Position numbers and translations under genes: made by a program. A stretch of 64,000 bases of DNA, from IMG/VR virus record IMGVR_UViG_3300017917_004093, positions 1 to 64,000 of that record; one strand, given 5' to 3'. Below are positions 1 through 64,000 of this stretch, one piece after another; the stretch's first letter is position 1, and every line of letters begins with the position of its first letter. The stretch is from a virus. The notes under the pieces were generated by a model that saw only the letters and a list, made by a program, of their open reading frames with translations, was not told where the DNA came from and did not search any database.

Positions 1-189
1 GAGTCGTTCATTGGTGGCTATCACATAGAATTCTTGCAGTTCCCTGCTGCCCTGCTCAGAACTACCCCAGCGAATCATTAGGTAGTTTGAAAACTTTTTC
101 TTTTCTTCGGCTGTGAGTTCGTCGTAGAATGTTCTGACCTTGTGGTCAAACATTTTCATTTCGTTGGCAATATTTAGTTTATCACTCAT
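1..189 (-). CDS. Partial N-terminus, possible clamp-loader small subunit (gp62-like)
   Basis: The first 63 residues of a minus-strand gene that runs off the left edge. It starts with ATG at 189 and overlaps the preceding stop by 8 nt. The reading begins MSDKLNIANEMKMFDHKVRT and continues with a charged helix and a YLMIRWGSS segment followed by ELQEFYVIATNERL. That pattern is reminiscent of the gp62 clamp-loader subunit of environmental T4-like phages, which would load the sliding clamp with gp44. This is a memory-based resemblance without a catalytic motif. It could equally be another conserved replication-region protein. Confidence 0.4.
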   Translation of the reverse strand, partial: MSDKLNIANEMKMFDHKVRTFYDELTAEEKKKFSNYLMIRWGSSEQGSRELQEFYVIATNERL

Positions 190-445
190 ACTCAATTATG
201 ACATCGTCGCCTTCGGGCCAGGCTCTATATTTTCTTTTCATGTAGGCAGTGAGATGCTTTTGTCGCATGCCCAGCGCATTTGTAGTATGATTTTCAAATA
301 TACTGACCAGTTCGTATCCTTCCACGCCGTATTCGTTGAGCTTTTCCGCAAACAACTGATCTTCGTTGTAAACAGCATCATAATCGCTTTTGACACATGT
401 GTACTGCCATCTTGTGCGCTTGGGATTTTCATTATACTTGTTCAT
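182..445 (-). CDS. Small DUF4177-like protein
   Basis: An 87-aa protein. I chose the ATG at 445 because it overlaps the upstream stop (ATGAACAAGTATAA) in the usual coupled manner; an upstream in-frame start would overlap that gene further. The core reads WQYTC, then LNEYGVEGYELVSIFEN, then a basic KRKYRAWPEG end. This W-x-Y plus 'LN..G.EGWELV' layout matches the small DUF4177-type fold seen in many bacteria and phages. No enzymatic role is known or implied. It belongs to a tightly overlapped run of five small genes. Confidence 0.55.
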   Translation of the reverse strand: MNKYNENPKRTRWQYTCVKSDYDAVYNEDQLFAEKLNEYGVEGYELVSIFENHTTNALGMRQKHLTAYMKRKYRAWPEGDDVIIEYE

Positions 446-680
446 GAGTTTTTCTAAGATTATACAGCACAAACAGTTTGTCCAACAACTCTTTCATGTC
501 CTCATGCTGCTCACACATTATGAGAACTTGATTTATTTCGCTACGGTATATGTCCATTTCTGGACTAACTACGGTAGCATAGCCCACAATCTGCCGATCT
601 GTTTTACCAAACTCACGGGCATACACACGGCCGCCTTCGCGTTCGTAAATGTAAGTGGCGCCTGGCTTAAGGGTTCCCAT
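432..680 (-). CDS. Conserved small phage protein
   Basis: An 82-aa protein starting at ATG 680, which overlaps the TAA of the 49-aa gene upstream. It opens MGTLKPGATYIYEREGG and continues RVYAREFGKTDRQIVGY, a compact beta-rich pattern that recurs in environmental T4-like phages. A longer in-frame reading to 788 exists, but its extra residues are only the shadow of the 49-aa gene. Function unknown. The C-terminal half is helical and charged. Confidence 0.6.
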   Translation of the reverse strand: MGTLKPGATYIYEREGGRVYAREFGKTDRQIVGYATVVSPEMDIYRSEINQVLIMCEQHEDMKELLDKLFVLYNLRKTHEQV

Positions 681-816
681 ACTTGTAACCGTATTGCAGA
701 TGTGCCCAGCGCAGAAATCTTTCCAGCTGCTGCCTATCGTCGGGATAGCTTTCCAAATAGATTCTGACCAGTCGGTCAAAGGTTTCAAACATCTGCGGTT
801 CTGAGTATTTGGTCAT
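667..816 (-). CDS. 49-aa small protein
   Basis: A short reading frame beginning at ATG 816, directly after the stop of the upstream gene (TAA at 819-817), and ending at 667, where it overlaps the next start by 14 nt. It encodes MTKYSEPQMFETFDRLVRIY followed by a charged helix and LRWAHLQYGYKYGNP. Its exact fit between two genes, with coupled start and stop, is the main evidence that it is real. It looks like a small helical protein; function unknown. Confidence 0.6.
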   Translation of the reverse strand: MTKYSEPQMFETFDRLVRIYLESYPDDRQQLERFLRWAHLQYGYKYGNP

Positions 817-1317
817 TTACCAGGCCTTGTTATAGTCCACAATCTCACAGTTGCGACTGATGTCTTTTACAAAGTAAATGCACTGTGGCTTTTTTCCGTC
901 TGTGACGGGCACACACAGCATCTGTCCATTTTTAAGTTTAGGTGCATACCATGTGACTTCTTGATACACATCCACAATTTCAATGGGCGGGAAACTGGGT
1001 CTAAAACTGCTGAGAGGGTTGAACTCAAACACTTTAAAACCTCGATCATTGATGGATGTAAGTGGCAACATTTCTAGATCGCCCAGATCGGGTTCTCCGA
1101 TCAACACTTGCCAGTCCATGGGCATTTTGATTCGATGTTGCCCCACCTGCAATACCAGCGCCGGGGCAGTAAAGCTTTCAAGAAAAATCAAGGGAATGTA
1201 TTGATAGTCTGGATCCGCAGGCGTGGAGTTGTCCAGTATGGCAAAACGCATGTCGTCGATTTCTTCGGGCAAGTGATCTAGGTCAAAGCTTTCATTGTCT
1301 AAAGTTAAAATTCTCAT
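817..1317 (-). CDS. Conserved hypothetical protein with its own leaderless promoter
   Basis: A 166-aa protein of unknown function. It starts MRILTLDNESFDLDHLPEEI and includes a YIPLIFLESF segment, a proline-rich middle and a C-terminal LKNGQMLCVPVTDGKKPQ stretch. No catalytic motif is visible. A sigma70-type promoter lies exactly 6 bp upstream of the ATG, with no Shine-Dalgarno sequence, so the mRNA is predicted to be leaderless. The 18-bp gap to the preceding gene is filled by the -10 box and part of the spacer. It is the first of a run of five coupled small genes. Confidence 0.65.
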   Translation of the reverse strand: MRILTLDNESFDLDHLPEEIDDMRFAILDNSTPADPDYQYIPLIFLESFTAPALVLQVGQHRIKMPMDWQVLIGEPDLGDLEMLPLTSINDRGFKVFEFNPLSSFRPSFPPIEIVDVYQEVTWYAPKLKNGQMLCVPVTDGKKPQCIYFVKDISRNCEIVDYNKAW

Positions 1318-1323
1318 ATTGTA

Positions 1324-1352
1324 ATTTTACTGTAGTTACATCAAGAAGTCAA
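1324..1352 (-). promoter_or_regulatory. sigma70-type promoter, leaderless geometry
   Basis: Minus strand: -35 TTGACT (1352-1347), 17-bp spacer, -10 TAAAAT (1329-1324), then six bases and the ATG at 1317. The expected start site is the A of the ATG. The promoter overlaps the end of the upstream gene. Confidence 0.65.
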
Positions 1353-1944
1353 CACTTTCTATTAGTGTTCTAGTCTCTTGTGCAAAGCGTTTCTGCCATT
1401 CTGGATCATCGGTATGGAATCCTGGAGAGGCTTTCCATGCGGGATAAGTTGCAAGATTTGTGGGAGTCATTCTATATGAGAAATTTCCTAATATTTTTTG
1501 CACCCAAAAATTCTGTCTAGACAAGTCATTAAACAGCAGATTTAATGTCCACGCATAGGGTATACGCTTGAACTCAAGCAAAGATAACAGCCCACAAACC
1601 ACACTGCAATCTTTGATCAACAACATATTTTCAGAACAATGTATTTTATACATGTCGGCCAACAGTTGTTGATCTGAAGATGCATGCACTGTGTTGGAGC
1701 CGGTAATCCACCCGGTTTTGTGTTCAAATTCTAATCTGTTGGGTTCAGTGAATCCTAGCACCACTGCATCAGGCTGTTGCTCCAGCCCCCGGTAGAACTG
1801 GTGAGTGATAATACCGTTGCTGGCGCCCGACACACTGTACATCAACACATTGTATTCAGGAAACATTTCGCTCCAGTGTTGATCCGGATAGTCTTCATCG
1901 GGATGCATAAAACTGTCGCCTACTACCAACAATTTTTTCTTCAC
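1336..1944 (-). CDS. SGNH/GDSL-like hydrolase-fold protein
   Basis: A 202-aa protein. The start is probably GTG at 1944, overlapping the UvsW stop as GTGA; residues upstream of that are UvsW read out of frame. The N-terminus KKKLLVVGDSF carries the GDS nucleophile block of SGNH hydrolases at residues 9-11, and a later VSGASNG fits the second (Gly) block. The C-terminal block is less clear: HTDDPEWQKRFA is present but a canonical DxxH is not obvious, so activity is uncertain. A second SGNH-type protein lies in the glycan region at 18503. Possible roles are removal of O-acetyl or other acyl groups from surface glycans. Confidence 0.55.
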   Translation of the reverse strand: MKKKLLVVGDSFMHPDEDYPDQHWSEMFPEYNVLMYSVSGASNGIITHQFYRGLEQQPDAVVLGFTEPNRLEFEHKTGWITGSNTVHASSDQQLLADMYKIHCSENMLLIKDCSVVCGLLSLLEFKRIPYAWTLNLLFNDLSRQNFWVQKILGNFSYRMTPTNLATYPAWKASPGFHTDDPEWQKRFAQETRTLIESVDFLM

Positions 1945-3410
1945 TTGATGGTCATCCAGTCTAGCTTTTCTTGTGTGAATGGATAGTTGGCTTCTCGATA
2001 ATAAGCTTTGCGTTTGGTCAGATGTCGCTTGGCAAACTTGCAGGTAGAAGTAACATCCCAAATTTGAACATGGTCTTTGTCTTCGGCCTTGCGAATTCCG
2101 CGACCGATACTTTGTATTACTCTAACAAAACTTTTTCCAGGTTCTACCAAAACCAAGTTAAAGATTCTGGGTATGTTGATGCCCACAGCAGCCACACCGT
2201 AAGTGGCCACGATGATTTTGTCTGTGGCTTCTGCAATTGAATCATATTCTTCCTGCCTGTCTTTGGCCTTGGTTGACCCACTTACAAACACAGCACCATC
2301 GCCTAGTCGTTGTATCAATGCTTGTCCTGCTGAAATACGATCTACCAGTACCAAGGTATTGCCAGTTTCGTTGACTTGGCGTACCAGTTTTGCAATTGTG
2401 TCCAGACGCCCCGACTCTTCCAACAAGTATTTGAGCTCGCTTTGATAGTCCTTGTATTCAACATGGTCTTGCAATTGCACAATGTTCACATGGCAATTGG
2501 CCAGCACACCCTGTTGTTGCAGCTCGTTGGCCGACAGTTTGCCGATAACAGGACCCAAGCTTACCAACAATGCTTGGCTTTCGAACTTTTCTTTGGGTAT
2601 AGTACCTGTGAGTCCCCAGCGGATCGGAATCTTGGCCATAACTCCGGTCAGCAAGGTTTTCAGTGCATCAGCTTTGGCCATGTGCACTTCGTCTACCATG
2701 ACGCACACCACATCTTCAATAAAGTCTTGTATGGTAATGTCGGCTGTGCCCGACTTGGTGTTTTTCAACAGCACGTTCAAGCTTTGCCAGGTGCAAATAG
2801 TGTGCTGGTGCCCGTGTTCTTTGCGGTCGCCAAAATACACACCCACATCCAAGCCCACATTGCGATAGTCTTTTTCTGTTTGGGTAACCAAACTTTTGTT
2901 GGGCACAATCACAATTGATCGACCATGAGCTTGCACTGCCGCACTCAGGGTAGCAGTCATAATGGTTTTACCTGCACCTGTGGCCACTTCCTGAATGCAC
3001 TGCGGATTTTGCAAAAAGTTGTTGACAATTTCCACTTGATAATCGCGCAGCATGATGGATTCACCTTCAGCAGGGTGACCTTTGGGCCATGATCGGTGTG
3101 CCCAGCTGTGTTCTTCTACCTGTTGAAATTCAAATGAAGTAGAATAATCTCGTTGATCATCTATTTCAATGTCATAGTTCATACGCTCCAACAGCGGCAC
3201 AATTTCTGGCAGTAAATTTGTGTAGGTACTGCCGCCCAGTTGAAAATAGCTTACTTTGCCATCCCAACGCCCCAGTCTCACAGCGGGAAGATATCTTGCA
3301 TAAGGTACATCGTATTTGAATGCATTGACCAAGGCACGGCGTGCATCTAGATCAAGACCATCTAGCTTGATGTTGACTTCATCGCGAATTACTATAGTTG
3401 CTTGTTTCAT
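1941..3410 (-). CDS. uvsW: UvsW-like superfamily 2 DNA helicase
   Basis: A 489-aa helicase that in T4 reverses stalled forks, promotes branch migration and unwinds R-loops, helping the switch to recombination-dependent replication. Visible motifs are Walker A ATGAGKT (residues 143-149), DEVH (240-243), motif III GLTGT, and motif VI QSIGRGIRK (433-441). The N-terminal 110 residues match the UvsW DNA-binding extension (AVRLGRWDGKVSYF). The start at ATG 3410 overlaps the upstream stop as ATGA. Length agrees with T4 UvsW (about 500 aa). Confidence 0.93.
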   Translation of the reverse strand: MKQATIVIRDEVNIKLDGLDLDARRALVNAFKYDVPYARYLPAVRLGRWDGKVSYFQLGGSTYTNLLPEIVPLLERMNYDIEIDDQRDYSTSFEFQQVEEHSWAHRSWPKGHPAEGESIMLRDYQVEIVNNFLQNPQCIQEVATGAGKTIMTATLSAAVQAHGRSIVIVPNKSLVTQTEKDYRNVGLDVGVYFGDRKEHGHQHTICTWQSLNVLLKNTKSGTADITIQDFIEDVVCVMVDEVHMAKADALKTLLTGVMAKIPIRWGLTGTIPKEKFESQALLVSLGPVIGKLSANELQQQGVLANCHVNIVQLQDHVEYKDYQSELKYLLEESGRLDTIAKLVRQVNETGNTLVLVDRISAGQALIQRLGDGAVFVSGSTKAKDRQEEYDSIAEATDKIIVATYGVAAVGINIPRIFNLVLVEPGKSFVRVIQSIGRGIRKAEDKDHVQIWDVTSTCKFAKRHLTKRKAYYREANYPFTQEKLDWMTIK

Positions 3411-4264
3411 TGAAAAAATTTGACCTGCTGAACCCACTGTCGTTTGGTAATCTCAAACAATAACTTTTCCCGATCTCCGTTGAACTCCAAATCGGCCACT
3501 GGAAACCTCAGTGGTTGTGCCTTGATATTATACACACTTGTGATGCCATGTGCAACAAAAAATTCACGATGTTGGTCAATATAATGCTGTACAGTTCCAT
3601 ATACTTCGCTCAGATCTCTATCGTAAAACTGAACATTGAAGTCGGCACTGTAGTAACCAAATGGTTTAAAAGCATCATCACCGATGTATTGATCGTTGTC
3701 GTGTGCTAGATCTTCTGCTGTTTTACCAATTTCACAATAGTTAAGATACACAGTACCAAAAGAAATTTGAGAATCTCCATACATGCCCTGTAATTCAGGA
3801 GTCAGCTGATGAGTTTTAGGCATACCAAACCATGTGCAAACAAATCTAGGCCTCGAACCTGCTGCTACACTTTCACATCTGTGCACAGCTAAATTTAATT
3901 CTGCCAAGGCCTGTTTAACACTTTGTGGTGCCCGTTGCCAATAATCACTGTTTTGCTGATCCAACAAACCGTGATAGCGTTCAAAAATGTTGTGCAAGTA
4001 GTTCAAACAGTCTTGTGTATAATCAAATGGTCTTTCTATGATAGGTTCCCAAGCATTAATGGTCGAAATGCACTGTTGAATATCAGACACTGCACGTTCA
4101 CGTTGAGTTATCAAAGAACCAAATCCGTAGAATCTGTTGGGGTGATCCAATGGCCAAGTCAAACGTTCATGCATGCGTTGAGACCATAGTTCGGCCATGG
4201 GTGTGTTTCTTACACGAAAATTCAGTGTGATTGGGTCCTGTTGGCCCAGGGTAATCTCTAGCAT
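3407..4264 (-). CDS. Conserved hypothetical, paralogue of the protein at 15919
   Basis: A 285-aa protein with no recognised domain. It shares a diagnostic order of segments with the 271-aa protein between uvsX and gp32: TQDCLNYLHNIFER, then KQALAELNLAVHRCES, then a C-terminal aromatic half with YLNYCEIGK. Both neighbour recombination genes. A sigma70-type promoter ends 6 bp before the ATG at 4264 and no Shine-Dalgarno sequence is present, so a leaderless mRNA is predicted. UvsW follows with an ATGA overlap, suggesting co-expression. Confidence 0.7.
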   Translation of the reverse strand: MLEITLGQQDPITLNFRVRNTPMAELWSQRMHERLTWPLDHPNRFYGFGSLITQRERAVSDIQQCISTINAWEPIIERPFDYTQDCLNYLHNIFERYHGLLDQQNSDYWQRAPQSVKQALAELNLAVHRCESVAAGSRPRFVCTWFGMPKTHQLTPELQGMYGDSQISFGTVYLNYCEIGKTAEDLAHDNDQYIGDDAFKPFGYYSADFNVQFYDRDLSEVYGTVQHYIDQHREFFVAHGITSVYNIKAQPLRFPVADLEFNGDREKLLFEITKRQWVQQVKFFQ

Positions 4265-4270
4265 GATAGC

Positions 4271-4299
4271 AATATATACTTACCGTTGTATAAAGTCAA
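4271..4299 (-). promoter_or_regulatory. sigma70-type promoter, leaderless geometry
   Basis: Minus strand: -35 TTGACT (4299-4294), 17-bp spacer, -10 TATATT (4276-4271), six bases, then ATG at 4264. It sits just after the terminator at 4304-4323, so it starts a new transcription unit containing the 285-aa gene and uvsW. Confidence 0.7.
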
Positions 4300-4303
4300 A
4301 AAA

Positions 4304-4323
4304 ACAGGCACCGAAGTGCCTGT
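4304..4323 (-). terminator. Intrinsic terminator with UUCG loop
   Basis: Perfect 8-bp stem ACAGGCAC/GTGCCTGT closed by a TTCG tetraloop on the minus strand and followed by seven T residues. It ends the unit made by the P-loop ATPase and the three small genes downstream of it. Confidence 0.88.
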
Positions 4324-4356
4324 GTAAAGAATTGCCGAAGCAATCCAGGAGCTAAC

Positions 4357-4512
4357 TTATTTGCCGCAAATTTTTAAAATGTCGTCTGCTGATCTACCAG
4401 TCCATGAATAACCGATCTTGCATTGAGCTTTTTGATATTCGGTAACTGCAATGCCCACAAACATAAATGACAGCACAGTTACACTTCCAATAACAATCCA
4501 TTTGAGTTCCAT
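4357..4512 (-). CDS. 51-aa single-pass membrane protein
   Basis: A small frame from ATG 4512 to a TAA ending at 4357. It begins MELKWIVIGSVTVLSFMFVG, a clear single transmembrane helix with the basic residue near the N-terminus, followed by a soluble tail containing two cysteines (AQCKIGYSW and LKICGK). The start overlaps the stop of the preceding 33-aa gene as TAATG. The terminator follows 33 bp downstream. Function unknown. Confidence 0.65.
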   Translation of the reverse strand: MELKWIVIGSVTVLSFMFVGIAVTEYQKAQCKIGYSWTGRSADDILKICGK

Positions 4513-4613
4513 TATTTGGCCTTTACCACAGTGAAGCCTTGATCTGAATATATGTCCGCTTCGTTCTTGTCACACAAAAACAAAAACACTTCACCGTCCC
4601 AAACTTGATACAT
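4512..4613 (-). CDS. 33-aa small protein
   Basis: A short frame from ATG 4613 preceded by AAGGAAT, a reasonable Shine-Dalgarno sequence. It encodes MYQVWDGEVFLFLCDKNEAD followed by a short polar tail, and its stop overlaps the next start as TAATG. The tight coupling on the downstream side and the plausible ribosome-binding site support it. Function unknown. Confidence 0.5.
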   Translation of the reverse strand: MYQVWDGEVFLFLCDKNEADIYSDQGFTVVKAK

Positions 4614-4621
4614 GATATTCC

Positions 4622-4963
4622 TTACTTTTTCAACACTTCAAAAGTATGACCGTATTCGGCCAGAAACTTGTCATACAGCACACTTACACCTGCCACAACA
4701 TAAAAAGCCAGTACAACACTCACTGACAACACATAAGCACCTTGATTTGATCCAGTGGGCGAAATGTCCTTTTCGTTGATTAGCAACACAATTGCTGTGC
4801 CCAGGGCCGAAAAAAATGCGCTGGCTAGTGCAACAAATACAGCAACATTGAAATCGCCAGCAATCATTTGCTTGGTAGATGCAAACATTCCGGTGCCGCG
4901 GCCAAAAATTTTGGCAAAAATCCAAGCAACAAATTTACCGTAAATTTTAATGCGTTGAACCAT
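4622..4963 (-). CDS. Small two-helix membrane protein
   Basis: A 113-aa protein with a basic, amphipathic N-terminus and two hydrophobic segments (VAVFVALASAFFSALGTAIV and a second around VLSVSVVLAFYVVAGVSVLY), so probably an inner-membrane protein. The start at 4963 is preceded by AAGGAGAG. It lies 9 bp after the P-loop ATPase in the same transcription unit. Holin is one possibility given size and topology, but the conserved soluble ends and early-type promoter do not favour it. Function unresolved. Confidence 0.6.
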   Translation of the reverse strand: MVQRIKIYGKFVAWIFAKIFGRGTGMFASTKQMIAGDFNVAVFVALASAFFSALGTAIVLLINEKDISPTGSNQGAYVLSVSVVLAFYVVAGVSVLYDKFLAEYGHTFEVLKK

Positions 4964-4972
4964 GATCTCTCC

Positions 4973-5998
4973 TTAGGCTGCAGACTTCATGCAAGTGGTT
5001 TCTGCCAGACGCTTCCAGTTAGTAACACTGAGCTTGCGCAGATCTGCAATCTTCAGCGCCATGCGCAGACTCATTTCACGCAGGCGATTCTGATTGGTGT
5101 TCATGAAGTCAATGATTTCGTCTTGCACTTCGGGCGCAAAGTCGTAGTCTGCAAACAGCACGCCGTCTTTGGCAATCTGCTTGATACGCAGAATCTTGTC
5201 ACGCATGGTGTCTAGCGTAAGGTCAAGATAGTGACAACGGCTCTGCAGAGCGTCAAGGTGATCGCGCAGCTTCTGCGACTTCATCTTGTCGAACTTCAAG
5301 TTGGTAATGAAGATCACTGAGCCTTTGAACTCGAAGCTGTCGGGAATGCCTTCTTGGCGCAAAATGCGGCTGTCAGCAAGCCAGGAAATCTTGCGCTTCT
5401 TGCCCGAGTCCAGTGCACCCTTCAGCAGGTTCAGTGCCACATCGTCCAACAGAATTGAATCGCAGTCGTCAAACACAACCACGCAGTTGGCGTCAGAGTA
5501 TTTGTACAGAGTTTGATACAGGCCAATGGGAGTGGCCGAACCTTTGACAACTTCTGCACGAAGTCGCTTGCCAGCAATCTTGTCAAACATGCAGGCTTTG
5601 TCAATTTCTTGCTCAACGCCGTAGCTCTTGCCCACACCAGGGGGTCCCGACACAATCATGGCACGAATGTCGCCACTCACACAGGCCTTGCTCATCTCAG
5701 TGAGAATGTCGAATCGTTCACGAATACGGTCCATGGCCTGTTCTTCAGTTTCAGCAACAGGGGCGGTGCGCTCTAGTTTGACTACGTTATCTTGATGCAT
5801 GGCAGTAGTATACTCGATGTCAGAAATGCTGTCAACTCGCACTCGAATGGTAGGAGGACAATTGGGGAACACACCGTTGTTGGCAACGGTAACATAGTTA
5901 CCACGAGCACCAGACTGAAAGCCTGACACCAAAGTAAACACTTGATCGGCAACAGGCTTGTTACGATACTCGCCTCGCAGCACACGAATTTGACTCAT
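4973..5998 (-). CDS. AAA-type P-loop ATPase
   Basis: A 341-aa protein with Walker A GPPGVGKS (residues 118-125), Walker B CVVVFDDCD (172-180), and a sensor-1-like VIFITNL. The N-terminal 100 residues carry no recognised fold, and the C-terminal region is helical and basic. I chose ATG 5998 because GGAG precedes it at good spacing; an upstream TTG in frame is less likely. It may act as a clamp-loader-like or remodelling ATPase, but it is not an obvious gp44. It has its own strong sigma70-type promoter with a 35-40 nt leader and heads an early-type unit. Confidence 0.75.
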   Translation of the reverse strand: MSQIRVLRGEYRNKPVADQVFTLVSGFQSGARGNYVTVANNGVFPNCPPTIRVRVDSISDIEYTTAMHQDNVVKLERTAPVAETEEQAMDRIRERFDILTEMSKACVSGDIRAMIVSGPPGVGKSYGVEQEIDKACMFDKIAGKRLRAEVVKGSATPIGLYQTLYKYSDANCVVVFDDCDSILLDDVALNLLKGALDSGKKRKISWLADSRILRQEGIPDSFEFKGSVIFITNLKFDKMKSQKLRDHLDALQSRCHYLDLTLDTMRDKILRIKQIAKDGVLFADYDFAPEVQDEIIDFMNTNQNRLREMSLRMALKIADLRKLSVTNWKRLAETTCMKSAA

Positions 5999-6043
5999 TG
6001 TTAGCTCCAAAAAATGTTGATGAAGTTTTGTTGTTATGAGTGT

Positions 6044-6072
6044 ATTGTAGCAAATCAGCGATAATTGGTCAA
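6044..6072 (-). promoter_or_regulatory. Strong sigma70-type promoter for the AAA ATPase
   Basis: Minus strand: -35 TTGACC (6072-6067), 17-bp spacer, -10 TACAAT (6049-6044) preceded by TGC. The -35 side shares TTGACCAATTA with the promoter at 41757. A leader of about 40 nt with a GGAG ribosome-binding site follows. Confidence 0.8.
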
Positions 6073-6073
6073 T

Positions 6074-6112
6074 ATAATACTAGAGTACTACTATGTAATA
6101 CACTAGTATTAT
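6074..6112. repeat. 10-bp inverted repeat upstream of a promoter
   Basis: ATAATACTAG (6074-6083) and CTAGTATTAT (6103-6112) form a perfect inverted repeat with a 19-bp centre, directly upstream of the -35 box at 6067-6072. It could be an operator or, in RNA, a hairpin. No repressor gene is visible nearby. Confidence 0.5.
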
Positions 6113-6124
6113 GTTTGACAATAA

Positions 6125-6150
6125 AAAATGGCTCCTAAGGGAGCCATTTT
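6125..6150 (-). terminator. Intrinsic terminator, probably bidirectional
   Basis: Perfect 11-bp stem AAAATGGCTCC/GGAGCCATTTT with a 4-nt loop and A/T tracts on both sides, 25 bp downstream of the 214-aa gene. Confidence 0.88.
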
Positions 6151-6174
6151 ATGGATTTACAATTGTTAGTACTA

Positions 6175-6819
6175 TTAAACAAAACTTGCGGCTGCAAAAT
6201 CAAAATTCAGTGTGTCACCGGTTTGTAAAGTCCACCACCATGTGCCGGGCCACGAGGTTCTATCTGGAGTCACCGGAGTTCCGTTCAGCACAACATTGGT
6301 TCTAGGATCTGGGGACAGATTTTGAAAATTGTCAGCAGAACCATCAATAAGGGGTAGACAATTGTGGGCAGCACTCAAACTTTTTCTTTGTTCGTTTGTG
6401 GTAGATGGATCCAAAAACAAAGCTTCATCTGCAGCACTAAACGGTGGCACAGCACGGGCTGCATACACAGCATATCGTTGCTCCAGTGTGATACTGGAGC
6501 CGGTCAAGAAGTCGAATTCTTCAGTGGTGTAGATGGGGTTACGACGTTTTATCCAATTTGCGGTATGATTTGCAAATATCACGGTGCCATTGGTCACAGA
6601 GTAACTCATGGATTTGTTGCCCACAAAATCCATTGGTATTGCAAATGAACACAAATTGGCTACCTGTGAATTGAGATCGGGATCAGGCAAGCTGGGCACA
6701 GGATGTGCCTGTGTAGGTACTGTGCCGCTGAATACTGTGACACCGTCCAGTGTTACCGTGATAGCAGCATCGGTTTCGCCGTAGGCCAGACCTTTGATAT
6801 TGACAGTTCTGTTGCTCAT
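6175..6819 (-). CDS. Hypothetical protein, possibly a virion component
   Basis: A 214-aa protein of unknown function. The N-terminal third is beta-rich (VNIKGLAYGETDAAITVTLD), like small carbohydrate-binding or fibre-associated modules. The middle has WIKRRNPIYTTEEFDFLTG, and the end includes a WPGTWWWTLQTGDTLNFDF segment. A T4-type late promoter (GATAAATA) and a GAGGG ribosome-binding site precede the ATG at 6819, and a terminator follows. It is therefore probably a late single-gene unit, and a structural or adhesion role is inferred only from that. Confidence 0.6.
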   Translation of the reverse strand: MSNRTVNIKGLAYGETDAAITVTLDGVTVFSGTVPTQAHPVPSLPDPDLNSQVANLCSFAIPMDFVGNKSMSYSVTNGTVIFANHTANWIKRRNPIYTTEEFDFLTGSSITLEQRYAVYAARAVPPFSAADEALFLDPSTTNEQRKSLSAAHNCLPLIDGSADNFQNLSPDPRTNVVLNGTPVTPDRTSWPGTWWWTLQTGDTLNFDFAAASFV

Positions 6820-6839
6820 TTTTCAAACCCTCTTTGTTT

Positions 6840-6847
6840 TATTTATC
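6840..6847 (-). promoter_or_regulatory. T4-type late promoter
   Basis: GATAAATA on the minus strand. The predicted start at about 6834 gives a 15-nt leader containing GAGGG ahead of the ATG at 6819. Confidence 0.6.
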
Positions 6848-7607
6848 ATCTCCAGTGCTGTACAATCACAGGGTCTGCCAATGAGTCGGGCTTGGGCTGT
6901 CCGTGAAAAACCAAAATACTGGCACAATTCAACGCAGTACCAGTGTTGGGATTCATGTGTTTTCTTTGCCTAAAATCCCAGCCACCATCCAAACATTCCC
7001 ATTTCCAACTTCGCACTAATCTTTCATTGAAAAAACGGCGTCGAGTTTGATCAATTGTGTGGCTCAAAAAGTCCTGGTCTCCGGGATATTGTTTTTGCAA
7101 TAACGCAAAATTTTGTTTGCTAAAGGTTTGCCATACATCACTGAATGAGTTGGTATTCCACCACATCACACTGCTGTTGATTCCTGTGTGTTGTGGTCGC
7201 CACAAGTATTTGAAATCTTTGGGCGCCCATAGGTACTGCATGGGCAAATGTGTAATCCAATCTATATTGTCAGTGATCACAGTGTCCAAGTCAAAATACA
7301 GCAAAGGACCAGCATGATGTGCCGGATCAAATAATTGCAGTTTGTACCACCAACCTTTTTTGGCTCCGCTTACACCCATGTCTTTTAATTCGTGTTTGAT
7401 CATGTGGGAGGGCACTTTTCTGTCATGTTCTGTATAAACGTGCATTACAATGCCCTGCGAAAGATGCCGCGACAACATGTTGTAGAGTTTTTCTACATAA
7501 ACCCAACTGTATAAAGTTCCGTGGATCAAGCAGGCACAGTGAATTGGGCCCTGAGGTGGCCTTCCTTGTTCTGTTATCTGACTTACAATTCTAGCCTTTT
7601 TGCCCAT
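6846..7607 (-). CDS. Glycosyltransferase-like protein (DxD)
   Basis: A 253-aa protein with GT-A-like features: an N-terminal HCACLIHGTLYSWVYVEKLY strand-helix, a FDLDTVI metal-binding motif (residues 105-111) and a later PGDQDFLS, the pattern of nucleotide-sugar transferases in the GT8/GT32 neighbourhood. It probably transfers a sugar in the cytoplasm. It overlaps the capsule-synthesis-like gene upstream by 25 nt and ends the leftmost glycan operon. The acceptor is unknown. Confidence 0.75.
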   Translation of the reverse strand: MGKKARIVSQITEQGRPPQGPIHCACLIHGTLYSWVYVEKLYNMLSRHLSQGIVMHVYTEHDRKVPSHMIKHELKDMGVSGAKKGWWYKLQLFDPAHHAGPLLYFDLDTVITDNIDWITHLPMQYLWAPKDFKYLWRPQHTGINSSVMWWNTNSFSDVWQTFSKQNFALLQKQYPGDQDFLSHTIDQTRRRFFNERLVRSWKWECLDGGWDFRQRKHMNPNTGTALNCASILVFHGQPKPDSLADPVIVQHWR

Positions 7608-8434
7608 ATGCCTTGCTTGATTTCCTCAACTGTGTATTCGGTGTGACTGATTTCTACCAGCCAACGATCTAGATCTACTGTCCATGGTTGATCAACGCGA
7701 TCAATGGACACAGGATGTGCCAAACTGGATCGGTGTGTAATTGGCGGTATACCAACAATGGCAGCACTGATCCCTGGGCCCGAACTGTAATTTATCACAG
7801 CATCAAAATCCAAATTTAAATCAAAGTCGAAACTGTCGTAGGTGCCAACCATCTTTTTTGGTTCTTGCCACAACACTGTGGCCGGAAAGCGGTCACGATC
7901 AAGTCGGCATCTTGGGTGACTGCGCACCACTATGGTTTTGTCTGATTGTTGCTGCACTAGATTGATTTGTTGAATAAGCCAACTTTCTTGGTCCACATTT
8001 TGTAACTGCAAACTTTGTTTGTGCTGCCCTGCCACAAGAACGCGACCGTGATTCAATTGAGCATGTCGTCTTTGTATGCCTAATTTTTTTGGTCTATCCC
8101 AGTCTAAATTCTTTTGATGACCATAATAGCCTTCAGCATTGATGTTGTTGACGGCAACTTTCCAAGTATGTCCTCGAATCAAAGTGCCTACATCTAACAC
8201 AATCACTGGTTTGTTTTGACCACGATAGTGATTGTACACCTGTCGATTGGCCATCATGCGACCATTCCACAACACAGACCAAATCACTGCTGCATCAGCT
8301 GACAAAGAATCTTGAATACACTGTATACCCAGAGCCTGGCAGCTGTCTAAAAATGCAGACATAGGTTCAACAGAATTTCTTGCACAAGCAGAAGGAAAAT
8401 AGGCTATGTTATTGATCACTAAATATTTAATCAT
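7583..8434 (-). CDS. Capsule-polysaccharide-synthesis-like protein 1
   Basis: A 283-aa protein starting at ATG 8434; residues further upstream belong to the divergent gene. It contains a repeated signature also seen in the proteins at 9924 and 10846: a KTIVVRSHPRC strand with a basic R-x-HP motif, then NYSSGPGISAAIVGIPPIT. This resembles the C-terminal half of KpsC/KpsS-like or GT-B transferases, where 'S..A.EA...GIP' binds the nucleotide sugar. The start codon overlaps that of the divergent glycosyltransferase at 8433. Acceptor and sugar unknown. Confidence 0.65.
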   Translation of the reverse strand: MIKYLVINNIAYFPSACARNSVEPMSAFLDSCQALGIQCIQDSLSADAAVIWSVLWNGRMMANRQVYNHYRGQNKPVIVLDVGTLIRGHTWKVAVNNINAEGYYGHQKNLDWDRPKKLGIQRRHAQLNHGRVLVAGQHKQSLQLQNVDQESWLIQQINLVQQQSDKTIVVRSHPRCRLDRDRFPATVLWQEPKKMVGTYDSFDFDLNLDFDAVINYSSGPGISAAIVGIPPITHRSSLAHPVSIDRVDQPWTVDLDRWLVEISHTEYTVEEIKQGIWAKRLEL

Positions 8435-9236
8435 GATTATCCCCCAACTACAAGGATCCTTGGACCAGGCCAATTTTTTTGTCTATGCAGCAGCAGACTC
8501 AGTTTATTTTGATGCATATGGCCGAGCACTGATCAACAGTGTGTGCCGAAATACCAGTTTTGGTGTGCATCTACATCTTTACAATCCGTCAAAAGCTCAA
8601 ATTGAATTTTGTCAACAACAACCTCGTGTGAGTGTTACATGGGAAAATTTTCAGCCGGGTCAATTTGACAGTGCTATAGAATTTTGGAATCAAGAGAATT
8701 TGCCCGAACCCTATCTTTCACGCAGAAACAAAATGCTGGGCATCAAGGTAGTGGACAAGAGCTTGCCGCAGCAGGAAAACGTCCGTAATTGGTTGTACAA
8801 GACCTACTATGCTTGTGCAAGATTTGTACGACTATCTCAAATGCTTACTGCACCTACAAGTTTGCTTTGCATAGATGTTGATGGACTGGTTCGTGCCCCG
8901 TTTGTGTATGAGTTCAACGACGGCAAGGACTTTTATTTGCATGAAAAAGACAAAGGCGGGCACTTGGCAGGAGCTGTGCTGACCAATACCAGTAGCAACA
9001 GTTTGCGTTTTATTCAACAACTGGGTCAAGAAATTGAAGCAGAGATAGTCAAAGACAACATTTTTTGGTTTTTAGATCAATGGATATTGGATCGTGTGGT
9101 TACACAATACAACAAAGGATATTTGCCCATGAGCTACATAGACTGGCACATGCAACCAAACAGTGCAATTTGGAGTGCCAAGGGCAAACGCAAAGAGCTA
9201 GAAGTTTTCAAACGGGAATTGATCAGATATCAGTGA
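8433..9236 (+). CDS. Glycosyltransferase-like protein (DxD), divergent
   Basis: A 267-aa protein, the only plus-strand gene in the glycan region. I chose ATG 8433; an upstream in-frame ATG at 8406 would extend it into the neighbouring gene. The fold signature is FFVYAAADSVYFDAYGRALI, a GVHLHLYNP strand and IDVDGLV (DVD at residues 148-150), followed by HLAGAVLTNTS and a late FLDQWILDRVV. This fits a GT8-like GT-A transferase. Its start codon interlocks with the divergent minus-strand start, and its end overlaps the GT2 gene by 14 nt. Confidence 0.7.
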   Translation: MIIPQLQGSLDQANFFVYAAADSVYFDAYGRALINSVCRNTSFGVHLHLYNPSKAQIEFCQQQPRVSVTWENFQPGQFDSAIEFWNQENLPEPYLSRRNKMLGIKVVDKSLPQQENVRNWLYKTYYACARFVRLSQMLTAPTSLLCIDVDGLVRAPFVYEFNDGKDFYLHEKDKGGHLAGAVLTNTSSNSLRFIQQLGQEIEAEIVKDNIFWFLDQWILDRVVTQYNKGYLPMSYIDWHMQPNSAIWSAKGKRKELEVFKRELIRYQ

Positions 9237-9927
9237 CCGGATTCAAGGCGGCTCGATACTGTATCAATCGTTGTGTCCACTCTTTACGCAAGGCCTGACT
9301 TTCCTGCGACTTGTATTTTTTCTTTATAGCACCCGGATCGCGATTGAGATAAGTCTCGTCGCAGTTTTGTCCGGTCATATCATATCTGTCATGATACACC
9401 GTGGGCTCAATTATTCGAATGGCATGGGCCTCCATGCAGATGTGATGAATCCAGGAATCCACAGGTATTTCACCAACATAGCCAAAAATATCTAACCATG
9501 CACGTGGTATCAATGGAAACAAACAAAACTTTGCTCTGTAATTTTCTGTGATCATGTGTAACATGCCTACAAAATCTTGATTGGCTTTGACATGATCGTC
9601 CCAACCTGCAGATTGCATAACAGCATCGTCATTCCATATCAACAACCAATTACCTTGACTTTTTTCGGCCAGATGATTGTAGTATTTGTGCAGACATTGA
9701 TAGCCCCACACAGGTGTTTGCAGAACCTGACATAGGGCACCCGATGATGATATGATTTGTACCCATTGTTCAGACTCAAAATACTGCTGGCTGACATCAT
9801 CGTCCTGGTCATAGGCTATCATAATTTCAATACAGCTGGGGTCGGCAGCTTTTTCCAACAGAGACTTTACACTTTTTTCTACAAGTTCAGTTCTTTTTCT
9901 AGTGGGTATGAGTACACTGATGATCAT
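9223..9927 (-). CDS. GT2-family glycosyltransferase
   Basis: A 234-aa protein starting at ATG 9927 (ATGA overlap with the upstream stop). It begins MIISVLIPTRKRTELVEKSV, the classic first strand of family 2 transferases, and has WNDDAVM (residues 98-104) in the DxD position. GYVGEIPVDSWIHHICMEAH and a basic tail follow. It is expected to transfer a sugar from a nucleotide donor. It is translationally coupled to two capsule-synthesis-like genes. Confidence 0.85.
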   Translation of the reverse strand: MIISVLIPTRKRTELVEKSVKSLLEKAADPSCIEIMIAYDQDDDVSQQYFESEQWVQIISSSGALCQVLQTPVWGYQCLHKYYNHLAEKSQGNWLLIWNDDAVMQSAGWDDHVKANQDFVGMLHMITENYRAKFCLFPLIPRAWLDIFGYVGEIPVDSWIHHICMEAHAIRIIEPTVYHDRYDMTGQNCDETYLNRDPGAIKKKYKSQESQALRKEWTQRLIQYRAALNPVTDI

Positions 9928-10871
9928 ATTTTTACCCACTGTCTCATATGGGCCCAGCAACGACCATTTCTTAGGTCCGCAAAACTCCAGTGGCATTGAC
10001 TGAGTTTTCGAATCCATTGTTCTCTGTCATGCAAAATAGGATTTTCTATCAAACTAAAGTCTGTATTGGCCACATCACCAGCCTGACAGAAGCCGGGGTC
10101 GTCGGTGATAAAACACGGTATGCCTTCTATTGCGGCCACTGCACTTGGAGTTGAATTATGGCAAACCACGGCCCAGCAGTTTTTTAAATCTTCTGTGATG
10201 TGCTTTTCTTTGGGACTGAGCACAGCGTTGTACTTGGATAGATCTAGGTTGGCAGGGAAATTTTTCCAGTCGCCCGGGTGCCAACGCAAACGCAACGGAC
10301 GGTCTGTGTGTTGTCTAATTTTTGCCACGGTGGCGTCCAGCCACTGCAACAAATTCATTCCTCGCATGCTCCAGCCCATGGGACGTTGCAAACAAATCAA
10401 AATGTGATTGCCTTTGGTTCTCCAGGGTGCCAGATCCATGTTGTAGTCTCTACGGATGTTGGACCAGTTTTCGTCTCTGGCATCTTCGTTGCAATATATC
10501 CCTGTTTTGGGAAATACACCATTGAAACTGTAGCGTAGATACTTGTGCGGATTTTCTCTGTTTCGATAGATAAACACATTGGAGTCAATGCTAAGCCAGT
10601 ATCTGTTACGACTGGCCTGAGTTTCCATGATCATCTTGCGAACTTTGTAGTGTGCAAGGCGTGTTTTGCTGGGATTGGCGTCAAATGCATTGCCGATAAT
10701 AGCGCCAACATCACAGGGCTCGTATGTTTGAGACCAAGTGGTAGTGGCTGTATCCCCGTTTCTAGCTGCACCCTGAGCAAAGTAAGTTAGAGCATTTATT
10801 TTCTCATCGCCGTTGATGTGGCGGGGCAAGCTGCTGAGATAGCTTTTAACGATTAATGGTCGGTCTATCAT
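9924..10871 (-). CDS. Capsule-polysaccharide-synthesis-like protein 2
   Basis: A 315-aa protein with ILICLQRPMGWSMRGMN, LRLRWHPGDWKNFP and CHNSTPSAVAAIEGIPCF followed by LSQCHWSFADLRNG. The W/R-HPGD strand and the NST..AVAAIEGIP loop are typical of the nucleotide-sugar binding half of GT-B or KpsS-like capsule enzymes. It overlaps the next gene upstream by 26 nt and is a paralogue of the proteins at 7583 and 10846. Confidence 0.65.
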   Translation of the reverse strand: MIDRPLIVKSYLSSLPRHINGDEKINALTYFAQGAARNGDTATTTWSQTYEPCDVGAIIGNAFDANPSKTRLAHYKVRKMIMETQASRNRYWLSIDSNVFIYRNRENPHKYLRYSFNGVFPKTGIYCNEDARDENWSNIRRDYNMDLAPWRTKGNHILICLQRPMGWSMRGMNLLQWLDATVAKIRQHTDRPLRLRWHPGDWKNFPANLDLSKYNAVLSPKEKHITEDLKNCWAVVCHNSTPSAVAAIEGIPCFITDDPGFCQAGDVANTDFSLIENPILHDREQWIRKLSQCHWSFADLRNGRCWAHMRQWVKI

Positions 10872-11940
10872 TGTTTTCTAACACCATTTTCCAAGCCTGC
10901 CCCAACAGCAGCTCACTCAAGCTAAACTGACTGTAGGCCACAGAACACAGCCATTTGTAAATTATATCTTCATCCAACATCAAAGGATTTTCTATGTTGG
11001 CAAGATCATTGTCGCACACAGGCGCTGCTGCTGTGGGTGCCAGCGCAAAGGCCGGAATACCATACTGTATGGCTTCCACAGCAGCAATACTATTGTAGGT
11101 TACCAATGCATATATGTCATCGTCCAGTGCATCATATATGGTATTGTTGGTACGTTCATTGCGGCCGGCTTTTTCACGTATTACAATTTCCCTATCTGTA
11201 TGTTGCTTGAGGGTTGCAATGGTTTGTTGAATCCATTGATCGCGGTCGTGTCCATAATACTGAAAAGGTTTTTCTGTGCTCAATACCAGCAAAATCTTGC
11301 TACCAGTGCGCTTCCAACCTTTGTATTGCAAATTGGGATTGAACTTGACCAATTTTCGCCAGCGGTCGTCGGGCACATCCATGATACTATTGTGCTGCAT
11401 GGCATTTTTAACTATACGGTGAAAAACTTTTCTTCCAGTGCGATTGTTTTCACAGCGATAGTTGCCCAGATATCCAGTTTCAATAAAATAATAATCGCGT
11501 CCTTGACTCTGAGCATGGTCCGCAATTTTACCGTTGGAAATGCCACGCAACAGCAGTGGGCCTGAAATTTTTTCGTGTTCTGTCCAGTATCGACTTTTGT
11601 CTAGGAACACACTTTCAGGATAAGCAGCCATGATCATGGCAGCGTAGTCATTGAACTTGAGACAGCGATCTAGTTTTTCATTCAAAGAAATAATGTACTG
11701 AGCAAACCGTCTGTCAACTGATTCTTCTTTTTGTCGCTTGAAATACAGCTTGGCGTTGGCAGCTTCTTCAGACTCGTTGATTTCAAAAAAAGTTTTTTCA
11801 ATGGTTCTCAACTTTTTGAGTTGAGTTTGAAGTATCAGCGCATCTGAAACATTGTGCTTGAGAGCAGATTCAATAGTTCTGTGTTGAACCTGATAATTTT
11901 CGTTGGGCCAGCGTTCAACCAGGGCCACAGGCAATATCAT
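10846..11940 (-). CDS. Capsule-polysaccharide-synthesis-like protein 3
   Basis: A 364-aa protein. The C-terminal half repeats the family pattern: ILLVLSTEKPFQYYGHDRDQ, a REIVIREKAGR strand, VTYNSIAAVEAIQYGIPAF, then YSQFSLSELLLGQAW. The N-terminal 120 residues form a charged helical extension missing from the two paralogues. Its ATG overlaps the stop of the upstream transferase as ATGA. The 'SIAAVEAI..GIP' loop supports a GT-B or KpsS-like role. Confidence 0.65.
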   Translation of the reverse strand: MILPVALVERWPNENYQVQHRTIESALKHNVSDALILQTQLKKLRTIEKTFFEINESEEAANAKLYFKRQKEESVDRRFAQYIISLNEKLDRCLKFNDYAAMIMAAYPESVFLDKSRYWTEHEKISGPLLLRGISNGKIADHAQSQGRDYYFIETGYLGNYRCENNRTGRKVFHRIVKNAMQHNSIMDVPDDRWRKLVKFNPNLQYKGWKRTGSKILLVLSTEKPFQYYGHDRDQWIQQTIATLKQHTDREIVIREKAGRNERTNNTIYDALDDDIYALVTYNSIAAVEAIQYGIPAFALAPTAAAPVCDNDLANIENPLMLDEDIIYKWLCSVAYSQFSLSELLLGQAWKMVLENNDRPTINR

Positions 11941-12623
11941 TGATCAATCCTTTGTTGGCAGTATTCTGTGAACAGTCTTTCGCGGTGCCATTCATCGGCC
12001 TGCGGTGTATCTGCAAATTCGTGAAAGCAGGGTGTGCCCAATGTGTAGTGCAGTAGTTTAGCGTTGTGATCTGCTCCGTACTCGTCGGGCAACCAATTCC
12101 ATTCGGGTGGTAGGCTACCAATTCTGTTTTCGTCTACCCAAGAAAATCTGTGAAGATAACTGCCTGTGTTCTTTTGCACAAACTCAGGTGTGAGTTTTCT
12201 GTTTGGGAAACTTCCACAATTCCACAGTATCACACTTGACCAATTTTTTCTAGGATAATCTTCGTTTTTGGCACCCAGGTACTTCACAGGCATCCGTGTT
12301 TTGTAATCGTGCTTGACCACTTGCACATCCTTGTTGTACTCTCGCAGATTCCAAAGTTTTACAATATCGTCACGCACAATCATGTCGCCGTCAATAAAGA
12401 TGGCATGTCCTTCAAAATTGCAAAGATGAGGCACTAAAAATCTACTGTAAATAAATTGATTGCTGCCATCAGTGTGTGTTTCTTTGTAATCTTGAAACAA
12501 GTTCAATGCCACAGGAACAATGGCCACAGGCTGCGATGCATGTCTAATGATACTGTTCACGCAAACATGATAGGCAATGGCCTCGCGCGGATCGTATCCA
12601 ATAAAGATAGGAATTGGCTTCAT
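11937..12623 (-). CDS. GT8-like glycosyltransferase
   Basis: A 228-aa protein beginning MKPIPIFIGYDPREAIAYHV, with the metal-binding FIDGDMIVRDDI (DGD at residues 78-80), an SSVILWNCG strand and a LHYTLGTPCFHEF segment. This combination is characteristic of small GT-A transferases found in many phages and in LPS loci. Its start overlaps the nucleotidyltransferase stop as ATGA, so donor synthesis and transfer may be coupled. Confidence 0.82.
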   Translation of the reverse strand: MKPIPIFIGYDPREAIAYHVCVNSIIRHASQPVAIVPVALNLFQDYKETHTDGSNQFIYSRFLVPHLCNFEGHAIFIDGDMIVRDDIVKLWNLREYNKDVQVVKHDYKTRMPVKYLGAKNEDYPRKNWSSVILWNCGSFPNRKLTPEFVQKNTGSYLHRFSWVDENRIGSLPPEWNWLPDEYGADHNAKLLHYTLGTPCFHEFADTPQADEWHRERLFTEYCQQRIDQ

Positions 12624-13384
12624 TGTCGTTGAATGTCATCTTCAATGCATTTGTCACCGTACTGAATTTCGATCAGTTTGAGTTCTTGATCAGTTTCGTT
12701 GCACAGCATGTGCCATTGATTTCTGGCAATAAAAATATAATCGTGTTGATCAAATATGCCAATTTGATCTTGATCACTGCTCTTGTCAAGTGTGTATACA
12801 GCAGCTTGACCTTGGGCAACAAACCAAAACTCTGCTCGTTGTTCGTGCCTCTGCATGCTAAGACAGGTTTTGGGTGCAACTGTGAGTTCTTTGAGTTTGG
12901 TAGCGGGTCCAACTTCGTGCAGCACTCGATAGTAGCCCCAGGTGCGCTCAGTTTTGGGTGCTTTCCATTCTTGCAGAATCCAGCTGCTGGAATTCTTTTT
13001 GTCCTCGCCACCCACACCAAACACAAATTTGACTCTGGAATCAGTGATACGCATTTCGGGTATGTTTTCCCTGGTACGATCACCACCATTGGCAAAGATA
13101 ATTTCATCATTGGGCCCGCAATGCTCAAGCAGTTGCTCAATGGCATCGCAGCTGGAATTGTCGTCGTCATTGTAAACAATTGTGCCAGTGACATCTCGTA
13201 GGCTATTTACAACTGCTCTGCGCTCAGTCAGAGGCATAAAAGGCTGGCCTTTTTTACGAGTCAACCATGCATCGCTGTTTAGACCAACAATGAGTTGATC
13301 TCCTAGATTTTTTGCTGCTTTGAAATATTCAATGTGACCGCTGTGTATGGGGTCAAACCCGCCTGTGACCAGTACTATTTTCAT
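12620..13384 (-). CDS. Nucleotidyltransferase-cupin fusion (HldE/TagD-like plus sugar isomerase-type cupin)
   Basis: A 254-aa two-domain protein. The N-terminal half has the nucleotidyltransferase motif GGFDPIHSGHIEYFKAAKNL (HSGH at residues 14-17), then VGLNSDAWL and FANGGDRT. This is close in layout to the ADP-heptose-forming domain of HldE and to glycerol-phosphate cytidylyltransferases. The C-terminal half (about 150-250) looks like a mannose-6-phosphate-isomerase type II cupin, with LSMQRHEQRAEFWFVAQGQA and IFIARNQWHMLCNE. It would make a nucleotide-activated sugar or polyol for the neighbouring transferases. Substrate not inferable. A late-type promoter abuts its ATG. Confidence 0.85.
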   Translation of the reverse strand: MKIVLVTGGFDPIHSGHIEYFKAAKNLGDQLIVGLNSDAWLTRKKGQPFMPLTERRAVVNSLRDVTGTIVYNDDDNSSCDAIEQLLEHCGPNDEIIFANGGDRTRENIPEMRITDSRVKFVFGVGGEDKKNSSSWILQEWKAPKTERTWGYYRVLHEVGPATKLKELTVAPKTCLSMQRHEQRAEFWFVAQGQAAVYTLDKSSDQDQIGIFDQHDYIFIARNQWHMLCNETDQELKLIEIQYGDKCIEDDIQRQ

Positions 13385-13389
13385 GAAGA

Positions 13390-13397
13390 TATTTAGT
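13390..13397 (-). promoter_or_regulatory. T4-type late promoter abutting the start codon
   Basis: ACTAAATA on the minus strand, 5 bp before the ATG at 13384. With T4 late geometry the start would be the A of the ATG, giving a leaderless mRNA. Confidence 0.45.
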
Positions 13398-13408
13398 ACC
13401 CTGTGGCA

Positions 13409-14164
13409 TCACTGTTGTCCAAACCAGGTCAAGCTTTTGTCTAACCAAGGCAAAACAAGTTCATCCTGTGCCACATGGCCGTGTCTGAGCACACTTTCGG
13501 CCGCGGTTTTGGGCAGTAGACCTAGGTCTGCCAGGTCATACCAGCTGGTACTTTTGATATCCAGCGGAGCATGAGAGCTTTTGTAAACAGCCGCATGCAA
13601 CCAAGGATCAGTAGGATTCTTGTAAAAGAATCCCGACGCACAGTCCCAACCCGACACAGCCAGCATGTGTATCAAGTTCACTATGCTGTAATGATAGTAA
13701 CAGTGATCGGGCTGAACAAAAGACAGTTTTTTCTGGACGATATTTGCGGTTTGTGGCAGTATCAGAATCAACATGGCTCCAGGTTCGGCCACGTGCCACC
13801 ATTTGGCCAAGGTACTAAGAGGTGACAGAGCATACTGAAATGCATCGTGGCACCACAAAACATCATAACCTTTTTTCTTTGGTTTGAAAATTTGATCTTC
13901 AAAATTGTTTTTTTGATAGGTAATGTTTTTGTATTTTCGAGCCACAGGTAGTTCTGCCAACAGATCCAATCCTGTACATTGTATATTCAGCGGTATGGGC
14001 TTTTCATCCCTGGTGGTTCTTGTGGCCCACCATTCAAGATCTAGTCCAGGGCCGCAGCCGATGTCCAGCAGTGTGTCAATGCTGCTCATAAAATCGTCAT
14101 GCTCGTACAACCAGTTTAGTGTTTGCAAACTGTGTTGATGACTTTGTTCAGGATTTTTGAACAT
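13409..14164 (-). CDS. Class I SAM-dependent methyltransferase
   Basis: A 251-aa protein with SAM-binding motif I LLDIGCGPG (residues 32-40), an acidic motif II at CTGLDLLAEL, and DVLWCHDAFQY in the motif IV region. The C-terminal third is not diagnostic. Its place at the head of the nucleotidyltransferase and glycosyltransferase run suggests methylation of a sugar or its precursor, but a protein or DNA target cannot be excluded. The start overlaps the stop of the UvsY-like gene as TAATG. Confidence 0.8.
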   Translation of the reverse strand: MFKNPEQSHQHSLQTLNWLYEHDDFMSSIDTLLDIGCGPGLDLEWWATRTTRDEKPIPLNIQCTGLDLLAELPVARKYKNITYQKNNFEDQIFKPKKKGYDVLWCHDAFQYALSPLSTLAKWWHVAEPGAMLILILPQTANIVQKKLSFVQPDHCYYHYSIVNLIHMLAVSGWDCASGFFYKNPTDPWLHAAVYKSSHAPLDIKSTSWYDLADLGLLPKTAAESVLRHGHVAQDELVLPWLDKSLTWFGQQ

Positions 14165-14616
14165 TATACTGTGATGTCTTCCATGCCAGCAGTGCGCAGT
14201 CTAACAATGTGACCCATTTGCCACTGTTTGGTTTCAAGGCCTTTCATGATTCCCAACCACTTGTTTCTCAGCAGTGCTACTTCGTTGATTATGGTTTCAA
14301 AGTCAACTACTTCGTCTTCTCCGTCCACGTACTTTTCTGCATCTCTGCTGGTCAGTGCTCGTGCATAGGCTTCTAGATATTTTTGGAAATGCCGGCGGCG
14401 AATTTTTCTCAACTGAATATTGAGAAAGTTTAGCACTGCTTCAATTTCTTGTAGCTGATTGAATCTGTGTTCTGTAATACCTGGCAATTCTTTGATGTTG
14501 CGTTCTACCAAGCCGCCGATTCGACATTCAGACTTGGCTGACTCCAATTCACGCTCATAATGAGCAATGAAATCTGGAATCAACCCTAGGTCTGCAACAA
14601 CTTTGCTATACCACAT
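14164..14616 (-). CDS. Putative UvsY-like recombination mediator
   Basis: A 150-aa, mostly helical, charged protein. The end ALLRNKWLGIMKGLETKQW followed by HIVRLRTAGMED is the part I associate with UvsY-type proteins of environmental T4-like phages; T4 UvsY is 137 aa. UvsY loads UvsX onto gp32-coated single-stranded DNA. The position two genes downstream of uvsX and close to gp32 supports the call. The similarity is recalled, not computed. Confidence 0.5.
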   Translation of the reverse strand: MWYSKVVADLGLIPDFIAHYERELESAKSECRIGGLVERNIKELPGITEHRFNQLQEIEAVLNFLNIQLRKIRRRHFQKYLEAYARALTSRDAEKYVDGEDEVVDFETIINEVALLRNKWLGIMKGLETKQWQMGHIVRLRTAGMEDITV

Positions 14617-14862
14617 TTAGTCTTCGTAGTCTTCGTAGTCGCTGTCATCATCGTATTCTTCTTCATCAACATTGTCAACAAGATAAGCAGCCAGTGCTTT
14701 CTTGAAGTCGCTGTCGCCTCTAAAAGCGTCTTTGATATCATCGGGACTACAATCATTGTCGATCAAAATATTGATCATATTTTCTGCTGCATCAACTCGA
14801 TCCACTGTGTTAATGTAGGGTTTCAACTCGTCCCAAATCACTCTTGCCAGATCTGAATCCAT
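14617..14862 (-). CDS. Acidic 81-aa protein between uvsX and the uvsY-like gene
   Basis: A small protein with a helical N-terminal domain (MDSDLARVIWDELKPYINTV) and an extremely acidic tail rich in Asp, Glu and Tyr over the last 17 residues. It overlaps the uvsX stop as TAATG and abuts the next gene, so the three are co-translated. The acidic tail is reminiscent of DNA-mimic or single-stranded-binding-protein tails, suggesting competition for or recruitment to recombination proteins. That is inference; no family recognised. Confidence 0.65.
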   Translation of the reverse strand: MDSDLARVIWDELKPYINTVDRVDAAENMINILIDNDCSPDDIKDAFRGDSDFKKALAAYLVDNVDEEEYDDDSDYEDYED

Positions 14863-15917
14863 TACTCAGTTTCCTCCTCGGCTGTACTTACCTCTTCTTT
14901 GCGTTTTCCAAATTCTGACATGACTACATCCAAACAACCGTTTTCGTTGCTTTCCCAGCCCTTACGGAAGAATTTCAAAATTTCGCCATCCAAAGTAGTA
15001 TAAGCGAGTCGATTGCCGTCTTTCTTAAGGAAACCTTTTTTCTCAGCCAAGTCAACAAGACCTGAATATGGATTCATACCGGTTTCATAAGGGATCTTGA
15101 CTTGTACGCCTTCAAACGGCTTGGCGTAGCGTGTTTTCATGACCTTACAAGCTGAACGAATGCCCATCACATCTGTAACTTTGTTACCGTCCTCATCCTC
15201 TTTGAGTTTGAGTTTTTTCATTGCAACAACAATGCTAGATGCATAGATAAAACCCTGACCACCTGAAATCTTGTCATCTGGATCAAACATGTCCTGGCTA
15301 GCGTATGTGTGATTAGTACAAACTAAACCCACGTTATAGCTGCCAAACATGTTGACACAGTTACGAACCAGTGCTGTCAATGCTTTGGGCTTGCGGCCCA
15401 GGTCACCTTTTAAGTCGCCTGAATCAAATTGATTGATGTCAGTGGGCGTCAGCAACATGCCCAACGAGTCAATCACAAACAGCACCTTGGGTCGTTCGCC
15501 GTCGGGCAAAGCTTTATAGTCACTCATGAATGTTGAAATTGTTTTGGCCACATCATCAATCATGGCCATGCTCAACTTCAGCAGTTTGCTTTCGCTGGTA
15601 TCCACGCCCAATGCCTTGAGCCAGTCTTCGTCCAAAGCGTTTTCTGAATCAATTAACACAACAAAGATACCTTGCTCTTGTGCGTTCTTGATAATGTTGC
15701 CAGAACAGATGTAGCTTTTGCCAGCACCCGATTCTCCGGCAAACACAGTGACCTTGCCCAAGGGAATCCCCCGGTTGAAGTCGCCTGAGATCAAATAGTT
15801 TAGGGCATAGTTGCCTGTTGAAACCCAGTCTGTGGGATCATTGAAGCCAATGCTGAGGCCGTCAATGCTTTTGGTAATTTCTTTGCGAAATTTTGAAACG
15901 TCAAATGGTTTGCCCAT
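14862..15917 (-). CDS. uvsX: UvsX, RecA-like recombinase
   Basis: A 351-aa RecA-family strand-exchange protein. Walker A is GESGAGKS (residues 61-68); a VLIDSENAL segment and Walker B VLFVIDSLGML follow, with the loop region SGGQGFIYASSIVV in the DNA-binding position. The acidic C-terminus (EEVSTAEEETE) is as in T4 UvsX. It drives recombination-dependent replication and repair with UvsY, gp32 and UvsW. It lies between the acidic 81-aa gene and a 271-aa hypothetical. Confidence 0.95.
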   Translation of the reverse strand: MGKPFDVSKFRKEITKSIDGLSIGFNDPTDWVSTGNYALNYLISGDFNRGIPLGKVTVFAGESGAGKSYICSGNIIKNAQEQGIFVVLIDSENALDEDWLKALGVDTSESKLLKLSMAMIDDVAKTISTFMSDYKALPDGERPKVLFVIDSLGMLLTPTDINQFDSGDLKGDLGRKPKALTALVRNCVNMFGSYNVGLVCTNHTYASQDMFDPDDKISGGQGFIYASSIVVAMKKLKLKEDEDGNKVTDVMGIRSACKVMKTRYAKPFEGVQVKIPYETGMNPYSGLVDLAEKKGFLKKDGNRLAYTTLDGEILKFFRKGWESNENGCLDVVMSEFGKRKEEVSTAEEETE

Positions 15918-15918
15918 G

Positions 15919-16734
15919 TTATTCCTCTATTAAAATTTTTTCTAGATGTCTGTGTTTATGCAGCAGCGTTCTAGCATGATCGATATTTGTAACTGTTCCC
16001 AAGGGAATTCGTCCATGTCCCAGAGCCCTATCTGTTGGATCATATCCGTGAGATCTAATCCAATCAAAAAAACCCTTGTTTTTGACCATGTTACAACCGT
16101 CAAAAGTCAAAGTTGCTTCACCGCTATAATAATGTAAATTTTTGAAGTTTGCATAGTCAATTGGCAAATTATCCTCAAACAAGTCCAAAAATTCTTTACC
16201 TAATTCTGCGTAGTGTAAAAACAAAGTTCCCGGTGCCAGTGCAAATTCAAAATTTTTGTAATCTTCTAGATCCAATGAAAATCGTCGATACTGATCTTTG
16301 TTAAAACTGATATACAGTTCATCTAATTGCGATTTTTTTGATTCAACGCGATGTACAAAAAAATTCAAATTTCTAATAGCTTGTTTGAGGTCTGATGGCG
16401 CCACTGTCCACAATCTAGTTGGAGTATTGTAACCACCGGACAATCTTTCAAAAACTTCATGTAGACTATTAAAATAATCTTGTGTTTGATTCAACACAGG
16501 AAATTTTGTTTCTATTGCATTTGGCAAATATTTGTTTATGGTAACAATACTTTGTTCTAGTAAATCAGCAGACTCTGGCAAAGACAACAAACTGGCAAAA
16601 GCTTCTTGTTGATTGAATTCGCAGTTATCCAGGCACCAACGGAGTTCTTTCAGCCACTTGTTTACAAATAGATTATTATGCAAATCAATGCTGAAGCAAT
16701 CTCCGGTGGTACCCAGATAAACCCACAACTTCAT
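15919..16734 (-). CDS. Conserved hypothetical between gp32 and uvsX, paralogue of the protein at 3407
   Basis: A 271-aa protein. It shares ordered segments with the 285-aa protein beside uvsW: TQDYFNSLHEVFERL, LKQAIRNLNFFVHRVES, and FLHYAELGKEFLDLF. The end IDHARTLLHKHRHLEKILIE is distinct. No domain recognised. It sits 1 bp from uvsX and gp32 on either side, which argues for a role in, or co-regulation with, recombination and replication. Confidence 0.7.
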   Translation of the reverse strand: MKLWVYLGTTGDCFSIDLHNNLFVNKWLKELRWCLDNCEFNQQEAFASLLSLPESADLLEQSIVTINKYLPNAIETKFPVLNQTQDYFNSLHEVFERLSGGYNTPTRLWTVAPSDLKQAIRNLNFFVHRVESKKSQLDELYISFNKDQYRRFSLDLEDYKNFEFALAPGTLFLHYAELGKEFLDLFEDNLPIDYANFKNLHYYSGEATLTFDGCNMVKNKGFFDWIRSHGYDPTDRALGHGRIPLGTVTNIDHARTLLHKHRHLEKILIEE

Positions 16735-16735
16735 T

Positions 16736-17746
16736 TTACTTTTGTTGTCGTGCCCGAATCATGGCCAAAATGTCTTCGGCTTTTTGTGTGGGCTTGCTGG
16801 CTGCCTGAACAGGTGCACTGGCCACAGCAGGTTCATCTTCTTCCCAAGCAGGAGTCGAAGGTTTCACTGCAGGCGCAGCAGGTTTTGCTGCAGGAGCTGC
16901 CTTGGGTGCATCTTCGTCGGCCTGATCAGTGGAGCTAGAGCTGCCACCGGGTGCTTGAACACCAGCAGGACGATAGTATTGACCCCAACGCTCAGTGTCA
17001 TAGGGTTGACCATCAACGCTGGCTTCAAACATCTCTTTGATGACTTTTAGCTCAACATCGCCGGGACGCTTGGGCAAGAATGTGTTGAGATCAAACAAGC
17101 CGTGTGCTTCGATGGCAGCCTGTTCAGCTTCTGTGAGTGCCGATTCTTTGCGGCTCCACTTGGAGGTGCTGTAGTCAGCATACCCGCCTTTGCTGGTCTT
17201 GGTGATACGGAAGTCCAGACCGCGCAGTGCGTCGGTGGGCAGTTCTTCAGTTTCGGGATCCATCAGCACAGCCTTGATTGTGGCAAACAGTTGCGGTCCA
17301 ATGATGAACTTGCGGATTGGATTGTCTGGAGTGGTGTCATCAGCCAAGGGATTCTCGCGAACAAAACCTTGCATGATATAGCTGCGCTTCTTCCAGTACT
17401 TGCGACCCATTTCTTCAAGACTCTTGTCCTTGAACCAGGTGCGAACTTCGGCCAAGATTGGGCAAGCATTGGGTTCCCACATTTCCACGCAGGGAACTTG
17501 AACCATGACCTGTTTGCTATCCATTTCGCCTTTGATGCCAGCGAACGGTAGTCGAATCATTTGACGCTCAACCCAGAAAAATGTGTTTTTGGAATTACCG
17601 TCTGGAAGGAAACGGATGGTGCAGGATTGACCTTCTTCCATGTTCCAGTGGGGATAAATTGACTTGTCTCCACCACCTGCGGATTGCCCGCCTTGTTTGT
17701 TTTCAGCTGCCTGTAAACGTGCTCGAATTTCTGCTAAAGATGCCAT
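16736..17746 (-). CDS. 32: Single-stranded DNA-binding protein gp32
   Basis: A 336-aa protein. It opens MASLAEIRARLQAAENKQGG, the N-terminal cooperativity (B) region, then an OB-fold core with PHWNMEEGQSCTIRFLPDG and KYWKKRSYIMQGFV. CVEMWEPNACPI is in the place of the T4 zinc-binding segment, but only two Cys are obvious, so the zinc site may be altered. A low-complexity Ala/Pro/Lys linker leads to AEDILAMIRARQQK instead of the wholly acidic T4 tail. It protects ssDNA and recruits UvsX, UvsY and polymerase. The start at 17746 has AAGGAG upstream and a structured leader. Confidence 0.92.
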   Translation of the reverse strand: MASLAEIRARLQAAENKQGGQSAGGGDKSIYPHWNMEEGQSCTIRFLPDGNSKNTFFWVERQMIRLPFAGIKGEMDSKQVMVQVPCVEMWEPNACPILAEVRTWFKDKSLEEMGRKYWKKRSYIMQGFVRENPLADDTTPDNPIRKFIIGPQLFATIKAVLMDPETEELPTDALRGLDFRITKTSKGGYADYSTSKWSRKESALTEAEQAAIEAHGLFDLNTFLPKRPGDVELKVIKEMFEASVDGQPYDTERWGQYYRPAGVQAPGGSSSSTDQADEDAPKAAPAAKPAAPAVKPSTPAWEEDEPAVASAPVQAASKPTQKAEDILAMIRARQQK

Positions 17747-17764
17747 AGTATATTCTCCTTAAAG

Positions 17765-17817
17765 TGTTGCCTATGTATATGCTTGTAAATCTAAATTTTA
17801 GATGTTGCCTGTGCATA
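17765..17817 (-). promoter_or_regulatory. Repeat-structured gp32 leader
   Basis: Two imperfect direct copies of a 15-mer, TGTTGCCTATGTATA (17765-17779) and TGTTGCCTGTGCATA (17803-17817), flank a near-perfect palindrome ATCTAAATTTTAGAT (17789-17803). T4 gp32 represses its own translation by binding its structured, A/U-rich leader. This element is a candidate equivalent. Confidence 0.4.
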
Positions 17818-17838
17818 CACTGTGTAGTGTACGCGAAG

Positions 17839-17846
17839 TATTTAGC
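17839..17846 (-). promoter_or_regulatory. T4-type late promoter-like motif upstream of gp32
   Basis: GCTAAATA on the minus strand; the predicted start at about 17833 gives an 86-nt leader containing the repeats and palindrome. Confidence 0.4.
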
Positions 17847-17867
17847 ACAGTCAATGCAAAACGAAAT

Positions 17868-18503
17868 TTATTTTTGCCGGATCTCAATGTAGTAGATCTG
17901 GGTGTAGTGATTGGGGGTGTAATATTCGGGGCTGTTGAACACATCGGTTATGACCAGACCGGCTGCGTCAATGAATGGCTCAAACTCTTGTTCTCTGCGT
18001 AGAGATCCAGCTTGATTCTCTTGCAGCAGAATTACACCGCCGGGCAAAAGATGATGGCCAATGTACCGGAAAAAATCTTGATGTGCTTGCCAATCGGCAT
18101 CAACAGCAATGCGTTGATAATTATCGTCACCGGGGCACTCCAAAAAATGAGGTGGATTGGCTACAACCAAATCAAACTGCTCGTGATCGGGCATTTCTGA
18201 AACTGAGTCGATGGCATAAGCAGTGACCGTGGACAGTTGGTTCACAGCAATGGTTTCTTGCACACGCTGTATGGCTGGTTCATATATGTCGCTGACACAC
18301 AATCCCCGACAGATGCCATGATCTAACAAACCAAACCCTATGTAGGCTGGTCCGCTGCACCATTCATAGCAGCGTTGAAACTGCTTGGGATATCTTTGTT
18401 TGACAATTTTAATGTATTCTTGCCCGAACCATGTGCCACCACCGTCCATCCAGCTGTCATATTTGACTCTATATTTGTTTGCACCCGAAGTTATGAATTC
18501 CAT
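17868..18503 (-). CDS. SAM-dependent methyltransferase with NPPH motif
   Basis: A 211-aa protein. The SAM fold is visible as YEWCSGPAYIGFGLL, the acidic VSDIYEPAI and the catalytic LVVANPPHF (NPPH at residues 116-119). The NPPx motif is shared by N6-adenine and glutamine (HemK/PrmC-like) methyltransferases, so the substrate is either DNA/RNA adenine or a protein Gln. The start ATG 18503 overlaps the SGNH stop as TGATG. It ends the operon that begins at 21545. Confidence 0.78.
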   Translation of the reverse strand: MEFITSGANKYRVKYDSWMDGGGTWFGQEYIKIVKQRYPKQFQRCYEWCSGPAYIGFGLLDHGICRGLCVSDIYEPAIQRVQETIAVNQLSTVTAYAIDSVSEMPDHEQFDLVVANPPHFLECPGDDNYQRIAVDADWQAHQDFFRYIGHHLLPGGVILLQENQAGSLRREQEFEPFIDAAGLVITDVFNSPEYYTPNHYTQIYYIEIRQK

Positions 18504-19264
18504 CACAGCCTCCGGGGTCGGTTGGGTTCACGCCAGCACAGCAAGTTTTTTTGAGCCTGCATGTTGCACTCCTGCATCCATTCTCGACTGGCAGTACTTA
18601 ATTGTCCTGGTGCAACTGCATCCAAATACTCAACATGTTCAGCGGGTGTGGGGTGAAAATCTCGTTTGGTTTCACCAGACAAGGGTATGCCGCCGGCTCT
18701 GCTCCACCAGGTGCCGCCAAAAACCACATCCAATACACTGGGTGCTATGATGTCCAGCACCTCCTGATACATTGCTCGAACATCACTATTGTCTGCAGTC
18801 TGCAGACTGGGATTGTTGCCCAGGCCAGTGTCCTCATTGGTTTTGGCCAAAGGAACCATGCTGAGAAATCGATATTTACAGCCCCAATGATCCAGTAGCT
18901 GTTGAGCAGCAGCAATGTTGGCCATGTCTCTGATCAAATAACCTCGTTCACAGGCAAACTTTTTCACATACTCCTGCGGCAATTGACTGCCAGCAGTCCA
19001 GTACACGTTGCCCCCTTCTAACCAACGATTATGCACATACCTGTCTTCTCTACTGGTGTTGCTCCACATGATCCACACATGATCGTCTGGAGTCAAACGG
19101 TGCCTTTGATTACATTCAATCAAACTCCACAGCATGTAACTGTTGCCGGCGCCACACAGTCCCCAATTTTCAAAAAAGTCGTACTGCCGGCCCAGTGCAT
19201 CGGCCCAGGTTGGCCAACGCCAATATTGAGTAAAACTACATCCAAAAGTAAACAGTCTAGACAC
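18503..19264 (-). CDS. SGNH hydrolase superfamily protein
   Basis: A 253-aa protein. I prefer GTG 19264 (MSRLFTFGCSFTQYW) over an upstream TTG because homologues usually begin just before the FGCSF block. The catalytic Ser block GCSF is at residues 8-11, a WGLCGAGNSYML Gly/Asn block follows, and the C-terminal RDFHPTPAEHVEYL provides the Asp-x-x-His-like end, so all blocks are present. These enzymes deacylate sugars or act as esterases or acetyltransferases. It is flanked by a glycosyltransferase and a methyltransferase, suggesting glycan modification. Confidence 0.72.
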   Translation of the reverse strand: MSRLFTFGCSFTQYWRWPTWADALGRQYDFFENWGLCGAGNSYMLWSLIECNQRHRLTPDDHVWIMWSNTSREDRYVHNRWLEGGNVYWTAGSQLPQEYVKKFACERGYLIRDMANIAAAQQLLDHWGCKYRFLSMVPLAKTNEDTGLGNNPSLQTADNSDVRAMYQEVLDIIAPSVLDVVFGGTWWSRAGGIPLSGETKRDFHPTPAEHVEYLDAVAPGQLSTASREWMQECNMQAQKNLLCWREPNRPRRL

Positions 19265-20099
19265 GATGTTTTCCAAATGTTTGGCTCAGCTGCCATTGTT
19301 GATCGCTGACTGTAACATGTTGTTGTTCAAACCAGGCTCGATCATATTCCCAATCCTTTTGACTGGTGTGCAAAAATGCACTAGCTCCGTGTTTTTTGAT
19401 TGGCAACGGTTCATTGCTGTATCTATGCCTGTACACTTCGATCAGTTGAAATTCGCTCATGACCATTTTTTGGCCTTGAGGATCGAATGCAACCAAAGCT
19501 TGCTGTTCAAACAGATCTAGATGCAAATCAAAAGTGGGTTGATGATGTATCGACTCAATGTGTTGTCTCAGTCCAATCAATAGATCCCGAGTAAGATATC
19601 TAAAAGGCACACTGCTCATGCACCAAAATTCTTGCTCATTGACAACCCAGGGCAAATCACAAGCCAACATGTGTTTGACATATGCTCGATTGCCATGATC
19701 AATGGGCGTGGGTTGATCGGGCACAGTGGCACTCACACAATCATACTTGGGTGCAGCTTCAAACACAACATCTGAATCAACCAACAACCAACCATTGCCG
19801 GATACAAATTGATCCAAATACAATTTTACCAGCTGTTGTCTAAACCAGCCGCCTGTTTTGACTTTTTGCATGCCAGCAAAATCACTGAACCTGTGAAACT
19901 TTATATTGGCCGTGGGAAAATTTTGTTTGATGTATTCCTGGCAGTCTTGAGGATAGCAGGGCCAATGAGCAATATCAAAATCATCAATGATAATGTCAAT
20001 GGGCAGCTCGGGCAACCAGCGTTGCACACTACGAAGGCACAGGATTTGGTTGAAAAAATAACCAGCAAATGTGGTCAATACCACTCGGTCAGGAATCAC
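19257..20099 (-). CDS. Glycosyltransferase-like protein (DxD)
   Basis: A 280-aa protein with an N-terminal VVLTTFAGYFFNQILCLRSV strand-helix, WLLVDSDVVF (DSD at residues 108-110) and a NEQEFWCMSSVPFRYLTRD block. It resembles the DUF6492-type GT-A-like proteins. The start is a GTG at 20099 preceded by AGGT. It overlaps the SGNH gene downstream. The target is unknown. Confidence 0.65.
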   Translation of the reverse strand: MIPDRVVLTTFAGYFFNQILCLRSVQRWLPELPIDIIIDDFDIAHWPCYPQDCQEYIKQNFPTANIKFHRFSDFAGMQKVKTGGWFRQQLVKLYLDQFVSGNGWLLVDSDVVFEAAPKYDCVSATVPDQPTPIDHGNRAYVKHMLACDLPWVVNEQEFWCMSSVPFRYLTRDLLIGLRQHIESIHHQPTFDLHLDLFEQQALVAFDPQGQKMVMSEFQLIEVYRHRYSNEPLPIKKHGASAFLHTSQKDWEYDRAWFEQQHVTVSDQQWQLSQTFGKHRV

Positions 20100-20102
20100 A
20101 GT

Positions 20103-21545
20103 TTACCTGTTGTGAGCCAAAACTTTCAATCTGTCTAGATCGGTGTTTTCTTCAAGGCCAAAATTGGTGGGGTTGCCCGTGTACTCATACATGCCACATT
20201 CGGCCAGGCCATGTGTGGGACAGTATTCACCTGCTTCGGTCATGTTGCACTGGCCTTCTTTGACCTGTGTCACTGACTGTTCATCGCTGTCTACTGCTTT
20301 GGCCAGTTGATCAGGTTCCGCAGTTTGGTTTTGTTGGGGTTCAAGTAGGTCTAACACTGCTTGAATGTCCACACTGCGATCGGCCAGTTGTTGCATTCTG
20401 TTCAAAATTAATGGTCTTGCATCTGCGTTGGCATCTTGGTCTGCTAATTCTTCCAATGCGTCAAACAATTCGTCATCGCCCAACACATCATACAGTTGTT
20501 CTGTGGTATTGGTTGCATCTGCGCCAACTGGCAGATCTTTGCTCATTAGATCTACCAACTTTTGTTTGGACTCAGGAGTGTCTGGCACAGCCCAGGTTCC
20601 TTCCACTAGATTGTCGATCCAGGATTCAAATATTTGTGTTTCTTTCATGGCATTGGCCTCTTGAGTAATTCTAGCCAGCAGCGGAAGTGCCTCTTCAATT
20701 CTGTGATCCAGTGTCTGTTTCACAAACATATCTTTGAGTTCTTCAACTATTACATCGCCTTCTGTGATCTGAGTTGGCGTCCAGTTTTCAAAATAATGAG
20801 CATATCCTCGTGGTGATCCTAGATGTTTGAGAATGCCCTGCATGTTTTTGTAGTAGGCGTCAGTTTGTTCAACCAGTTGTTTGGTTTCGCCCTCGAAGAT
20901 TTGACCAGCATTGGCTCTGCGAAAACGACTGAGCACAGCAAGTTCTTCTACAATAGCATCAATGTGTTGACCACGTGCATCGTAGGGGCGACCTCCCTGT
21001 CTAACATGTTCCAGCATGGCCTTGCCAGCAGTCAAACTACGAGACTTGAGACGATAACGCTCACCTTCGGCAGTTTCAATAAAAATACTTTCAATATATC
21101 TAAATCGTGCTTCGCCTTCGCGCAGACTCTTTTTGTGTCTTATTACCAGTCTGGCTTGGGTAGGTTCCGCATTCCAACTCAATTTTCCACGGCCTTGCCA
21201 CGACTCTGTAATGGCTGCTTGACCTTGTTGGGTATAACGCAGTCGGTTGATGTTTTCAGGTTGAAAGGTTAAAAAATTACGGGTGGCAAACTGTTTGAGT
21301 TGAGACAGAAAGGCAAACCAATTTGTCTTGTCCTCGGGTTCCATGCTTTTGCCATATTGATCACCAAAAAACACAATCAACTCATTTTCCGGAGTCACAG
21401 CCACAACCACTGTGCCGTAGTTTTTTCCAGATTCTGCTGTCCAATCAAATCTGAATCTATCTGCTGAGGGATCGCTGTTGGTCAGTCTTAGATTTCTGCT
21501 GATCAATAAATCGTACAATTTTTCGGATGTGTTGTTCTGCGCCAT
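20103..21545 (-). CDS. Conserved 480-aa protein next to gp17
   Basis: A 480-aa protein with no catalytic motif that I recognise. The N-terminal 170 residues are mixed alpha/beta (GTVVVAVTPENELIVFFGDQ; ESIFIETAEGERYRLKSRSL) and the rest is helical and acidic. A late segment, CNMTEAGEYCPTHGLAECGM, could bind metal (Cys/His cluster). The motif GCTAAATA lies 7 bp before the ATG and includes the gp17 stop codon. Its position suggests a late gene, possibly virion-associated. Confidence 0.5.
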   Translation of the reverse strand: MAQNNTSEKLYDLLISRNLRLTNSDPSADRFRFDWTAESGKNYGTVVVAVTPENELIVFFGDQYGKSMEPEDKTNWFAFLSQLKQFATRNFLTFQPENINRLRYTQQGQAAITESWQGRGKLSWNAEPTQARLVIRHKKSLREGEARFRYIESIFIETAEGERYRLKSRSLTAGKAMLEHVRQGGRPYDARGQHIDAIVEELAVLSRFRRANAGQIFEGETKQLVEQTDAYYKNMQGILKHLGSPRGYAHYFENWTPTQITEGDVIVEELKDMFVKQTLDHRIEEALPLLARITQEANAMKETQIFESWIDNLVEGTWAVPDTPESKQKLVDLMSKDLPVGADATNTTEQLYDVLGDDELFDALEELADQDANADARPLILNRMQQLADRSVDIQAVLDLLEPQQNQTAEPDQLAKAVDSDEQSVTQVKEGQCNMTEAGEYCPTHGLAECGMYEYTGNPTNFGLEENTDLDRLKVLAHNR

Positions 21546-21552
21546 AGTAGTA

Positions 21553-21560
21553 TATTTAGC
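21553..21560 (-). promoter_or_regulatory. T4-type late promoter abutting the start codon
   Basis: GCTAAATA (minus), 7 bp before the ATG at 21545; predicted leader 2 nt. It overlaps the gp17 stop codon. Confidence 0.4.
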
Positions 21561-23127
21561 GCATCATAATAAAGGGCAACGGCTCAATCAGCGGCTCGCT
21601 GCGATGATCCCTAAGTTGACGATCTAGATCTGTGTGATAGTTCTGCAATTCCTGCATCATGCGTACAACCAATAATGTAGACATAACCAAATCATCAGTT
21701 TCCCCTGGTTTGGCTGCATAGCTGGTTCCGTGTGCTACAAAAGTCTTTAGCTCAGAAACCAAAGGGGCGCTACGGAGTTTCATACGCCCACTTTCTATCA
21801 AGACTTTGAGCTTGTTGCAGGCGGTAAGTTTGCTTTTGTTTGTGGTATTAAAACCCTTGCGTAATCTACGGCCGCTGGCGCCGGTCACTGATCCATCGCT
21901 GAGAAAGTAGCCCGGAATGTTTTCTTCCCCATATTCAGCTATGGAAATCAGTGCAGCTTCGCCAATGGTATTGTTTTCTACTGAGTAGTACACACTGTCT
22001 GGCTTTTTCACAATGTCACTGATGTGTTTGACAATGTCGGCCAGTATTCTTACCTGGGTAGGAATGTCAGTGCGATTATGACGCCATTCTCCTATTTGCT
22101 CTGTGGTGTTGGCTTCGAATATTTGTATGGCAGCAGGATCGCCACCTGTGCCCAAACTGGGATCCAGTGCAACTACATAAATTTTGTCAGGTTCAGGATT
22201 TTTATACCAGCGCACCTGTCCTGTTTTATATAGGGGCTCGCCACCTTTGAGATCCAACAACTTGGCAGGCGCAATTAGCGTTTCATCGTTGATAATGAAT
22301 TCGCAGCCAATTTCTCGTCGAAATCGGTCTGAGCCCAGCTGGGCTTCCATGTCTTTGCCCCATTGTTCGTCTCGGTCCGGGTGTTCTTGCCAGTAGCTGC
22401 GGTAGGCCTTGAAACCGTTGATGCCTACTTCTGTGGGGTTGCCAAATTCATCTTGACATTTGTTGGCCTGTTTCCAAATGATTGCAAACTGATCTTCGTC
22501 TGAGTTGGGGGTGGAAGTGATAATGGCCTTACCACCAGTGGCCAGGGTGGGACTGATAGAAGTCCAAAACTCTTGTGCAATTGTGGGTCTCACGAACGCA
22601 AATTCGTCTGCGTACAACAGCGAAATACTCATACCCCGTCCGGTGTTTTCTGTTGTGGTTGCTGAGACAATTCTTGATCCGTTTTCAAAGTCAATGCTGC
22701 CTTTGTTATAACTGATCACACCAGCACGAATATGGTCCGGACACATTTCATAGGCAAATCTAATACGCTGCATGATTTCCTGCGCACCTGTGTACTTGTG
22801 TGCTGCAATCAAAATGGTAGAGTCAGGTATGAACATGGCATACCACAACAGATAGCCTGCTGCCGACGTGGATTTGCCGGTCTGTCGCGGCATCATGGAA
22901 ATGCTAAAGCGATAATTATGATAGGTATGAATCAGTTTCTTTTGGTACTCGTAGGGATGGTACAACATCTTGCCCCGTGTTGGGTGTTGGATGTAGAAAA
23001 AGTGATCCAGGAAGTAGGCTGGACCTGTGTTGGGGTCCGCACAGCTAACAAATTCGTCCAGCTGGTGCTCAGTGAAAATTTGCTTTTTGTGCGGTGCCTT
23101 GACCAGTACACCTTCAAGTGTGCTCAT
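21556..23127 (-). CDS. 17: Large terminase subunit gp17
   Basis: A 523-aa DNA-packaging motor. The ATPase half has an adenine-binding and Walker A region MPRQTGKS (residues 79-86), Walker B LLYADEFAF (170-178) and ITSTPNS in the coupling-motif position. The nuclease half shows the acidic triad in ALDPSLGTGGD (D322), SVENNTIGE (E384) and ETDDLVMS (D477/D478). Length is shorter than T4 gp17 (610 aa) but typical of environmental relatives. A TAAATA motif abuts its ATG. Confidence 0.96.
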   Translation of the reverse strand: MSTLEGVLVKAPHKKQIFTEHQLDEFVSCADPNTGPAYFLDHFFYIQHPTRGKMLYHPYEYQKKLIHTYHNYRFSISMMPRQTGKSTSAAGYLLWYAMFIPDSTILIAAHKYTGAQEIMQRIRFAYEMCPDHIRAGVISYNKGSIDFENGSRIVSATTTENTGRGMSISLLYADEFAFVRPTIAQEFWTSISPTLATGGKAIITSTPNSDEDQFAIIWKQANKCQDEFGNPTEVGINGFKAYRSYWQEHPDRDEQWGKDMEAQLGSDRFRREIGCEFIINDETLIAPAKLLDLKGGEPLYKTGQVRWYKNPEPDKIYVVALDPSLGTGGDPAAIQIFEANTTEQIGEWRHNRTDIPTQVRILADIVKHISDIVKKPDSVYYSVENNTIGEAALISIAEYGEENIPGYFLSDGSVTGASGRRLRKGFNTTNKSKLTACNKLKVLIESGRMKLRSAPLVSELKTFVAHGTSYAAKPGETDDLVMSTLLVVRMMQELQNYHTDLDRQLRDHRSEPLIEPLPFIMMR

Positions 23128-23132
23128 GGCAG

Positions 23133-23140
23133 TATTTACT
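23133..23140 (-). promoter_or_regulatory. Late promoter-like motif abutting gp17
   Basis: AGTAAATA (minus), 5 bp before the ATG at 23127. It overlaps the stop codon of the upstream gene; the predicted start coincides with the ATG. Confidence 0.35.
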
Positions 23141-23408
23141 TGGCTTTGGTCTGGATCAGCGCAAACCAGGCCGGGGTTCCGGGTTGTATGCCCAGACGCT
23201 TTGCTTCGTTGCGCAATTGAAAATGTTGATCTTGTATTTGCTGCCGCTTGTGGGTGTCGTAGGCTGCTGTTACAGATTCCGGAGATAGAGTCCCCAGTAT
23301 GCCTTGTCCCCTGAACTGATTTATTGGGTCAGCAGGATCCAAATAACAATCGCTGTCTGTGGACAGCGATCCGAGGTTGCTGGTAGAAAACTTTATTTGT
23401 TTGGTCAT
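23136..23408 (-). CDS. Conserved 90-aa protein upstream of gp17
   Basis: A 90-aa protein from ATG 23408 (ATGA overlap with the nuclease gene; a GTG two codons upstream is also in frame). It contains YLDPADPINQFRGQGILG and a C-terminal helix ending in RLGIQPGTPAWFALIQTKAK. No family recognised. Its position just before the large terminase hints at packaging or head assembly. Confidence 0.6.
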   Translation of the reverse strand: MTKQIKFSTSNLGSLSTDSDCYLDPADPINQFRGQGILGTLSPESVTAAYDTHKRQQIQDQHFQLRNEAKRLGIQPGTPAWFALIQTKAK

Positions 23409-23839
23409 TGACACCAGCTTTGTTTGGCGTCTCCATAGTATTCGCGAGCAAATCCGTTGCGAATCAGCTCGGCCCGCAGGCTAACACCATTCAAAATAAG
23501 ATCTCCCAATACACGTCCGCCAAACTTGTCCCAAGCATAAATTGTAACCTGATGCTTTTGGGTACTAGCCACAGCCTGTTTTGTAAAGGCAGTTGCAGCC
23601 TGTCCTCGTTGATCTTCTGAGGGGCACTGAGCTCTAAATCCTTTTTCAGGAGTGTCAACTCCAAAGACTCTGATAGCCAATTCTGGCTTGAGCGGTGCAG
23701 GTAGAAACGGTGCTGCTATGACCACAGTATCACCGTCGTTGACACGGATGATCTTGGCATCATAGGTTACCCCCTGTGGTGTTTTTTGTGCAAATGCCAA
23801 CAATGGCAACATCATTAATATAATTAGCAATTTCTTCAT
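23405..23839 (-). CDS. Secreted thermonuclease-like (SNase) nuclease
   Basis: A 144-aa protein. It begins with a textbook signal peptide (MKKLLIILMMLPLLAFAQ, cleavage after about residue 18), so it is exported. The mature part has the staphylococcal nuclease pattern: RVNDGDTVVI, IRVFGVDTPEKG, a Lys/Arg-containing KFGGRVLGDL and LNGVSLRAELIRNGFAREYY. In SNase the Asp, Arg and Glu of these blocks bind calcium and cleave phosphodiester bonds. An exported nuclease beside the packaging gene could degrade host or competing DNA in the periplasm. Confidence 0.85.
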   Translation of the reverse strand: MKKLLIILMMLPLLAFAQKTPQGVTYDAKIIRVNDGDTVVIAAPFLPAPLKPELAIRVFGVDTPEKGFRAQCPSEDQRGQAATAFTKQAVASTQKHQVTIYAWDKFGGRVLGDLILNGVSLRAELIRNGFAREYYGDAKQSWCQ

Positions 23840-23840
23840 G

Positions 23841-25445
23841 TTATGTTATCTCCTGCCATTCGATGCTGGCATACACATCTTGGTTCTGTCCTGTGGTGGC
23901 CATGGTGATCACATATTCATAGGCCACGCCGGTGAATGGATCGCGCTCCAGCTGGTATTCAAAACCAAACGCTTCTTGGGTGGGTGATCCACTGGTTTGA
24001 TTGGTGGAGTTTATGAAGGTCTGTTCTGCTATGTCGCCTGATACCAGAGCAGTGGGTGTGAGGTTGTATTCTACCGAGCTGTCGGCGGCCGAGCTGGTCC
24101 AAGTTCCTCCTGATGTGATGGCTTTTTTATACACACGGAACTGGAATATGCTCTGGGCCACTGGTATCAAGGAATAGTTGATGGGTATGACCACTGCATT
24201 GAGTCTGTTGCTCTTGAGGCGTATGCTGATCACGGGCAGGAAGCTACTGTTATTGGGCAGAGTCCTGGGTGCGGCAATCAAGTGCGAAGCCGCACGAGGA
24301 TTACCCGATCCTGACAACTGGAATCCACCTTCGGAAATCACTGAGCTACAGATCTGTGTCATCATGCTGGCACCAGTGGTATTGCCTGTGTTGGTTATTT
24401 CATATCGTATAGGCAAAGTGGCTGTGGTCATGTAGACTTTGGTATTGCCTAATTGGTTGGCATGATTGAATCTATGACAAATGACATAAGTACCGTCGAT
24501 TACAAATCCTACTCTCACTGTGCCTACCCCCAACCACTCCACATCCGCAAACATGATCTGTGTGCGTTGTGGGTATAGGTTTATACCAGTGGGATTGTTG
24601 GCATTGACCACGCCAAGAAGTTGATTGCCATTCCACGCATCTTGCCGTACACGTTCCTCTACTCCTGTACTTCCTGATCGAATAACAAAGTAGTTGTAAT
24701 CGCCATCATTTTCAAAGAACACACCATCGTTGGCATCAAACAAACCCACACGCTGTCGTAGACCAGTCTTGGGTTCGTTCATACAGAAGGTGTTCAGTGT
24801 GAGCTGACTCTTACCAGGCTGATAAGGAAACGGCTTCAGTGTTTCTCTCAATACACTGTCTCCGGCAGTTGCGCCTACATTTAATTGATAACTACTTTGA
24901 TTGCTGACATACACTACATTGGCTGTGCCAGAAATGCTGTTGGCAAACTGTCCGTGATCAAAATACCGTGCCTGAGTGTCAAACAGGGTGTAGGGATTGC
25001 TTACACGCAAACGACCAAACGCATCTGAAGTAGCTCCAGAAAATCCTGATATGACCACATTGGCATCGTCGGCCAACACAACATTAGCTGTGCCTGATAT
25101 ACCTACGTTGCCAGACACTACCCAAGGACTTGTGCCTTGTGTGACATTTACATTGCCTGTAATACCCACATTGCCTGATGTGATAGCCACATTTGCGTTG
25201 CCAGTAACCAGCCAAGGACTTGTGCCTTGCAGCACAGTTACATTGCCTATCACTGCCACAGGCATGGAATTTCCCGAAAGATCAATGTTGCCCAAAGATC
25301 CAATGCTCACATTGCCCACTGACACATTACCAATCAGAGCCGCATTGGTACGAACAAAAACGTTGCCTGTGGCTTCGTCCAGTTCCAAGGCCTGCGTTAT
25401 GTTACGCAAGTACCATGGTGCAACTTGTGAGGGATTTGGTTCCAT
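23841..25445 (-). CDS. Virion structural protein with N-terminal glycine/valine repeats
   Basis: A 534-aa protein. Residues 35-135 are repetitive (IGNVSVGNVS, then VLQGTSPWLVTGN and VTQGTSPWVVSGN), like a short fibre stalk. The following SGATSDAFGRLRVSNPYTLF and the long beta-rich C-terminus (AYEYVITMATTGQNQDVYAS) occur in structural proteins of many large phages. It is probably a head or whisker fibre. The position inside the capsid-protein cluster supports a structural role, but the exact site in the virion is not deducible. Confidence 0.68.
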   Translation of the reverse strand: MEPNPSQVAPWYLRNITQALELDEATGNVFVRTNAALIGNVSVGNVSIGSLGNIDLSGNSMPVAVIGNVTVLQGTSPWLVTGNANVAITSGNVGITGNVNVTQGTSPWVVSGNVGISGTANVVLADDANVVISGFSGATSDAFGRLRVSNPYTLFDTQARYFDHGQFANSISGTANVVYVSNQSSYQLNVGATAGDSVLRETLKPFPYQPGKSQLTLNTFCMNEPKTGLRQRVGLFDANDGVFFENDGDYNYFVIRSGSTGVEERVRQDAWNGNQLLGVVNANNPTGINLYPQRTQIMFADVEWLGVGTVRVGFVIDGTYVICHRFNHANQLGNTKVYMTTATLPIRYEITNTGNTTGASMMTQICSSVISEGGFQLSGSGNPRAASHLIAAPRTLPNNSSFLPVISIRLKSNRLNAVVIPINYSLIPVAQSIFQFRVYKKAITSGGTWTSSAADSSVEYNLTPTALVSGDIAEQTFINSTNQTSGSPTQEAFGFEYQLERDPFTGVAYEYVITMATTGQNQDVYASIEWQEIT

Positions 25446-25466
25446 GTTATAATGCTCTGTTATCTA

Positions 25467-26201
25467 TTACTTATGATTTTGAATTCGATCTGCCCAGGCC
25501 GTGGTACTGAGCCATGTTTGATAAATGTGGGCTGCTGTGGTTTGATGTTGTGCTAGATGTGGCAAAATGCCTGCTAAAATTGTGTCTTTGTCTTGCACTG
25601 AACAGTATTGGCTGCGGGCCTGTGCCCATTTGGGGTCATCGTCGTCGACCCAGGCCTGTGCTTTTTCTTCGTCCATTTCAATGTGAAACTGCATGGCCAA
25701 ATGTGGACCCAGCGCCCAAGCTTGATTGGGGCATGCAGGAGATCCAGCCAGTCGCACTGCACCAGTGGGCACAGAAAATGCTTCGTAGTGCCAGTGAATC
25801 ACGGTGGGTGTGGGATCGGGTCCAAACCAATGTTGAACCAAGGGATGATCTGCCCAGTCTATGGGTTGCCAACCAATTTCGGGGTGCGGCGATGCAGCCA
25901 CTGTACCGCCCAAGGCTCGAGTCATTAGTTGTCCGCCAAGACAATGACCAATCACAGGTATATTCAGGCGCATGGCCTGTAATATTAATATTTCAGCTTG
26001 ACGATTGCTCAACAGCGGATCATTGGAGCTCATGCCGCCGCCCATGACAGCCAGGGCCGAGTAGGGCTCTATGCTAGCAGGAAATTCTTGACCTGCACCA
26101 GCATTTCGTGCTTCATACGGTACATGATGCTGATTCAACCAAGTGGCTAGATATGCTGGTCGTTCCGGTGTTTGATGCTGAAGTATCAGTACTGGCTTCA
26201 T
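25467..26201 (-). CDS. Class I glutamine amidotransferase domain protein
   Basis: A 244-aa single-domain enzyme. I chose ATG 26201 because AGAGG precedes it and an earlier GTG would overlap the neighbouring gene. The nucleophile elbow GHCLGGQ places Cys87 in the expected position, and QFHIEMDEE supplies His173 and Glu175, so the full Cys-His-Glu triad is present. VMGGGMSSND fits the oxyanion-strand region of GuaA-like domains. It would release ammonia from glutamine or hydrolyse a gamma-glutamyl amide. No synthetase partner is visible in the window, which makes its role in a structural cluster puzzling. Confidence 0.85.
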   Translation of the reverse strand: MKPVLILQHQTPERPAYLATWLNQHHVPYEARNAGAGQEFPASIEPYSALAVMGGGMSSNDPLLSNRQAEILILQAMRLNIPVIGHCLGGQLMTRALGGTVAASPHPEIGWQPIDWADHPLVQHWFGPDPTPTVIHWHYEAFSVPTGAVRLAGSPACPNQAWALGPHLAMQFHIEMDEEKAQAWVDDDDPKWAQARSQYCSVQDKDTILAGILPHLAQHQTTAAHIYQTWLSTTAWADRIQNHK

Positions 26202-26214
26202 GCCTGCCTCTGGA

Positions 26215-26601
26215 TTATCGTGGATAACCACCAAAGGCCTTTATTGGGCTTGCTTTATCAACAAATTCAGGTTCTTCACTTTTTGCTGTGCTTACTAGTC
26301 GTTTGCCGCCAGGAGTCTTGGTCATTCTAAGAGCAGCATCAATGATGGGATCAACGTTGTTACTAAATCCTACAACCACACCATTTTCGCCAAACGCAGT
26401 TTCGGCCGTCCAGCTGGGTCTAAAGGGATTTTGTGTGTCCGGCTTGGCATCACTTCTAGCACGAGCTATGGCCACACCAAATCTATAATTTTTGTAGGGG
26501 TCAGATGCGCTGAGACCTGGTATTACAAAAGTATTTTGCAAGGGTTCACGAGATTCTGGCGGAAGCTCTCGTTGTTCTCGTATAAACTCGCGGGCTCTCA
26601 T
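26215..26601 (-). CDS. Candidate internal capsid protein with targeting peptide (1 of 3 paralogues)
   Basis: A 128-aa protein that begins MRAREFIREQRELPPESR. The first ten residues match the pattern of the T4 capsid-targeting sequence (M-x3-4-E-F-I-x-E), cut by the prohead protease after I/L-x-E, here FIRE. The end KASPIKAFGGYPR is shared with the next two paralogues. The middle, YRFGVAIARARSDAKPDTQN, aligns with the YTQWRFGIAMAGAPDYPTPP region of the neighbour. Probably packaged with DNA; function inside the head unknown. Confidence 0.62.
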   Translation of the reverse strand: MRAREFIREQRELPPESREPLQNTFVIPGLSASDPYKNYRFGVAIARARSDAKPDTQNPFRPSWTAETAFGENGVVVGFSNNVDPIIDAALRMTKTPGGKRLVSTAKSEEPEFVDKASPIKAFGGYPR

Positions 26602-26996
26602 CTGGGGTATCCTTTGAACCCTTTGATGGGGCTGGTTTTTTGTACCCAGTCTGCTTCTGTGCTGCGGTTGTCGGTCATTTTGGTAACACGGCCTGCGCCC
26701 ACTGCTCGGGCAGCAGCATTGACTTTTTCCAAATCAGCATCGCTGTATGTGGCCAACAAGGGATCACCAGCAAAAGCACCTGCAGGTGGTGTGGGATAAT
26801 CTGGTGCACCAGCCATGGCAATGCCAAAACGCCATTGAGTATAAGGGCTGCCGCCCTGCTTGGTTTGACTGATGTCTGGCATTGTGATCAGTCCTTTGAG
26901 AGCTGCTACCTGTGATTTTGGTAACTTACTGGCGTCCGCAGGCACATCGGCTGCGCTGCCGTATCGTGCTTCACTGACAAATTCTTTAGCTCTCAT
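26598..26996 (-). CDS. Candidate internal capsid protein with targeting peptide (2 of 3 paralogues)
   Basis: A 132-aa protein beginning MRAKEFVSEARYGSAADV, with V-S-E as the putative protease site. It shares the WRFGIAMAGA block and the KTSPIKGFKGYPR ending with its neighbour, so the two are a tandem duplication that has diverged. The ATGA-type overlaps on both sides show it is part of one translational unit with the Ntn-hydrolase gene. Confidence 0.62.
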   Translation of the reverse strand: MRAKEFVSEARYGSAADVPADASKLPKSQVAALKGLITMPDISQTKQGGSPYTQWRFGIAMAGAPDYPTPPAGAFAGDPLLATYSDADLEKVNAAARAVGAGRVTKMTDNRSTEADWVQKTSPIKGFKGYPR

Positions 26997-27874
26997 TTTT
27001 CAATGTCTTTCAAACGCAATTCGTCAAATGGTTGATCTTTGTCGTTTCTGTTCCACAATTCTCGATTGCTCAACAGTTCGACCCAGGTTTGACGATCGGG
27101 CTGATTCAGCTTCCAAAAGTCAAACTGCAAATTGCTGCTGACTGGTCTGCAATACAAAGTGCGCTCTCGAGGCACACACAATTGCTGACTGGTAGTACGC
27201 ATCTTTTTGCTTTCAGTACTGGTCCTCATAATATTTAGCTGCGGATCGTCTATGTAGATCTTGCACATGCCATCCACAAGGTCCTGTGGGGTGCGAGCAT
27301 TTTTGACCACAGCCTGTGCCTGTGCCAGCCTAGATTCGCTGCTGATACGATCCAAATGTTCAGCACGATTCCGGGGGTTACGTTGAAATCCTGACCACTC
27401 CAGCCATTGGCCGTGATTGGTTCTGGCCACCAGTTGATCCTGCGGTATGTGTCTAATTACATATCTATAAGGCTTGGTGCCGTCTTGATCACTGCCTTCG
27501 ATCAAGTACAGATCTTGTTCGTTGAACACCATGGTACAACCCACTAGATTTCGCTTGATCAAATGTTTGGCTGCACTCAGCGGATCTTGCATGGCCAGTG
27601 CTTCTGAAATATATTTGCCGTCAGGACTGGATGCTGCTTTGCCTGCTGCAACTTCAGGTTCGTCGTCCATTACATCAAGGCTGGTGTTGAGTATGCTCAC
27701 CCCGTGGCTGTTGAGACCTTCCTTGTAGCCAGTGACTTGATCGTGCATCATCACTCGCTCAGTGCCGTTGTGCTGGTCTATGATAAAGTCCAAGGTAGGC
27801 ACATAAGTTCTGTCCCGGTTTTTGGCGCCTGCCCATCCTATGTCGGGAAAATATTTGGCTACTATGATGCACAT
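26993..27874 (-). CDS. Ntn-hydrolase-like protein (choloylglycine/C45-type)
   Basis: A 293-aa protein that begins MCIIVAKYFPDIGWAGAKNR. After removal of the initiator Met, Cys2 would be the N-terminal nucleophile, as in choloylglycine hydrolase and acyl-transferase C45 families. A KNRDR motif follows and GLNSHGVSILN fits the second strand of that fold. A related protein occurs, by recollection, in T4-like cyanophages. It would hydrolyse an amide bond. It lies between the small paralogous capsid-type proteins, suggesting it is made late and perhaps packaged. Confidence 0.68.
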   Translation of the reverse strand: MCIIVAKYFPDIGWAGAKNRDRTYVPTLDFIIDQHNGTERVMMHDQVTGYKEGLNSHGVSILNTSLDVMDDEPEVAAGKAASSPDGKYISEALAMQDPLSAAKHLIKRNLVGCTMVFNEQDLYLIEGSDQDGTKPYRYVIRHIPQDQLVARTNHGQWLEWSGFQRNPRNRAEHLDRISSESRLAQAQAVVKNARTPQDLVDGMCKIYIDDPQLNIMRTSTESKKMRTTSQQLCVPRERTLYCRPVSSNLQFDFWKLNQPDRQTWVELLSNRELWNRNDKDQPFDELRLKDIEK

Positions 27875-27876
27875 AG

Positions 27877-28257
27877 TTATTTTTGGTAGCCTGCAAATGG
27901 TTTGACTGGACTAGTGTTGTTCACATAGTCAGGCTCAAAGCTGCCAGGCTCAACATGATTGGTGGGCTTCATGCCCAGTTTTTTCATGATTGCAAAAAGT
28001 TTTTTACGATCATATTCTGTGTAGGCACTGAATGCAGGCAAATTGCCAAAAAAGCTGATGTCGTCGGCATTTTCCAAACGATCAATGTCCATGCCTGCAA
28101 GACTGGCCACACGATAAAAATCGTAGTATCTGCCCCAGTATACATCGCCATTGGCTTTGGGTCCAACCATGCCGGGGTGTGCTACATCAAACTCATGATT
28201 GGCCATGGCTCTACGACCGGGTCTACGGCTTTCAGTGACAAATTCACTGGCTCGCAT
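27877..28257 (-). CDS. Candidate internal capsid protein with targeting peptide (3 of 3 paralogues)
   Basis: A 126-aa protein; the ATG at 28257 gives MRASEFVTESRRPGRRAM, so the putative cleavage is V-T-E. An upstream TTG would add three residues and break the pattern. The end NTSPVKPFAGYQK matches the other two paralogues, and the centre (YDFYRVASLAGM) is different. Separated from paralogues 1 and 2 by the Ntn-hydrolase gene. Confidence 0.62.
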   Translation of the reverse strand: MRASEFVTESRRPGRRAMANHEFDVAHPGMVGPKANGDVYWGRYYDFYRVASLAGMDIDRLENADDISFFGNLPAFSAYTEYDRKKLFAIMKKLGMKPTNHVEPGSFEPDYVNNTSPVKPFAGYQK

Positions 28258-28262
28258 GGCTG

Positions 28263-28556
28263 TCAACTTTGATAGGTAGGTACACCAATTACACCAGCCT
28301 GGGCCGATGTTCTTGTGCCGGCTTCGGCAGCTGTGAAGTTTGATCCGGTAATGTTGAGATAATTGCCAACACCCACATACACATATTCATAGCTGTTTGC
28401 AGGTACTGCCACTGCATTGGAATAAATGCTGTTTCCAAAATCTGGAGCTAACCAAACCTGATAGGTTACCGAAGTGTTACCTGTAGCAATTTGTACTTTG
28501 TCAGTTTGCCACACAACATTGGCCACTGAAGTATAAACATTTGCTTGACTTGCCAT
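28263..28556 (-). CDS. Small beta-rich structural protein
   Basis: A 97-aa protein starting MASQANVYTSVANVVWQTDK with a beta-sandwich pattern (TSVTYQVWLAPDFGNSIYSN; YEYVYVGVGNYLNITGSNFT). It resembles in style the 104- and 109-aa proteins of the fibre region, which are probably small capsid or fibre caps. Sequence identity with them is weak, so this is inference. Confidence 0.5.
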   Translation of the reverse strand: MASQANVYTSVANVVWQTDKVQIATGNTSVTYQVWLAPDFGNSIYSNAVAVPANSYEYVYVGVGNYLNITGSNFTAAEAGTRTSAQAGVIGVPTYQS

Positions 28557-28571
28557 AACTTGTTCTTTCCT

Positions 28572-29192
28572 TTACCAGGCTCGGCAAGACCAATAGCGAG
28601 CCTTGGTTCTTGGTCCAGGGTTGTCGCAGTTGTGTCTAGCTCTAAAACTTCTTCTACGTGCAGGGTCGGACTTTTTGATGCGCATGGTCTTTTGACCGGC
28701 ACGTTTGGCCGAGGTGCCACCGTGACCAAAGTTTACTTTTTTAATATTGCCACTCTTTGGATCTCGTACATATACTTTGAATTTTTTAACGTCGCCGCGC
28801 ATGGGTTTACCCAAGGGAACTTCACGGCCTTGATACTTGGCTTCGTCCATGTCATTAACAGCATGCCAAAATTCTTCAGCTTCGCCCGAACTAAACAAGT
28901 GCTCAAAACGTGTTAAGAAATCTTCAAGACTCATGCTTTCTGCTGCTGATTGCACGGTTTCTTTGAATCTGCCTTCCAGTATAATTTCGCCAGCTTCGCC
29001 TTCAAGATCGGCCCATTCGCGTAATACATCAATGATTTTTGAAGTAGCATCTAGTACAATTGTGTCTTTGTTGATATCCACAATGTAAGTTTCAATCAAA
29101 GTGCCATCTTCTAATTCGATGGCAAACGCATCTCCCTTTTCAGGAAGATGCTGTCTCACTTCGGCTTCAGCAATGTATGTTTTTAAGTTCAT
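28572..29192 (-). CDS. Capsid-targeted protein with a conserved Cys/Arg C-terminal domain
   Basis: A 206-aa protein beginning MNLKTYIAEAEVRQHLPE, nearly identical to the T4 internal-protein targeting peptide (Y/F-I-A-E-A). The N-terminal domain is small and acidic. The C-terminal 70 residues contain KKFKVYVRDPKSGNIKKVNF and RARHNCDNPGPRTKARYWSC, a domain I recognise from many environmental phages although its function is unknown. It is strongly basic with two Cys and may bind nucleic acid. The ATGA overlap with the 571-aa gene couples expression. Confidence 0.68.
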   Translation of the reverse strand: MNLKTYIAEAEVRQHLPEKGDAFAIELEDGTLIETYIVDINKDTIVLDATSKIIDVLREWADLEGEAGEIILEGRFKETVQSAAESMSLEDFLTRFEHLFSSGEAEEFWHAVNDMDEAKYQGREVPLGKPMRGDVKKFKVYVRDPKSGNIKKVNFGHGGTSAKRAGQKTMRIKKSDPARRRSFRARHNCDNPGPRTKARYWSCRAW

Positions 29193-30904
29193 TGTTGTGT
29201 CTTAAAATTTTTGAGTTCTGCGTACAGCTTCATGCCAAGATCTGATGATTCTCTGACCTCACTGGCAGTTTCTGCTGGGCCAAAACTGCCGCGTCGCGGA
29301 TCACGATTGACCACGGGTATGGTGGTTTGACCAGTTTCCTTGGGCTTGTTTAGACCACCAGCCCAACGGTTAAGGTGTGGATCATCTGCACCAGTAGTCT
29401 CGGGCTCAGTGGGCCAGTCTGGTGAATTTTCATCTAGTTCTTGCTGGCAACTGCAAGGTGTAGTACCACAACCACAACCAGAAGATTTCATCCCTGCAAG
29501 ATTCAACAATTGTGCAAGTTGGTCTGCATCTTCGCCGTCGGCGTTTATTGTAATATTCTTTGTTGCTTGTCCATTCTGATCCACGCCCATATTTACAGAA
29601 ACATTCATGGATTCAGAAATCATGTCTTCTACTTCTCTGTTCAAAGAATCATAAATGCCTTTACCAAAAGTTATGCCGCCTTTGCTTTTCTTGGCAGGTT
29701 CAGCAGTACTGGTTGCAACGCTGCCGGCTACAGTAGTTTCTTCAACTTCTTCGGCCTTTTTCTTTTCAGGCAGACCTTTGTGCTTGGTCTTGGCAAAGTC
29801 TTTGACATCGCCTTTTTTCATTGTTTTGGCAACTTTTTTCAGTTCTTTGCTGGCGCCAGGAATCTTTTCACCTTTTTGCATGGCATGAGCCATGCCCATG
29901 AAACGCTGTTGGGCCTTGCTCACAGCTTTTTCAGCAACAGGCTGTTCTTCGGCTGCTTCAGCATGTTGGCTTAACATGTAGTCACGGGCTGTGTCCACAT
30001 AGTCCATGGCCTTGGTAATCTTGCTCTGTACCCACTCAGGCAAGTTTTGCTCGTCGCTGAGAATACTGCTTAGTTCCTTGGCTGCTGCTTCGATGGTGTG
30101 CAGTTGTTCTTTGGCCATGTCGCCTTCACGATCGAACTCGCCGCGATCCACAACTGGATCTTGGTCTTCGTTTTTCATCAGCTTGCTACGACCACTGGGA
30201 CCTTTGGCGCCCATCTTTTTGCCAGATCCAGCAGGACGTCCACGACCTCTCTTGGGAGCTTCAGCTGAATCACTGTCATCGGCGCCAACGCTGATACCCT
30301 GTGGATCAACTCTGCGTGTGACTTTACGACCAGTGGCAGTGTGTTCAATGTCGTGTTTGGATCCACGCTCAACTTCGCCAGGTTTCTTGGCTGAATGATA
30401 TTTTTCCACAGACTTGAGCATGTCGTCCCAGCCTTCTTCCACAGCTTCTTGCTTGGATTTCTTGGCATCACGAGCAGCCTTCTTCATTGGCTCGGCTTTG
30501 TTGCCGTCCTTGTCCAAATCAAGATAGTCTGGCTTGGCAGTTTCACGCACTGTTTCCATATCTCCATCGCCGTCAAGGTCAGCTTTTTTCAATCCTGCAG
30601 CACGGGCCTTGGCCAGATTACCTGTAAACTTGTTGCCTTCTTCCATGTCCGCTTCGTTGGTTTTGCGTAGTTTGGCCAACACAGCACCGGCAACTTTCTC
30701 GCCACGCTCTTTTGAACCATAACGCTCAGCTGCTGATTTGGCAATTTTTTCAAAGTTCTTGCCGGGCTTGCCGATGTCTTTGCCTGCTCGAGCTGCCTTG
30801 GCACTGTAGTCAGCTTCGGCTACTGCACCTTCGTTGAGCTTTTGGGGCTCAGGCTTGTCGGCAATGGTAGCCAGTCGTTTGTTGAGATCATAAAAGAATG
30901 TCAT
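29189..30904 (-). CDS. Long charged head-associated protein with DUF3008-like segment
   Basis: A 571-aa, highly charged, low-complexity protein. Recognisable parts are a KSAAERYGSKERGEKVAG block, two Asp-rich loops (DLDGDGDMETVRET; DLDKDGNKAEPM) that look calcium-binding, an R-G-R-G-R-P linker, a DUF3008-like block AQQRFMGMAHAMQKGE to KDFAKTKHKGLPEKK, and a GCGCG cysteine patch near residue 480. Composition and place in the capsid-protein cluster suggest a scaffold or DNA-associated internal protein. The start ATG has AAGGAT upstream. Confidence 0.6.
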   Translation of the reverse strand: MTFFYDLNKRLATIADKPEPQKLNEGAVAEADYSAKAARAGKDIGKPGKNFEKIAKSAAERYGSKERGEKVAGAVLAKLRKTNEADMEEGNKFTGNLAKARAAGLKKADLDGDGDMETVRETAKPDYLDLDKDGNKAEPMKKAARDAKKSKQEAVEEGWDDMLKSVEKYHSAKKPGEVERGSKHDIEHTATGRKVTRRVDPQGISVGADDSDSAEAPKRGRGRPAGSGKKMGAKGPSGRSKLMKNEDQDPVVDRGEFDREGDMAKEQLHTIEAAAKELSSILSDEQNLPEWVQSKITKAMDYVDTARDYMLSQHAEAAEEQPVAEKAVSKAQQRFMGMAHAMQKGEKIPGASKELKKVAKTMKKGDVKDFAKTKHKGLPEKKKAEEVEETTVAGSVATSTAEPAKKSKGGITFGKGIYDSLNREVEDMISESMNVSVNMGVDQNGQATKNITINADGEDADQLAQLLNLAGMKSSGCGCGTTPCSCQQELDENSPDWPTEPETTGADDPHLNRWAGGLNKPKETGQTTIPVVNRDPRRGSFGPAETASEVRESSDLGMKLYAELKNFKTQQ

Positions 30905-30910
30905 TTTTGT

Positions 30911-31519
30911 TTATCCTTGTGGGTTGCGACCTGTAGCAGGCTTGGGTGGACGCTTGACAGTGCTCATTGGGCTGACCTTGCCCTGTGGCAAATCATTGGT
31001 GGTTTCAGCTGGCTTGGTCTTGCCACCTGCCACTGTAAAATCAGAACGATAGGCATTTTTCAACACTGCATGATCATAGGGACCTGTGGCATAATCCTTG
31101 CTCAATGCTTTTTGTTTGGCATCGGGTGCAGGATAATCTGTGTCGGCCAACAACTCTTTGTTTTGATCTTCGATCTGATCGCGTTCTTCTTGGTTGTTTT
31201 CTACATAGTTGGGGGTCTGCATCAACACGCGGTTGGGATCCATGCCCAGTAGTTGTGCAATACTGCGAATCTGTGCATCAATGGCTGGATACTTGAACTC
31301 AACATCCATGGTGCTCACTCGCTCGTTGCTGAATGCAGGAAAGTCAGGAGTGCGTGCTTGAATTGGTGTGGTCTTGACATCACTGATTTTCACAGGGTCA
31401 AATTGATCCAGTTTGCCTTTGAATGATCGTAAAAAATCGCTGGGCACATCACCGGCGAATTTGATGCGATAAGAGTAGGTTCTTTCGCTTTCAATTAGGT
31501 ATTCTCTAAAGTGTTTCAT
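30911..31519 (-). CDS. Candidate internal capsid protein with targeting peptide
   Basis: A 202-aa protein beginning MKHFREYLIESERTYSYR; L-I-E fits the prohead-protease consensus. The following TYSYRIKFAGDVPSDFL and VSTMDVEFKYPAIDAQ look like an alpha/beta domain, and the last 60 residues are Pro/Lys-rich and disordered. A CATAAATA late promoter and an AGGGA ribosome-binding site precede it. Function unknown; packaging in the head is inferred from the N-terminus. Confidence 0.62.
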   Translation of the reverse strand: MKHFREYLIESERTYSYRIKFAGDVPSDFLRSFKGKLDQFDPVKISDVKTTPIQARTPDFPAFSNERVSTMDVEFKYPAIDAQIRSIAQLLGMDPNRVLMQTPNYVENNQEERDQIEDQNKELLADTDYPAPDAKQKALSKDYATGPYDHAVLKNAYRSDFTVAGGKTKPAETTNDLPQGKVSPMSTVKRPPKPATGRNPQG

Positions 31520-31536
31520 GTCAGTTCCCTGTTAGA

Positions 31537-31544
31537 TATTTATG
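31537..31544 (-). promoter_or_regulatory. T4-type late promoter
   Basis: CATAAATA (minus); predicted start at about 31531, giving a 12-nt leader with AGGGA before the ATG at 31519. Confidence 0.65.
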
Positions 31545-31545
31545 C

Positions 31546-32040
31546 TCATTTAGAGTTTTGAGATCGACTGGCCATGAGTCTTTCCAAAATATCGTTGCGA
31601 TTCAGCACCTGGCCGTGAGCTGTTTCGGCAGGTGTGTCGGGATCTTGAGAATCACGATCCAGTTTGAGCTTTTTCATTTGCAACTCAATCATCTTGAGTT
31701 TTTTGTTCATTTTGGCAGTTTTTGCGTTGAGTGCATGGCCTAGCATGTTGGATGCTACACCAAAGATTTCAGCAGCAAATCTAGAATCCACATTCATACC
31801 CAGATCGGATAAATCTTCAAAACTCTTTTTGGCCAGATCTGCCAGTTCATCTAGTTCAGCATCCGAGCGGTCTACATCTGATACTTCACTTAGTGCAGCG
31901 TCAATTTTGTCTATGGTGTTGTCCACAGTGGCAATAATGGACTTGGTATCCTCCACTGTGATTGTGCTGTTTGGAGCGAGATGATCGCCAATGCTTTCAT
32001 TGGGCGCAAGATCAAACAGTTCCTCAAGTTTTTTGGTCAT
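31546..32040 (-). CDS. 16: Small terminase subunit gp16
   Basis: A 164-aa protein. The helical core LADLAKKSFEDLSDLGMNVD followed by AKMNKKLKMIELQMKKLKLD matches the coiled-coil oligomerisation region of gp16, which assembles into rings that recognise DNA and stimulate gp17. The length agrees with T4 gp16 (164 aa). It is 8.4 kb away from gp17, unlike T4, where the two are adjacent. A CATAAATA motif lies directly before the ATG. Confidence 0.78.
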   Translation of the reverse strand: MTKKLEELFDLAPNESIGDHLAPNSTITVEDTKSIIATVDNTIDKIDAALSEVSDVDRSDAELDELADLAKKSFEDLSDLGMNVDSRFAAEIFGVASNMLGHALNAKTAKMNKKLKMIELQMKKLKLDRDSQDPDTPAETAHGQVLNRNDILERLMASRSQNSK

Positions 32041-32044
32041 GCCA

Positions 32045-32052
32045 TATTTATG
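32045..32052 (-). promoter_or_regulatory. Late promoter-like motif at gp16
   Basis: CATAAATA (minus), 4 bp before the ATG at 32040. T4 geometry would put the start one base inside the ATG, so either the start shifts by one or it does not serve gp16. Confidence 0.4.
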
Positions 32053-32055
32053 GGC

Positions 32056-32487
32056 TCAGCCGCGGCCATTGTGAAACATTTCTTTTTCAGTGATTACTCT
32101 AAAAATCAGGCCTTGGCGTTGACACCATGCAGTGGCTGCTGCCCATTTGGCATAGTTGATGGCCACTATGGCACGCTCTTTCCCGTTTTGATTTTCGGTT
32201 ATGGCGCTCTGTCCCGAGGGTTTGATTTCAATTACTTCGGCTTTGACTGTGTTGTCTTTGGTACGATACACTACCAAAAAATCAGGCACATAGATAGTTT
32301 GTTTACCAGTCAAGGGGTGGCGGTAGGGAATGTTGATACTTTCGCTGGCCCATTGCAACACACTTTGATTGGTGTCACAAAAACGCATAAAAGCATGTTC
32401 CCAGCCTGACCTAAACCTGGGTTGCCCTTTGCCTACATATTTGCCCGGGTTTGTGACTTTGTATAAACCTTGAGCCCATTTTGCCAT
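32056..32487 (-). CDS. 4: Head-completion protein gp4
   Basis: A 143-aa protein very close in layout to T4 gp4: MAKWAQGLYKVTNPGKYVGK, a RSGWEHAFMRFCDTNQSVLQ segment, WASESINIPYRHPLTG, then VPDFLVV and VIEIKPSGQ. The Glu, Asp and Glu-x-Lys residues match a restriction-nuclease-like (TnsA-type) core. In T4 it trims or completes packaged heads before neck addition. The start overlaps the upstream stop. Confidence 0.93.
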   Translation of the reverse strand: MAKWAQGLYKVTNPGKYVGKGQPRFRSGWEHAFMRFCDTNQSVLQWASESINIPYRHPLTGKQTIYVPDFLVVYRTKDNTVKAEVIEIKPSGQSAITENQNGKERAIVAINYAKWAAATAWCQRQGLIFRVITEKEMFHNGRG

Positions 32488-32849
32488 CAGGATCTCACAT
32501 TACGAGCTGCCCAATAGTTGGGAGCTGTGGGTTTCAGCAAGCCCAACAAGGTTGCATTGCTTCTCACACTGTTGAGAAAATAACAAAGGTTGAGTGTTAG
32601 TTCGGGGCCGTTGGGCCCTTTGATGCTGTCTAAAATTACCAAGGCACTGGTATTGGTTTCCTGGGCAACTCTAAATATTGAAACTGTGAATGTTTGCGCC
32701 TGTTCCACAGTGTTGAACACACTTTTGAAGTAGCTGAGTACAACATCGTACTCAGAAGACGGCACATCTTCTGCATAGTTATAGAATTCGTCGTAAATTC
32801 TTACAGTTTGATCTATTCTAGGATTGATTTCATTAATGGTGCCGGCCAT
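32487..32849 (-). CDS. Conserved T4-like morphogenesis protein
   Basis: A 120-aa protein starting MAGTINEINPRIDQTVRIYD, with YDVVLSYFKSVFNTVEQAQT and a NYWAARNVRS end. I recall related proteins in other environmental T4-like phages between tail-tube and head-completion genes, but cannot name the T4 counterpart. Its place between a tail-tube-like protein and gp4 suggests a virion assembly function. Confidence 0.6.
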   Translation of the reverse strand: MAGTINEINPRIDQTVRIYDEFYNYAEDVPSSEYDVVLSYFKSVFNTVEQAQTFTVSIFRVAQETNTSALVILDSIKGPNGPELTLNLCYFLNSVRSNATLLGLLKPTAPNYWAARNVRS

Positions 32850-32858
32850 GTTTGCGCC

Positions 32859-34124
32859 TTAGGTTAATGGTCCAACTGTACCATTGGGGCTGACCACTGG
32901 AGCAGTGGATCTACCTTTGGGCGGGGTTGGAAAGAATATACCATCCAAAATGCCGCGTTGATTGGAAGTGGCTGGAGACTGTCCAACAGGCACAGGACCA
33001 GCTCCGCCTATACCTGATGGGCTGCCTGATGTACCTAGAGCAGCTCTTACTGCTCCCGGCAGTGAAGTTCTAGCAATGATGGCTGCACTGTCCTGTACAT
33101 CTCTTCGAGCAATGCTGGCAATGTTTTTGTCTTTGAACGTGTTGTAGGCAGTGAGTGCCTGTTGAGCAGCACCGACAAGTCCAGCAACTCCCCCGCTGGC
33201 CAAGTCTTCGGCAATGCCTACTCCTGCATCTATGAGGCCGCCCTGTCCCAAAACTGTGGCGGTTGAGCCAGGTCTGCTGAGTGCACTGCGAATGTTGTCA
33301 TAGTAGGCAGGATCTGCGAACCCGGCCACATTGGTATCGGGTCTGACTCGCCCCACAGCACCTGTGCCGTACTTGACTGTTTCATACCGTATGGTCATTC
33401 TATGACTCATGGTACCGTTGCCCTGGGCATAATCGTAGGTATCGTGTTGCCACTCTGTGATCAGCGGATTAATCAGCACATAACTGGTCCACTTGTGTTG
33501 ATTCAAACCAAATATTCTGATGTCACGGAAAAATGGCATTTTGCCTGCGCGACCAATGCTGTTCAAGTTTTTGCCGTCGTTGTAGCTTTCGCCGATGTAG
33601 CCCCAGTCGTTCACAGATCTAGCATTGTCGTAGATGTCTCGAGCATTGTAGTTAAATCCCACAGGACTGCCTATCAGCGCACCCAGGCTTCCGTTGGTGG
33701 CTGCTAGATTGTCATACTGTTGACTGGGATCTTTGTAGTAGTAGGAGTAGTAACTGTACCACATCTGTCTAATAAGATCACCACCGTCATCATGAAATTC
33801 AAACTGAACTGGCTGATAGTCTATCTTTGACTGCACCAGTCTTTTGCGATTGTACTGGTTCATGGTTTCTACCTGCATTTGATACTGAGGCAGTTGCACA
33901 TTTTTTACCATGAGACCAATGGTTCCTATGTCTTGACCGTTGTTGAACGCAGAAGACAGTGCTGGAACGTATGCAGTGTTGATTGTGAAGAAAACGTGAA
34001 AAAGATACTTGTGTTTGGGTGCAAATTCGTACCCGTTGGTCAAAAAGGTTTTACTGGCGTGTGCGTAATCTTTTAGCTGATCTGCGCCAATAAAACCCCT
34101 TAAGAAGTCTTGACCAAAAGCCAT
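32859..34124 (-). CDS. Tail-tube-like structural protein (candidate baseplate/tube component)
   Basis: A 421-aa protein immediately downstream of gp19. The block VKNVQLPQYQMQVETMNQYN then RKRLVQSKIDYQPVQFEF and WYSYYSYYYKDPSQQY is the pattern of gp19-fold tube proteins. T4 has related baseplate tube proteins gp48 and gp54, and this could be one. The last 150 residues are Gly/Ala/Pro-rich and probably flexible. The assignment to a specific T4 protein is unsure. Confidence 0.55.
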   Translation of the reverse strand: MAFGQDFLRGFIGADQLKDYAHASKTFLTNGYEFAPKHKYLFHVFFTINTAYVPALSSAFNNGQDIGTIGLMVKNVQLPQYQMQVETMNQYNRKRLVQSKIDYQPVQFEFHDDGGDLIRQMWYSYYSYYYKDPSQQYDNLAATNGSLGALIGSPVGFNYNARDIYDNARSVNDWGYIGESYNDGKNLNSIGRAGKMPFFRDIRIFGLNQHKWTSYVLINPLITEWQHDTYDYAQGNGTMSHRMTIRYETVKYGTGAVGRVRPDTNVAGFADPAYYDNIRSALSRPGSTATVLGQGGLIDAGVGIAEDLASGGVAGLVGAAQQALTAYNTFKDKNIASIARRDVQDSAAIIARTSLPGAVRAALGTSGSPSGIGGAGPVPVGQSPATSNQRGILDGIFFPTPPKGRSTAPVVSPNGTVGPLT

Positions 34125-34127
34125 GCG

Positions 34128-34754
34128 TTAACCTGTGGCTACATCGCCAATTGTTCTACCAATGACCTGGCCAACGCCAACGTTAGTGCCAGCAGTGTTG
34201 GTCTGCACAGCATTGTCAAACTTGATGGTCATTGCAATAGTTGCTGGTTCGCTGGTGCCGTAGTTCATGTCACCATAGTTGACTTCGCTCAAGAAGCAAC
34301 CATAGATTTCCCATGTTTCTAGAACCTGTGGTTCAACTGTGCCGTTGCCACCGTCCAGAACTTGGAACTGTGTCACAAACTTGTAGTCAATGCCCGAAGC
34401 AGCACTGGCCTGTTCAGCAAAGTCCAACTGTTTCTGCAACTGTTCGCCAACCAGCTTGCTGACTGTGCCGCCTGCGTCATCGCGCACTGTGCAAGTAAGG
34501 TCGCCCCAGCTGTGCTTGCCAGCCAATTTTACAGTGCTGTTATAGATTGGAATCAGCATTTCTTCAAAGCTGACTGTGGGACGAGTAAAGTCCATGACTT
34601 GTTTTGTCAACTCAGTTCTGGGTGTAGATACACCAAAGTTTTGAAACTCAACTCTGAATCTGTACTTGAGCTTGGGCATCAGCAGGCCCTGTGTGGGGCT
34701 GCTTTGATCGCTTGCCAAGGGCACTGTCATTTTTGTTAATGATGCTACTGCCAT
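34128..34754 (-). CDS. 19: Tail tube protein gp19
   Basis: A 208-aa protein. LLMPKLKYRFRVEFQNFG, VMDFTRPTVSFEEMLIPIYN and TWEIYGCFLSEVNYGDMNYG are characteristic of gp19, which stacks as hexamers to form the inner tube of the contractile tail. T4 gp19 is 163 aa, so this copy has about 45 extra residues near the ends. The CATAAATA late promoter and GGAG ribosome-binding site precede it, with a terminator between it and gp18. Confidence 0.93.
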   Translation of the reverse strand: MAVASLTKMTVPLASDQSSPTQGLLMPKLKYRFRVEFQNFGVSTPRTELTKQVMDFTRPTVSFEEMLIPIYNSTVKLAGKHSWGDLTCTVRDDAGGTVSKLVGEQLQKQLDFAEQASAASGIDYKFVTQFQVLDGGNGTVEPQVLETWEIYGCFLSEVNYGDMNYGTSEPATIAMTIKFDNAVQTNTAGTNVGVGQVIGRTIGDVATG

Positions 34755-34774
34755 TTTAATGTCTCCTGTGTAGT

Positions 34775-34782
34775 TATTTATG
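34775..34782 (-). promoter_or_regulatory. T4-type late promoter for gp19
   Basis: CATAAATA (minus); predicted start at about 34769, giving a leader with AGGAG ahead of the ATG at 34754. Confidence 0.7.
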
Positions 34783-34797
34783 GCCTTTTGGTCATGA

Positions 34798-34823
34798 AAA
34801 ATAGGGCCCGAGGACCCTATTTT
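34798..34823 (-). terminator. Intrinsic terminator between gp18 and gp19
   Basis: 9-bp stem AAAATAGGG/CCCTATTTT, 8-nt loop, T-run on the minus strand, 21 bp after the gp18 stop. Confidence 0.8.
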
Positions 34824-34843
34824 GTTTGTCGGCCATAGACATG

Positions 34844-37800
34844 TTATGCATTTACGGCCACTGTGCTTACACTGCTTGCAATTTCGCCAGTGTTCTTGAT
34901 ACGCACAGGAATGTAAATAAATTCAACTGCCTTCACTGGTTCAATGGCAATATCAACATACAACTCATTGCGGTCGATACGGGCAGGTGTGTTGTTGGTT
35001 GTATCGCAGACCACAAGGTAATCGTAGATACCGCGCTTGTTGACCAAGTCAATCATGAGCGAATTTACCGCATTGCTGATTTCGTTGCGTGTGATCTGAT
35101 CGTTGGGTTCAAACAAGAATGTTTTGCTAATCTCTTGTAGTCGGGCGCGAATAAACGCAATCAAACGAGACACGTTGATTCGATCCAGTGCAGATGCAAT
35201 TGATGTCACTGTCTTGTTACCAAAGTTGGTAATACCCACTCCAGGCACAAATGTAATCGGGTTGATATCCAATTCGTACAGTGCATCACGCAAGCCTTGA
35301 TTAACTCCCAGTGTAATAAATTCGCCAGTTTGAGCATTGACATAACCAATTCTCAACGCATTGTCAATTACACCGCGACGAGTACCAGCTGGAGCCAACC
35401 AGGGGAACGCTACTTCGTCGTTGCGCAGAATTGTACGCAACATCATGTGACTAGGAGGCTGTACCACCAAGGCACCAGACAAATCTGTGGTCTGGCAGCT
35501 GGGATAGAACACGCCCAGATATGTGTCGCTGGTTGTTAGTCCATCAGCAGTTGGATAACCATTTCCACTGTTGTCTGTGGCCCAGGCCTGCACTTCGGCA
35601 GCATTTCCAGGCAGTCTCAATGGCGTATCGCCAATCACAAAAGCTGTGTTGTTGCGATCATTGTTGAGTTCCACCATGTTGGGAATCAACTCTGGGTACT
35701 GAGGACAAGCCATCAAATTAAACTGACGCTGTTCTTCTCTGATGTCTACGGAAGCATCAATACCGGCCTTAAGAGCTGCTACAACAATAGCACGTTGCGC
35801 CTGACGGCCCATGTAAGGACTTCCATCGTTCTTGTTGCCACTCTGTGTTACCCATGCATTGGTCACTGTGGGCAAAATTTCATCAGGGAAGCTTTGTGAA
35901 TTGAAGTAGTCAACTCTGAAGCTCTTGACATTGTAACCACTTCTACGTGTGTTAAACAACAGCATACCCTGAGGATACAGCGATGGAACTGGGTGGTCAA
36001 GGTCCACATAGTTGCTGGTCAGCAAACTCTCGATGGTAGGAATCGGATCAGTAATGGGATCTGTTGTGCCGTTGGGTGCCCAACGTGCATCCGCAAACAG
36101 TATACCATTTTCTGTGGTTTGATCAGAGTTTACAATTTGTACCCATTGATCAGTACCGTCAATGTTTTCCCAACGATACAGCAACGGATAATTTTCTAGG
36201 TCGCTGGTATCAATCCACAAATCTCCATACACCAACGGACTCTTGGCAGTGTTGGTTTGTGTTGTGGGAGGTGTGGTTGAGAAAATTGGGCCTGTGGCAT
36301 TGGTCAAGCTCAAATTATAACCACGAACATCGTTGGTTACATTTTGATATCCTTGCCAAATGCCATTGTTTTGAATCATAATATCAGCTTCGGTGGTGGT
36401 GCTGTAGAACCACAAACGACCGTCATCGGGATCTTGATTGGGTGCAGTTGAGCTGGCAGTATAGGTAAAGAACGGTGCTGTATCAAATGATGACAAGTTT
36501 ATCACACCTGAATCTCCCACTATGACCCCTTGGATGGTTCCGTTGAAACCAGCAGTGGTCACTGGTGTACCAATCACGTTGACCAAATTAATAAAACCGC
36601 CGGTGCTGTGAGTGAACACAATGGCTCCTGTGCTGCTGATGCTGGCTGACACATAAGGCACGTTAGCAGCAGACACAGCGGCAACAAAATCAGCTGCTGT
36701 AGTACCATTTATGGTTGCAGTTACAACGGGGCTTAGATCTGGTGTTCCAGGAGCTGTGGCTTGTATGGTAAATGTATTGCCAGACACAAAAGGACCTGGT
36801 GAGGTATCATCTCCGGTTATTACTGTTTGACCAGTTTGGAAAAATTGATAAATTTCAACGCCGCCTTGGATTGGAGTAGCAGATTCAGAGTTCCAGCGAG
36901 CCCAGGTTGTGCCAATGGGAATGTTGGCTCCGCCGCCCGAAGGATCTAGTCCGTAAATGGCCTCTCTAGCATATTCATACAGTGGCACACTTTGTTGTAC
37001 CCAAGCAAACAGTGTGGCTGTCCACTTTTTCAATACCAAGTTGGTGCCTAAATTAACACTGTTGGTTTTTTGCCATACACTGCCAGTTGGAGCAGGACTG
37101 GTGTCGGTGCTTCTCCAGCGAGGCTGACTATAGTTGGGGCCAGCAAACAGTTCGGGCGCATTGTATGTGCCGGCTGTGATGCCCAACGCGGTCAGCGGTG
37201 TACCTGTTCCGTTGGTTATTTCAACCAGCCCGCCGCCACCGGTGGATCCGTCAGCAGTGGCTGTACTGTCGGCATAAATTACCAACTTGCCATTGTCAAC
37301 GCCAGAGTATACACCAGTGATGCTGGCAGAGTTGATGTTGTCAGACAAATTCTTAACACTGGCAGTAACGCCGTTGTCGACTGCAACTGTGGTACCGTTG
37401 ATGATCACGGTATTGCCAACTGACAATGTGGGTGCAGTTGCTGTGCCCTGTATTGTGGGCCATGCGGTTTTCCAATCGTCACTGCCCAATAAAACCCAAG
37501 TGTTGTACAAAGCAATTAATACTGCACTAGAAGAATATGTTACAGTTGAGCTATAAACATCGGTAGTGGGGCCGCCGCGCTTGAAGTAAAATCTATTGTG
37601 AACCTCAGTGGCAGAAATTGCATAGTCAGAAATGCTGCCGATGCTTTGCAGTGGCACTGTGGTAGACGGTTGTAGATTGGTAGTGCTGGTAATTACAATG
37701 GGCACCTTGTTGGTAAAAGCGGCAGTGGTCTGATTCCACTGGAAAATACCCCAGGTGGTCTCGGCAGTGTCCAACCAATAGTCGCCGTCAGTGGGGTTGC

Positions 37801-38182
37801 CAGTGGGGCGTGTCAAACTGCCTGTTAGTGCTGCTAGATCAATGTCCACACGCTGTACATAGCAGCGATTGGTAATGCCTAGCGCAGAATAAGCAGCCAA
37901 CAAACCATATTCGTTGAGCTCGTAGCCGTTGATGGGTGTGCCTGCTGTGGTTCTGTAAAAGAATGGAACACCAAATGTTGTGCTCAAGTCTCTTTGACTG
38001 GTAATCAAATAAGGCTTGTTTGCGTTGAATTGTAGAGTACCAGCTGCAACTCCTGTGCCAGTGCCCGAAACTTTGTTTTGTGCTGTGGCAATCAAAACAT
38101 AGGGTACTGAATTGGTAGCAGCAGGAATAAATTGACTTTCGTCAATGATTGTTACTTCTACGCCGGGTGAAATTAGTGCCAT
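34844..38182 (-). CDS. 18: Tail sheath protein gp18, unusually long
   Basis: A 1112-aa protein; T4 gp18 is 659 aa. The N-terminus MALISPGVEVTIIDESQFIP and the C-terminal part are clearly sheath: HMMLRTILRNDEVAFPWLAP, then LDRINVSRLIAFIRARLQEI and FIYIPVRIKNTGEIA. The middle (about residues 130-720) carries several inserted modules with G-D-x-W-x-D-T strands (GDYWLDTAETTWGIFQW; YGDLWIDTSDLENYPLLYRW; DDGRLWFYSTTTEADIMI). These look like surface-exposed beta domains on the outside of the sheath. A GATAAATA late promoter precedes it. Confidence 0.94.
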   Translation of the reverse strand: MALISPGVEVTIIDESQFIPAATNSVPYVLIATAQNKVSGTGTGVAAGTLQFNANKPYLITSQRDLSTTFGVPFFYRTTAGTPINGYELNEYGLLAAYSALGITNRCYVQRVDIDLAALTGSLTRPTGNPTDGDYWLDTAETTWGIFQWNQTTAAFTNKVPIVITSTTNLQPSTTVPLQSIGSISDYAISATEVHNRFYFKRGGPTTDVYSSTVTYSSSAVLIALYNTWVLLGSDDWKTAWPTIQGTATAPTLSVGNTVIINGTTVAVDNGVTASVKNLSDNINSASITGVYSGVDNGKLVIYADSTATADGSTGGGGLVEITNGTGTPLTALGITAGTYNAPELFAGPNYSQPRWRSTDTSPAPTGSVWQKTNSVNLGTNLVLKKWTATLFAWVQQSVPLYEYAREAIYGLDPSGGGANIPIGTTWARWNSESATPIQGGVEIYQFFQTGQTVITGDDTSPGPFVSGNTFTIQATAPGTPDLSPVVTATINGTTAADFVAAVSAANVPYVSASISSTGAIVFTHSTGGFINLVNVIGTPVTTAGFNGTIQGVIVGDSGVINLSSFDTAPFFTYTASSTAPNQDPDDGRLWFYSTTTEADIMIQNNGIWQGYQNVTNDVRGYNLSLTNATGPIFSTTPPTTQTNTAKSPLVYGDLWIDTSDLENYPLLYRWENIDGTDQWVQIVNSDQTTENGILFADARWAPNGTTDPITDPIPTIESLLTSNYVDLDHPVPSLYPQGMLLFNTRRSGYNVKSFRVDYFNSQSFPDEILPTVTNAWVTQSGNKNDGSPYMGRQAQRAIVVAALKAGIDASVDIREEQRQFNLMACPQYPELIPNMVELNNDRNNTAFVIGDTPLRLPGNAAEVQAWATDNSGNGYPTADGLTTSDTYLGVFYPSCQTTDLSGALVVQPPSHMMLRTILRNDEVAFPWLAPAGTRRGVIDNALRIGYVNAQTGEFITLGVNQGLRDALYELDINPITFVPGVGITNFGNKTVTSIASALDRINVSRLIAFIRARLQEISKTFLFEPNDQITRNEISNAVNSLMIDLVNKRGIYDYLVVCDTTNNTPARIDRNELYVDIAIEPVKAVEFIYIPVRIKNTGEIASSVSTVAVNA

Positions 38183-38208
38183 AAGTAAATCCTTTTTCTA
38201 GCTACTGA

Positions 38209-38216
38209 TATTTATC
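38209..38216 (-). promoter_or_regulatory. T4-type late promoter for gp18
   Basis: GATAAATA (minus); predicted start at about 38203 and a 21-nt leader containing AAAGGA. Confidence 0.7.
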
Positions 38217-38265
38217 GGTCTCATCAAAAAGAACCCGTTATAGCATCCCTACTGAGTAGGTTTTG

Positions 38266-38273
38266 TATAAATA
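38266..38273 (+). promoter_or_regulatory. T4-type late promoter (exact consensus)
   Basis: TATAAATA on the plus strand, 8 bp before the ATG at 38282, giving a predicted leader of about 3 nt. It is divergent from the gp18 promoter 50 bp away. Confidence 0.65.
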
Positions 38274-38281
38274 TATCTACA

Positions 38282-38629
38282 ATGAACCGGCCTTTGTGTC
38301 TTTTTTGCAATCAACGACCGCGAGCTGTGGCCTATCACACCGAAGACCGCACACAGTATCGTAGACTGTGTGAACACTGCATAAAGAAAAAGAAAAAAAT
38401 CAAACCGCCCACTCCGCGTTGGCAGTCAGCTGGCTACAAGAAAAAAACTACCTGTGACCGTTGCGGTTTTAGAGCTAGATACTCAGCACAGTTGGTGGTG
38501 TATCACGTGGACGGCAATCAGCACAACACAGACACACGGAATCTAAAAACAGTGTGCCTAAACTGTGTGGAAGAAATCAAACGCAGTGATCTCAGCTGGC
38601 GGCAGGGCGATCTTGAGCCGGATTTGTGA
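38282..38629 (+). CDS. HNH-like zinc-ribbon protein
   Basis: A 115-aa protein with four Cys pairs: CLFC, CEHC, CDRC and CLNC. Between the last two is VVYHVDGNQHNTDTRNLKTV, the HNH-type His/Asn signature. The fold suggests a zinc-stabilised HNH endonuclease or nucleic-acid-binding protein; conserved copies occur in T4-like cyanophages by recollection. Its end overlaps the dNMP-kinase gene by 38 nt tail to tail. Predicted mRNA is nearly leaderless. Confidence 0.72.
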   Translation: MNRPLCLFCNQRPRAVAYHTEDRTQYRRLCEHCIKKKKKIKPPTPRWQSAGYKKKTTCDRCGFRARYSAQLVVYHVDGNQHNTDTRNLKTVCLNCVEEIKRSDLSWRQGDLEPDL

Positions 38630-39251
38630 CCAAAGCTTTGACTTGTTGATATAAGTCATCCAATGTGCCGTTGTTGTCTAAAACAGCATCAAACTTGGTG
38701 CCTACCCAACTGGTTTCGCTGGCATGTATGCCCATGCGTTCAAGTTTGACCTTGCTTACGCTCCAGCTGGTATTACCGTCGGGTCCGCGGTTAACGCTTT
38801 TGGCAGCTTCGTACCACTCAGGTTCGGGTCCGCGCACCACACGGATCACTAGGCCGCCTGCTTCTTTGATTGCAGCGATTTCGTTGGGAAACCTGCAGTC
38901 GCTGATCACTACATCATCTTCACTGTTTCTTAATTTGTTTTCCAGGCTGGCAATCCAAATGTTGTCATGAAATCCGCGACGACAAACTTCTGTGCCCCAG
39001 TACTGTAAAACCCAACGAGGAGTAATATCCATGCCCAGTCGTTTGCTCCACCACTCGTCGCGCTGCTCACGCCATTCGCGAGCTTGTTTTGTGCGCCCTT
39101 CCAACATAGTGCGGTCCCATCCAAAAACACAAGACACAGCGTCTTTGAGTGTGTTAGCAAAGCTTTCCCTGCGAAAATGATGCAGATTTACTAGATAATC
39201 TGCAATGGTGTCCTTGCCTGACCCAATGAAACCGCAAATTCCAATGATCAT
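38592..39251 (-). CDS. 1: Deoxynucleoside monophosphate kinase (gp1-like)
   Basis: A 219-aa kinase. The P-loop GFIGSGKDT (residues 7-15) and the LVNLHHFRRESFANTLKDAV start resemble T4 gp1, which phosphorylates dGMP, dTMP and 5-hydroxymethyl-dCMP. Later VVISDCRFPNEIAAIKEAGG and GLVIRVVRGP also fit the family, and VLDNNGTLDDLYQQVKAL ends the domain. It supplies dNTP precursors. The start overlaps the exonuclease stop as ATGA. Confidence 0.88.
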   Translation of the reverse strand: MIIGICGFIGSGKDTIADYLVNLHHFRRESFANTLKDAVSCVFGWDRTMLEGRTKQAREWREQRDEWWSKRLGMDITPRWVLQYWGTEVCRRGFHDNIWIASLENKLRNSEDDVVISDCRFPNEIAAIKEAGGLVIRVVRGPEPEWYEAAKSVNRGPDGNTSWSVSKVKLERMGIHASETSWVGTKFDAVLDNNGTLDDLYQQVKALVTNPAQDRPAAS

Positions 39252-39772
39252 CGCATTTCCTTTATTTTAAAATATTTCAATGTGTCTTGAACCATGACTA
39301 TTTGTCTACGACAGTCTTCCAAGGCATGATGACTGGCCGGTGGTGCTTCTACATCAGGCCACAAGCTCAGCAGGGTTCGACTGTCGCGTACTTTGTAATA
39401 CTGCCAGGGCAAGGGCTTTTTGTAGCTTTTGTAAGCATGCTCTAAAATGGTCATATCGTAGGTAGGGCCTTGTGCCCAGATACGATTGCTGTGCCAAATC
39501 AACCGGCCCAATTCATCCAGTGCTTGATCTAGCGGAATACGACCATCTTCAGCAAAGGCCTCATCTCGCACCACAGGGGGCTGTGTGGCCCACCATTCCA
39601 GTGTGTTTTGATCAATTTCACGATGTTCTTGGCTCTCTAGAGTTACACGAGCATAGTAACTTTTGTCCTGGTAATAACCATCGCCAAAAGGATCAAATCC
39701 CTGAGCAGCTATAGTCAAAATACAGGTTTCTGGTCCAGTGGCCAGGCCTTCTAAATCGAGCATTAAATCCAT
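39248..39772 (-). CDS. DexA-like DEDD 3'-5' exonuclease
   Basis: A 174-aa exonuclease of the DEDD superfamily. Exo I is MLDLEGL (D6, E8), exo II lies in AQGPTYDMTILEHAY, and exo III is HHALEDCRRQI (His, Asp). This matches the short Rv2179c/DexA-type exonucleases; T4 DexA is 227 aa. It probably degrades host or processed ssDNA or RNA. A sigma70-type promoter lies 6 bp before the ATG, predicting a leaderless mRNA, and dNMP kinase follows in the same unit. Confidence 0.85.
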   Translation of the reverse strand: MDLMLDLEGLATGPETCILTIAAQGFDPFGDGYYQDKSYYARVTLESQEHREIDQNTLEWWATQPPVVRDEAFAEDGRIPLDQALDELGRLIWHSNRIWAQGPTYDMTILEHAYKSYKKPLPWQYYKVRDSRTLLSLWPDVEAPPASHHALEDCRRQIVMVQDTLKYFKIKEMR

Positions 39773-39778
39773 TTTGCT

Positions 39779-39807
39779 AGTATAGCAAAAGTCAGGTTAA
39801 GTGTCAA
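39779..39807 (-). promoter_or_regulatory. Consensus sigma70 promoter, leaderless geometry
   Basis: Minus strand: -35 TTGACA (39807-39802), 17-bp spacer ending in TGC, -10 TATACT (39784-39779), then AGCAAA and the ATG at 39772. Predicted start on the A of the ATG. Confidence 0.8.
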
Positions 39808-40569
39808 TTATCCAATGACCCAAGTCAAAGGTTGTGAACCGTCTACATAGGTCTTGAGTTGCTCGATTAGTGCATCCATTTGGGTCTGCGCTTCGCCCTT
39901 CATGGCAGTACCGTTGAGTGTGCCGCCGCCTTGTGGTCCGGCAATGGTGCTGTATTTTTCTCGGGCTTCGCCAATCATGTACTTGCAGTTTGCAACCATG
40001 TAGTCTCGTATCCATTGGCTGATTTGGAAATCGCTCAACAGGTTAATTTCAGGCTTGAGGTTATCGGTCCACAACAGCACGTTTTCGCCTGTGCCGCGCC
40101 AGTCACGAGCCATTTGCAGTTTCTTGGTCACAGGGTTCCAAGTAAACACCACATACTGGCCAAACATACGACCTGCCAGCTCCACATATTGTGTGTAAAA
40201 ATCGTAGGTGGCAAGACCGCCGGCCACGTTGAAATTCATCAAGTAAACGTTTAGAGAAGCTTGAGTAAACGGATCAAAGTTGGTGGCATAGGGACCTTGA
40301 CTGTTGCCGAATGTTCTGCGGAATATCTGACGCACATTGATCACTTCTTGCGGAAGTGTGTAAATGTTTACATCTTGCACCAGCTCAAGAAAACTATAGC
40401 TTTCTTCATAGGCATTTTGTGCACGTTGACGATAAGTGCCAATGGTTTTTTGATACGCAGCTTCGTAGTGATCTGGATCAAGTTCAACATCAATCATGCC
40501 TGAGCCCAATTGCAGCTGAACATAATTGATGAGGTCTTGCTTGAGAACTTGTAACGTATTTTCGGCCAT
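39808..40569 (-). CDS. 13: Neck protein gp13
   Basis: A 253-aa protein. The region DPDHYEAAYQKTIGTYRQRA followed by YTLPQEVINVRQIFRRTFG and LSDFQISQWIRDYMVANCKY matches the gp13 connector/neck type of environmental T4-like phages. In T4, gp13 and gp14 seal the packaged head. Its partners gp14 and gp15 lie on the opposite strand. The Shine-Dalgarno GGAG is inside a perfect hairpin. Confidence 0.75.
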   Translation of the reverse strand: MAENTLQVLKQDLINYVQLQLGSGMIDVELDPDHYEAAYQKTIGTYRQRAQNAYEESYSFLELVQDVNIYTLPQEVINVRQIFRRTFGNSQGPYATNFDPFTQASLNVYLMNFNVAGGLATYDFYTQYVELAGRMFGQYVVFTWNPVTKKLQMARDWRGTGENVLLWTDNLKPEINLLSDFQISQWIRDYMVANCKYMIGEAREKYSTIAGPQGGGTLNGTAMKGEAQTQMDALIEQLKTYVDGSQPLTWVIG

Positions 40570-40590
40570 ATAGGGACTCCAGTCCCTATA
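40569..40590 (-). promoter_or_regulatory. Hairpin over the gp13 ribosome-binding site
   Basis: TATAGGGACT/AGTCCCTATA is a perfect 10-bp inverted repeat with a 2-nt centre. It covers the GGAG Shine-Dalgarno sequence, 7 nt before the ATG at 40569, and its last base is the A of the ATG. Confidence 0.75.
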
Positions 40591-40596
40591 TTTAGC
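40589..40596 (-). promoter_or_regulatory. T4-type late promoter overlapping the gp13 hairpin
   Basis: GCTAAATA (minus). The predicted start, about 40583, falls inside the 5' arm of the hairpin, so late transcripts would lack most of that arm. Confidence 0.6.
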
Positions 40597-41736
40597 TTAC
40601 CATACGCGAAGAATCACTAGGTTTTCGTTGCCCCGGGGATTCCAAGCAGTTTCTGTGGCCTTGATGTCTTTGAAGGCTTTGCGAGCTGCCGGCTTGCCTG
40701 CTGTGGTAATGGCTTTGAGCTGTTCAGCGGGCTTGCGAAGAGTCTTTTGCAGGGTTTCAGTGTTGCTGAATCCAATGATACCATTGTTTTTCACCGTGAA
40801 CACTTTGGCATACTCGTCGGCCACCAGGTGAATAAGCTTGCGTTTTTTGCTGTCGTACAGCCAAGCTTCGGTTTTGTCCACCAATTGTGCTGCCGGCAAG
40901 CTCTTGAGCTTGAGCTCGGCAAAGTCAGCACAAATTTTAAACTTGGCTGCTTTTTTCTCGGGACTAACAGGTTTGACCTTGCGAGGCTTGCGCTCGACCT
41001 TTTTGATCTGCACATATGAGCCGCAGTCTGTGAGCACTAGCTCACAGAATTTTACACAGTTTTTTAACTGTGTTTTGGTAAGATGTTCGTAGCCTTTTAC
41101 AAGATCTGCGTCTTTGCCTTCTACCACATCCTCAAACTCGATCAGCTTCTTGGCCCATACATCTTTGATATAGGACACCATCTGGGGTGCAATATTCATG
41201 CTGCGCATTAGACTCACAGGCTTGTAGTCTGCGTTAAGCTTGGCGCCGGCAGCAATGAACTCGTCAAACAGGCCTTCCAGTTCACCTGCACATTCGATTA
41301 CTTTTTCGCGCAGACGATCTTGAATATTGGGACGAGCCACAACTGTTTCTTGTTCCACAACCACAGGCTCCGGTGCAGCCGAGTCATTGAGCAGCAGCAG
41401 GTCTTTGATCAGGTTGTCTAGTTTGATTTGCTCGTGCTCGTCCAATTGCAAGCCCATGAGGCTCATGCGGCATAGCCAGCCTGTGGTCAGGCGAACTTGA
41501 CTGTCGCCGAGACCCCGAATCTTTTTGGCATCCTGCCGGCGATCGTGCACGTCAAGATAGTTACAAATAAATTCTTTGGCTTCTTTTTTGCCGTAGAAAT
41601 AGTTGTACCAATTGAATGCACGTGTCAGTGCAACAAAACGGCTGTGTTCGGGTTGCTGACTCCAGACGGGTTCATTGCCCACATACTTGGTGTCAGGACT
41701 TTTGGGGTTCAGCGGTTTAAAGCTCAGAGTTTTCAC
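40597..41736 (-). CDS. Conserved 379-aa hypothetical protein
   Basis: A 379-aa basic, helical protein without recognised motifs. It starts MKTLSFKPLNPKSPDTKYVG at GTG 41736, preceded by AAAGGAG. Sections include FNWYNYFYGKKEAKEFICNY, a central RPNIQDRLREKVIEC, a Lys-rich linker RKPRKVKPVSPEKKA and a C-terminal beta/alpha region with KLIHLVADEYAKVFTV. It has a perfect sigma70-type promoter and is probably early or middle. The charged linker hints at nucleic-acid or protein binding. Confidence 0.65.
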   Translation of the reverse strand: MKTLSFKPLNPKSPDTKYVGNEPVWSQQPEHSRFVALTRAFNWYNYFYGKKEAKEFICNYLDVHDRRQDAKKIRGLGDSQVRLTTGWLCRMSLMGLQLDEHEQIKLDNLIKDLLLLNDSAAPEPVVVEQETVVARPNIQDRLREKVIECAGELEGLFDEFIAAGAKLNADYKPVSLMRSMNIAPQMVSYIKDVWAKKLIEFEDVVEGKDADLVKGYEHLTKTQLKNCVKFCELVLTDCGSYVQIKKVERKPRKVKPVSPEKKAAKFKICADFAELKLKSLPAAQLVDKTEAWLYDSKKRKLIHLVADEYAKVFTVKNNGIIGFSNTETLQKTLRKPAEQLKAITTAGKPAARKAFKDIKATETAWNPRGNENLVILRVW

Positions 41737-41756
41737 GACAGCTCCTTTGATGTGTA

Positions 41757-41785
41757 ATTATAGCAGTTTGGGGCTAATTGGTCAA
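41757..41785 (-). promoter_or_regulatory. sigma70-type promoter
   Basis: Minus strand: -35 TTGACC (41785-41780), 17-bp spacer ending in TGC, -10 TATAAT (41762-41757). A 20-nt leader with AAGGAG precedes the GTG start at 41736. Confidence 0.85.
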
Positions 41786-42043
41786 GTTGCAAGAAAGTAA
41801 TACTAAAGTAAGATCTGTTTCGTTGCGAAACGTGATCCAAAATGGGCGACTGCTAAAACGAGCGCTTCGGGCGCCGTAATAGCTGTACCAGTTGTCTACA
41901 CTGCGCCAGCCAGACCCCAAGCGGGCGCGGCACACTGACTCAATTTCGATTACCTTCGCATCCCAACCATCAAACCGCAGAGCCACTGTGTGTCCATTTT
42001 TGCGGAACTGCTTGAATCTGCGGTTTAATTTCACTATCTTCAT
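41774..42043 (-). CDS. 89-aa basic hypothetical protein
   Basis: An 89-aa protein from ATG 42043 (MKIVKLNRRFKQFRKNGHTV). It is basic at the start and aromatic in the middle (SVDNWYSYYGARSARFSSRP). No recognised family; the composition is compatible with a small host-takeover protein that binds RNA or protein. A consensus promoter ends 6 bp before the ATG and no Shine-Dalgarno sequence exists, so a leaderless mRNA is predicted. Confidence 0.6.
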   Translation of the reverse strand: MKIVKLNRRFKQFRKNGHTVALRFDGWDAKVIEIESVCRARLGSGWRSVDNWYSYYGARSARFSSRPFWITFRNETDLTLVLLSCNLTN

Positions 42044-42049
42044 GCTCAA

Positions 42050-42078
42050 ATTATAGCACTTTTGACATTTTGGGTCAA
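42050..42078 (-). promoter_or_regulatory. sigma70 promoter, leaderless geometry
   Basis: Minus strand: -35 TTGACC (42078-42073), 17-bp spacer ending in TGC, -10 TATAAT (42055-42050), then TTGAGC and the ATG at 42043. The -35 overlaps the upstream stop codon. Confidence 0.82.
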
Positions 42079-42329
42079 GTGTACAACAATCGTGCCAATG
42101 TAAGATGTTGTTCCAAGTTGGAAATTAAATCACGAGTCTGGGTTTCTAGCTGTTGATAGCGAGGGGTCACACGCCCAGTTCTGCGGCATTCCACGCTTTC
42201 CATGTCCATTTGAGTCAACACACTGTCCACTGTTTTCAGCATTTTCAGCAGGTCTTTGCGGGCCTGGCGATTTTTAATGTTACTGATTTGTTCTGCACAG
42301 TCGGTTATGCGTTGGTATAGTTGGTCCAT
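42075..42329 (-). CDS. 84-aa helical hypothetical protein
   Basis: An 84-aa protein; I chose ATG 42329 (MDQLYQRITDCAEQISNIKN) since upstream residues run into the divergent gp14 promoter. It is helical and charged, suggesting a coiled coil. No recognised function. It is divergent from gp14, with 34 bp between the start codons. Confidence 0.6.
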   Translation of the reverse strand: MDQLYQRITDCAEQISNIKNRQARKDLLKMLKTVDSVLTQMDMESVECRRTGRVTPRYQQLETQTRDLISNLEQHLTLARLLYT

Positions 42330-42349
42330 TTGAGTGTAGTCAAACAATC

Positions 42350-42357
42350 TATAAATA
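42350..42357 (+). promoter_or_regulatory. T4-type late promoter (exact consensus) for gp14-gp15
   Basis: TATAAATA, six bases before the ATG at 42364; predicted start one base before the ATG. Confidence 0.7.
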
Positions 42358-42363
42358 CTAATT

Positions 42364-43662
42364 ATGCCACGCTTGTCACTATATCGTCCCAATCGAACCA
42401 ACGACTATCAGTTCTTCGATCGCACCATTTCTGAAATGTTCACTGTGGGCGGTTTGGATATCTACATTCACAAGTATCTTGGCCCTGCCACAGGAGATGC
42501 CGGGGACAATGACGCCACACTGCCTGTTTACGATCAAAGCAATCCCTTGTTCATTGAAGACTTGCTGTTGCTGGAAAACAGGGATCGAAAATACGACAGC
42601 AACATTTACATCATGCGCGGCGTTTATCGCCAACAAGACATTGATTTTAATCTAAGCCAGTTTGGCTTGTTTTTGAACAACGACACACTGTTTATATCTT
42701 TTCACTACAACAACATGATTGACACCATTGGTCGCAAGCTCATGAGTGGCGATGTGTTAGAACTGCCTAACTTGATAGATTATCATCCGCTAAACACCAG
42801 TATTTTAAAAGCACTGCCAAAGTACTATGTGATACAAGAAGCCAATTTTGGCAGCGAAGGATTCAGTCAAACCTGGTTGCCACACATATGGCGTGTGAAA
42901 GCCACTCCCTTGGTCAATGCACAAGAATACAACGATATTCTCGACAAGCCTTTTGAACCTGACAATATCTGGGACAATGGCAACTTCTATCCACAAGGCA
43001 GCACTGTGCTAGACGGCGATACCTACTATCAAGCCACGCAAAACGTTCCTCCGGGCACAGACATAACCAACACCAATTACTGGCAGGTAAAAGACCCAGC
43101 TACTATTACTGAACAAATGAGCACTAGACCCCGAGATTTGGAACTCAACGATGCCATACTCACACAGGCCGAAGTGGAAGTTCCGCTCAGTGGCTATGAC
43201 ACAGTGAAGTTTTATATTCTGCCCACCACCGAAAGTGGTCAACCTGCATCGGCTGGACTTACTGCAGACAACAGTGCAGTCACGGTGGATGGCACAGAAC
43301 CCGGCGAAGGTATAACACCTAGATCCGATGGCTATACACTGGGCTATTTGACCGGGGACGGCATTGCACCCAACGGATTACCTGTCACCCCCGGTGTCAG
43401 CTTCCCACCAAGACCAGTGTCAGGCGATTACTGTTTGCGTTTGGATTATTTTCCCAATCGACTGTTTAGATTCAACGGAGCATCCTGGGTCAAAATTGAA
43501 GACAGTGTTAGAACTGGGCTTGATTTTGCCGAAAATGCTAGAACTCTGCGGGCTGGCTTTGTCAACAACACAGCCACTGTGCAAACCGCAGATCGTGGCG
43601 CTATTCCCAGTAGACAGAGTCTGTCCAGAATTCTCAAGCCCAACGCCGACAACGGAGGTTAA
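42364..43662 (+). CDS. 14: Neck protein gp14 with C-terminal extension
   Basis: A 432-aa protein. Residues 1-190 match gp14 in pattern: NDYQFFDRTISEMFTVGGLD, FIEDLLLLENRDRKYDSNIY and FGLFLNNDTLFISF. In T4 (256 aa) it forms the neck with gp13. Residues 195-432 are extra. One part (FYPQGSTVLDGDTYYQATQN then VPPGTDITNTNYWQVKD) fits a chitin-binding-type (CBM5/12) module, and a proline-rich stretch and a small terminal domain (GDYCLRLDYFPNRLFRFN) follow. This suggests a glycan-binding appendage at the neck. Confidence 0.78.
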   Translation: MPRLSLYRPNRTNDYQFFDRTISEMFTVGGLDIYIHKYLGPATGDAGDNDATLPVYDQSNPLFIEDLLLLENRDRKYDSNIYIMRGVYRQQDIDFNLSQFGLFLNNDTLFISFHYNNMIDTIGRKLMSGDVLELPNLIDYHPLNTSILKALPKYYVIQEANFGSEGFSQTWLPHIWRVKATPLVNAQEYNDILDKPFEPDNIWDNGNFYPQGSTVLDGDTYYQATQNVPPGTDITNTNYWQVKDPATITEQMSTRPRDLELNDAILTQAEVEVPLSGYDTVKFYILPTTESGQPASAGLTADNSAVTVDGTEPGEGITPRSDGYTLGYLTGDGIAPNGLPVTPGVSFPPRPVSGDYCLRLDYFPNRLFRFNGASWVKIEDSVRTGLDFAENARTLRAGFVNNTATVQTADRGAIPSRQSLSRILKPNADNGG

Positions 43663-43664
43663 CA

Positions 43665-45059
43665 ATGGCAGGCCCAATTTTTTTCTACGACGAACAAATA
43701 CGTCGTTTCTTGCTACAGTTTGCTAGAATTTTTTCAAACTTTCAAGTCGAATACGGCCGCAACGAAGAAGGAACCAACCACACCCTGGTTCGTGTGCCTG
43801 TGCGATATGGCGATTCCAGCAGACAGGTACAAACTGTGCTACAAAGCAACTCACCCAACGTCATGCCCAGTACACCGCTGATGACATTTTATATCACCAG
43901 CCTGGACTATGATCGTCCCAGAATGCAAGAGCCCTATCATGTCAGCAAGATCAATGTTAGACAGCGATTCTACGACACCAACACAGACACCTACGAAACC
44001 ACACAGGGCAATGCTTTCACTATCGAACGCTTGATGCCTGTGCCCTATAGTTTGACCATAAACTTGGATATTTGGACTTCTAACACCAACCAAAAATTTC
44101 AATTGCTGGAACAAATTATTCCGTTGTTTAATCCTGCACTGGAAATACAAAGCACTGATAACTTTATCGACTGGACTTCACTAACTGTGGTGGAGTTGGA
44201 CAGCACCAAATGGAGCAGCCGCACAATACCTGTGGGCACAGATGATCCCATTGACATTGCCACCCTCACATTCAAAATTCCAATCTGGATCAGCTCGCCG
44301 GCCAAGGTCAAGAAACTGGGTGTGGTCGAACGCATTATTGCATCTATCTACGATGCCAAAGGCGATGCTGTGAATGCTATCACAGACAGTGATCTACTGT
44401 TGGGCACAAGGCAAGTGTTTACACCCTATGACTATCAGGTCTTGCTGATTGGCAACAAACTGCAGGCTTTGAGGCCACAGCAGGTAGTTGACCAAAGCAA
44501 CAGCAGTCTTCAACCCGCTGACAGTCCCATCAGCAATGTGCTGTGGCACTCTGTGGTAGGCGAATACGGTGTGTTGCGCGAAGGTGTCAGCGTGGTAAAA
44601 CTGGAACAGGAAGATGGTTCAGAAGTCATGGGCACAGTGGCCTATGATCCCACTGATGATAGATTTTTGTTATTTGCAGTGGACGAAGACACAGTGCCTG
44701 CCAACACACTGAGTCCCATCAATGCTGTGATCAATCCATTGTTGAGTGGTCCTGGTCAAGGATTGCCTGCTGCTGCACTGGGCCAGCGATATCTATTAAC
44801 CGAAGACACTGGCAGCGACAACGGCTATGCCACAGCCTGGGCAGGACCATTTGGTCAGTATCTCAAAGCCAAAGCCAACGACATAATTGAATATGATGGC
44901 AGCAGATGGGTAGTAGTTTTTGACAGTGCCAATAGCCCAGTAAATAAGCAATATGTCACAAACCTCACCACAGAATTGCAATATGAATGGACCGGCACAA
45001 CCTGGATCAAAAGTTATCAAGGACTGTATCCGGGTGGCACATGGAGTCTAGTGTTGTAA
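43665..45059 (+). CDS. 15: Tail terminator gp15 with C-terminal extension
   Basis: A 464-aa protein; T4 gp15 is 272 aa. The N-terminal 240 residues match the family: FFYDEQIRRFLLQFARIFSN, HTLVRVPVRYGDSS, and PYSLTINLDIWTSNTNQKFQ with LLEQIIPLFNP. gp15 caps the sheath and tube and joins the tail to the head. The extra C-terminal 220 residues are beta-rich with W-V-x-x-F and Y-E-W-T-G-T-T-W modules of fibre style. GGAGG overlaps the gp14 stop as its ribosome-binding site. Confidence 0.88.
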   Translation: MAGPIFFYDEQIRRFLLQFARIFSNFQVEYGRNEEGTNHTLVRVPVRYGDSSRQVQTVLQSNSPNVMPSTPLMTFYITSLDYDRPRMQEPYHVSKINVRQRFYDTNTDTYETTQGNAFTIERLMPVPYSLTINLDIWTSNTNQKFQLLEQIIPLFNPALEIQSTDNFIDWTSLTVVELDSTKWSSRTIPVGTDDPIDIATLTFKIPIWISSPAKVKKLGVVERIIASIYDAKGDAVNAITDSDLLLGTRQVFTPYDYQVLLIGNKLQALRPQQVVDQSNSSLQPADSPISNVLWHSVVGEYGVLREGVSVVKLEQEDGSEVMGTVAYDPTDDRFLLFAVDEDTVPANTLSPINAVINPLLSGPGQGLPAAALGQRYLLTEDTGSDNGYATAWAGPFGQYLKAKANDIIEYDGSRWVVVFDSANSPVNKQYVTNLTTELQYEWTGTTWIKSYQGLYPGGTWSLVL

Positions 45060-45478
45060 ACGCAGTGGGCGTTTGGTTTTTTGCTCTAAACACCCGCCGC
45101 TATCTTTATCTACTGCGAAACGATCCCAAGCACCCGGGAACCTGGGGCTTGCCCGGCGGCAAAATAGATGCCAATGAAACTTTGATGCAGGCCATTGAAC
45201 GCGAATGTGTAGAAGAAATGGGTATGATGCCCAGCTATGTTGGATTGGTACCGTTGGAAAAATTCACATCTGCTGACAATAGATTTGTGTATCACACATT
45301 TTTTTGCAGCGTACCTGATGAATTTGCTCCAACACTCAACGAAGAACACATTGGTTGGGCCTGGATTGATTCGGGTCACTGGCCCAAACCCATGCATCCT
45401 GGATTATGGTCAACTGTTAACTTCGATGCGGTGCGTGACAAGATCAACCAGGCCGAACTCACACATCACAGTAGGTAA
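45041..45478 (+). CDS. Nudix hydrolase
   Basis: A 145-aa enzyme starting at ATG 45041 inside the end of gp15 (18 nt overlap). The Nudix box is complete: G at 40, then E46, and RECVEEMG (residues 54-61), in the G-x5-E-x7-RE-U-x-EE-x-G-U layout. These enzymes hydrolyse nucleoside diphosphates linked to another group, such as oxidised dNTPs, ADP-ribose or NDP-sugars. Given the glycan genes in this phage, an NDP-sugar or mutagenic dNTP is possible. Its end overlaps the minus-strand gene by 20 nt. Confidence 0.9.
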   Translation: MESSVVNAVGVWFFALNTRRYLYLLRNDPKHPGTWGLPGGKIDANETLMQAIERECVEEMGMMPSYVGLVPLEKFTSADNRFVYHTFFCSVPDEFAPTLNEEHIGWAWIDSGHWPKPMHPGLWSTVNFDAVRDKINQAELTHHSR

Positions 45479-46124
45479 TGAATTCTCTGTGTGTGAATTG
45501 TCTAAAGTTGCTGTAGTTTTTCCAGGCAGCAGGAGTTTGTGGTGCGTGAGCCACATGCACAAACTGCGTACCAGAAAAAGCTGCAAATACCTGTTCCATT
45601 TGTTGTTGCCAATCCTTGTGAGGTATTCTGGCTTCTTCGGTGTAACCCAATAAAAACACTTCTTTGTGACCGTCAAAAGCAGCCAGATAGGGCAATACCA
45701 CTTCGCTCACAAAGGGTGGGTTGAATGGGATCAAATAAAAAGCACCAGGATGTTTCAAACACAGTCTGGGAGTGGTATAAATCACATTTTGTTTGTAGTA
45801 ATGGGCGTTGAGTATTTCTTGTAAAGCCTGTTCATCTTTTTCCACAGCAAAATCAAGGCGCATGTGTTTGGCCACGGCTGTGGTACCATAGGTTTGCAGT
45901 TTGAGCCTGCCCAACAATCCGCCTTTGTGTCTTTCAAGTATTCTAAAATCAAAATGTACCTGGTCTGCTGCGCTGGCGATACAAGCAGCACGACCAGAAA
46001 TATGATGGTTCTCAATTGGGTTAGGAATCCATTCGCGTTGAGATCTTTTCTTGCCACCAGACCATGCAGTGTTGGTAATAACAAATTCTCCTGTATAGTC
46101 TTTTCTGTATTTTGCTGAAATCAT
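45459..46124 (-). CDS. MptE-like/DUF115-type protein in the fibre locus
   Basis: A 221-aa protein. HISGRAACIASAADQVHFDF, then GAFYLIPFNPPFVSEVVLPY and YLAAFDGHKEVFLLGYTEE resemble the Rossmann-like DUF115 (MptE-like) family, also seen in the 195-aa protein at 60105. Relatives sit in flagellin or capsule glycan loci as putative motility-associated glycosyltransferases. The similarity between the two is in segment order rather than high identity. It is coupled (ATGA) to the 492-aa fibre, suggesting fibre modification. Not certain. Confidence 0.5.
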   Translation of the reverse strand: MISAKYRKDYTGEFVITNTAWSGGKKRSQREWIPNPIENHHISGRAACIASAADQVHFDFRILERHKGGLLGRLKLQTYGTTAVAKHMRLDFAVEKDEQALQEILNAHYYKQNVIYTTPRLCLKHPGAFYLIPFNPPFVSEVVLPYLAAFDGHKEVFLLGYTEEARIPHKDWQQQMEQVFAAFSGTQFVHVAHAPQTPAAWKNYSNFRQFTHREFITYCDV

Positions 46125-47599
46125 GCTCTTCCCACTAGTATTTCAATAGTTCCACTTATGCCTTGGAAATTTTCTATGGCTTTGCCAATCACGGTACCTG
46201 GCTGAGGAGTAGTACAAGCCTGTGCATATCCATTGGCAGCACTTACCATCAAGCTACCCTGGCTAACAGGTCCTAGCACTTTGGTTGGTACCCGGCCAAT
46301 CAATGCCAACGCAATACTGTGTGTTGCCTCAATGCCTGCATTCATAAGGTGTGCAGGATTGGTAGAAACAACACCTGCCACTCTAGTGTCATTGGGTGTG
46401 TTACATATTGTGACTTCTTTATTGCCACCGAACATCAATACTGTACCTGGCTCATAGTTGGCATCGCTGGCATAATATTCAGCAACGTCAGCATATTGAG
46501 CTGATGTAGCCTTGGCATGCACTGTGTTAAAATAGGTAGTAGCACTGCCAATGTTGGCTGTTCCATTGGACGCACTAGACACAATATTGCCAGCGGTAGT
46601 TATAGTGCCAGCGGATATTAAGTTGCCGCCGTTGATATTGCCTGTGGCACTAAACGCACCAGCATAAGTCAGTGGTCCTGTACCTGCTCGGCCAAGTTTT
46701 CCAGTTGCGTCGCTATTGCCAAACACAATGTAACAGTTTGCAGGATTCTGTTGACCTTTAAGTCCAATGGTGTCTGCCTGATTGATATCGCCGATCCAGG
46801 CATCGTCGCCGACTTGGAAGTTTTGCCCAGTTCCGTTTGTGTTACCAGCAAAGGCACCAGCAGTTACAATGTTAGTGACTTTGTTGTAAACAAACTGACC
46901 ATTGCCGCCAAAAGTGCCCCCATCGTTGAACTGCACAAAGGTATTTGATCCACCAGGTGTTCCGCCACCGCCGCCACCGGCCAACAAGTTTGAGCCTACT
47001 CCGGCTGCGGCAGCAGTCAAATCAATATATGCACCCCTCGCTCCATTGCCTTGAAAAAATCTCAGTTGATTTTGATAGACGTCAATGGTTACAGAACCAG
47101 TTAAGGCAGTATTAGTAGCAGGTATTGAAAGATTAATCTGGCCGCCTTCGTCCCCTGCTGACTGCGTTGATGTTAACTCGTATCCAAAAACTTTGCCTGT
47201 ACCAGTAGCAACGATGTTAGCGCCACTGATGTTAGCTGCCGATGTAATATTGCCGGTTGAGCTGATCAATCCGCCAGTGAGTATGTTACCACCCGTAACG
47301 TTGGCAGTTACACTCACAACTGAACCAATGTGGCTTGCTGCCGATACCGTGGTAGTGCCTAATAAATTACCACCTGCTATGTTAGCTGCCGATGTAATAT
47401 TGCCAGTTGAACTGATTAGTCCCCCAGTAAGCAAATTGCCACTTGTGACATTGCCGCCAGCAGATACAAAAGTGGTCACATACAAGCTGGCAACGTTGCC
47501 CTGAACCACAGTCCAGCTGCGACTCGCGCTGGCATAAACGTAGGTGATTCCGTTTACTGTTGCAGTTTGACCATTGATTGGACTGGTAGGAAATGCCAT
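46121..47599 (-). CDS. Repetitive tail fibre protein 1
   Basis: A 492-aa fibre. An N-terminal module (MAFPTSPINGQTATVNGITY) is followed by two copies of a repeat containing TGGLISSTGNITSAANI, then a Gly-rich linker, FVQFNDGGTFGGNGQFVY, and a C-terminal domain of about 150 residues starting TTYFNTVHAKATSAQYADVA. That last domain is shared with the 1438-aa fibre. It includes RVAGVVSTNPAHLMNAG and is probably an intramolecular-chaperone-like or trimerisation domain. AATAAATA serves as late promoter. Confidence 0.8.
   Translation of the reverse strand: MAFPTSPINGQTATVNGITYVYASASRSWTVVQGNVASLYVTTFVSAGGNVTSGNLLTGGLISSTGNITSAANIAGGNLLGTTTVSAASHIGSVVSVTANVTGGNILTGGLISSTGNITSAANISGANIVATGTGKVFGYELTSTQSAGDEGGQINLSIPATNTALTGSVTIDVYQNQLRFFQGNGARGAYIDLTAAAAGVGSNLLAGGGGGGTPGGSNTFVQFNDGGTFGGNGQFVYNKVTNIVTAGAFAGNTNGTGQNFQVGDDAWIGDINQADTIGLKGQQNPANCYIVFGNSDATGKLGRAGTGPLTYAGAFSATGNINGGNLISAGTITTAGNIVSSASNGTANIGSATTYFNTVHAKATSAQYADVAEYYASDANYEPGTVLMFGGNKEVTICNTPNDTRVAGVVSTNPAHLMNAGIEATHSIALALIGRVPTKVLGPVSQGSLMVSAANGYAQACTTPQPGTVIGKAIENFQGISGTIEILVGRA
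47210..47460 (-). repeat. Imperfect fibre-coding repeats
   Basis: Copies of an approximately 69-bp unit encoding 'GG(N/L)(I/L)LTGGLISSTGNITSAANI'-type peptides, shared with the fibre gene at 53341. Boundaries are approximate. Confidence 0.6.
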
Positions 47600-47616
47600 T
47601 GTTTATGCCTTTTGAA

Positions 47617-47624
47617 TATTTATT
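47617..47624 (-). promoter_or_regulatory. T4-type late promoter for fibre 1
   Basis: AATAAATA (minus), predicted start about 47611 and a 12-nt leader with AAAGG; it includes the stop codon of the LamG protein. Confidence 0.55.
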
Positions 47625-50600
47625 TGGTCTGGAATGCCGAGGTTGGAGGAGTAAACGCTTCTGTGTATCTTGCAACACCGCTGGTAAATCTCACATCGGA
47701 CAAATAACCAGACAAATAGTTGCCGTTGTTAACAGGGCCTGCGCCTCCCAGCGCCACAGTTGTCATTCCGGTGTTGGCAGCCAGGGTGACTGTGGTACTG
47801 GCTGACTGCACACCGTTTATAAATATTCGCAATGTGGTCCCGCTGTAGGTTACAGCCACATGGCTCCATGCGCCCAAAGTCAGTGCACCAGCAGAAGTTA
47901 AGTTTGCGTTTACATTGTTAGAAACATAATATTGAAAAAATATTTTCCTGTCTGGATCCAATTGCATGAAGTATTGATAACCCGAACCAGCAGCCCAGCT
48001 ATAGCCAGACCCACCAGCAGCTATCAAACAAGCGTAATTTCCAGCAGGTTGAGCAGTGGGGTATACCCACATTTCCATGGTCCAATTCTTGTTGGTTATG
48101 CTCATGGTTGGAGAGTACGGTGCAATAACATAGTCGCCTGCACCATCAAAGAGATAACTGGCTCCAAGATTATTTTGCCAAGGATCAACAGATGTTACTC
48201 TGATGTCTCCGTTTTTAGTTAATGTAAAATTGTTGGATGAGTTATCCTTAAATGAATTGCTCTGGCATGTCAACAAACTGGTGTTAGCAACCGCTGTCAA
48301 CGGAGTTGTTGACGGAGTAAAGGTATCGGTATACAAAGCAGTTCCCTTGACAATACGAATGTTGCTTAACCATCCTAGATAAAAAGTATCAGATGCCACA
48401 CTAAAGAATGCGTTGGCGCCAATAAACAATCCGCTACTGGAAATATTATCTGAGTTTCCAGCAGCAGATGTAGTTTGAGTTCCGTTTACAAACATTCTAA
48501 GTGTTGTGCCTGATCTTGTTACTGCATAATGGTTCCACTGGTTAAATCTAGTAGATGTATCGGTGAGTATAGTGCCGCCGCTGGACAAAGTTCTAAATTG
48601 CATAGCCCCGGCGTTGTTTATGCCCATCCACCAGTAAGAACCGTTGGTGCCTGCGGGACGCGAGTCTAATATCATTTTTCCGTTGGTGTTGGAAAATGTT
48701 GGGGTGTATGCCCAAAATTCAACAGTGAAGTCTCCGGTACCAAATGAAAATGCAGCATTGGCAGGTACAGTAAAATAGTCGCCTGTTCCGTCAAAGTAAT
48801 TACTATAATAGCTACCAAAGTATGGTCCGTCATTGACTTCTTTGGCATCAGCGGCAGTTTCAAGATCAAACAACATTGTGCTGTTGGCAACTGCGCCGTC
48901 GCCACCCGGTAACAGGAGAGATGTGTTGGCGATTGCTGTCAGCGGAAGTTCTGGTGGCACAAATGGTGCAGTGTATAGTGCAGTGCCTTTTATGACTCTA
49001 AAGTCAGAGATGTATCCACCAAATGCTTGTGTGCTGGCAGAACTGGGAAAGTTGGGGTACCATCCCACATACAATGGAAAGCTTAAATCGTTAATGGACA
49101 GTGCGTTGGTCACAGTGTTTGCTTGCACACCGTTCAAGTAAAGTCTCCAGACGTTACCAGTTCTCGTAACAGCCACATGATTCCAAGTGCTTGCACGGGG
49201 AGTGGCAGCGCCGGTCATTGACACTGCCCAGGTGCCGTTGCCTGCATAAAAGCTCAGTGTGTTGTTGGTTTCAAATCCCAATATCCATCCGTTGGCATCT
49301 GTGGCACCAGGCTTGCTTGCAATGGCTTGATAACCTTTCAACGAGTTAGGCCAAATCCAGCACTCAATGGTAAAAGCACTGCTGCCCAATTCCAAAGTAG
49401 CACTGTCTGGAACAGTGTAGTAATCTCCGTTGCCGTCAAAATACATGCTGCCGCCAAACACAGATTTACTGTAAGATTGTTGCGTGGTAAAAGTTGGGGT
49501 AAAGGGATTAAAGACCACAGGTGTTGTGTTACCAGACACTGAAATTGTGTCAGCAAGAGTCGATGTGTCTGCAATGGTGTTTGTGTTTACCAACAAACTG
49601 GTGCCACTCACAGCAGTCAAAGGACTTGTGCTGGGAGTGAAAGTGCTGGTGTAAAGTGCAGTGCCTTTAACCACTCGTAGGTTTGACATATATCCATTGA
49701 TATAAAACTGATTGTCTTTGTCTGTGCCAATTATGGGTCTATTGGCTGCGTTGGTGTAATCGTTGCCATCTGAATATGTGCTGCCTGATTGCACACCGTT
49801 GATAAAAAATCTAGTGGAGCCGCTGGATCTACATAATGCAACGTGATACCATGCCCCTGCAGCAATGGCACCATTTGCTGTTGCTGCTACTTCATTGGTT
49901 CCCACAATTAATGTTATTACGCCACTATTGGGTTGATGAAAGAATGCAACCGAGTTGTTTTGAGATGCGGCGGGTCTGCTGTCATAAAAGAAACCGTAGC
50001 CGCCAATATTGTTAAGATATGTCCAAAATTCAATGGTAAAATCGCCGGTGCCAAAGGCAAAATCAGTTTGATTACTGGTAATATTGTAACTGTCGCCGCT
50101 GCCGTCAAAGTAAACACTGTAAGCAGGGTTGGGGTTGGATGTTCCTGGTATGAGTCCGAATTTTTGAGTACCAACTGTACCTACCAAAGTAAAAGAAAAA
50201 TTGTTTATGCTGCGGTCGATGAACCGTGGGTCTTGTGCTGTGAGCAAAACTGTACCAGCCACAGGTTGCAATGGTGCTGTACTGGGAGTAAAATTACCTG
50301 TATATATTTGAGATCCTTTTACAAATCTCACATTGCTCATATAACCTATGAACGGACTCAAGTAAGTATATGAGGTGCCATTGTAAAATGTTGTGCCCAG
50401 TGTGGCAAAAGGTGTGCCTGTGGTGTTGAATGGAAATGTGCCGGTCAATGTTGGATTGCTAAACTGATTGGTAATTTCAGTTCCGTTTACCCAGAATCGA
50501 TTTGTAGAACCTGTGTATGTCCAAGCAATGTGAGTCCATGTGTTTCGAGCAATAGTAGTACTGCTGCTGTTGCTGATATAGCCGCCACCGTCCTTGATAA

Positions 50601-52380
50601 TTTGCAATACACCATTTCCATCTATTCCTAGAGCGTTGTATCTTTCCCCTGACCCCCAATGAATTGATATCAATATCGATCCGCCTTGTGGCAGTGCACC
50701 TGTAGAATATCCTGTGGGATAAACCCAGCATTCAAATGTACCAGTTGAACCGTAAAGAACAAAACCACTGTTAGTTGGCGTTCTTACAGTGGGCAGAGTG
50801 GTTGTGGTACCTGAACCATCAAAATAGTAACTCCAATTTTCTCCGTAAGGTGAAAGTGTTCCACTGGTAGCATTGTTGGTCCTTGTGACCAAATGGTAAT
50901 TGGTACTGGTATCAAGAATTGAGTTATTGTTTGGAGGTTGATTGGTTTGTAATGTCAACAGAACTGTATCGGCAGTTGCAGTCAACGGTGTTGTTGAGGG
51001 TGTAAAATTGGCTGTATATACAGCCGTTCCTTTGACTATGCGAAGATTTGACACATAGCCTGTTAACAAATTTGCTGCTTGATCTGATCCACCGATTCTT
51101 CCAGCATTTCCCTGAGCTTCGATTGCGGTTGCTGAAGTAACTGTGGTGACCAATGTACCATTCAAAAATGTTCTAAATGAACTTCCACTTCTGGTAAGTG
51201 CCACATGATACCATTGATTTGCTACCACTGATCCAAATGTTGCACCGTTTAAAATGTCCCAGGATACACTTGCACTGGTTGCATATGCCTTGAGTGTGCC
51301 TGCTTCGTTTTGAATCAGCACTGCAGGATAACTGGTTGTATCCAATGCAATTATTGGGGTTGTTCCGGAAACTGTTGAAAAATATACCCAAGCTTCAATT
51401 GTGAAGTTGGAAGTACCTAGATTAAAAGCACCGCTTTGAGGAAATGTTATATAGTCACCGGTCCCATCAAAATATGCGCTGCCATATGTGCCAGGATTGG
51501 ATGCAAAAGGAATTCTATTGGTAGGTCTTGTGTCGCCTACCACAGTAAGAGAAAAGTTATTGAGACTAGCATCAACGATGAATGGTTGAGCTGAGGGTGC
51601 TTCTCCACTTAGTAACATTGGTACATAAGCAATAAATGCATCACCAACCACAACTGTGTAGTTAATAATTTGTTGAGTCTGCTGCCCTTCCTGGTCTGTG
51701 GCTGTAACAGTAAAAGTGACCACGGTGGTTTGCGTATACCCGGTAACAGTACCAGTAATCAGACCAGAGCTGGATAGCGAAAGTCCAGTGGGCAACGATC
51801 CAGCACCCAGTGAGTATGTCAGCGTACTGTCACCTGTGGCAACCAATTGAGTAGACACTGGTGAACCATTGTTAGAACTCAATGCTGATGTTGTCCAACT
51901 GGGTGCACCACTGTATCTAACATTGGGTCCTAAAAATCCGGTGTTGGTGGGAGTAAAAATGGCCAGCGCAACGTTTCCCACATTACCTGCAGGAATTACA
52001 GCTCGTATTTGAGTTGTGCCTATGAATGTGTTTGAAACCAAGCTGTTGTTGACATACACGCTAGAGTTAGCAACAAATCCTGTGCCATTTATTAAAATAT
52101 TTCCGCCGGCTGTGTTCACAGCAACTTGACCACTCACTGGCTGATTGTTGGCATCTAGATATTGAATGTTACCAATGGTTGGCCCGCTGGACACATTTAC
52201 TGCACTGTTGGCACTGGTTTGTCCAGGTGTGACAACATCTAGAGTTATTGAGGTATTGGCTGAAACCACAGCACCAGCAACACCCAGAACACCCCCGCCG
52301 TTGTTGATGACAACCGCTTGTCCTGCAATGGCTGTGCTGGCCCGAGCTCGTCGAGAACTTGTTGATTTAATGCCGCCCAT
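47620..52380 (-). CDS. Six-LamG-domain adhesin
   Basis: A 1586-aa protein. After a short low-complexity start, residues 65-157 look like an IPT/TIG Ig domain, and about 160-245 like a He_PIG (cadherin-like) domain. Six laminin-G/concanavalin-type domains follow, each about 215 aa with a YFDGTGDY start, an F-x-I-E-x-W core, WYHVALTRSG and an end like VSNLRIVKGTALYT. Approximate starts are 270, 500, 735, 955, 1175 and 1390. The last copy is the most divergent. LamG domains bind carbohydrate or protein, so this is most likely a receptor-binding or adhesive fibre. Confidence 0.85.
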   Translation of the reverse strand: MGGIKSTSSRRARASTAIAGQAVVINNGGGVLGVAGAVVSANTSITLDVVTPGQTSANSAVNVSSGPTIGNIQYLDANNQPVSGQVAVNTAGGNILINGTGFVANSSVYVNNSLVSNTFIGTTQIRAVIPAGNVGNVALAIFTPTNTGFLGPNVRYSGAPSWTTSALSSNNGSPVSTQLVATGDSTLTYSLGAGSLPTGLSLSSSGLITGTVTGYTQTTVVTFTVTATDQEGQQTQQIINYTVVVGDAFIAYVPMLLSGEAPSAQPFIVDASLNNFSLTVVGDTRPTNRIPFASNPGTYGSAYFDGTGDYITFPQSGAFNLGTSNFTIEAWVYFSTVSGTTPIIALDTTSYPAVLIQNEAGTLKAYATSASVSWDILNGATFGSVVANQWYHVALTRSGSSFRTFLNGTLVTTVTSATAIEAQGNAGRIGGSDQAANLLTGYVSNLRIVKGTAVYTANFTPSTTPLTATADTVLLTLQTNQPPNNNSILDTSTNYHLVTRTNNATSGTLSPYGENWSYYFDGSGTTTTLPTVRTPTNSGFVLYGSTGTFECWVYPTGYSTGALPQGGSILISIHWGSGERYNALGIDGNGVLQIIKDGGGYISNSSSTTIARNTWTHIAWTYTGSTNRFWVNGTEITNQFSNPTLTGTFPFNTTGTPFATLGTTFYNGTSYTYLSPFIGYMSNVRFVKGSQIYTGNFTPSTAPLQPVAGTVLLTAQDPRFIDRSINNFSFTLVGTVGTQKFGLIPGTSNPNPAYSVYFDGSGDSYNITSNQTDFAFGTGDFTIEFWTYLNNIGGYGFFYDSRPAASQNNSVAFFHQPNSGVITLIVGTNEVAATANGAIAAGAWYHVALCRSSGSTRFFINGVQSGSTYSDGNDYTNAANRPIIGTDKDNQFYINGYMSNLRVVKGTALYTSTFTPSTSPLTAVSGTSLLVNTNTIADTSTLADTISVSGNTTPVVFNPFTPTFTTQQSYSKSVFGGSMYFDGNGDYYTVPDSATLELGSSAFTIECWIWPNSLKGYQAIASKPGATDANGWILGFETNNTLSFYAGNGTWAVSMTGAATPRASTWNHVAVTRTGNVWRLYLNGVQANTVTNALSINDLSFPLYVGWYPNFPSSASTQAFGGYISDFRVIKGTALYTAPFVPPELPLTAIANTSLLLPGGDGAVANSTMLFDLETAADAKEVNDGPYFGSYYSNYFDGTGDYFTVPANAAFSFGTGDFTVEFWAYTPTFSNTNGKMILDSRPAGTNGSYWWMGINNAGAMQFRTLSSGGTILTDTSTRFNQWNHYAVTRSGTTLRMFVNGTQTTSAAGNSDNISSSGLFIGANAFFSVASDTFYLGWLSNIRIVKGTALYTDTFTPSTTPLTAVANTSLLTCQSNSFKDNSSNNFTLTKNGDIRVTSVDPWQNNLGASYLFDGAGDYVIAPYSPTMSITNKNWTMEMWVYPTAQPAGNYACLIAAGGSGYSWAAGSGYQYFMQLDPDRKIFFQYYVSNNVNANLTSAGALTLGAWSHVAVTYSGTTLRIFINGVQSASTTVTLAANTGMTTVALGGAGPVNNGNYLSGYLSDVRFTSGVARYTEAFTPPTSAFQTK

Positions 52381-52709
52381 TACCCAATCTCGCTTCCGAA
52401 TACATTGACTGCCACTGAGGAACTCTGACAGTTGGCAGCAATTACATCTGTGTTGCCCAATGTGATGCCCAAAGTCAGTGTCAATGTATCGTTGCCAGGC
52501 AATGAAGTTTGATAGTTGATATATTGTTTGTTGGTAATAGCAGCGTTGGCCACTGCAACTACCAAACTAAATGTTGTGGCCACATTACTTAGGTTGCAAA
52601 CTGCCACTGTACTGACCACTGCCTGTGTGTTGGCAGGCACTGTGTATGCGGTTGTCAGCACGTTTGCAGTTGGATTTATTTGACCTAAAACTTTGTATGT
52701 TGTTGCCAT
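52380..52709 (-). CDS. Small beta-rich fibre-associated protein
   Basis: A 109-aa protein beginning MATTYKVLGQINPTANVLTT, with VPANTQAVVSTVAVCNLSNV and ITNKQYINYQTSLPGNDTLT. The pattern suits a small beta-sandwich attached to fibres and is similar to the 104-aa protein at 59154. It lies 12 bp after the next fibre gene, and its stop overlaps the LamG start. Confidence 0.58.
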   Translation of the reverse strand: MATTYKVLGQINPTANVLTTAYTVPANTQAVVSTVAVCNLSNVATTFSLVVAVANAAITNKQYINYQTSLPGNDTLTLTLGITLGNTDVIAANCQSSSVAVNVFGSEIG

Positions 52710-52721
52710 GATATTCTCTTT

Positions 52722-53318
52722 TTATGCGCCCATCAACAAGAACGGACTCAGTTGATCAGTACCAGTGTTGACTGCATTTGCTGCCACAGCAGTAGACGAC
52801 ACATCAACCCAATAAAAGCTGGTACCATCAAATTGGTATTCATACAAAATGTCGGTGGATGTATTATACCATTGATCGCCTTTGTTGTTGCCTGTGGCCG
52901 GCGGACTGGTTGCAGCGGTATAAACAAATCCTGATGCAACCTGTACAAAAACCAAAGCAGTTGTACCAATCACAATGGGATTGTTGGTGGTCAACTTCCA
53001 TTGAGTATCAGCATAAGTTGTGCCTTCGGTGACCATGACAATGGTACCGGCTTCAAGTTCTCCTGTGGTATCTGTGTCAACTGATCTTGCCCAGGTACCG
53101 TTTGAACCTGATCCAACTGTGGTCACATAGTAGATTCCATTTTGAGAACCAGTAGACTGCCCTGTGACCAAAACACGATCATTAACACTAAGATTTACAC
53201 CGTCAACAGAGTTTGGAGCACCGCCCGACAGAGTGACATTGGTGGTAGTAACCACTCGCGTGGCCTGTTTGTAATCAATGTCGTAGATCTGATAGGCACG
53301 TGGTTTGGTTAACGCCAT
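52722..53318 (-). CDS. Fibre protein with NRVLV-type module
   Basis: A 198-aa protein with TTTNVTLSGGAPNSVDGVNL, SVNDRVLVTGQSTGSQNGIY and a second part WYNTSTDILYEYQFDGTSFY followed by WVDV. The DRVLV...NGIYYV module is also found inside the 1438-aa fibre (NTRVLVKNQANGVLNGIYY), so the two share a domain. Probably a short fibre or a baseplate attachment piece. Confidence 0.7.
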   Translation of the reverse strand: MALTKPRAYQIYDIDYKQATRVVTTTNVTLSGGAPNSVDGVNLSVNDRVLVTGQSTGSQNGIYYVTTVGSGSNGTWARSVDTDTTGELEAGTIVMVTEGTTYADTQWKLTTNNPIVIGTTALVFVQVASGFVYTAATSPPATGNNKGDQWYNTSTDILYEYQFDGTSFYWVDVSSTAVAANAVNTGTDQLSPFLLMGA

Positions 53319-53340
53319 ATTACAACTTTTCTTTAGTTAT

Positions 53341-56300
53341 TTACATGCGTCCCACAACCACCTCAATGATGCTGTCTCCACTGATGTTGTCTTGCAAAGC
53401 TTTACCAATCACTGTGCCCAATGCTGGTGTAGCACAGGCTATGGCTCGTCCGTCACCTGCACTGACCATCATGTCGCCTTTGGCCACTGGTCCTGACACC
53501 TTGGTTGGCACACGACCTGTTAGAGCAACTGTTGCTACATGCTCTGCATTGAGAACTGCATTCATGATATAGCTGGGATTGGTCGAAACCACACCAGCAA
53601 CTCTGCGGTCATTTCTAACTGCAGACAGTGTGACTTCGTTGGCGCCACCAAAACTCAACACAGTTCCTGGTTCATATGCAGCATCAGCCACATAGTTTTC
53701 TGCCAAGTCAGCGTATTGGGCTGATGTTGCTTTGGCATGCACTGTATTGAAATATGTTGTGGCGCTGCCAATATTGGCTACACCATTGCTGCCAGTAGAC
53801 ACAATGTTGCCCGATACTGCCAATACCCCAGTTATGTTGGCTCCACCACTGTAGACCAATGCAATTGTTGAACCACCAACGTTGGCTCTGATATTACCGC
53901 CCGATGCAATTACAGACACACTGCTGGTACCATTGGCAATGGTAGTTGTATCAACGTTGGTGCTGTCAATGGTAGCTGGTGTTGTTCCATCTGCTGCGTA
54001 GAATGCCACAGTGTTGCCTGTGACGTTCTTCATGATAATGTTGCCTATATACAAGCTGTTGCCAGACAGGTATAGATCTTTCCAACGTGCTGTAGAGTTA
54101 CCCAAACTGTAAGTAACGTTGGCGGTGGGGTTTAGGTTGCCTGTGATTTCCACAATGGCTTGAGTAGCATTTGTTCCTACGATTGCATTTCCTGGACTGT
54201 TGCTGATAGAAGTGACCGATGTGGTAGTTGTCACGGTTCTAACATCAATAAGATCACCAGACTGGGGAGCTTCTGTGAATGTCAATGTGGTAGTGGTAAC
54301 AGAATACGCCAAAGTTGGTATCTGTATCACACCGTTGATGCTCACAATCACAGAGTTGGTTGTTGCTGCGGTGGCCAGTGTAAATGCCACTGTGGACCCA
54401 TCTCCGTTAAACTGTTGATCGCTGATCACAGTAAATGAGGGTGTACCCACTGTAGCCCATGCACTATTGTCATAAACTTCAACAGCATTCAATGACGAGT
54501 TGAAACGCAACATACCAGTTACCCCAACTCCTGGACGTTGTGGTGTAGTTCCCACTGGCATCAAGAATGAGTTGGTAGCATTCATTGCCACAATGGCATT
54601 GGTAGTCTGCGTTGAGCTACCAAAACTGACTGTTCTGGTTCCTGCATCAACATAAAACACGTTGCCTGCGCCGCTGCCATCTACTGCAAAGTCAACATCA
54701 GCATCAATTTGGTTAATGGTGATTCTAGCAGCATTTGAATTGATGTTGCTGCCATTGAGTATCAGCCCGTTGCTGCCACCAGTGTTCAAATTTGCACCAG
54801 TGATGTTGCCCGACATGACCACTGCTGTACCAACTACAGATGTTGTGTTCACATTGCCACCAGTGATATTGCCTGTGGCGCTGATCAATCCACTGGTCAG
54901 TATGTTACCACCAGTGATGTTGGCTGCTGAGGTGATATTACCTGTAGAACTAATCAGTCCACCTGTGAGCAAGTTCCCACCACTGATGTTTGCAGCACTT
55001 GTAATGTTACCAGTAGAGCTGATCAATCCGCCAGTGAGTATGTTACCACCTGTGACGTTACCAGTTACGCTTACTACAGAACCAATATGACTAGCTGCTG
55101 AAACTGTGGTTGTGGCCAACAAATTGCCACCTGCAACGTTGGCAGCACTTGTAATGTTACCAGTAGAGCTAATTAGTCCGCTGGTCAGTATGTTACCACC
55201 AGTGATATTGGCTGCAGAAGTAATGTTGCCAGTTGAACTTACTAGTCCACCTGTGAGCAAGTTACCACCTGAAATATTGGCTGCAGAAGTAATGTTGCCA
55301 GTTGAGCTGATCAATCCACCTGTCAATATATTACCGCCTGTGACATTGCCACTAACACTTACTACAGAACCAATGTGACTTGCTGCTGATACTATGCCAG
55401 ATGTCAACAAGTTTCCGCCACTGATATTGGCAACACTGGTAATGTTGCCAGTAGAGCTTACAATACCACCTGTGAGCAAGTTACCGCCAGACACATTACC
55501 GCTAATGTTTGCCCCCTGTCCGGTCAAGTTGCCTGTGACACTTAGGCTTGTACCGGTGGCAGCACCAATGTTGGGTGTTGTCAAGTTTGCACTGGCTTTG
55601 ACAATGATATTGCCGCCAACATCAAATGCTGTGGTATTGTTGTCAACTTTGGCACTAAACACTGTGCCAGTCAATGAAATACCAGCTTGAGTGTTGGCTG
55701 AGTATACTTGACTTGAACTAAACTGAGCAAACTGAATATTGCTGGTGCCAAAGGTAATTGTACCGCTGGGACTGTCAACAATCCAAGCACTGCCTGCATT
55801 AACATTACCACTTTGAACAAAGAAGTAATCGTTGATACTAAATTGTTCTGAGCTGTTGGGACCATATTCGTCAGCGTCTGTGGTACGAACAAGTGCTGTA
55901 GCGTTGGCCCAGTAATAGATGCCGTTGAGTACTCCGTTGGCCTGGTTCTTGACCAACACACGAGTGTTGGCTGTTTGAATGTTGGCAGTGTCAATTAGGT
56001 TAAATGTTCCTCCTGCCACTGTGAGTGTGGCACCCACACCGTTGCCAGCACCATTGGGTTGTGAATAGGTAATTGTACCGCCTGTGGCAGTTTCCAGTGT
56101 ACCTGTGGTCGCTGCAAACACAGCTTGGTGATATGCCACCTGTGTTGTGACCATGTTATCAACATAAAGTTTTGTGGCAGCATCTTGGTCTTGAACTGGT
56201 TGAGCCAAGTTATTGATGTTTTTGCTGCTGACGCTGACGTTGCTGCTGGGAGCCAGTGTAATCAAGCCGCCAGTTGAACTGACAGTTACAGTTGTGCCGA

Positions 56301-57657
56301 TCACGGTTGGTGTTACTACCGCGGTAGTGGCCACTAAATTGCCGCCCAAAACGTTTGCTGTACTTCTAATATTTCCAGTTGCAGTTACAAGTCCACTTGT
56401 TATTAAGTTGGCACCTGTGATGTTGCCCGCTGCTGACATGGTTGTGCCAGCTTCCACTCTACCAGTGGCAAGAACTGCTCCAGCATTGATAAAATTGGTC
56501 ACATCAACGTTGCCGCCTGGAACATTAACGTTACCAGCTACCACGTTGCCTGTGGCGCTGACAGTGGCACCTTGAACTAGTGCAGTAGAAATTATGTTGC
56601 CGCTGCTGATGTTGGCCGCAGAAGTGATATTACCAGTGGAGCTGATCAAACCGCCTGTGAGTAGGTTGCCGCCTGTGATATTAGAGGCAGCACTGATCAA
56701 ACCACCTGTGAGCAAATTACCACCTGTCACATTGGCAGTTACTGATACTACGGAACCAATATAACTTGCAGCAGATGCAATGCCAGATGTCAGCAAGTTG
56801 CCACCTGTAATGTTGGCAGCTGATGTAATGTTGCCAGTTGAACTAACTAGTCCACCAGTGAGCAAATTGCCACCAGAAATGTTGGCAGCTGATACAATGT
56901 TACCGCTTGCAGAAACTATGCCACTTACATATACTCCAGTGCTAGCAAATGTTACTACATTCGATGTTCCTGCAACTGTGACCCCAATATTACCGTTGGT
57001 AGCTGCTGCAATGTTTGATGTACCTGCTGTGACCGGGAATCCAGATGTGCTGGCAGTGACGCCAGTCAACTGACTACCGTTACCAAAATAGTAGTTTGCA
57101 GTAATGTTACCAGCAGCCGATACTTGACCGTTGGTGAGAATGTTGCCAGCTGCAATGTTGGCTGTAACATTAGCAGTTCCAATTATGTTACCAACAAAAC
57201 TACTGGTTCCGTTGACCACCATGTTGCCGCCAATGTTGGCGTTGCCGGTGTGGAAACTGGTGTAACTAGCTATGCTGACTGTGGTATTGGTTTCGCCTGT
57301 GGTTGTAAAAGCTGTGATAAATTCGCTGGCACTTTCGTCCCAGACAAAAGCAATGTTTTCACTGGTTCCGCGTTGTCCAATAAAACCAATGTCAACTGTG
57401 GGAACTCCAGTTTGTCCTGATGCCAGCAAGATCACAGGATCTTCAACTGTGGTATAAGTGGTATCAATTGCAGTGGTATTGCCCTGGACTGTGAGGTTGC
57501 CGGCCACGGTCAAATCAGATCCATATACCAAATTGTTGGCAATTTTTTGCGAAGTGACGCTGTAGTTTTGCAGTTTTACAGCAGCATTGATGCCTACATA
57601 AACGTTTCCAGCACTTGCATCAGAAATCTGATTGTTATTAATTCGTGTTACAGCCAT
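53341..57657 (-). CDS. 1438-aa repetitive tail fibre protein
   Basis: A very long fibre. It has an N-terminal domain (MAVTRINNNQISDASAGNVY), two repeat blocks of about 23-residue units such as GGNLLTGGLISSTGNITSAA, a central NTRVLVKNQANGVLNGIYY module, and an FTLATAATTNSVIVSINGV module. The C-terminal domain starts TYFNTVHAKATSAQYADLAE and is shared with the 492-aa fibre. The repeats probably form a long beta-helical stalk. A hairpin and CATAAATA promoter precede it. Confidence 0.85.
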   Translation of the reverse strand: MAVTRINNNQISDASAGNVYVGINAAVKLQNYSVTSQKIANNLVYGSDLTVAGNLTVQGNTTAIDTTYTTVEDPVILLASGQTGVPTVDIGFIGQRGTSENIAFVWDESASEFITAFTTTGETNTTVSIASYTSFHTGNANIGGNMVVNGTSSFVGNIIGTANVTANIAAGNILTNGQVSAAGNITANYYFGNGSQLTGVTASTSGFPVTAGTSNIAAATNGNIGVTVAGTSNVVTFASTGVYVSGIVSASGNIVSAANISGGNLLTGGLVSSTGNITSAANITGGNLLTSGIASAASYIGSVVSVTANVTGGNLLTGGLISAASNITGGNLLTGGLISSTGNITSAANISSGNIISTALVQGATVSATGNVVAGNVNVPGGNVDVTNFINAGAVLATGRVEAGTTMSAAGNITGANLITSGLVTATGNIRSTANVLGGNLVATTAVVTPTVIGTTVTVSSTGGLITLAPSSNVSVSSKNINNLAQPVQDQDAATKLYVDNMVTTQVAYHQAVFAATTGTLETATGGTITYSQPNGAGNGVGATLTVAGGTFNLIDTANIQTANTRVLVKNQANGVLNGIYYWANATALVRTTDADEYGPNSSEQFSINDYFFVQSGNVNAGSAWIVDSPSGTITFGTSNIQFAQFSSSQVYSANTQAGISLTGTVFSAKVDNNTTAFDVGGNIIVKASANLTTPNIGAATGTSLSVTGNLTGQGANISGNVSGGNLLTGGIVSSTGNITSVANISGGNLLTSGIVSAASHIGSVVSVSGNVTGGNILTGGLISSTGNITSAANISGGNLLTGGLVSSTGNITSAANITGGNILTSGLISSTGNITSAANVAGGNLLATTTVSAASHIGSVVSVTGNVTGGNILTGGLISSTGNITSAANISGGNLLTGGLISSTGNITSAANITGGNILTSGLISATGNITGGNVNTTSVVGTAVVMSGNITGANLNTGGSNGLILNGSNINSNAARITINQIDADVDFAVDGSGAGNVFYVDAGTRTVSFGSSTQTTNAIVAMNATNSFLMPVGTTPQRPGVGVTGMLRFNSSLNAVEVYDNSAWATVGTPSFTVISDQQFNGDGSTVAFTLATAATTNSVIVSINGVIQIPTLAYSVTTTTLTFTEAPQSGDLIDVRTVTTTTSVTSISNSPGNAIVGTNATQAIVEITGNLNPTANVTYSLGNSTARWKDLYLSGNSLYIGNIIMKNVTGNTVAFYAADGTTPATIDSTNVDTTTIANGTSSVSVIASGGNIRANVGGSTIALVYSGGANITGVLAVSGNIVSTGSNGVANIGSATTYFNTVHAKATSAQYADLAENYVADAAYEPGTVLSFGGANEVTLSAVRNDRRVAGVVSTNPSYIMNAVLNAEHVATVALTGRVPTKVSGPVAKGDMMVSAGDGRAIACATPALGTVIGKALQDNISGDSIIEVVVGRM
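54840..55500 (-). repeat. Fibre-coding repeat block A
   Basis: About nine imperfect tandem copies of an approximately 69-bp unit (T-G-G-N-L-L-T-G-G-L repeats) in the 1438-aa fibre gene. Individual copies differ mainly in third codon positions. Boundaries approximate. Confidence 0.65.
56590..56935 (-). repeat. Fibre-coding repeat block B
   Basis: A second cluster of about five imperfect 69-bp units, separated from block A by unique fibre modules. Boundaries approximate. Confidence 0.6.
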
Positions 57658-57665
57658 GGTTCACC

Positions 57666-57702
57666 CCAATCTCCAAACTAGTATGGTATTTATGGAGATT
57701 GG
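57666..57702 (-). promoter_or_regulatory. Hairpin in the 1438-aa fibre leader
   Basis: CCAATCTCCA/TGGAGATTGG, a perfect 10-bp stem with a 17-nt loop, ending 8 bp before the ATG at 57657 and adjoining a GGGGTG ribosome-binding site. Confidence 0.65.
57687..57694 (-). promoter_or_regulatory. T4-type late promoter inside the hairpin
   Basis: CATAAATA (minus); the predicted start, about 57681, lies in the hairpin loop, so late RNA lacks the 5' arm. Confidence 0.6.
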
Positions 57703-57721
57703 ATCTCATAGAACTATGGGG

Positions 57722-58723
57722 TTATGTGGCAGAAATTGAAGTTCCCAGGGCCACACGCTTCCAAGAACCTGCACTATACACAGCAAGACAAGGGTTTCCG
57801 GTATCACCGTTGCTGACATAAATCAGTTGTCCAGCAGTAGGAGTTGGAAGTGCATTGGCCTGGATCACAGTGTATACAGGTAGCTGTAGACTGGATGAAA
57901 CATTTACATTGCTTAGGTAGGCGCCAGTGTTGGCAAACACAGCAATGTCGCTGGTTCCGTTCACAGATATTTGCACATTGCTGTTGGCACTGTTGATAGT
58001 GACAAAACTGTTGCCGTTGACAATGCCTGTCACGGTTGATGTACTGGCAATAAAACGTATCTGTATGATATCAGTTACAATGGGCGTGGTAGTAAAATTT
58101 ATCTGATTGCCGCTGACAGTGTAGTCTGTAGTAGGAGTCTGGTTTAGACCGTTGATTGTGACCAAGATAGCTTCGGCCACAGTGGTTTGATCCAGTGTAA
58201 ACGTGGATGTGCTACCATCAGGCACAATGGTTTGATTGCTGATCACACTCAAATCATTGGTAGCTGCTGCCCAGGTTGTACCGTCCCAAACTTCTAGACT
58301 GGTCAATGTGGTATTGAAGCGTACTGCTCCGAGATCTGGACTTCCTGGACGCTCTAGTGTGTTACCTACAGGAACATAAAATGCATCAGTGCCTACAATT
58401 CTGGTATACCCGTTGGCGTCAATCAGTATGTTGCCTGCAGCAGTGCTGGAAATTGTCATCACACCGTTGCTTTCAATATTGGCAGTGTTTAGTGTGTTTA
58501 TTGCATTTATGTTGCCGTTGGCTGTGACATCTGTGTTGGCCAAAACATTGCCGCCCACAGTGAGTGTAGCTGGTGCCACATTGGCATTTATGGCCACTTT
58601 GGTATTGGCAATATCCAAATACAGTGTGCTGTTGCTGCCGGAGGTGTCTTGAAAACTCAGGTTTATGCCGTCCCGCAAGAGGGTGCTTTGGAACATTTGA
58701 CCCGAAAGACGACTGATTGCCAT
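57722..58723 (-). CDS. Fibre protein with RP-G-RFN module
   Basis: A 333-aa protein. N-terminal LSGQMFQSTLLRDGINLSFQ, then a module VGNTLERPGSPDLGAVRFNT, EVWDGTTWAAATNDLSVIS, and FTLDQTTVAEAILVTINGLN; the same module recurs in the 1438-aa fibre and the 132-aa protein at 58756. The C-terminus ends VYSAGSWKRVALGT. Probably a tail fibre or an adaptor. Confidence 0.72.
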   Translation of the reverse strand: MAISRLSGQMFQSTLLRDGINLSFQDTSGSNSTLYLDIANTKVAINANVAPATLTVGGNVLANTDVTANGNINAINTLNTANIESNGVMTISSTAAGNILIDANGYTRIVGTDAFYVPVGNTLERPGSPDLGAVRFNTTLTSLEVWDGTTWAAATNDLSVISNQTIVPDGSTSTFTLDQTTVAEAILVTINGLNQTPTTDYTVSGNQINFTTTPIVTDIIQIRFIASTSTVTGIVNGNSFVTINSANSNVQISVNGTSDIAVFANTGAYLSNVNVSSSLQLPVYTVIQANALPTPTAGQLIYVSNGDTGNPCLAVYSAGSWKRVALGTSISAT

Positions 58724-58744
58724 GTTTTTTATCCCTGAACAGGA

Positions 58745-58752
58745 TATTTACC
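58745..58752 (-). promoter_or_regulatory. Late promoter-like motif with adjacent hairpin
   Basis: GGTAAATA (minus); predicted start about 58739. A short hairpin (ATCCTG/CAGGGAT, one wobble) includes the CAGGGA ribosome-binding site for the ATG at 58723. Confidence 0.45.
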
Positions 58753-58755
58753 TTG

Positions 58756-59154
58756 TTAGCTGCTGGAGTGAATCACGTTGATTGGCACACCATTGGGAGG
58801 AGCAGATGTAAATGTGATATCAAAACCGCCATCCACAGTGTAGTTGGTCACAGGAATCTGATACAGGCTGCCCACAAACACAATGATTTCTTCAGCATTG
58901 CTTTCGGCCAAGCTCATGGTAAACACAGTGCTGCTGCCATCACCTGTGAAGTTGTCCACAGTGTAGTTGATGCCGCCCGACACTGTTAGGCTTTGAAAAA
59001 TGCTGCCGTTGAAAAATTCAATTAGTCCTGTGTCGGTATTGTAACGTATCAAACCAAACACAGGTGCATCGGGCCTAGTGGCACTGCTGCCTGTAGGTAT
59101 GACCATACCGGTGCTGCCACTTTGAAACTTGCGATTTTTTAAAAAATATCCCAT
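58756..59154 (-). CDS. Short fibre protein with the same RP-G-RFN module
   Basis: A 132-aa protein with PTGSSATRPDAPVFGLIRYN, FFNGSIFQSLTVSGGINYTV and FTMSLAESNAEEIIVFVGSL, the module found in longer fibres, here nearly alone. The start overlaps the upstream stop. Possibly a short fibre or a donor of modules. Confidence 0.65.
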   Translation of the reverse strand: MGYFLKNRKFQSGSTGMVIPTGSSATRPDAPVFGLIRYNTDTGLIEFFNGSIFQSLTVSGGINYTVDNFTGDGSSTVFTMSLAESNAEEIIVFVGSLYQIPVTNYTVDGGFDITFTSAPPNGVPINVIHSSS

Positions 59155-59468
59155 TAGATTGATGTATAACTGACCACAGCAGCCACAGCATTATTGGCAC
59201 CGGCACTGACTTGAATAGTGTCGCTGTTGGCCAAAATTAGCTTTTCGTTGCCTGCGTAGAATTGGAATGTATCGCCTGTGGTAATCAACACATTGCTCAC
59301 AGACAAATTCAAATTGCCAGCACTGTCTCCACTGGGCACAATGAACACATTGGCAGTAACATTGGATGCACTGTAGTTGCACAAACTCAAATAAGTGACG
59401 GCGGTGTTACCAGAGCTGATGTATACGTTGGCTGTGGCAGTGGTAACGTTGGCTGTTGATAATGACAT
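59154..59468 (-). CDS. Small beta-rich structural protein
   Basis: A 104-aa protein with STANVTTATANVYISSGNTA, LSLCNYSASNVTANVFIVPS and FQFYAGNEKLILANSDTIQV. It looks like a single beta-sandwich and is similar in style to the 109-aa protein at 52380. Start at 59468 with AAGGA upstream. Confidence 0.55.
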   Translation of the reverse strand: MSLSTANVTTATANVYISSGNTAVTYLSLCNYSASNVTANVFIVPSGDSAGNLNLSVSNVLITTGDTFQFYAGNEKLILANSDTIQVSAGANNAVAAVVSYTSI

Positions 59469-59477
59469 ATATAATCC

Positions 59478-60104
59478 TTAAAGTATGATACTCAGTAGTT
59501 TGGCGCGATTGTAGGCTATCAGTTCATCGTCGATGGTAGAGGATACCAGATACAGTCCTGTTTCTGCTGCGCCGGGCTGTGCATTGTAAATTACCACAGA
59601 GTTGGCCACTGAACTGGGTGTTCCGCCTACGTTGCCCAAAACCTGTGGTCCTTTCAACGTCAAAATATTGGTAAGTTTATCAAATGTAAGATTGGCTGAT
59701 GCACCAAAAATGCCGCCATCGTTGAACTGAATTTGAGTGTTTGAGCCGCCCACAAAAGATCCACCGCCACCGGTGTTGATATTAGCGTAGGACGCAATGG
59801 GGGATCCATCGGAATTGACACTGGTGCTGATTTGCCACGCATTGGCAGTGACATCGAATCTCAAACCAGCATAGCTGCCTGTGCCCTTGGTGGCAACCAA
59901 TCCCATGTCAGTGACTGTGCCTGTGTTGTTGGCAGCCACAATGATAAATGCATCGTTGACTGCTAGATCAGCAACATAGGTTATGTTACCAGCAACATTC
60001 AAGTTGCCGTTGACGTTCATTGTGCCCGTCCATTTGGAATTGCCCGAGTCATAGGGACCCAGATTGACTGTGTAATCACCGCTGGTAGTTTTGAACGTTG
60101 ACAT
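59478..60104 (-). CDS. Fibre-associated protein
   Basis: A 208-aa protein with MSTFKTTSGDYTVNLGPYDS, LNVAGNITYVADLAVNDAFI, and GSNTQIQFNDGGIFGASANL. The last block is almost the same as FVQFNDGGTFGGNGQFVY in fibre 1, so a module is shared. GCTAAATA serves as late promoter with an AAGGA ribosome-binding site. Confidence 0.65.
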   Translation of the reverse strand: MSTFKTTSGDYTVNLGPYDSGNSKWTGTMNVNGNLNVAGNITYVADLAVNDAFIIVAANNTGTVTDMGLVATKGTGSYAGLRFDVTANAWQISTSVNSDGSPIASYANINTGGGGSFVGGSNTQIQFNDGGIFGASANLTFDKLTNILTLKGPQVLGNVGGTPSSVANSVVIYNAQPGAAETGLYLVSSTIDDELIAYNRAKLLSIIL

Positions 60105-60692
60105 TTAGAAATCCTTCTGCTTATTTAGCCGGTCTATGAATTGGTCCAAACTCAAGCTTTTGATGTTTTTTATCTTGTCAAATTCGGGTATGCGAGCAGT
60201 GGTGCTGCCTACTACTCTATAAAAAGTCACAGTGTCAAAATCCTTACACATGGTCAAAATCTGTTTGACCCAATTTCCAGTGTAAGTAGGACTGGAATTG
60301 GCAGCTTTGTAAAATTCAGTGTCTGCATAAAGATTGTTAAAAGTTTTGTTTTCGCTGGGCCCCATGTCAAACCCGACCATGTAGATTCTGCGATGCCCGT
60401 CTAGGGCTGCTAGCCCAACTGCGATGGGCCCAGAACTGAAACCAAAATACTGTTGAGGCACAGCATATGCGCCTTGACCAGGTGTGGGTCTCCGTGTGTA
60501 AAATTTGTTTTGTAGCGGATAACCAGTGCTTTCAATGTGCAGAGCTATGGGGCGGTCTGTGGCCACCAACACATCGGGAGTAAAATCCCGGTACAATGCA
60601 TTGCAACCATAGATGGGCCCGTGCATTTGTATGTCGTTCAGCGGTAATCCACGACGACTGGTTCCATTTCCCAATACAAATGCTGCGGCCAT
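60105..60692 (-). CDS. MptE-like/DUF115-type protein
   Basis: A 195-aa protein. AFVLGNGTSRRGLPLNDIQM, YGCNALYRDFTPDVLVATD and AVGLAALDGHRRIYMVGFDM are a Rossmann-like pattern as in the MptE-like DUF115 family (nucleotide or pyrophosphate transfer). It is the stronger of two such proteins in this locus. Its ATG is directly after a terminator-type hairpin whose 3' arm carries its GAGGA ribosome-binding site. Confidence 0.6.
   Translation of the reverse strand: MAAAFVLGNGTSRRGLPLNDIQMHGPIYGCNALYRDFTPDVLVATDRPIALHIESTGYPLQNKFYTRRPTPGQGAYAVPQQYFGFSSGPIAVGLAALDGHRRIYMVGFDMGPSENKTFNNLYADTEFYKAANSSPTYTGNWVKQILTMCKDFDTVTFYRVVGSTTARIPEFDKIKNIKSLSLDQFIDRLNKQKDF
60122..60129 (-). promoter_or_regulatory. 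T4-type late promoter
   Basis: GCTAAATA (minus); predicted start about 60116, 12-nt leader with AAGGA before ATG 60104. It lies inside the end of the upstream gene. Confidence 0.5.
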
Positions 60693-60694
60693 AA

Positions 60695-60727
60695 AAAATC
60701 CTCACAGTATATAGCTGTGAGGATTTT
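60695..60727 (-). terminator. Terminator-type hairpin that also holds a ribosome-binding site
   Basis: Perfect 13-bp stem AAAATCCTCACAG/CTGTGAGGATTTT, 7-nt loop and T-run on the minus strand. It ends the gene at 60742 and immediately precedes the ATG at 60692, with GAGGA in the 3' arm. Confidence 0.85.
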
Positions 60728-60741
60728 GATAGTGGACCAAA

Positions 60742-61551
60742 TTAAGAAGTATACTTCTCCACTTGAGCCAATTCAATGTCGCCAGTGGTGTTGGCAAATG
60801 TGGCTGCTTCGGCACCGGACTTGGCTGCTTGTGCAGCAGCATCATCAGTGAAGAAGTTGGCAACATATTGATCTTCGCCGCTGTAAACCACTTGACCCAC
60901 GTTGTTGTTGCCTGAGTAAGAAGTCAAACTTGTTCCAGCTGCATTTTGGAAATTGCTCCAGTTCAACAAGAACTTGTTGGTCAGCTTGGAAACAGCAACT
61001 TCTGTGGAATCACCACCCAGTGCATAGCTGATACTCATGAGTCCAGCACCTGGTGTCAAATCGCTGGTCAACACGCACACACCAACTTCTTGAGCTGTGC
61101 CTGTGGTTCCGCCTGCACTGACCGCAGTGGGAGTAAAGATTGTGCCTACTACTGCACCTGCTGGTGCACCCATGGCTTGCCAGTTGGTATCGCCTAGTAC
61201 TGTGATTCTCAGTGCAACACCCACAACTGCGTTGGAAGGATCAATGCTGGCAGTGGTTGCAACCAAATATTTGTGGCTGCCTTTTTGGCGCAGGATCACA
61301 CCAGGAGTTTGACCTGAATAGCTGTTGGTGATGTTGACTTCAACTTTGACCACAGGATAAGTTGCGCTGACATCAGTGCCGCGTGTGCCACCAACTACAC
61401 CATAGAAATTAGATGTGGTCAATGAATTATAGTAAGCAGGATTAGTCAAGCTGCCAAAGTTAGGATAACCTTGATCGATTGGCACTGCTGCACCGGGTGC
61501 GCCTTGGCCAGAGTTAGTGGAATATTTTTGAATTTTGAGAGGACGTCCCAT
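60742..61551 (-). CDS. Virion structural protein (MGRPLKI type)
   Basis: A 269-aa protein. It begins MGRPLKIQKYSTNSGQGAPG, an N-terminus I associate with conserved structural proteins of environmental T4-like phages. VKVEVNITNSYSGQTPGVIL and RQKGSHKYLVATTAS are beta-rich, and the end (DDAAAQAAKSGAEAATFANT) is helical. Probably a head or fibre component expressed highly: it has a long late leader and a strong AAGGAG site. Confidence 0.65.
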   Translation of the reverse strand: MGRPLKIQKYSTNSGQGAPGAAVPIDQGYPNFGSLTNPAYYNSLTTSNFYGVVGGTRGTDVSATYPVVKVEVNITNSYSGQTPGVILRQKGSHKYLVATTASIDPSNAVVGVALRITVLGDTNWQAMGAPAGAVVGTIFTPTAVSAGGTTGTAQEVGVCVLTSDLTPGAGLMSISYALGGDSTEVAVSKLTNKFLLNWSNFQNAAGTSLTSYSGNNNVGQVVYSGEDQYVANFFTDDAAAQAAKSGAEAATFANTTGDIELAQVEKYTS

Positions 61552-61637
61552 TTGTTTTCTCCTTAAAGAAGTCCAATGTGGGTTCTAGCCACTACGCGGT
61601 GGTATCCGCATAAAACGCAGGATTGCGTTGTTAATTT
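61552..61637 (-). promoter_or_regulatory. Structured leader of the MGRPLKI-type protein
   Basis: About 80 nt of leader with small hairpins (AACGCA/TGCGTT; CCAC/GTGG) ahead of AAGGAG and the ATG at 61551. It could stabilise an abundant late mRNA. Confidence 0.4.
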
Positions 61638-61645
61638 TATTTATG
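61638..61645 (-). promoter_or_regulatory. T4-type late promoter
   Basis: CATAAATA (minus); predicted start about 61632. It is back-to-back with the plus-strand motif at 61658. Confidence 0.65.
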
Positions 61646-61657
61646 GCACAGGTTCAA

Positions 61658-61665
61658 TTTAAATA
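61658..61665 (+). promoter_or_regulatory. Late promoter-like motif
   Basis: TTTAAATA (7 of 8 positions), four bases before the ATG at 61670. Confidence 0.35.
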
Positions 61666-61669
61666 ACCC

Positions 61670-62821
61670 ATGAATTATCAACAACTGATCGACACAGGCA
61701 TACATCACAGAGAGCTTACCGAACCTGAACAAGCTCTGGCCTGTTTTGGTCAGGCTTTTATACTGGTGCCTGATTCAGCAGCAGCTTTCAACAATTATGG
61801 AAATACTCTGAGAGAGATGGGATTCCCTCAACGAGCTATTCCTTTTTTGCAGCATGCCTGCATACTTGATCCCAACATGGACACAGCGCACTTCAATCTA
61901 GCAGTGGCCACACTCATGACCGGCGACTTGCAAACTGGTATGAAACTATATGAATCACGATGGAATTTTGAACATCTCAAAGGCATGCTACCTCAATTCT
62001 CACAACCACAATGGCGTGGACAAGACTTACAGAACCGCACTATTTTGATATTTGGTGAACAAGGTCATGGAGATGTCATACAGTTTGTGAGATTTTTAGC
62101 TGACTTACAAAAACTCAAACCCAAACGCATATTGTTTCAAGGATTGCCAAACATCAGCAGCTTGTTGCAAAATAGTTTTCCAGGAGTGGACATATTAGAT
62201 CCTTCGCAGCCACTGCCAGATTTTGACTACTGGTGCATGGCCATGAGCTTGCCCATTGGATTGAATTTGACTTATGACACTTTAAATGCACCACCCTGTT
62301 ATTTGCAAGCTCCACCCAGCACAGTAAATCTTTGGCGATCGAGATTGGCACCAAAAACACAGCCCCGTGTTGGCGTGTGTTGGAGTGGGCGCAAAGATAC
62401 CTGGTTGAACCGTCACAAGGCTGTGCCATTTCAGCATGTGGTTGAACTTATCCGCAACAATCCTCAGCTGCATTGGATTAATCTACAGGCTGATGCCACC
62501 CAAGAAGAAAATCAAGTTCTCACTAAATTGGGAGTGTCGCAATATCCCGGAACCATACAATGCTGGGCCGATACTGCAGGACTCATACAAAACTTGGACC
62601 TGGTCATAGGAATGGACACTGCCGTCAGCCATTTGGCCGGGGCGTTGGGCATACCTGTTTGGATCATGCTGAATCAATACGCACTGGATTGGCGCTGGTT
62701 GTTGGATCGAAACGACAGTCCATGGTATCCTAGTGCCAAACTGTTTAGGCAACCCCGACGCGGGGATTGGGCAAGTGTAATACAACAAATTTGCCATTAT
62801 CTAAGACAATCCAAACTTTGA
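61670..62821 (+). CDS. TPR-containing glycosyltransferase-like protein
   Basis: A 383-aa protein. Residues 1-100 form about three tetratricopeptide repeats (ALACFGQAFILVPDSAAAFN; AIPFLQHACILDPNMDTAHF). The remainder resembles GT41/GT9-like transferases: FGEQGHGDVIQFVRFLADL, GVCWSGRKDTW, and LVIGMDTAVSHLAGALGIPV followed by W. This architecture (TPR plus GT-B) is that of O-GlcNAc-transferase-like proteins that modify proteins, here possibly fibre or capsid proteins. Isolated on the plus strand next to structural genes. Confidence 0.82.
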   Translation: MNYQQLIDTGIHHRELTEPEQALACFGQAFILVPDSAAAFNNYGNTLREMGFPQRAIPFLQHACILDPNMDTAHFNLAVATLMTGDLQTGMKLYESRWNFEHLKGMLPQFSQPQWRGQDLQNRTILIFGEQGHGDVIQFVRFLADLQKLKPKRILFQGLPNISSLLQNSFPGVDILDPSQPLPDFDYWCMAMSLPIGLNLTYDTLNAPPCYLQAPPSTVNLWRSRLAPKTQPRVGVCWSGRKDTWLNRHKAVPFQHVVELIRNNPQLHWINLQADATQEENQVLTKLGVSQYPGTIQCWADTAGLIQNLDLVIGMDTAVSHLAGALGIPVWIMLNQYALDWRWLLDRNDSPWYPSAKLFRQPRRGDWASVIQQICHYLRQSKL

Positions 62822-62831
62822 GCTGTATAAT
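62803..62831 (+). promoter_or_regulatory. sigma70-type promoter for the DUF2452 gene
   Basis: -35 AAGACA (62803-62808, 4 of 6), 17-bp spacer, -10 TATAAT (62826-62831) inside the end of the glycosyltransferase gene. Confidence 0.55.
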
Positions 62832-62859
62832 CAGTACTGCACCATCAAGCACTGATTAT
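62827..62859. repeat. 9-bp inverted repeat over the -10 box
   Basis: ATAATCAGT (62827-62835) and ACTGATTAT (62851-62859), perfect, 15-bp centre. It overlaps the -10 and the expected start, so it could be an operator or a 5' hairpin. Confidence 0.5.
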
Positions 62860-62860
62860 T

Positions 62861-63286
62861 TTGGACCTCACTAAAGAAGACGCCGACAAACGAAGCAGCC
62901 TACCATATCCCATGGAGCTGGGTAGCCCTGCATTTGCACCAGTAAACGTCAAGGAACAAAAAGACATTATCTTAAACACCAGCAAGCTTCATGCTCAAGA
63001 AGAATACAATCGTATCATGGAGCAGGTTGAGGTGTTGAAAAAGCAAGCCGACTCGCTGATGAATCGCATGGCGGTGAGTGATGTCATGCACAAATGCGTT
63101 TACGGATTTAGACCAGTGCATGGGCAAACCTACTATGTTTATCACAACGATCTCAAGGATGTGAATTGGTTGACTCGCACTCATCCCAAAAAGTGGGCCG
63201 CTGGGCCCGGTGAAAACAATCAATATGTGATGGCAGTCAAACTGCTGGGCGATAGTTCTTGGCAAGAAGTTGCGCTAGAAGACTAA
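62861..63286 (+). CDS. DUF2452 protein
   Basis: A 141-aa protein. PYPMELGSPAFAPVNVKEQK, a coiled-coil EEYNRIMEQVEVLKKQADSL, then FRPVHGQTYYVYHNDLKDVN and a W-x-E-V end are the DUF2452 pattern. The start is uncertain: TTG 62861 fits the usual N-terminus, while the first ATG is 17 codons later. Function unknown. The promoter suggests early or middle expression. Confidence 0.7.
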   Translation: MDLTKEDADKRSSLPYPMELGSPAFAPVNVKEQKDIILNTSKLHAQEEYNRIMEQVEVLKKQADSLMNRMAVSDVMHKCVYGFRPVHGQTYYVYHNDLKDVNWLTRTHPKKWAAGPGENNQYVMAVKLLGDSSWQEVALED

Positions 63287-63296
63287 GATAGCCCAC

Positions 63297-63304
63297 TATA
63301 AATA
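63297..63304 (+). promoter_or_regulatory. Orphan T4-type late promoter (exact consensus)
   Basis: TATAAATA, plus strand, with no plus-strand gene downstream before the stem-loop at 63359. Confidence 0.5.
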
Positions 63305-63309
63305 ATCAT

Positions 63310-63412
63310 ATATTACCGCTGACAAAATGTAATATAGGTCGTAAAATTATTATTATTGAGCTTGTGCTACTCCCTGTTTGACCGCCTTGGATGCACAAGC
63401 TTTTAATTTTTC
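63310..63412 (+). ncRNA. Candidate small RNA or transcribed terminator region
   Basis: From the predicted start of the orphan late promoter to a T-rich end after a 9-bp stem (AGCTTGTGC at 63359-63367, GCACAAGCT at 63393-63401) with a 25-nt loop. No reading frame of note. It may simply be the terminator of the DUF2452 gene. The 144-bp gap between the convergent genes contains nothing else that I can see. Confidence 0.3.
63359..63412 (+). terminator. Stem-loop with T-tract
   Basis: 9-bp stem and 25-nt loop followed by TTTTAATTTTT on the plus strand; a plausible terminator for the DUF2452 gene or the orphan late transcript. Confidence 0.5.
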
Positions 63413-63430
63413 TTATTTCAAACTTCAGCT

Positions 63431-63727
63431 TTATGTCAATCTTACAAAAACCTGCCCAGTGGGTTGGTAATAGGATTGACCAACAAATACACCAGCTGCG
63501 GCAGCAGCACTGTCGTCAACATAGGGTCCAGGTATGGTTGAAATAGTGGTAAGTTGTCCCACATTGTTGCCAATGTACAGTGCGGGTGGATCAACCTCAA
63601 GGTTTACTACCAGCTCACCGGGTCTAGCGTTGCCGTTGTAGTTGACCAAAGTTACTTGAGCATTGTCTTTCATTACAGCACGTGATATGCCAGTGATGCT
63701 GTCGTAAGGTGGTGGTGTGTTGTCCAT
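63431..63727 (-). CDS. Small structural protein downstream of gp23
   Basis: A 98-aa protein starting MDNTPPPYDSITGISRAVMK, with VVNLEVDPPALYIGNNVGQL and FVGQSYYQPTGQVFVRLT. The ALYIGN...GQL and VRLT elements occur in small fibre or head-decoration proteins. An AATAAATA motif lies 7 bp before the ATG. Likely a late virion protein. Confidence 0.6.
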   Translation of the reverse strand: MDNTPPPYDSITGISRAVMKDNAQVTLVNYNGNARPGELVVNLEVDPPALYIGNNVGQLTTISTIPGPYVDDSAAAAAGVFVGQSYYQPTGQVFVRLT

Positions 63728-63734
63728 AGCAGAA

Positions 63735-63742
63735 TATTTATT
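63735..63742 (-). promoter_or_regulatory. T4-type late promoter abutting the start codon
   Basis: AATAAATA (minus), 7 bp before ATG 63727; predicted leader 2 nt. Confidence 0.55.
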
Positions 63743-63752
63743 TGGTCAAAGG

Positions 63753-63774
63753 AAAAGGCCCCGAAGGGCCTTTT
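63753..63774 (-). terminator. Intrinsic terminator after gp23, UUCG loop
   Basis: Perfect 9-bp stem AAAAGGCCC/GGGCCTTTT with a TTCG loop on the minus strand, 25 bp after the gp23 stop. Confidence 0.9.
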
Positions 63775-63798
63775 TGGTTTTGCAATCCAGCTGTTTGA

Positions 63799-64000
63799 TT
63801 AGCTGAAAGACAAGTTCTGAACAGCAATCTCACCCAGGTAGTCAGCTGCGTTACCGAAGCTGCTTGCTGTGTTGGTAAGCTCAATGTAACCATAACGGGT
63901 CATGAAGCTCACAACTGGTTCGAATGTTGTTGGATCTAGAACAACACCAGAGCTCATTAGAGGAATGTATGGGCAGTAGAATGCTGCGGCATCAGCCTCG
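63799..64000 (-). CDS. 23: Major capsid protein gp23, C-terminal part
   Basis: The last 66 residues of a gene entering from the right edge. Translation reads EADAAAFYCPYIPLMSSGVV, then FEPVVSFMTRYGYIELTNTA and ends LGEIAVQNLSFS. FY-x-PY-x-P followed by F-x-TRYG matches the end of T4 gp23. gp23 forms the hexamers of the head. gp20-gp22 are expected further right, outside the window. Confidence 0.9.
   Translation of the reverse strand, partial: EADAAAFYCPYIPLMSSGVVLDPTTFEPVVSFMTRYGYIELTNTASSFGNAADYLGEIAVQNLSFS

Follow-up and report, generated by a model that had tools for sequence, protein, structure and literature searches.

What becomes of a gene whose promoter ends only six bases ahead of its start codon? 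The window, the 64,000-nucleotide stretch analysed here, comes from a virus record in IMG/VR that is 64,120 bases long and was originally predicted to hold four promoters with a 17-bp spacer, each followed by exactly six bases and an ATG and lacking a Shine-Dalgarno (SD) sequence. All four are present as claimed, on the minus strand, with a spacer of 17 and a gap of 6; their TTGACA-like and TATAAT-like hexamers, at a distance within the usual 16–18 bp, identify them as sigma70-type promoters, and inspection of the sequence found no SD at any of them. The promoter at 1324..1352 (-), TTGACT-17-TAAAAT-tacaat-ATG(1317), precedes a predicted leaderless gene of 166 aa (817..1317 (-); phrog_11279, no assigned function), and that at 4271..4299 (-), TTGACT-17-TATATT-gctatc-ATG(4264), a predicted leaderless gene of 285 aa (3407..4264 (-)) without a family match, which lies upstream of a uvsW-like helicase gene. 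The third, at 39779..39807 (-), TTGACA-17-TATACT-agcaaa-ATG(39772), would drive a 174-aa DexA-like 3'-5' exonuclease (39248..39772 (-); phrog_255, PF16473) that shares 22% identity with T4 DexA (E 9e-14), and the fourth, at 42050..42078 (-), TTGACC-17-TATAAT-ttgagc-ATG(42043), a basic protein of 89 aa, again without a family match (41774..42043 (-)). Beside this last gene stands an early promoter of the contrasting, SD-led kind (41757..41785 (-), TTGACC/17/TATAAT), with a 20 nt leader containing AAAGGAG before a GTG at 41736. The 285-aa gene has a further landmark upstream, a terminator-like hairpin (4298..4322 (-), CAGGCAC-TTCG-GTGCCTG plus a T run) whose T run enters the -35 of the gene's promoter; a hairpin-like GGTGCCTG-T run recurs before its orthologues and is similar in several relatives.

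The original prediction held that such repeated geometry is unlikely by chance, and the window agrees. When sites with at most two mismatches, a 17-bp spacer and a gap of 6 were scored, five were observed against a mean of 0.18 per window in 300 dinucleotide shuffles (maximum 2), and gaps adjacent to 6 gave only 0 or 1 site each in the same scan. The pattern TTGACN-N17-TANNNT-N6-ATG has 6 matches on the minus strand, 0 on the plus strand and 1 in a reversed control, and for minus-strand promoters with at most two mismatches before an ATG-started ORF, every gap below 15 nt is exactly 6. A sixth site, at 36000, is weak, lies within the tail-sheath gene and probably arose by chance.

Is the spacing conserved? 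From IMG/VR we fetched 80 loci with a dexA relative and 80 with a relative of the window's AAA ATPase gene. In orthologue upstreams collapsed at 80% identity, a step after which related contigs are still not independent, a -10 lies 5–7 nt before the ATG in 41 of 45 dexA genes, 6–8 nt in 33 of 37 orthologues of the 166-aa gene, 5–6 nt in 13 of 16 of the 285-aa gene and 5–6 nt in all 11 of the 89-aa gene. No SD was found upstream of the start in any of these 109 nonredundant orthologues (0/37 for the 166-aa gene). The distance is thus kept at 5–8 nt across four gene families: ‘exactly six’ holds within the window and widens to this range in relatives. Across dexA upstreams the conspicuous elements are just the -35, the -10, often in extended form (TGnTATAAT), and the ATG, in flanking sequence that is otherwise highly divergent; that the gap is kept while the letters of the spacer and of the six gap bases drift is the pattern expected of selection on promoter-to-ATG distance. 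Two dexA relatives instead begin with GTG, preceded by an SD-like GGGG. Protein conservation starts at the ATG or a few residues in, and codon 4 of dexA is another ATG, likewise without an SD.

The same arrangement emerges when early promoters, defined by TTGAC and a near-consensus -10, are surveyed across seven contigs of 64–349 kb (the window, G001–G005 and G007) and ATG-started ORFs are counted by gap. The -10-to-ATG distance is bimodal, nearly empty between the modes. Gaps of 5, 6, 7 and 8 account for 8, 38, 5 and 2 genes, 53 in all and none with an SD, and fewer than 10 genes in total fall at gaps 9–17. SD-led early genes follow at gaps 18–36, with a peak of 33 genes at gap 30, 32 of which have an SD. 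In the same genomes, SD-led early promoters are thus about twice as numerous as leaderless ones (109 vs 53). A pyrimidine immediately precedes the ATG in 49 of the 53 leaderless genes and in 57 of the 109 SD-led ones (Fisher P 1.5e-7), which would place the A of the leaderless ATG at the expected start of RNA polymerase. SD-led promoters have the equivalent bases without the start codon: 90/109 have C or T as the sixth base after the -10, and 65/109 have A as the seventh. The same pyrimidine-A step at positions 6–7 in both classes suggests that the leaderless ATG occupies the start step, and since 30 SD-led leaders carry ATA at the position where leaderless genes have ATG, one substitution could produce the leaderless state. 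Start-codon usage points the same way. Leaderless initiation depends on AUG (PMC9031893), and the early leaderless gaps, in keeping with this, hold 53 ATG, 5 TTG and 0 GTG starts; GTG and TTG form no peak at gap 6.

Conservation of the geometry extends to 15 or more gene families. These include DexA and a UvdE endonuclease, a primase-like (phrog_47) and a C2H2-like protein (phrog_11058), and a gp47-like phosphoesterase, whose name is based on a sequence motif only; some relatives of uvsW and of the clamp loader show it as well. Where a function is known, leaderless early genes mostly encode replication and repair enzymes, and leaderless early genes overall are somewhat longer than SD-led ones (median 166 aa vs 94 aa, P 0.026). 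Some relatives may combine both arrangements at one gene. In-frame ATGs with the six-base gap lie about 24 nt before an SD-led ATG in G001 (48781(-), 1571(-), 3363(-)) and G002 (1824(+), 233587(+)), as in MFSKKEPAM... (ATG ttc agc AAAAAGGAG cca gca ATG); these are possibly dual starts, or may be incidental. Another pair, the ~150-aa orthologues at G004 2722 (+) and G002 225238 (+), has one leaderless and one SD-led member, an apparent switch between junction types.

Are these junctions a property of early genes, as the original prediction had it? A survey of every called start in the window revealed TAAATA, the core sequence of T4 late promoters, close to several ATGs, and we then counted it before ATG-started ORFs of 80+ aa in the same seven contigs. 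At gaps of 4–7 it precedes 116 genes, none with an SD; a trough follows at gaps 8–15, and 103 SD-led genes then lie at 16–26, whereas control hexamers give flat distributions without a peak at 4–7. By start codon, the late leaderless gaps hold 116 ATG, 6 GTG and 5 TTG. Boxes of the T4 late type (TATAAATA/TAAATA) occur upstream of virion genes: in the window, TATAAATA at 42350..42357 (+) ends 6 nt before ATG 42364 of a 432-aa virion structural protein (phrog_11591), a gene with TAAATA at gap 4–8 in 30/34 orthologues. Further TAAATA boxes lie 5 nt before ATG 23127 of the 523-aa terminase large subunit (23133..23138 (-), kept in 3/6 orthologues), 7 nt before ATG 21545 of a 480-aa virion structural protein (21553..21558 (-), 5/5), 5 nt before ATG 13384 of a 254-aa nucleotidyltransferase-like protein (13390..13395 (-), 16/18), 4 nt before ATG 32040 of a 164-aa protein of phrog_16202 (32045..32050 (-), 16/16 at gap 4–7) and 4 nt before ATG 61670 of a 383-aa TPR protein (61660..61665 (+), 5/5). 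TAAATA would presumably be used by the phage's own late sigma. The idea of a leaderless early-gene class was therefore not borne out: with 116 late against 53 early genes showing the same split, leaderless expression appears to be lineage-wide and not specific to takeover.

The fifth window site, equal in quality to the other four and absent from the original prediction, lies inside a gene. Its promoter (5807..5835 (-), TTGACA/17/TATACT) ends 6 nt before ATG 5800, within the 341-aa AAA ATPase gene (4973..5998 (-)), whose full-length product starts at ATG 5998 behind the SD TGGAG; an SD-led early promoter (6044..6072 (-), TTGACC/17/TACAAT) lies 45 nt before ATG 5998. The C-terminal part, 275 aa from ATG 5800, matches phrog_1250. 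The internal promoter is retained in one subclade, and the Thr codon closing its -10 is ACT in 32/32; synonymous constraint across the whole element is not strong, only that codon being invariant. A short leaderless isoform is possible. In Shigella, a leaderless internal transcript of virF yields a shorter protein (PMC5101355), and the AAA site could produce a short isoform in a similar way; unlike in virF, the isoform is predicted from sequence only, and the site overlaps conserved coding sequence.

How widespread is this layout? In IMG/VR, exact TTGACA-N17-TATAAT-N6-ATG opened an ORF of 60+ aa in 84/135 cases among the matches listed, many of them T4-type replication proteins, against 18/118 among the matches listed for an N10 control, which indicates that the habit is wider than the lineage's own clade. 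The lineage shares with T4 strong host-type early promoters, TATAAATA late boxes and homologous DexA, UvsW and terminase. However, T4 early promoters mostly have SD leaders of ~20–30 nt, T4 late boxes form no group at 4–7 nt, and T4 dexA, unlike the window's dexA-like gene, is preceded by an SD. By their AAA, 166-aa and clamp-loader proteins, the closest cultured relatives are PA5oct-like jumbo phages (Arenbergviridae), Atu_ph07, Phosso, 121Q, CBB and GAP32. The N6 class was not found in five cultured jumbo cousins, and in cultured relatives the 166-aa gene, unlike that of the window, is either part of an operon or preceded by an SD; its PA5oct copy has a near-consensus promoter and then a leader containing AAAGGTG. 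For this gene, the leaderless state thus seems to be a derived one in the uncultured lineage. The lone candidate in PA5oct, a cultured Pseudomonas phage, is the annotated exonuclease EST35_0240 (MK797984 158206-158244), which starts 7 nt after the TATAAT of a consensus promoter; we checked it as a DexA orthologue and ruled this out.

Taken together, these data very probably describe a T4-related, uncultured jumbo phage lineage that uses two junction types between promoter and gene, with leaderless mRNAs in both its early and its late genes. In the SD-led junction, a leader with a Shine-Dalgarno sequence would separate the two. In the leaderless junction, RNA polymerase would start on, or 1–2 nt from, the A of the ATG, giving an mRNA that begins 5'-AUG. 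That the promoters are set so that transcription should begin on this A, as originally proposed, is supported by the geometry, the lack of an SD and the conservation, and we regard the predicted leaderless mRNAs as well supported. Host-type sigma70 promoters would serve the leaderless genes of the early class (DexA exonuclease, primase, UvdE-type endonuclease, uvsW in some relatives and several unknowns) and the T4-type TAAATA box the late ones (terminase, virion proteins), so that initiation on the A, leaderless translation and the division into early and late would follow from the promoters and their positions; for the sigma70-type genes, early timing is read from promoter type only. Such messages would be translated by 70S ribosomes, or by 30S subunits with IF2. 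Translation would begin with the ribosome and initiator tRNA binding the 5'-terminal AUG, a mode of initiation that is established in E. coli for the cI message of lambda (PMC9031893). The most likely role is that of a compact junction, without special takeover purpose, which ties start-codon choice to start-site choice; it would be easily reached by mutation and retained chiefly for enzymes and structural genes. This account is at its weakest where it concerns purpose.

Could leaderless early transcripts instead let takeover genes evade a phage- or host-imposed block of SD-dependent initiation, as originally suggested? Leaderless early genes do exist and are conserved, and initiation differs between leaderless and SD-led mRNA (PMC9031893). 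But the late leaderless genes outnumber the early ones, those early ones with an assigned role are not obvious takeover genes, and the more numerous SD-led early promoters coexist with them; escape from such a block is thus unsupported, the sequence giving no sign of one, and we consider it very unlikely. Similarly unlikely is a broader version, in which the lineage biases the infected cell in favour of leaderless initiation, perhaps by changes to the ribosome or initiation factors or by a phage initiator-like tRNA such as the one with C1.A72 in relative G002, and in which the phage's leaderless messages, early and late alike, gain a selective advantage over the SD-led mRNAs of the host.

The promoters might also be real while RNA polymerase starts upstream or downstream, so that the ATG does not form the 5' end and translation uses a short leader with another ribosome-binding signal or a downstream start codon. 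The codon-4 ATG of dexA and those N6 ATGs of relatives that precede an SD-led ATG would fit, and the leaderless starts are predicted from DNA. However, a -10 ending 5–8 nt before the ATG leaves no space for a leader, the trough at 9–17 nt indicates that short leaders are avoided, and the gap persists despite sequence drift, with pyrimidine-A at the junction and protein conservation from the ATG or a few residues on. For the class we find this reading very unlikely, though a downstream start codon could serve single genes, such as codon 4 in dexA. Least probable of all, and refuted at the level of the class, is a chance placement of AT-rich hexamers close to start codons. The TA..T motif is loose and single sites may be chance, as the one at 36000 probably is, but the shuffles, the control hexamers and the N10 control are all contrary to it, as are the orthologue conservation and the cultured cousins without a peak.

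Leaderless mRNAs are rare in enterobacteria, and in phages they are known chiefly from single genes. In the lineage described here, the predicted leaderless share is about a third of recognisable early junctions and about half of late ones. Zheng et al. 2011 described TA-led genes, which have a -10-like TA signal ~10 bp before the start codon and no SD (PMC3160421). Our junctions resemble these and the lambda cI type in their TA signal ~10 bp upstream, the lack of an SD and the AUG start, but they extend across a T4-type jumbo phage lineage, not a single repressor or a host-genome statistic, and they involve both sigma70 and late-type promoters beside a separate SD-led class. Searches of the open-access literature turned up no description of such a class for T4-like or jumbo phages, nor of a leaderless layout for a whole phage lineage as predicted here, although the layout is known from a few phage genes. 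If true, the lineage would lend itself to studying the purpose of leaderless initiation in a natural setting, and would caution against gene callers that rely on SD motifs.

Finally, we would like to add some observations on hosts and tRNAs. The AAA query had no match in GTDB genomes. In a second scan of these genomes, the 166-aa alignment matched five MAG contigs (L491–L495) assigned to Chitinophagaceae, Rickettsiales, Pelagibacter, Verrucomicrobia and Bacteroidetes; as five unrelated taxa, these are probably mis-binned phage contigs and uninformative about the host. Raised initiator tRNA has been reported to favour leaderless translation, and relative G002 carries one tRNA-Met with a C1.A72 mismatch, typical of initiator tRNA. 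We rejected the idea that the phages generally boost such translation with an initiator tRNA of their own, because the C1.A72 tRNA occurs in G002 only, G001 and G004 being without it. G002 also contains a permuted tmRNA and a tRNA array (L184:1128-1593 and L184:7029-7104). The tmRNA matches the betaproteobacterial family RF01850 (91.6 bits) and encodes the tag ANDSQFALAA, which suggests a betaproteobacterial host for G002.
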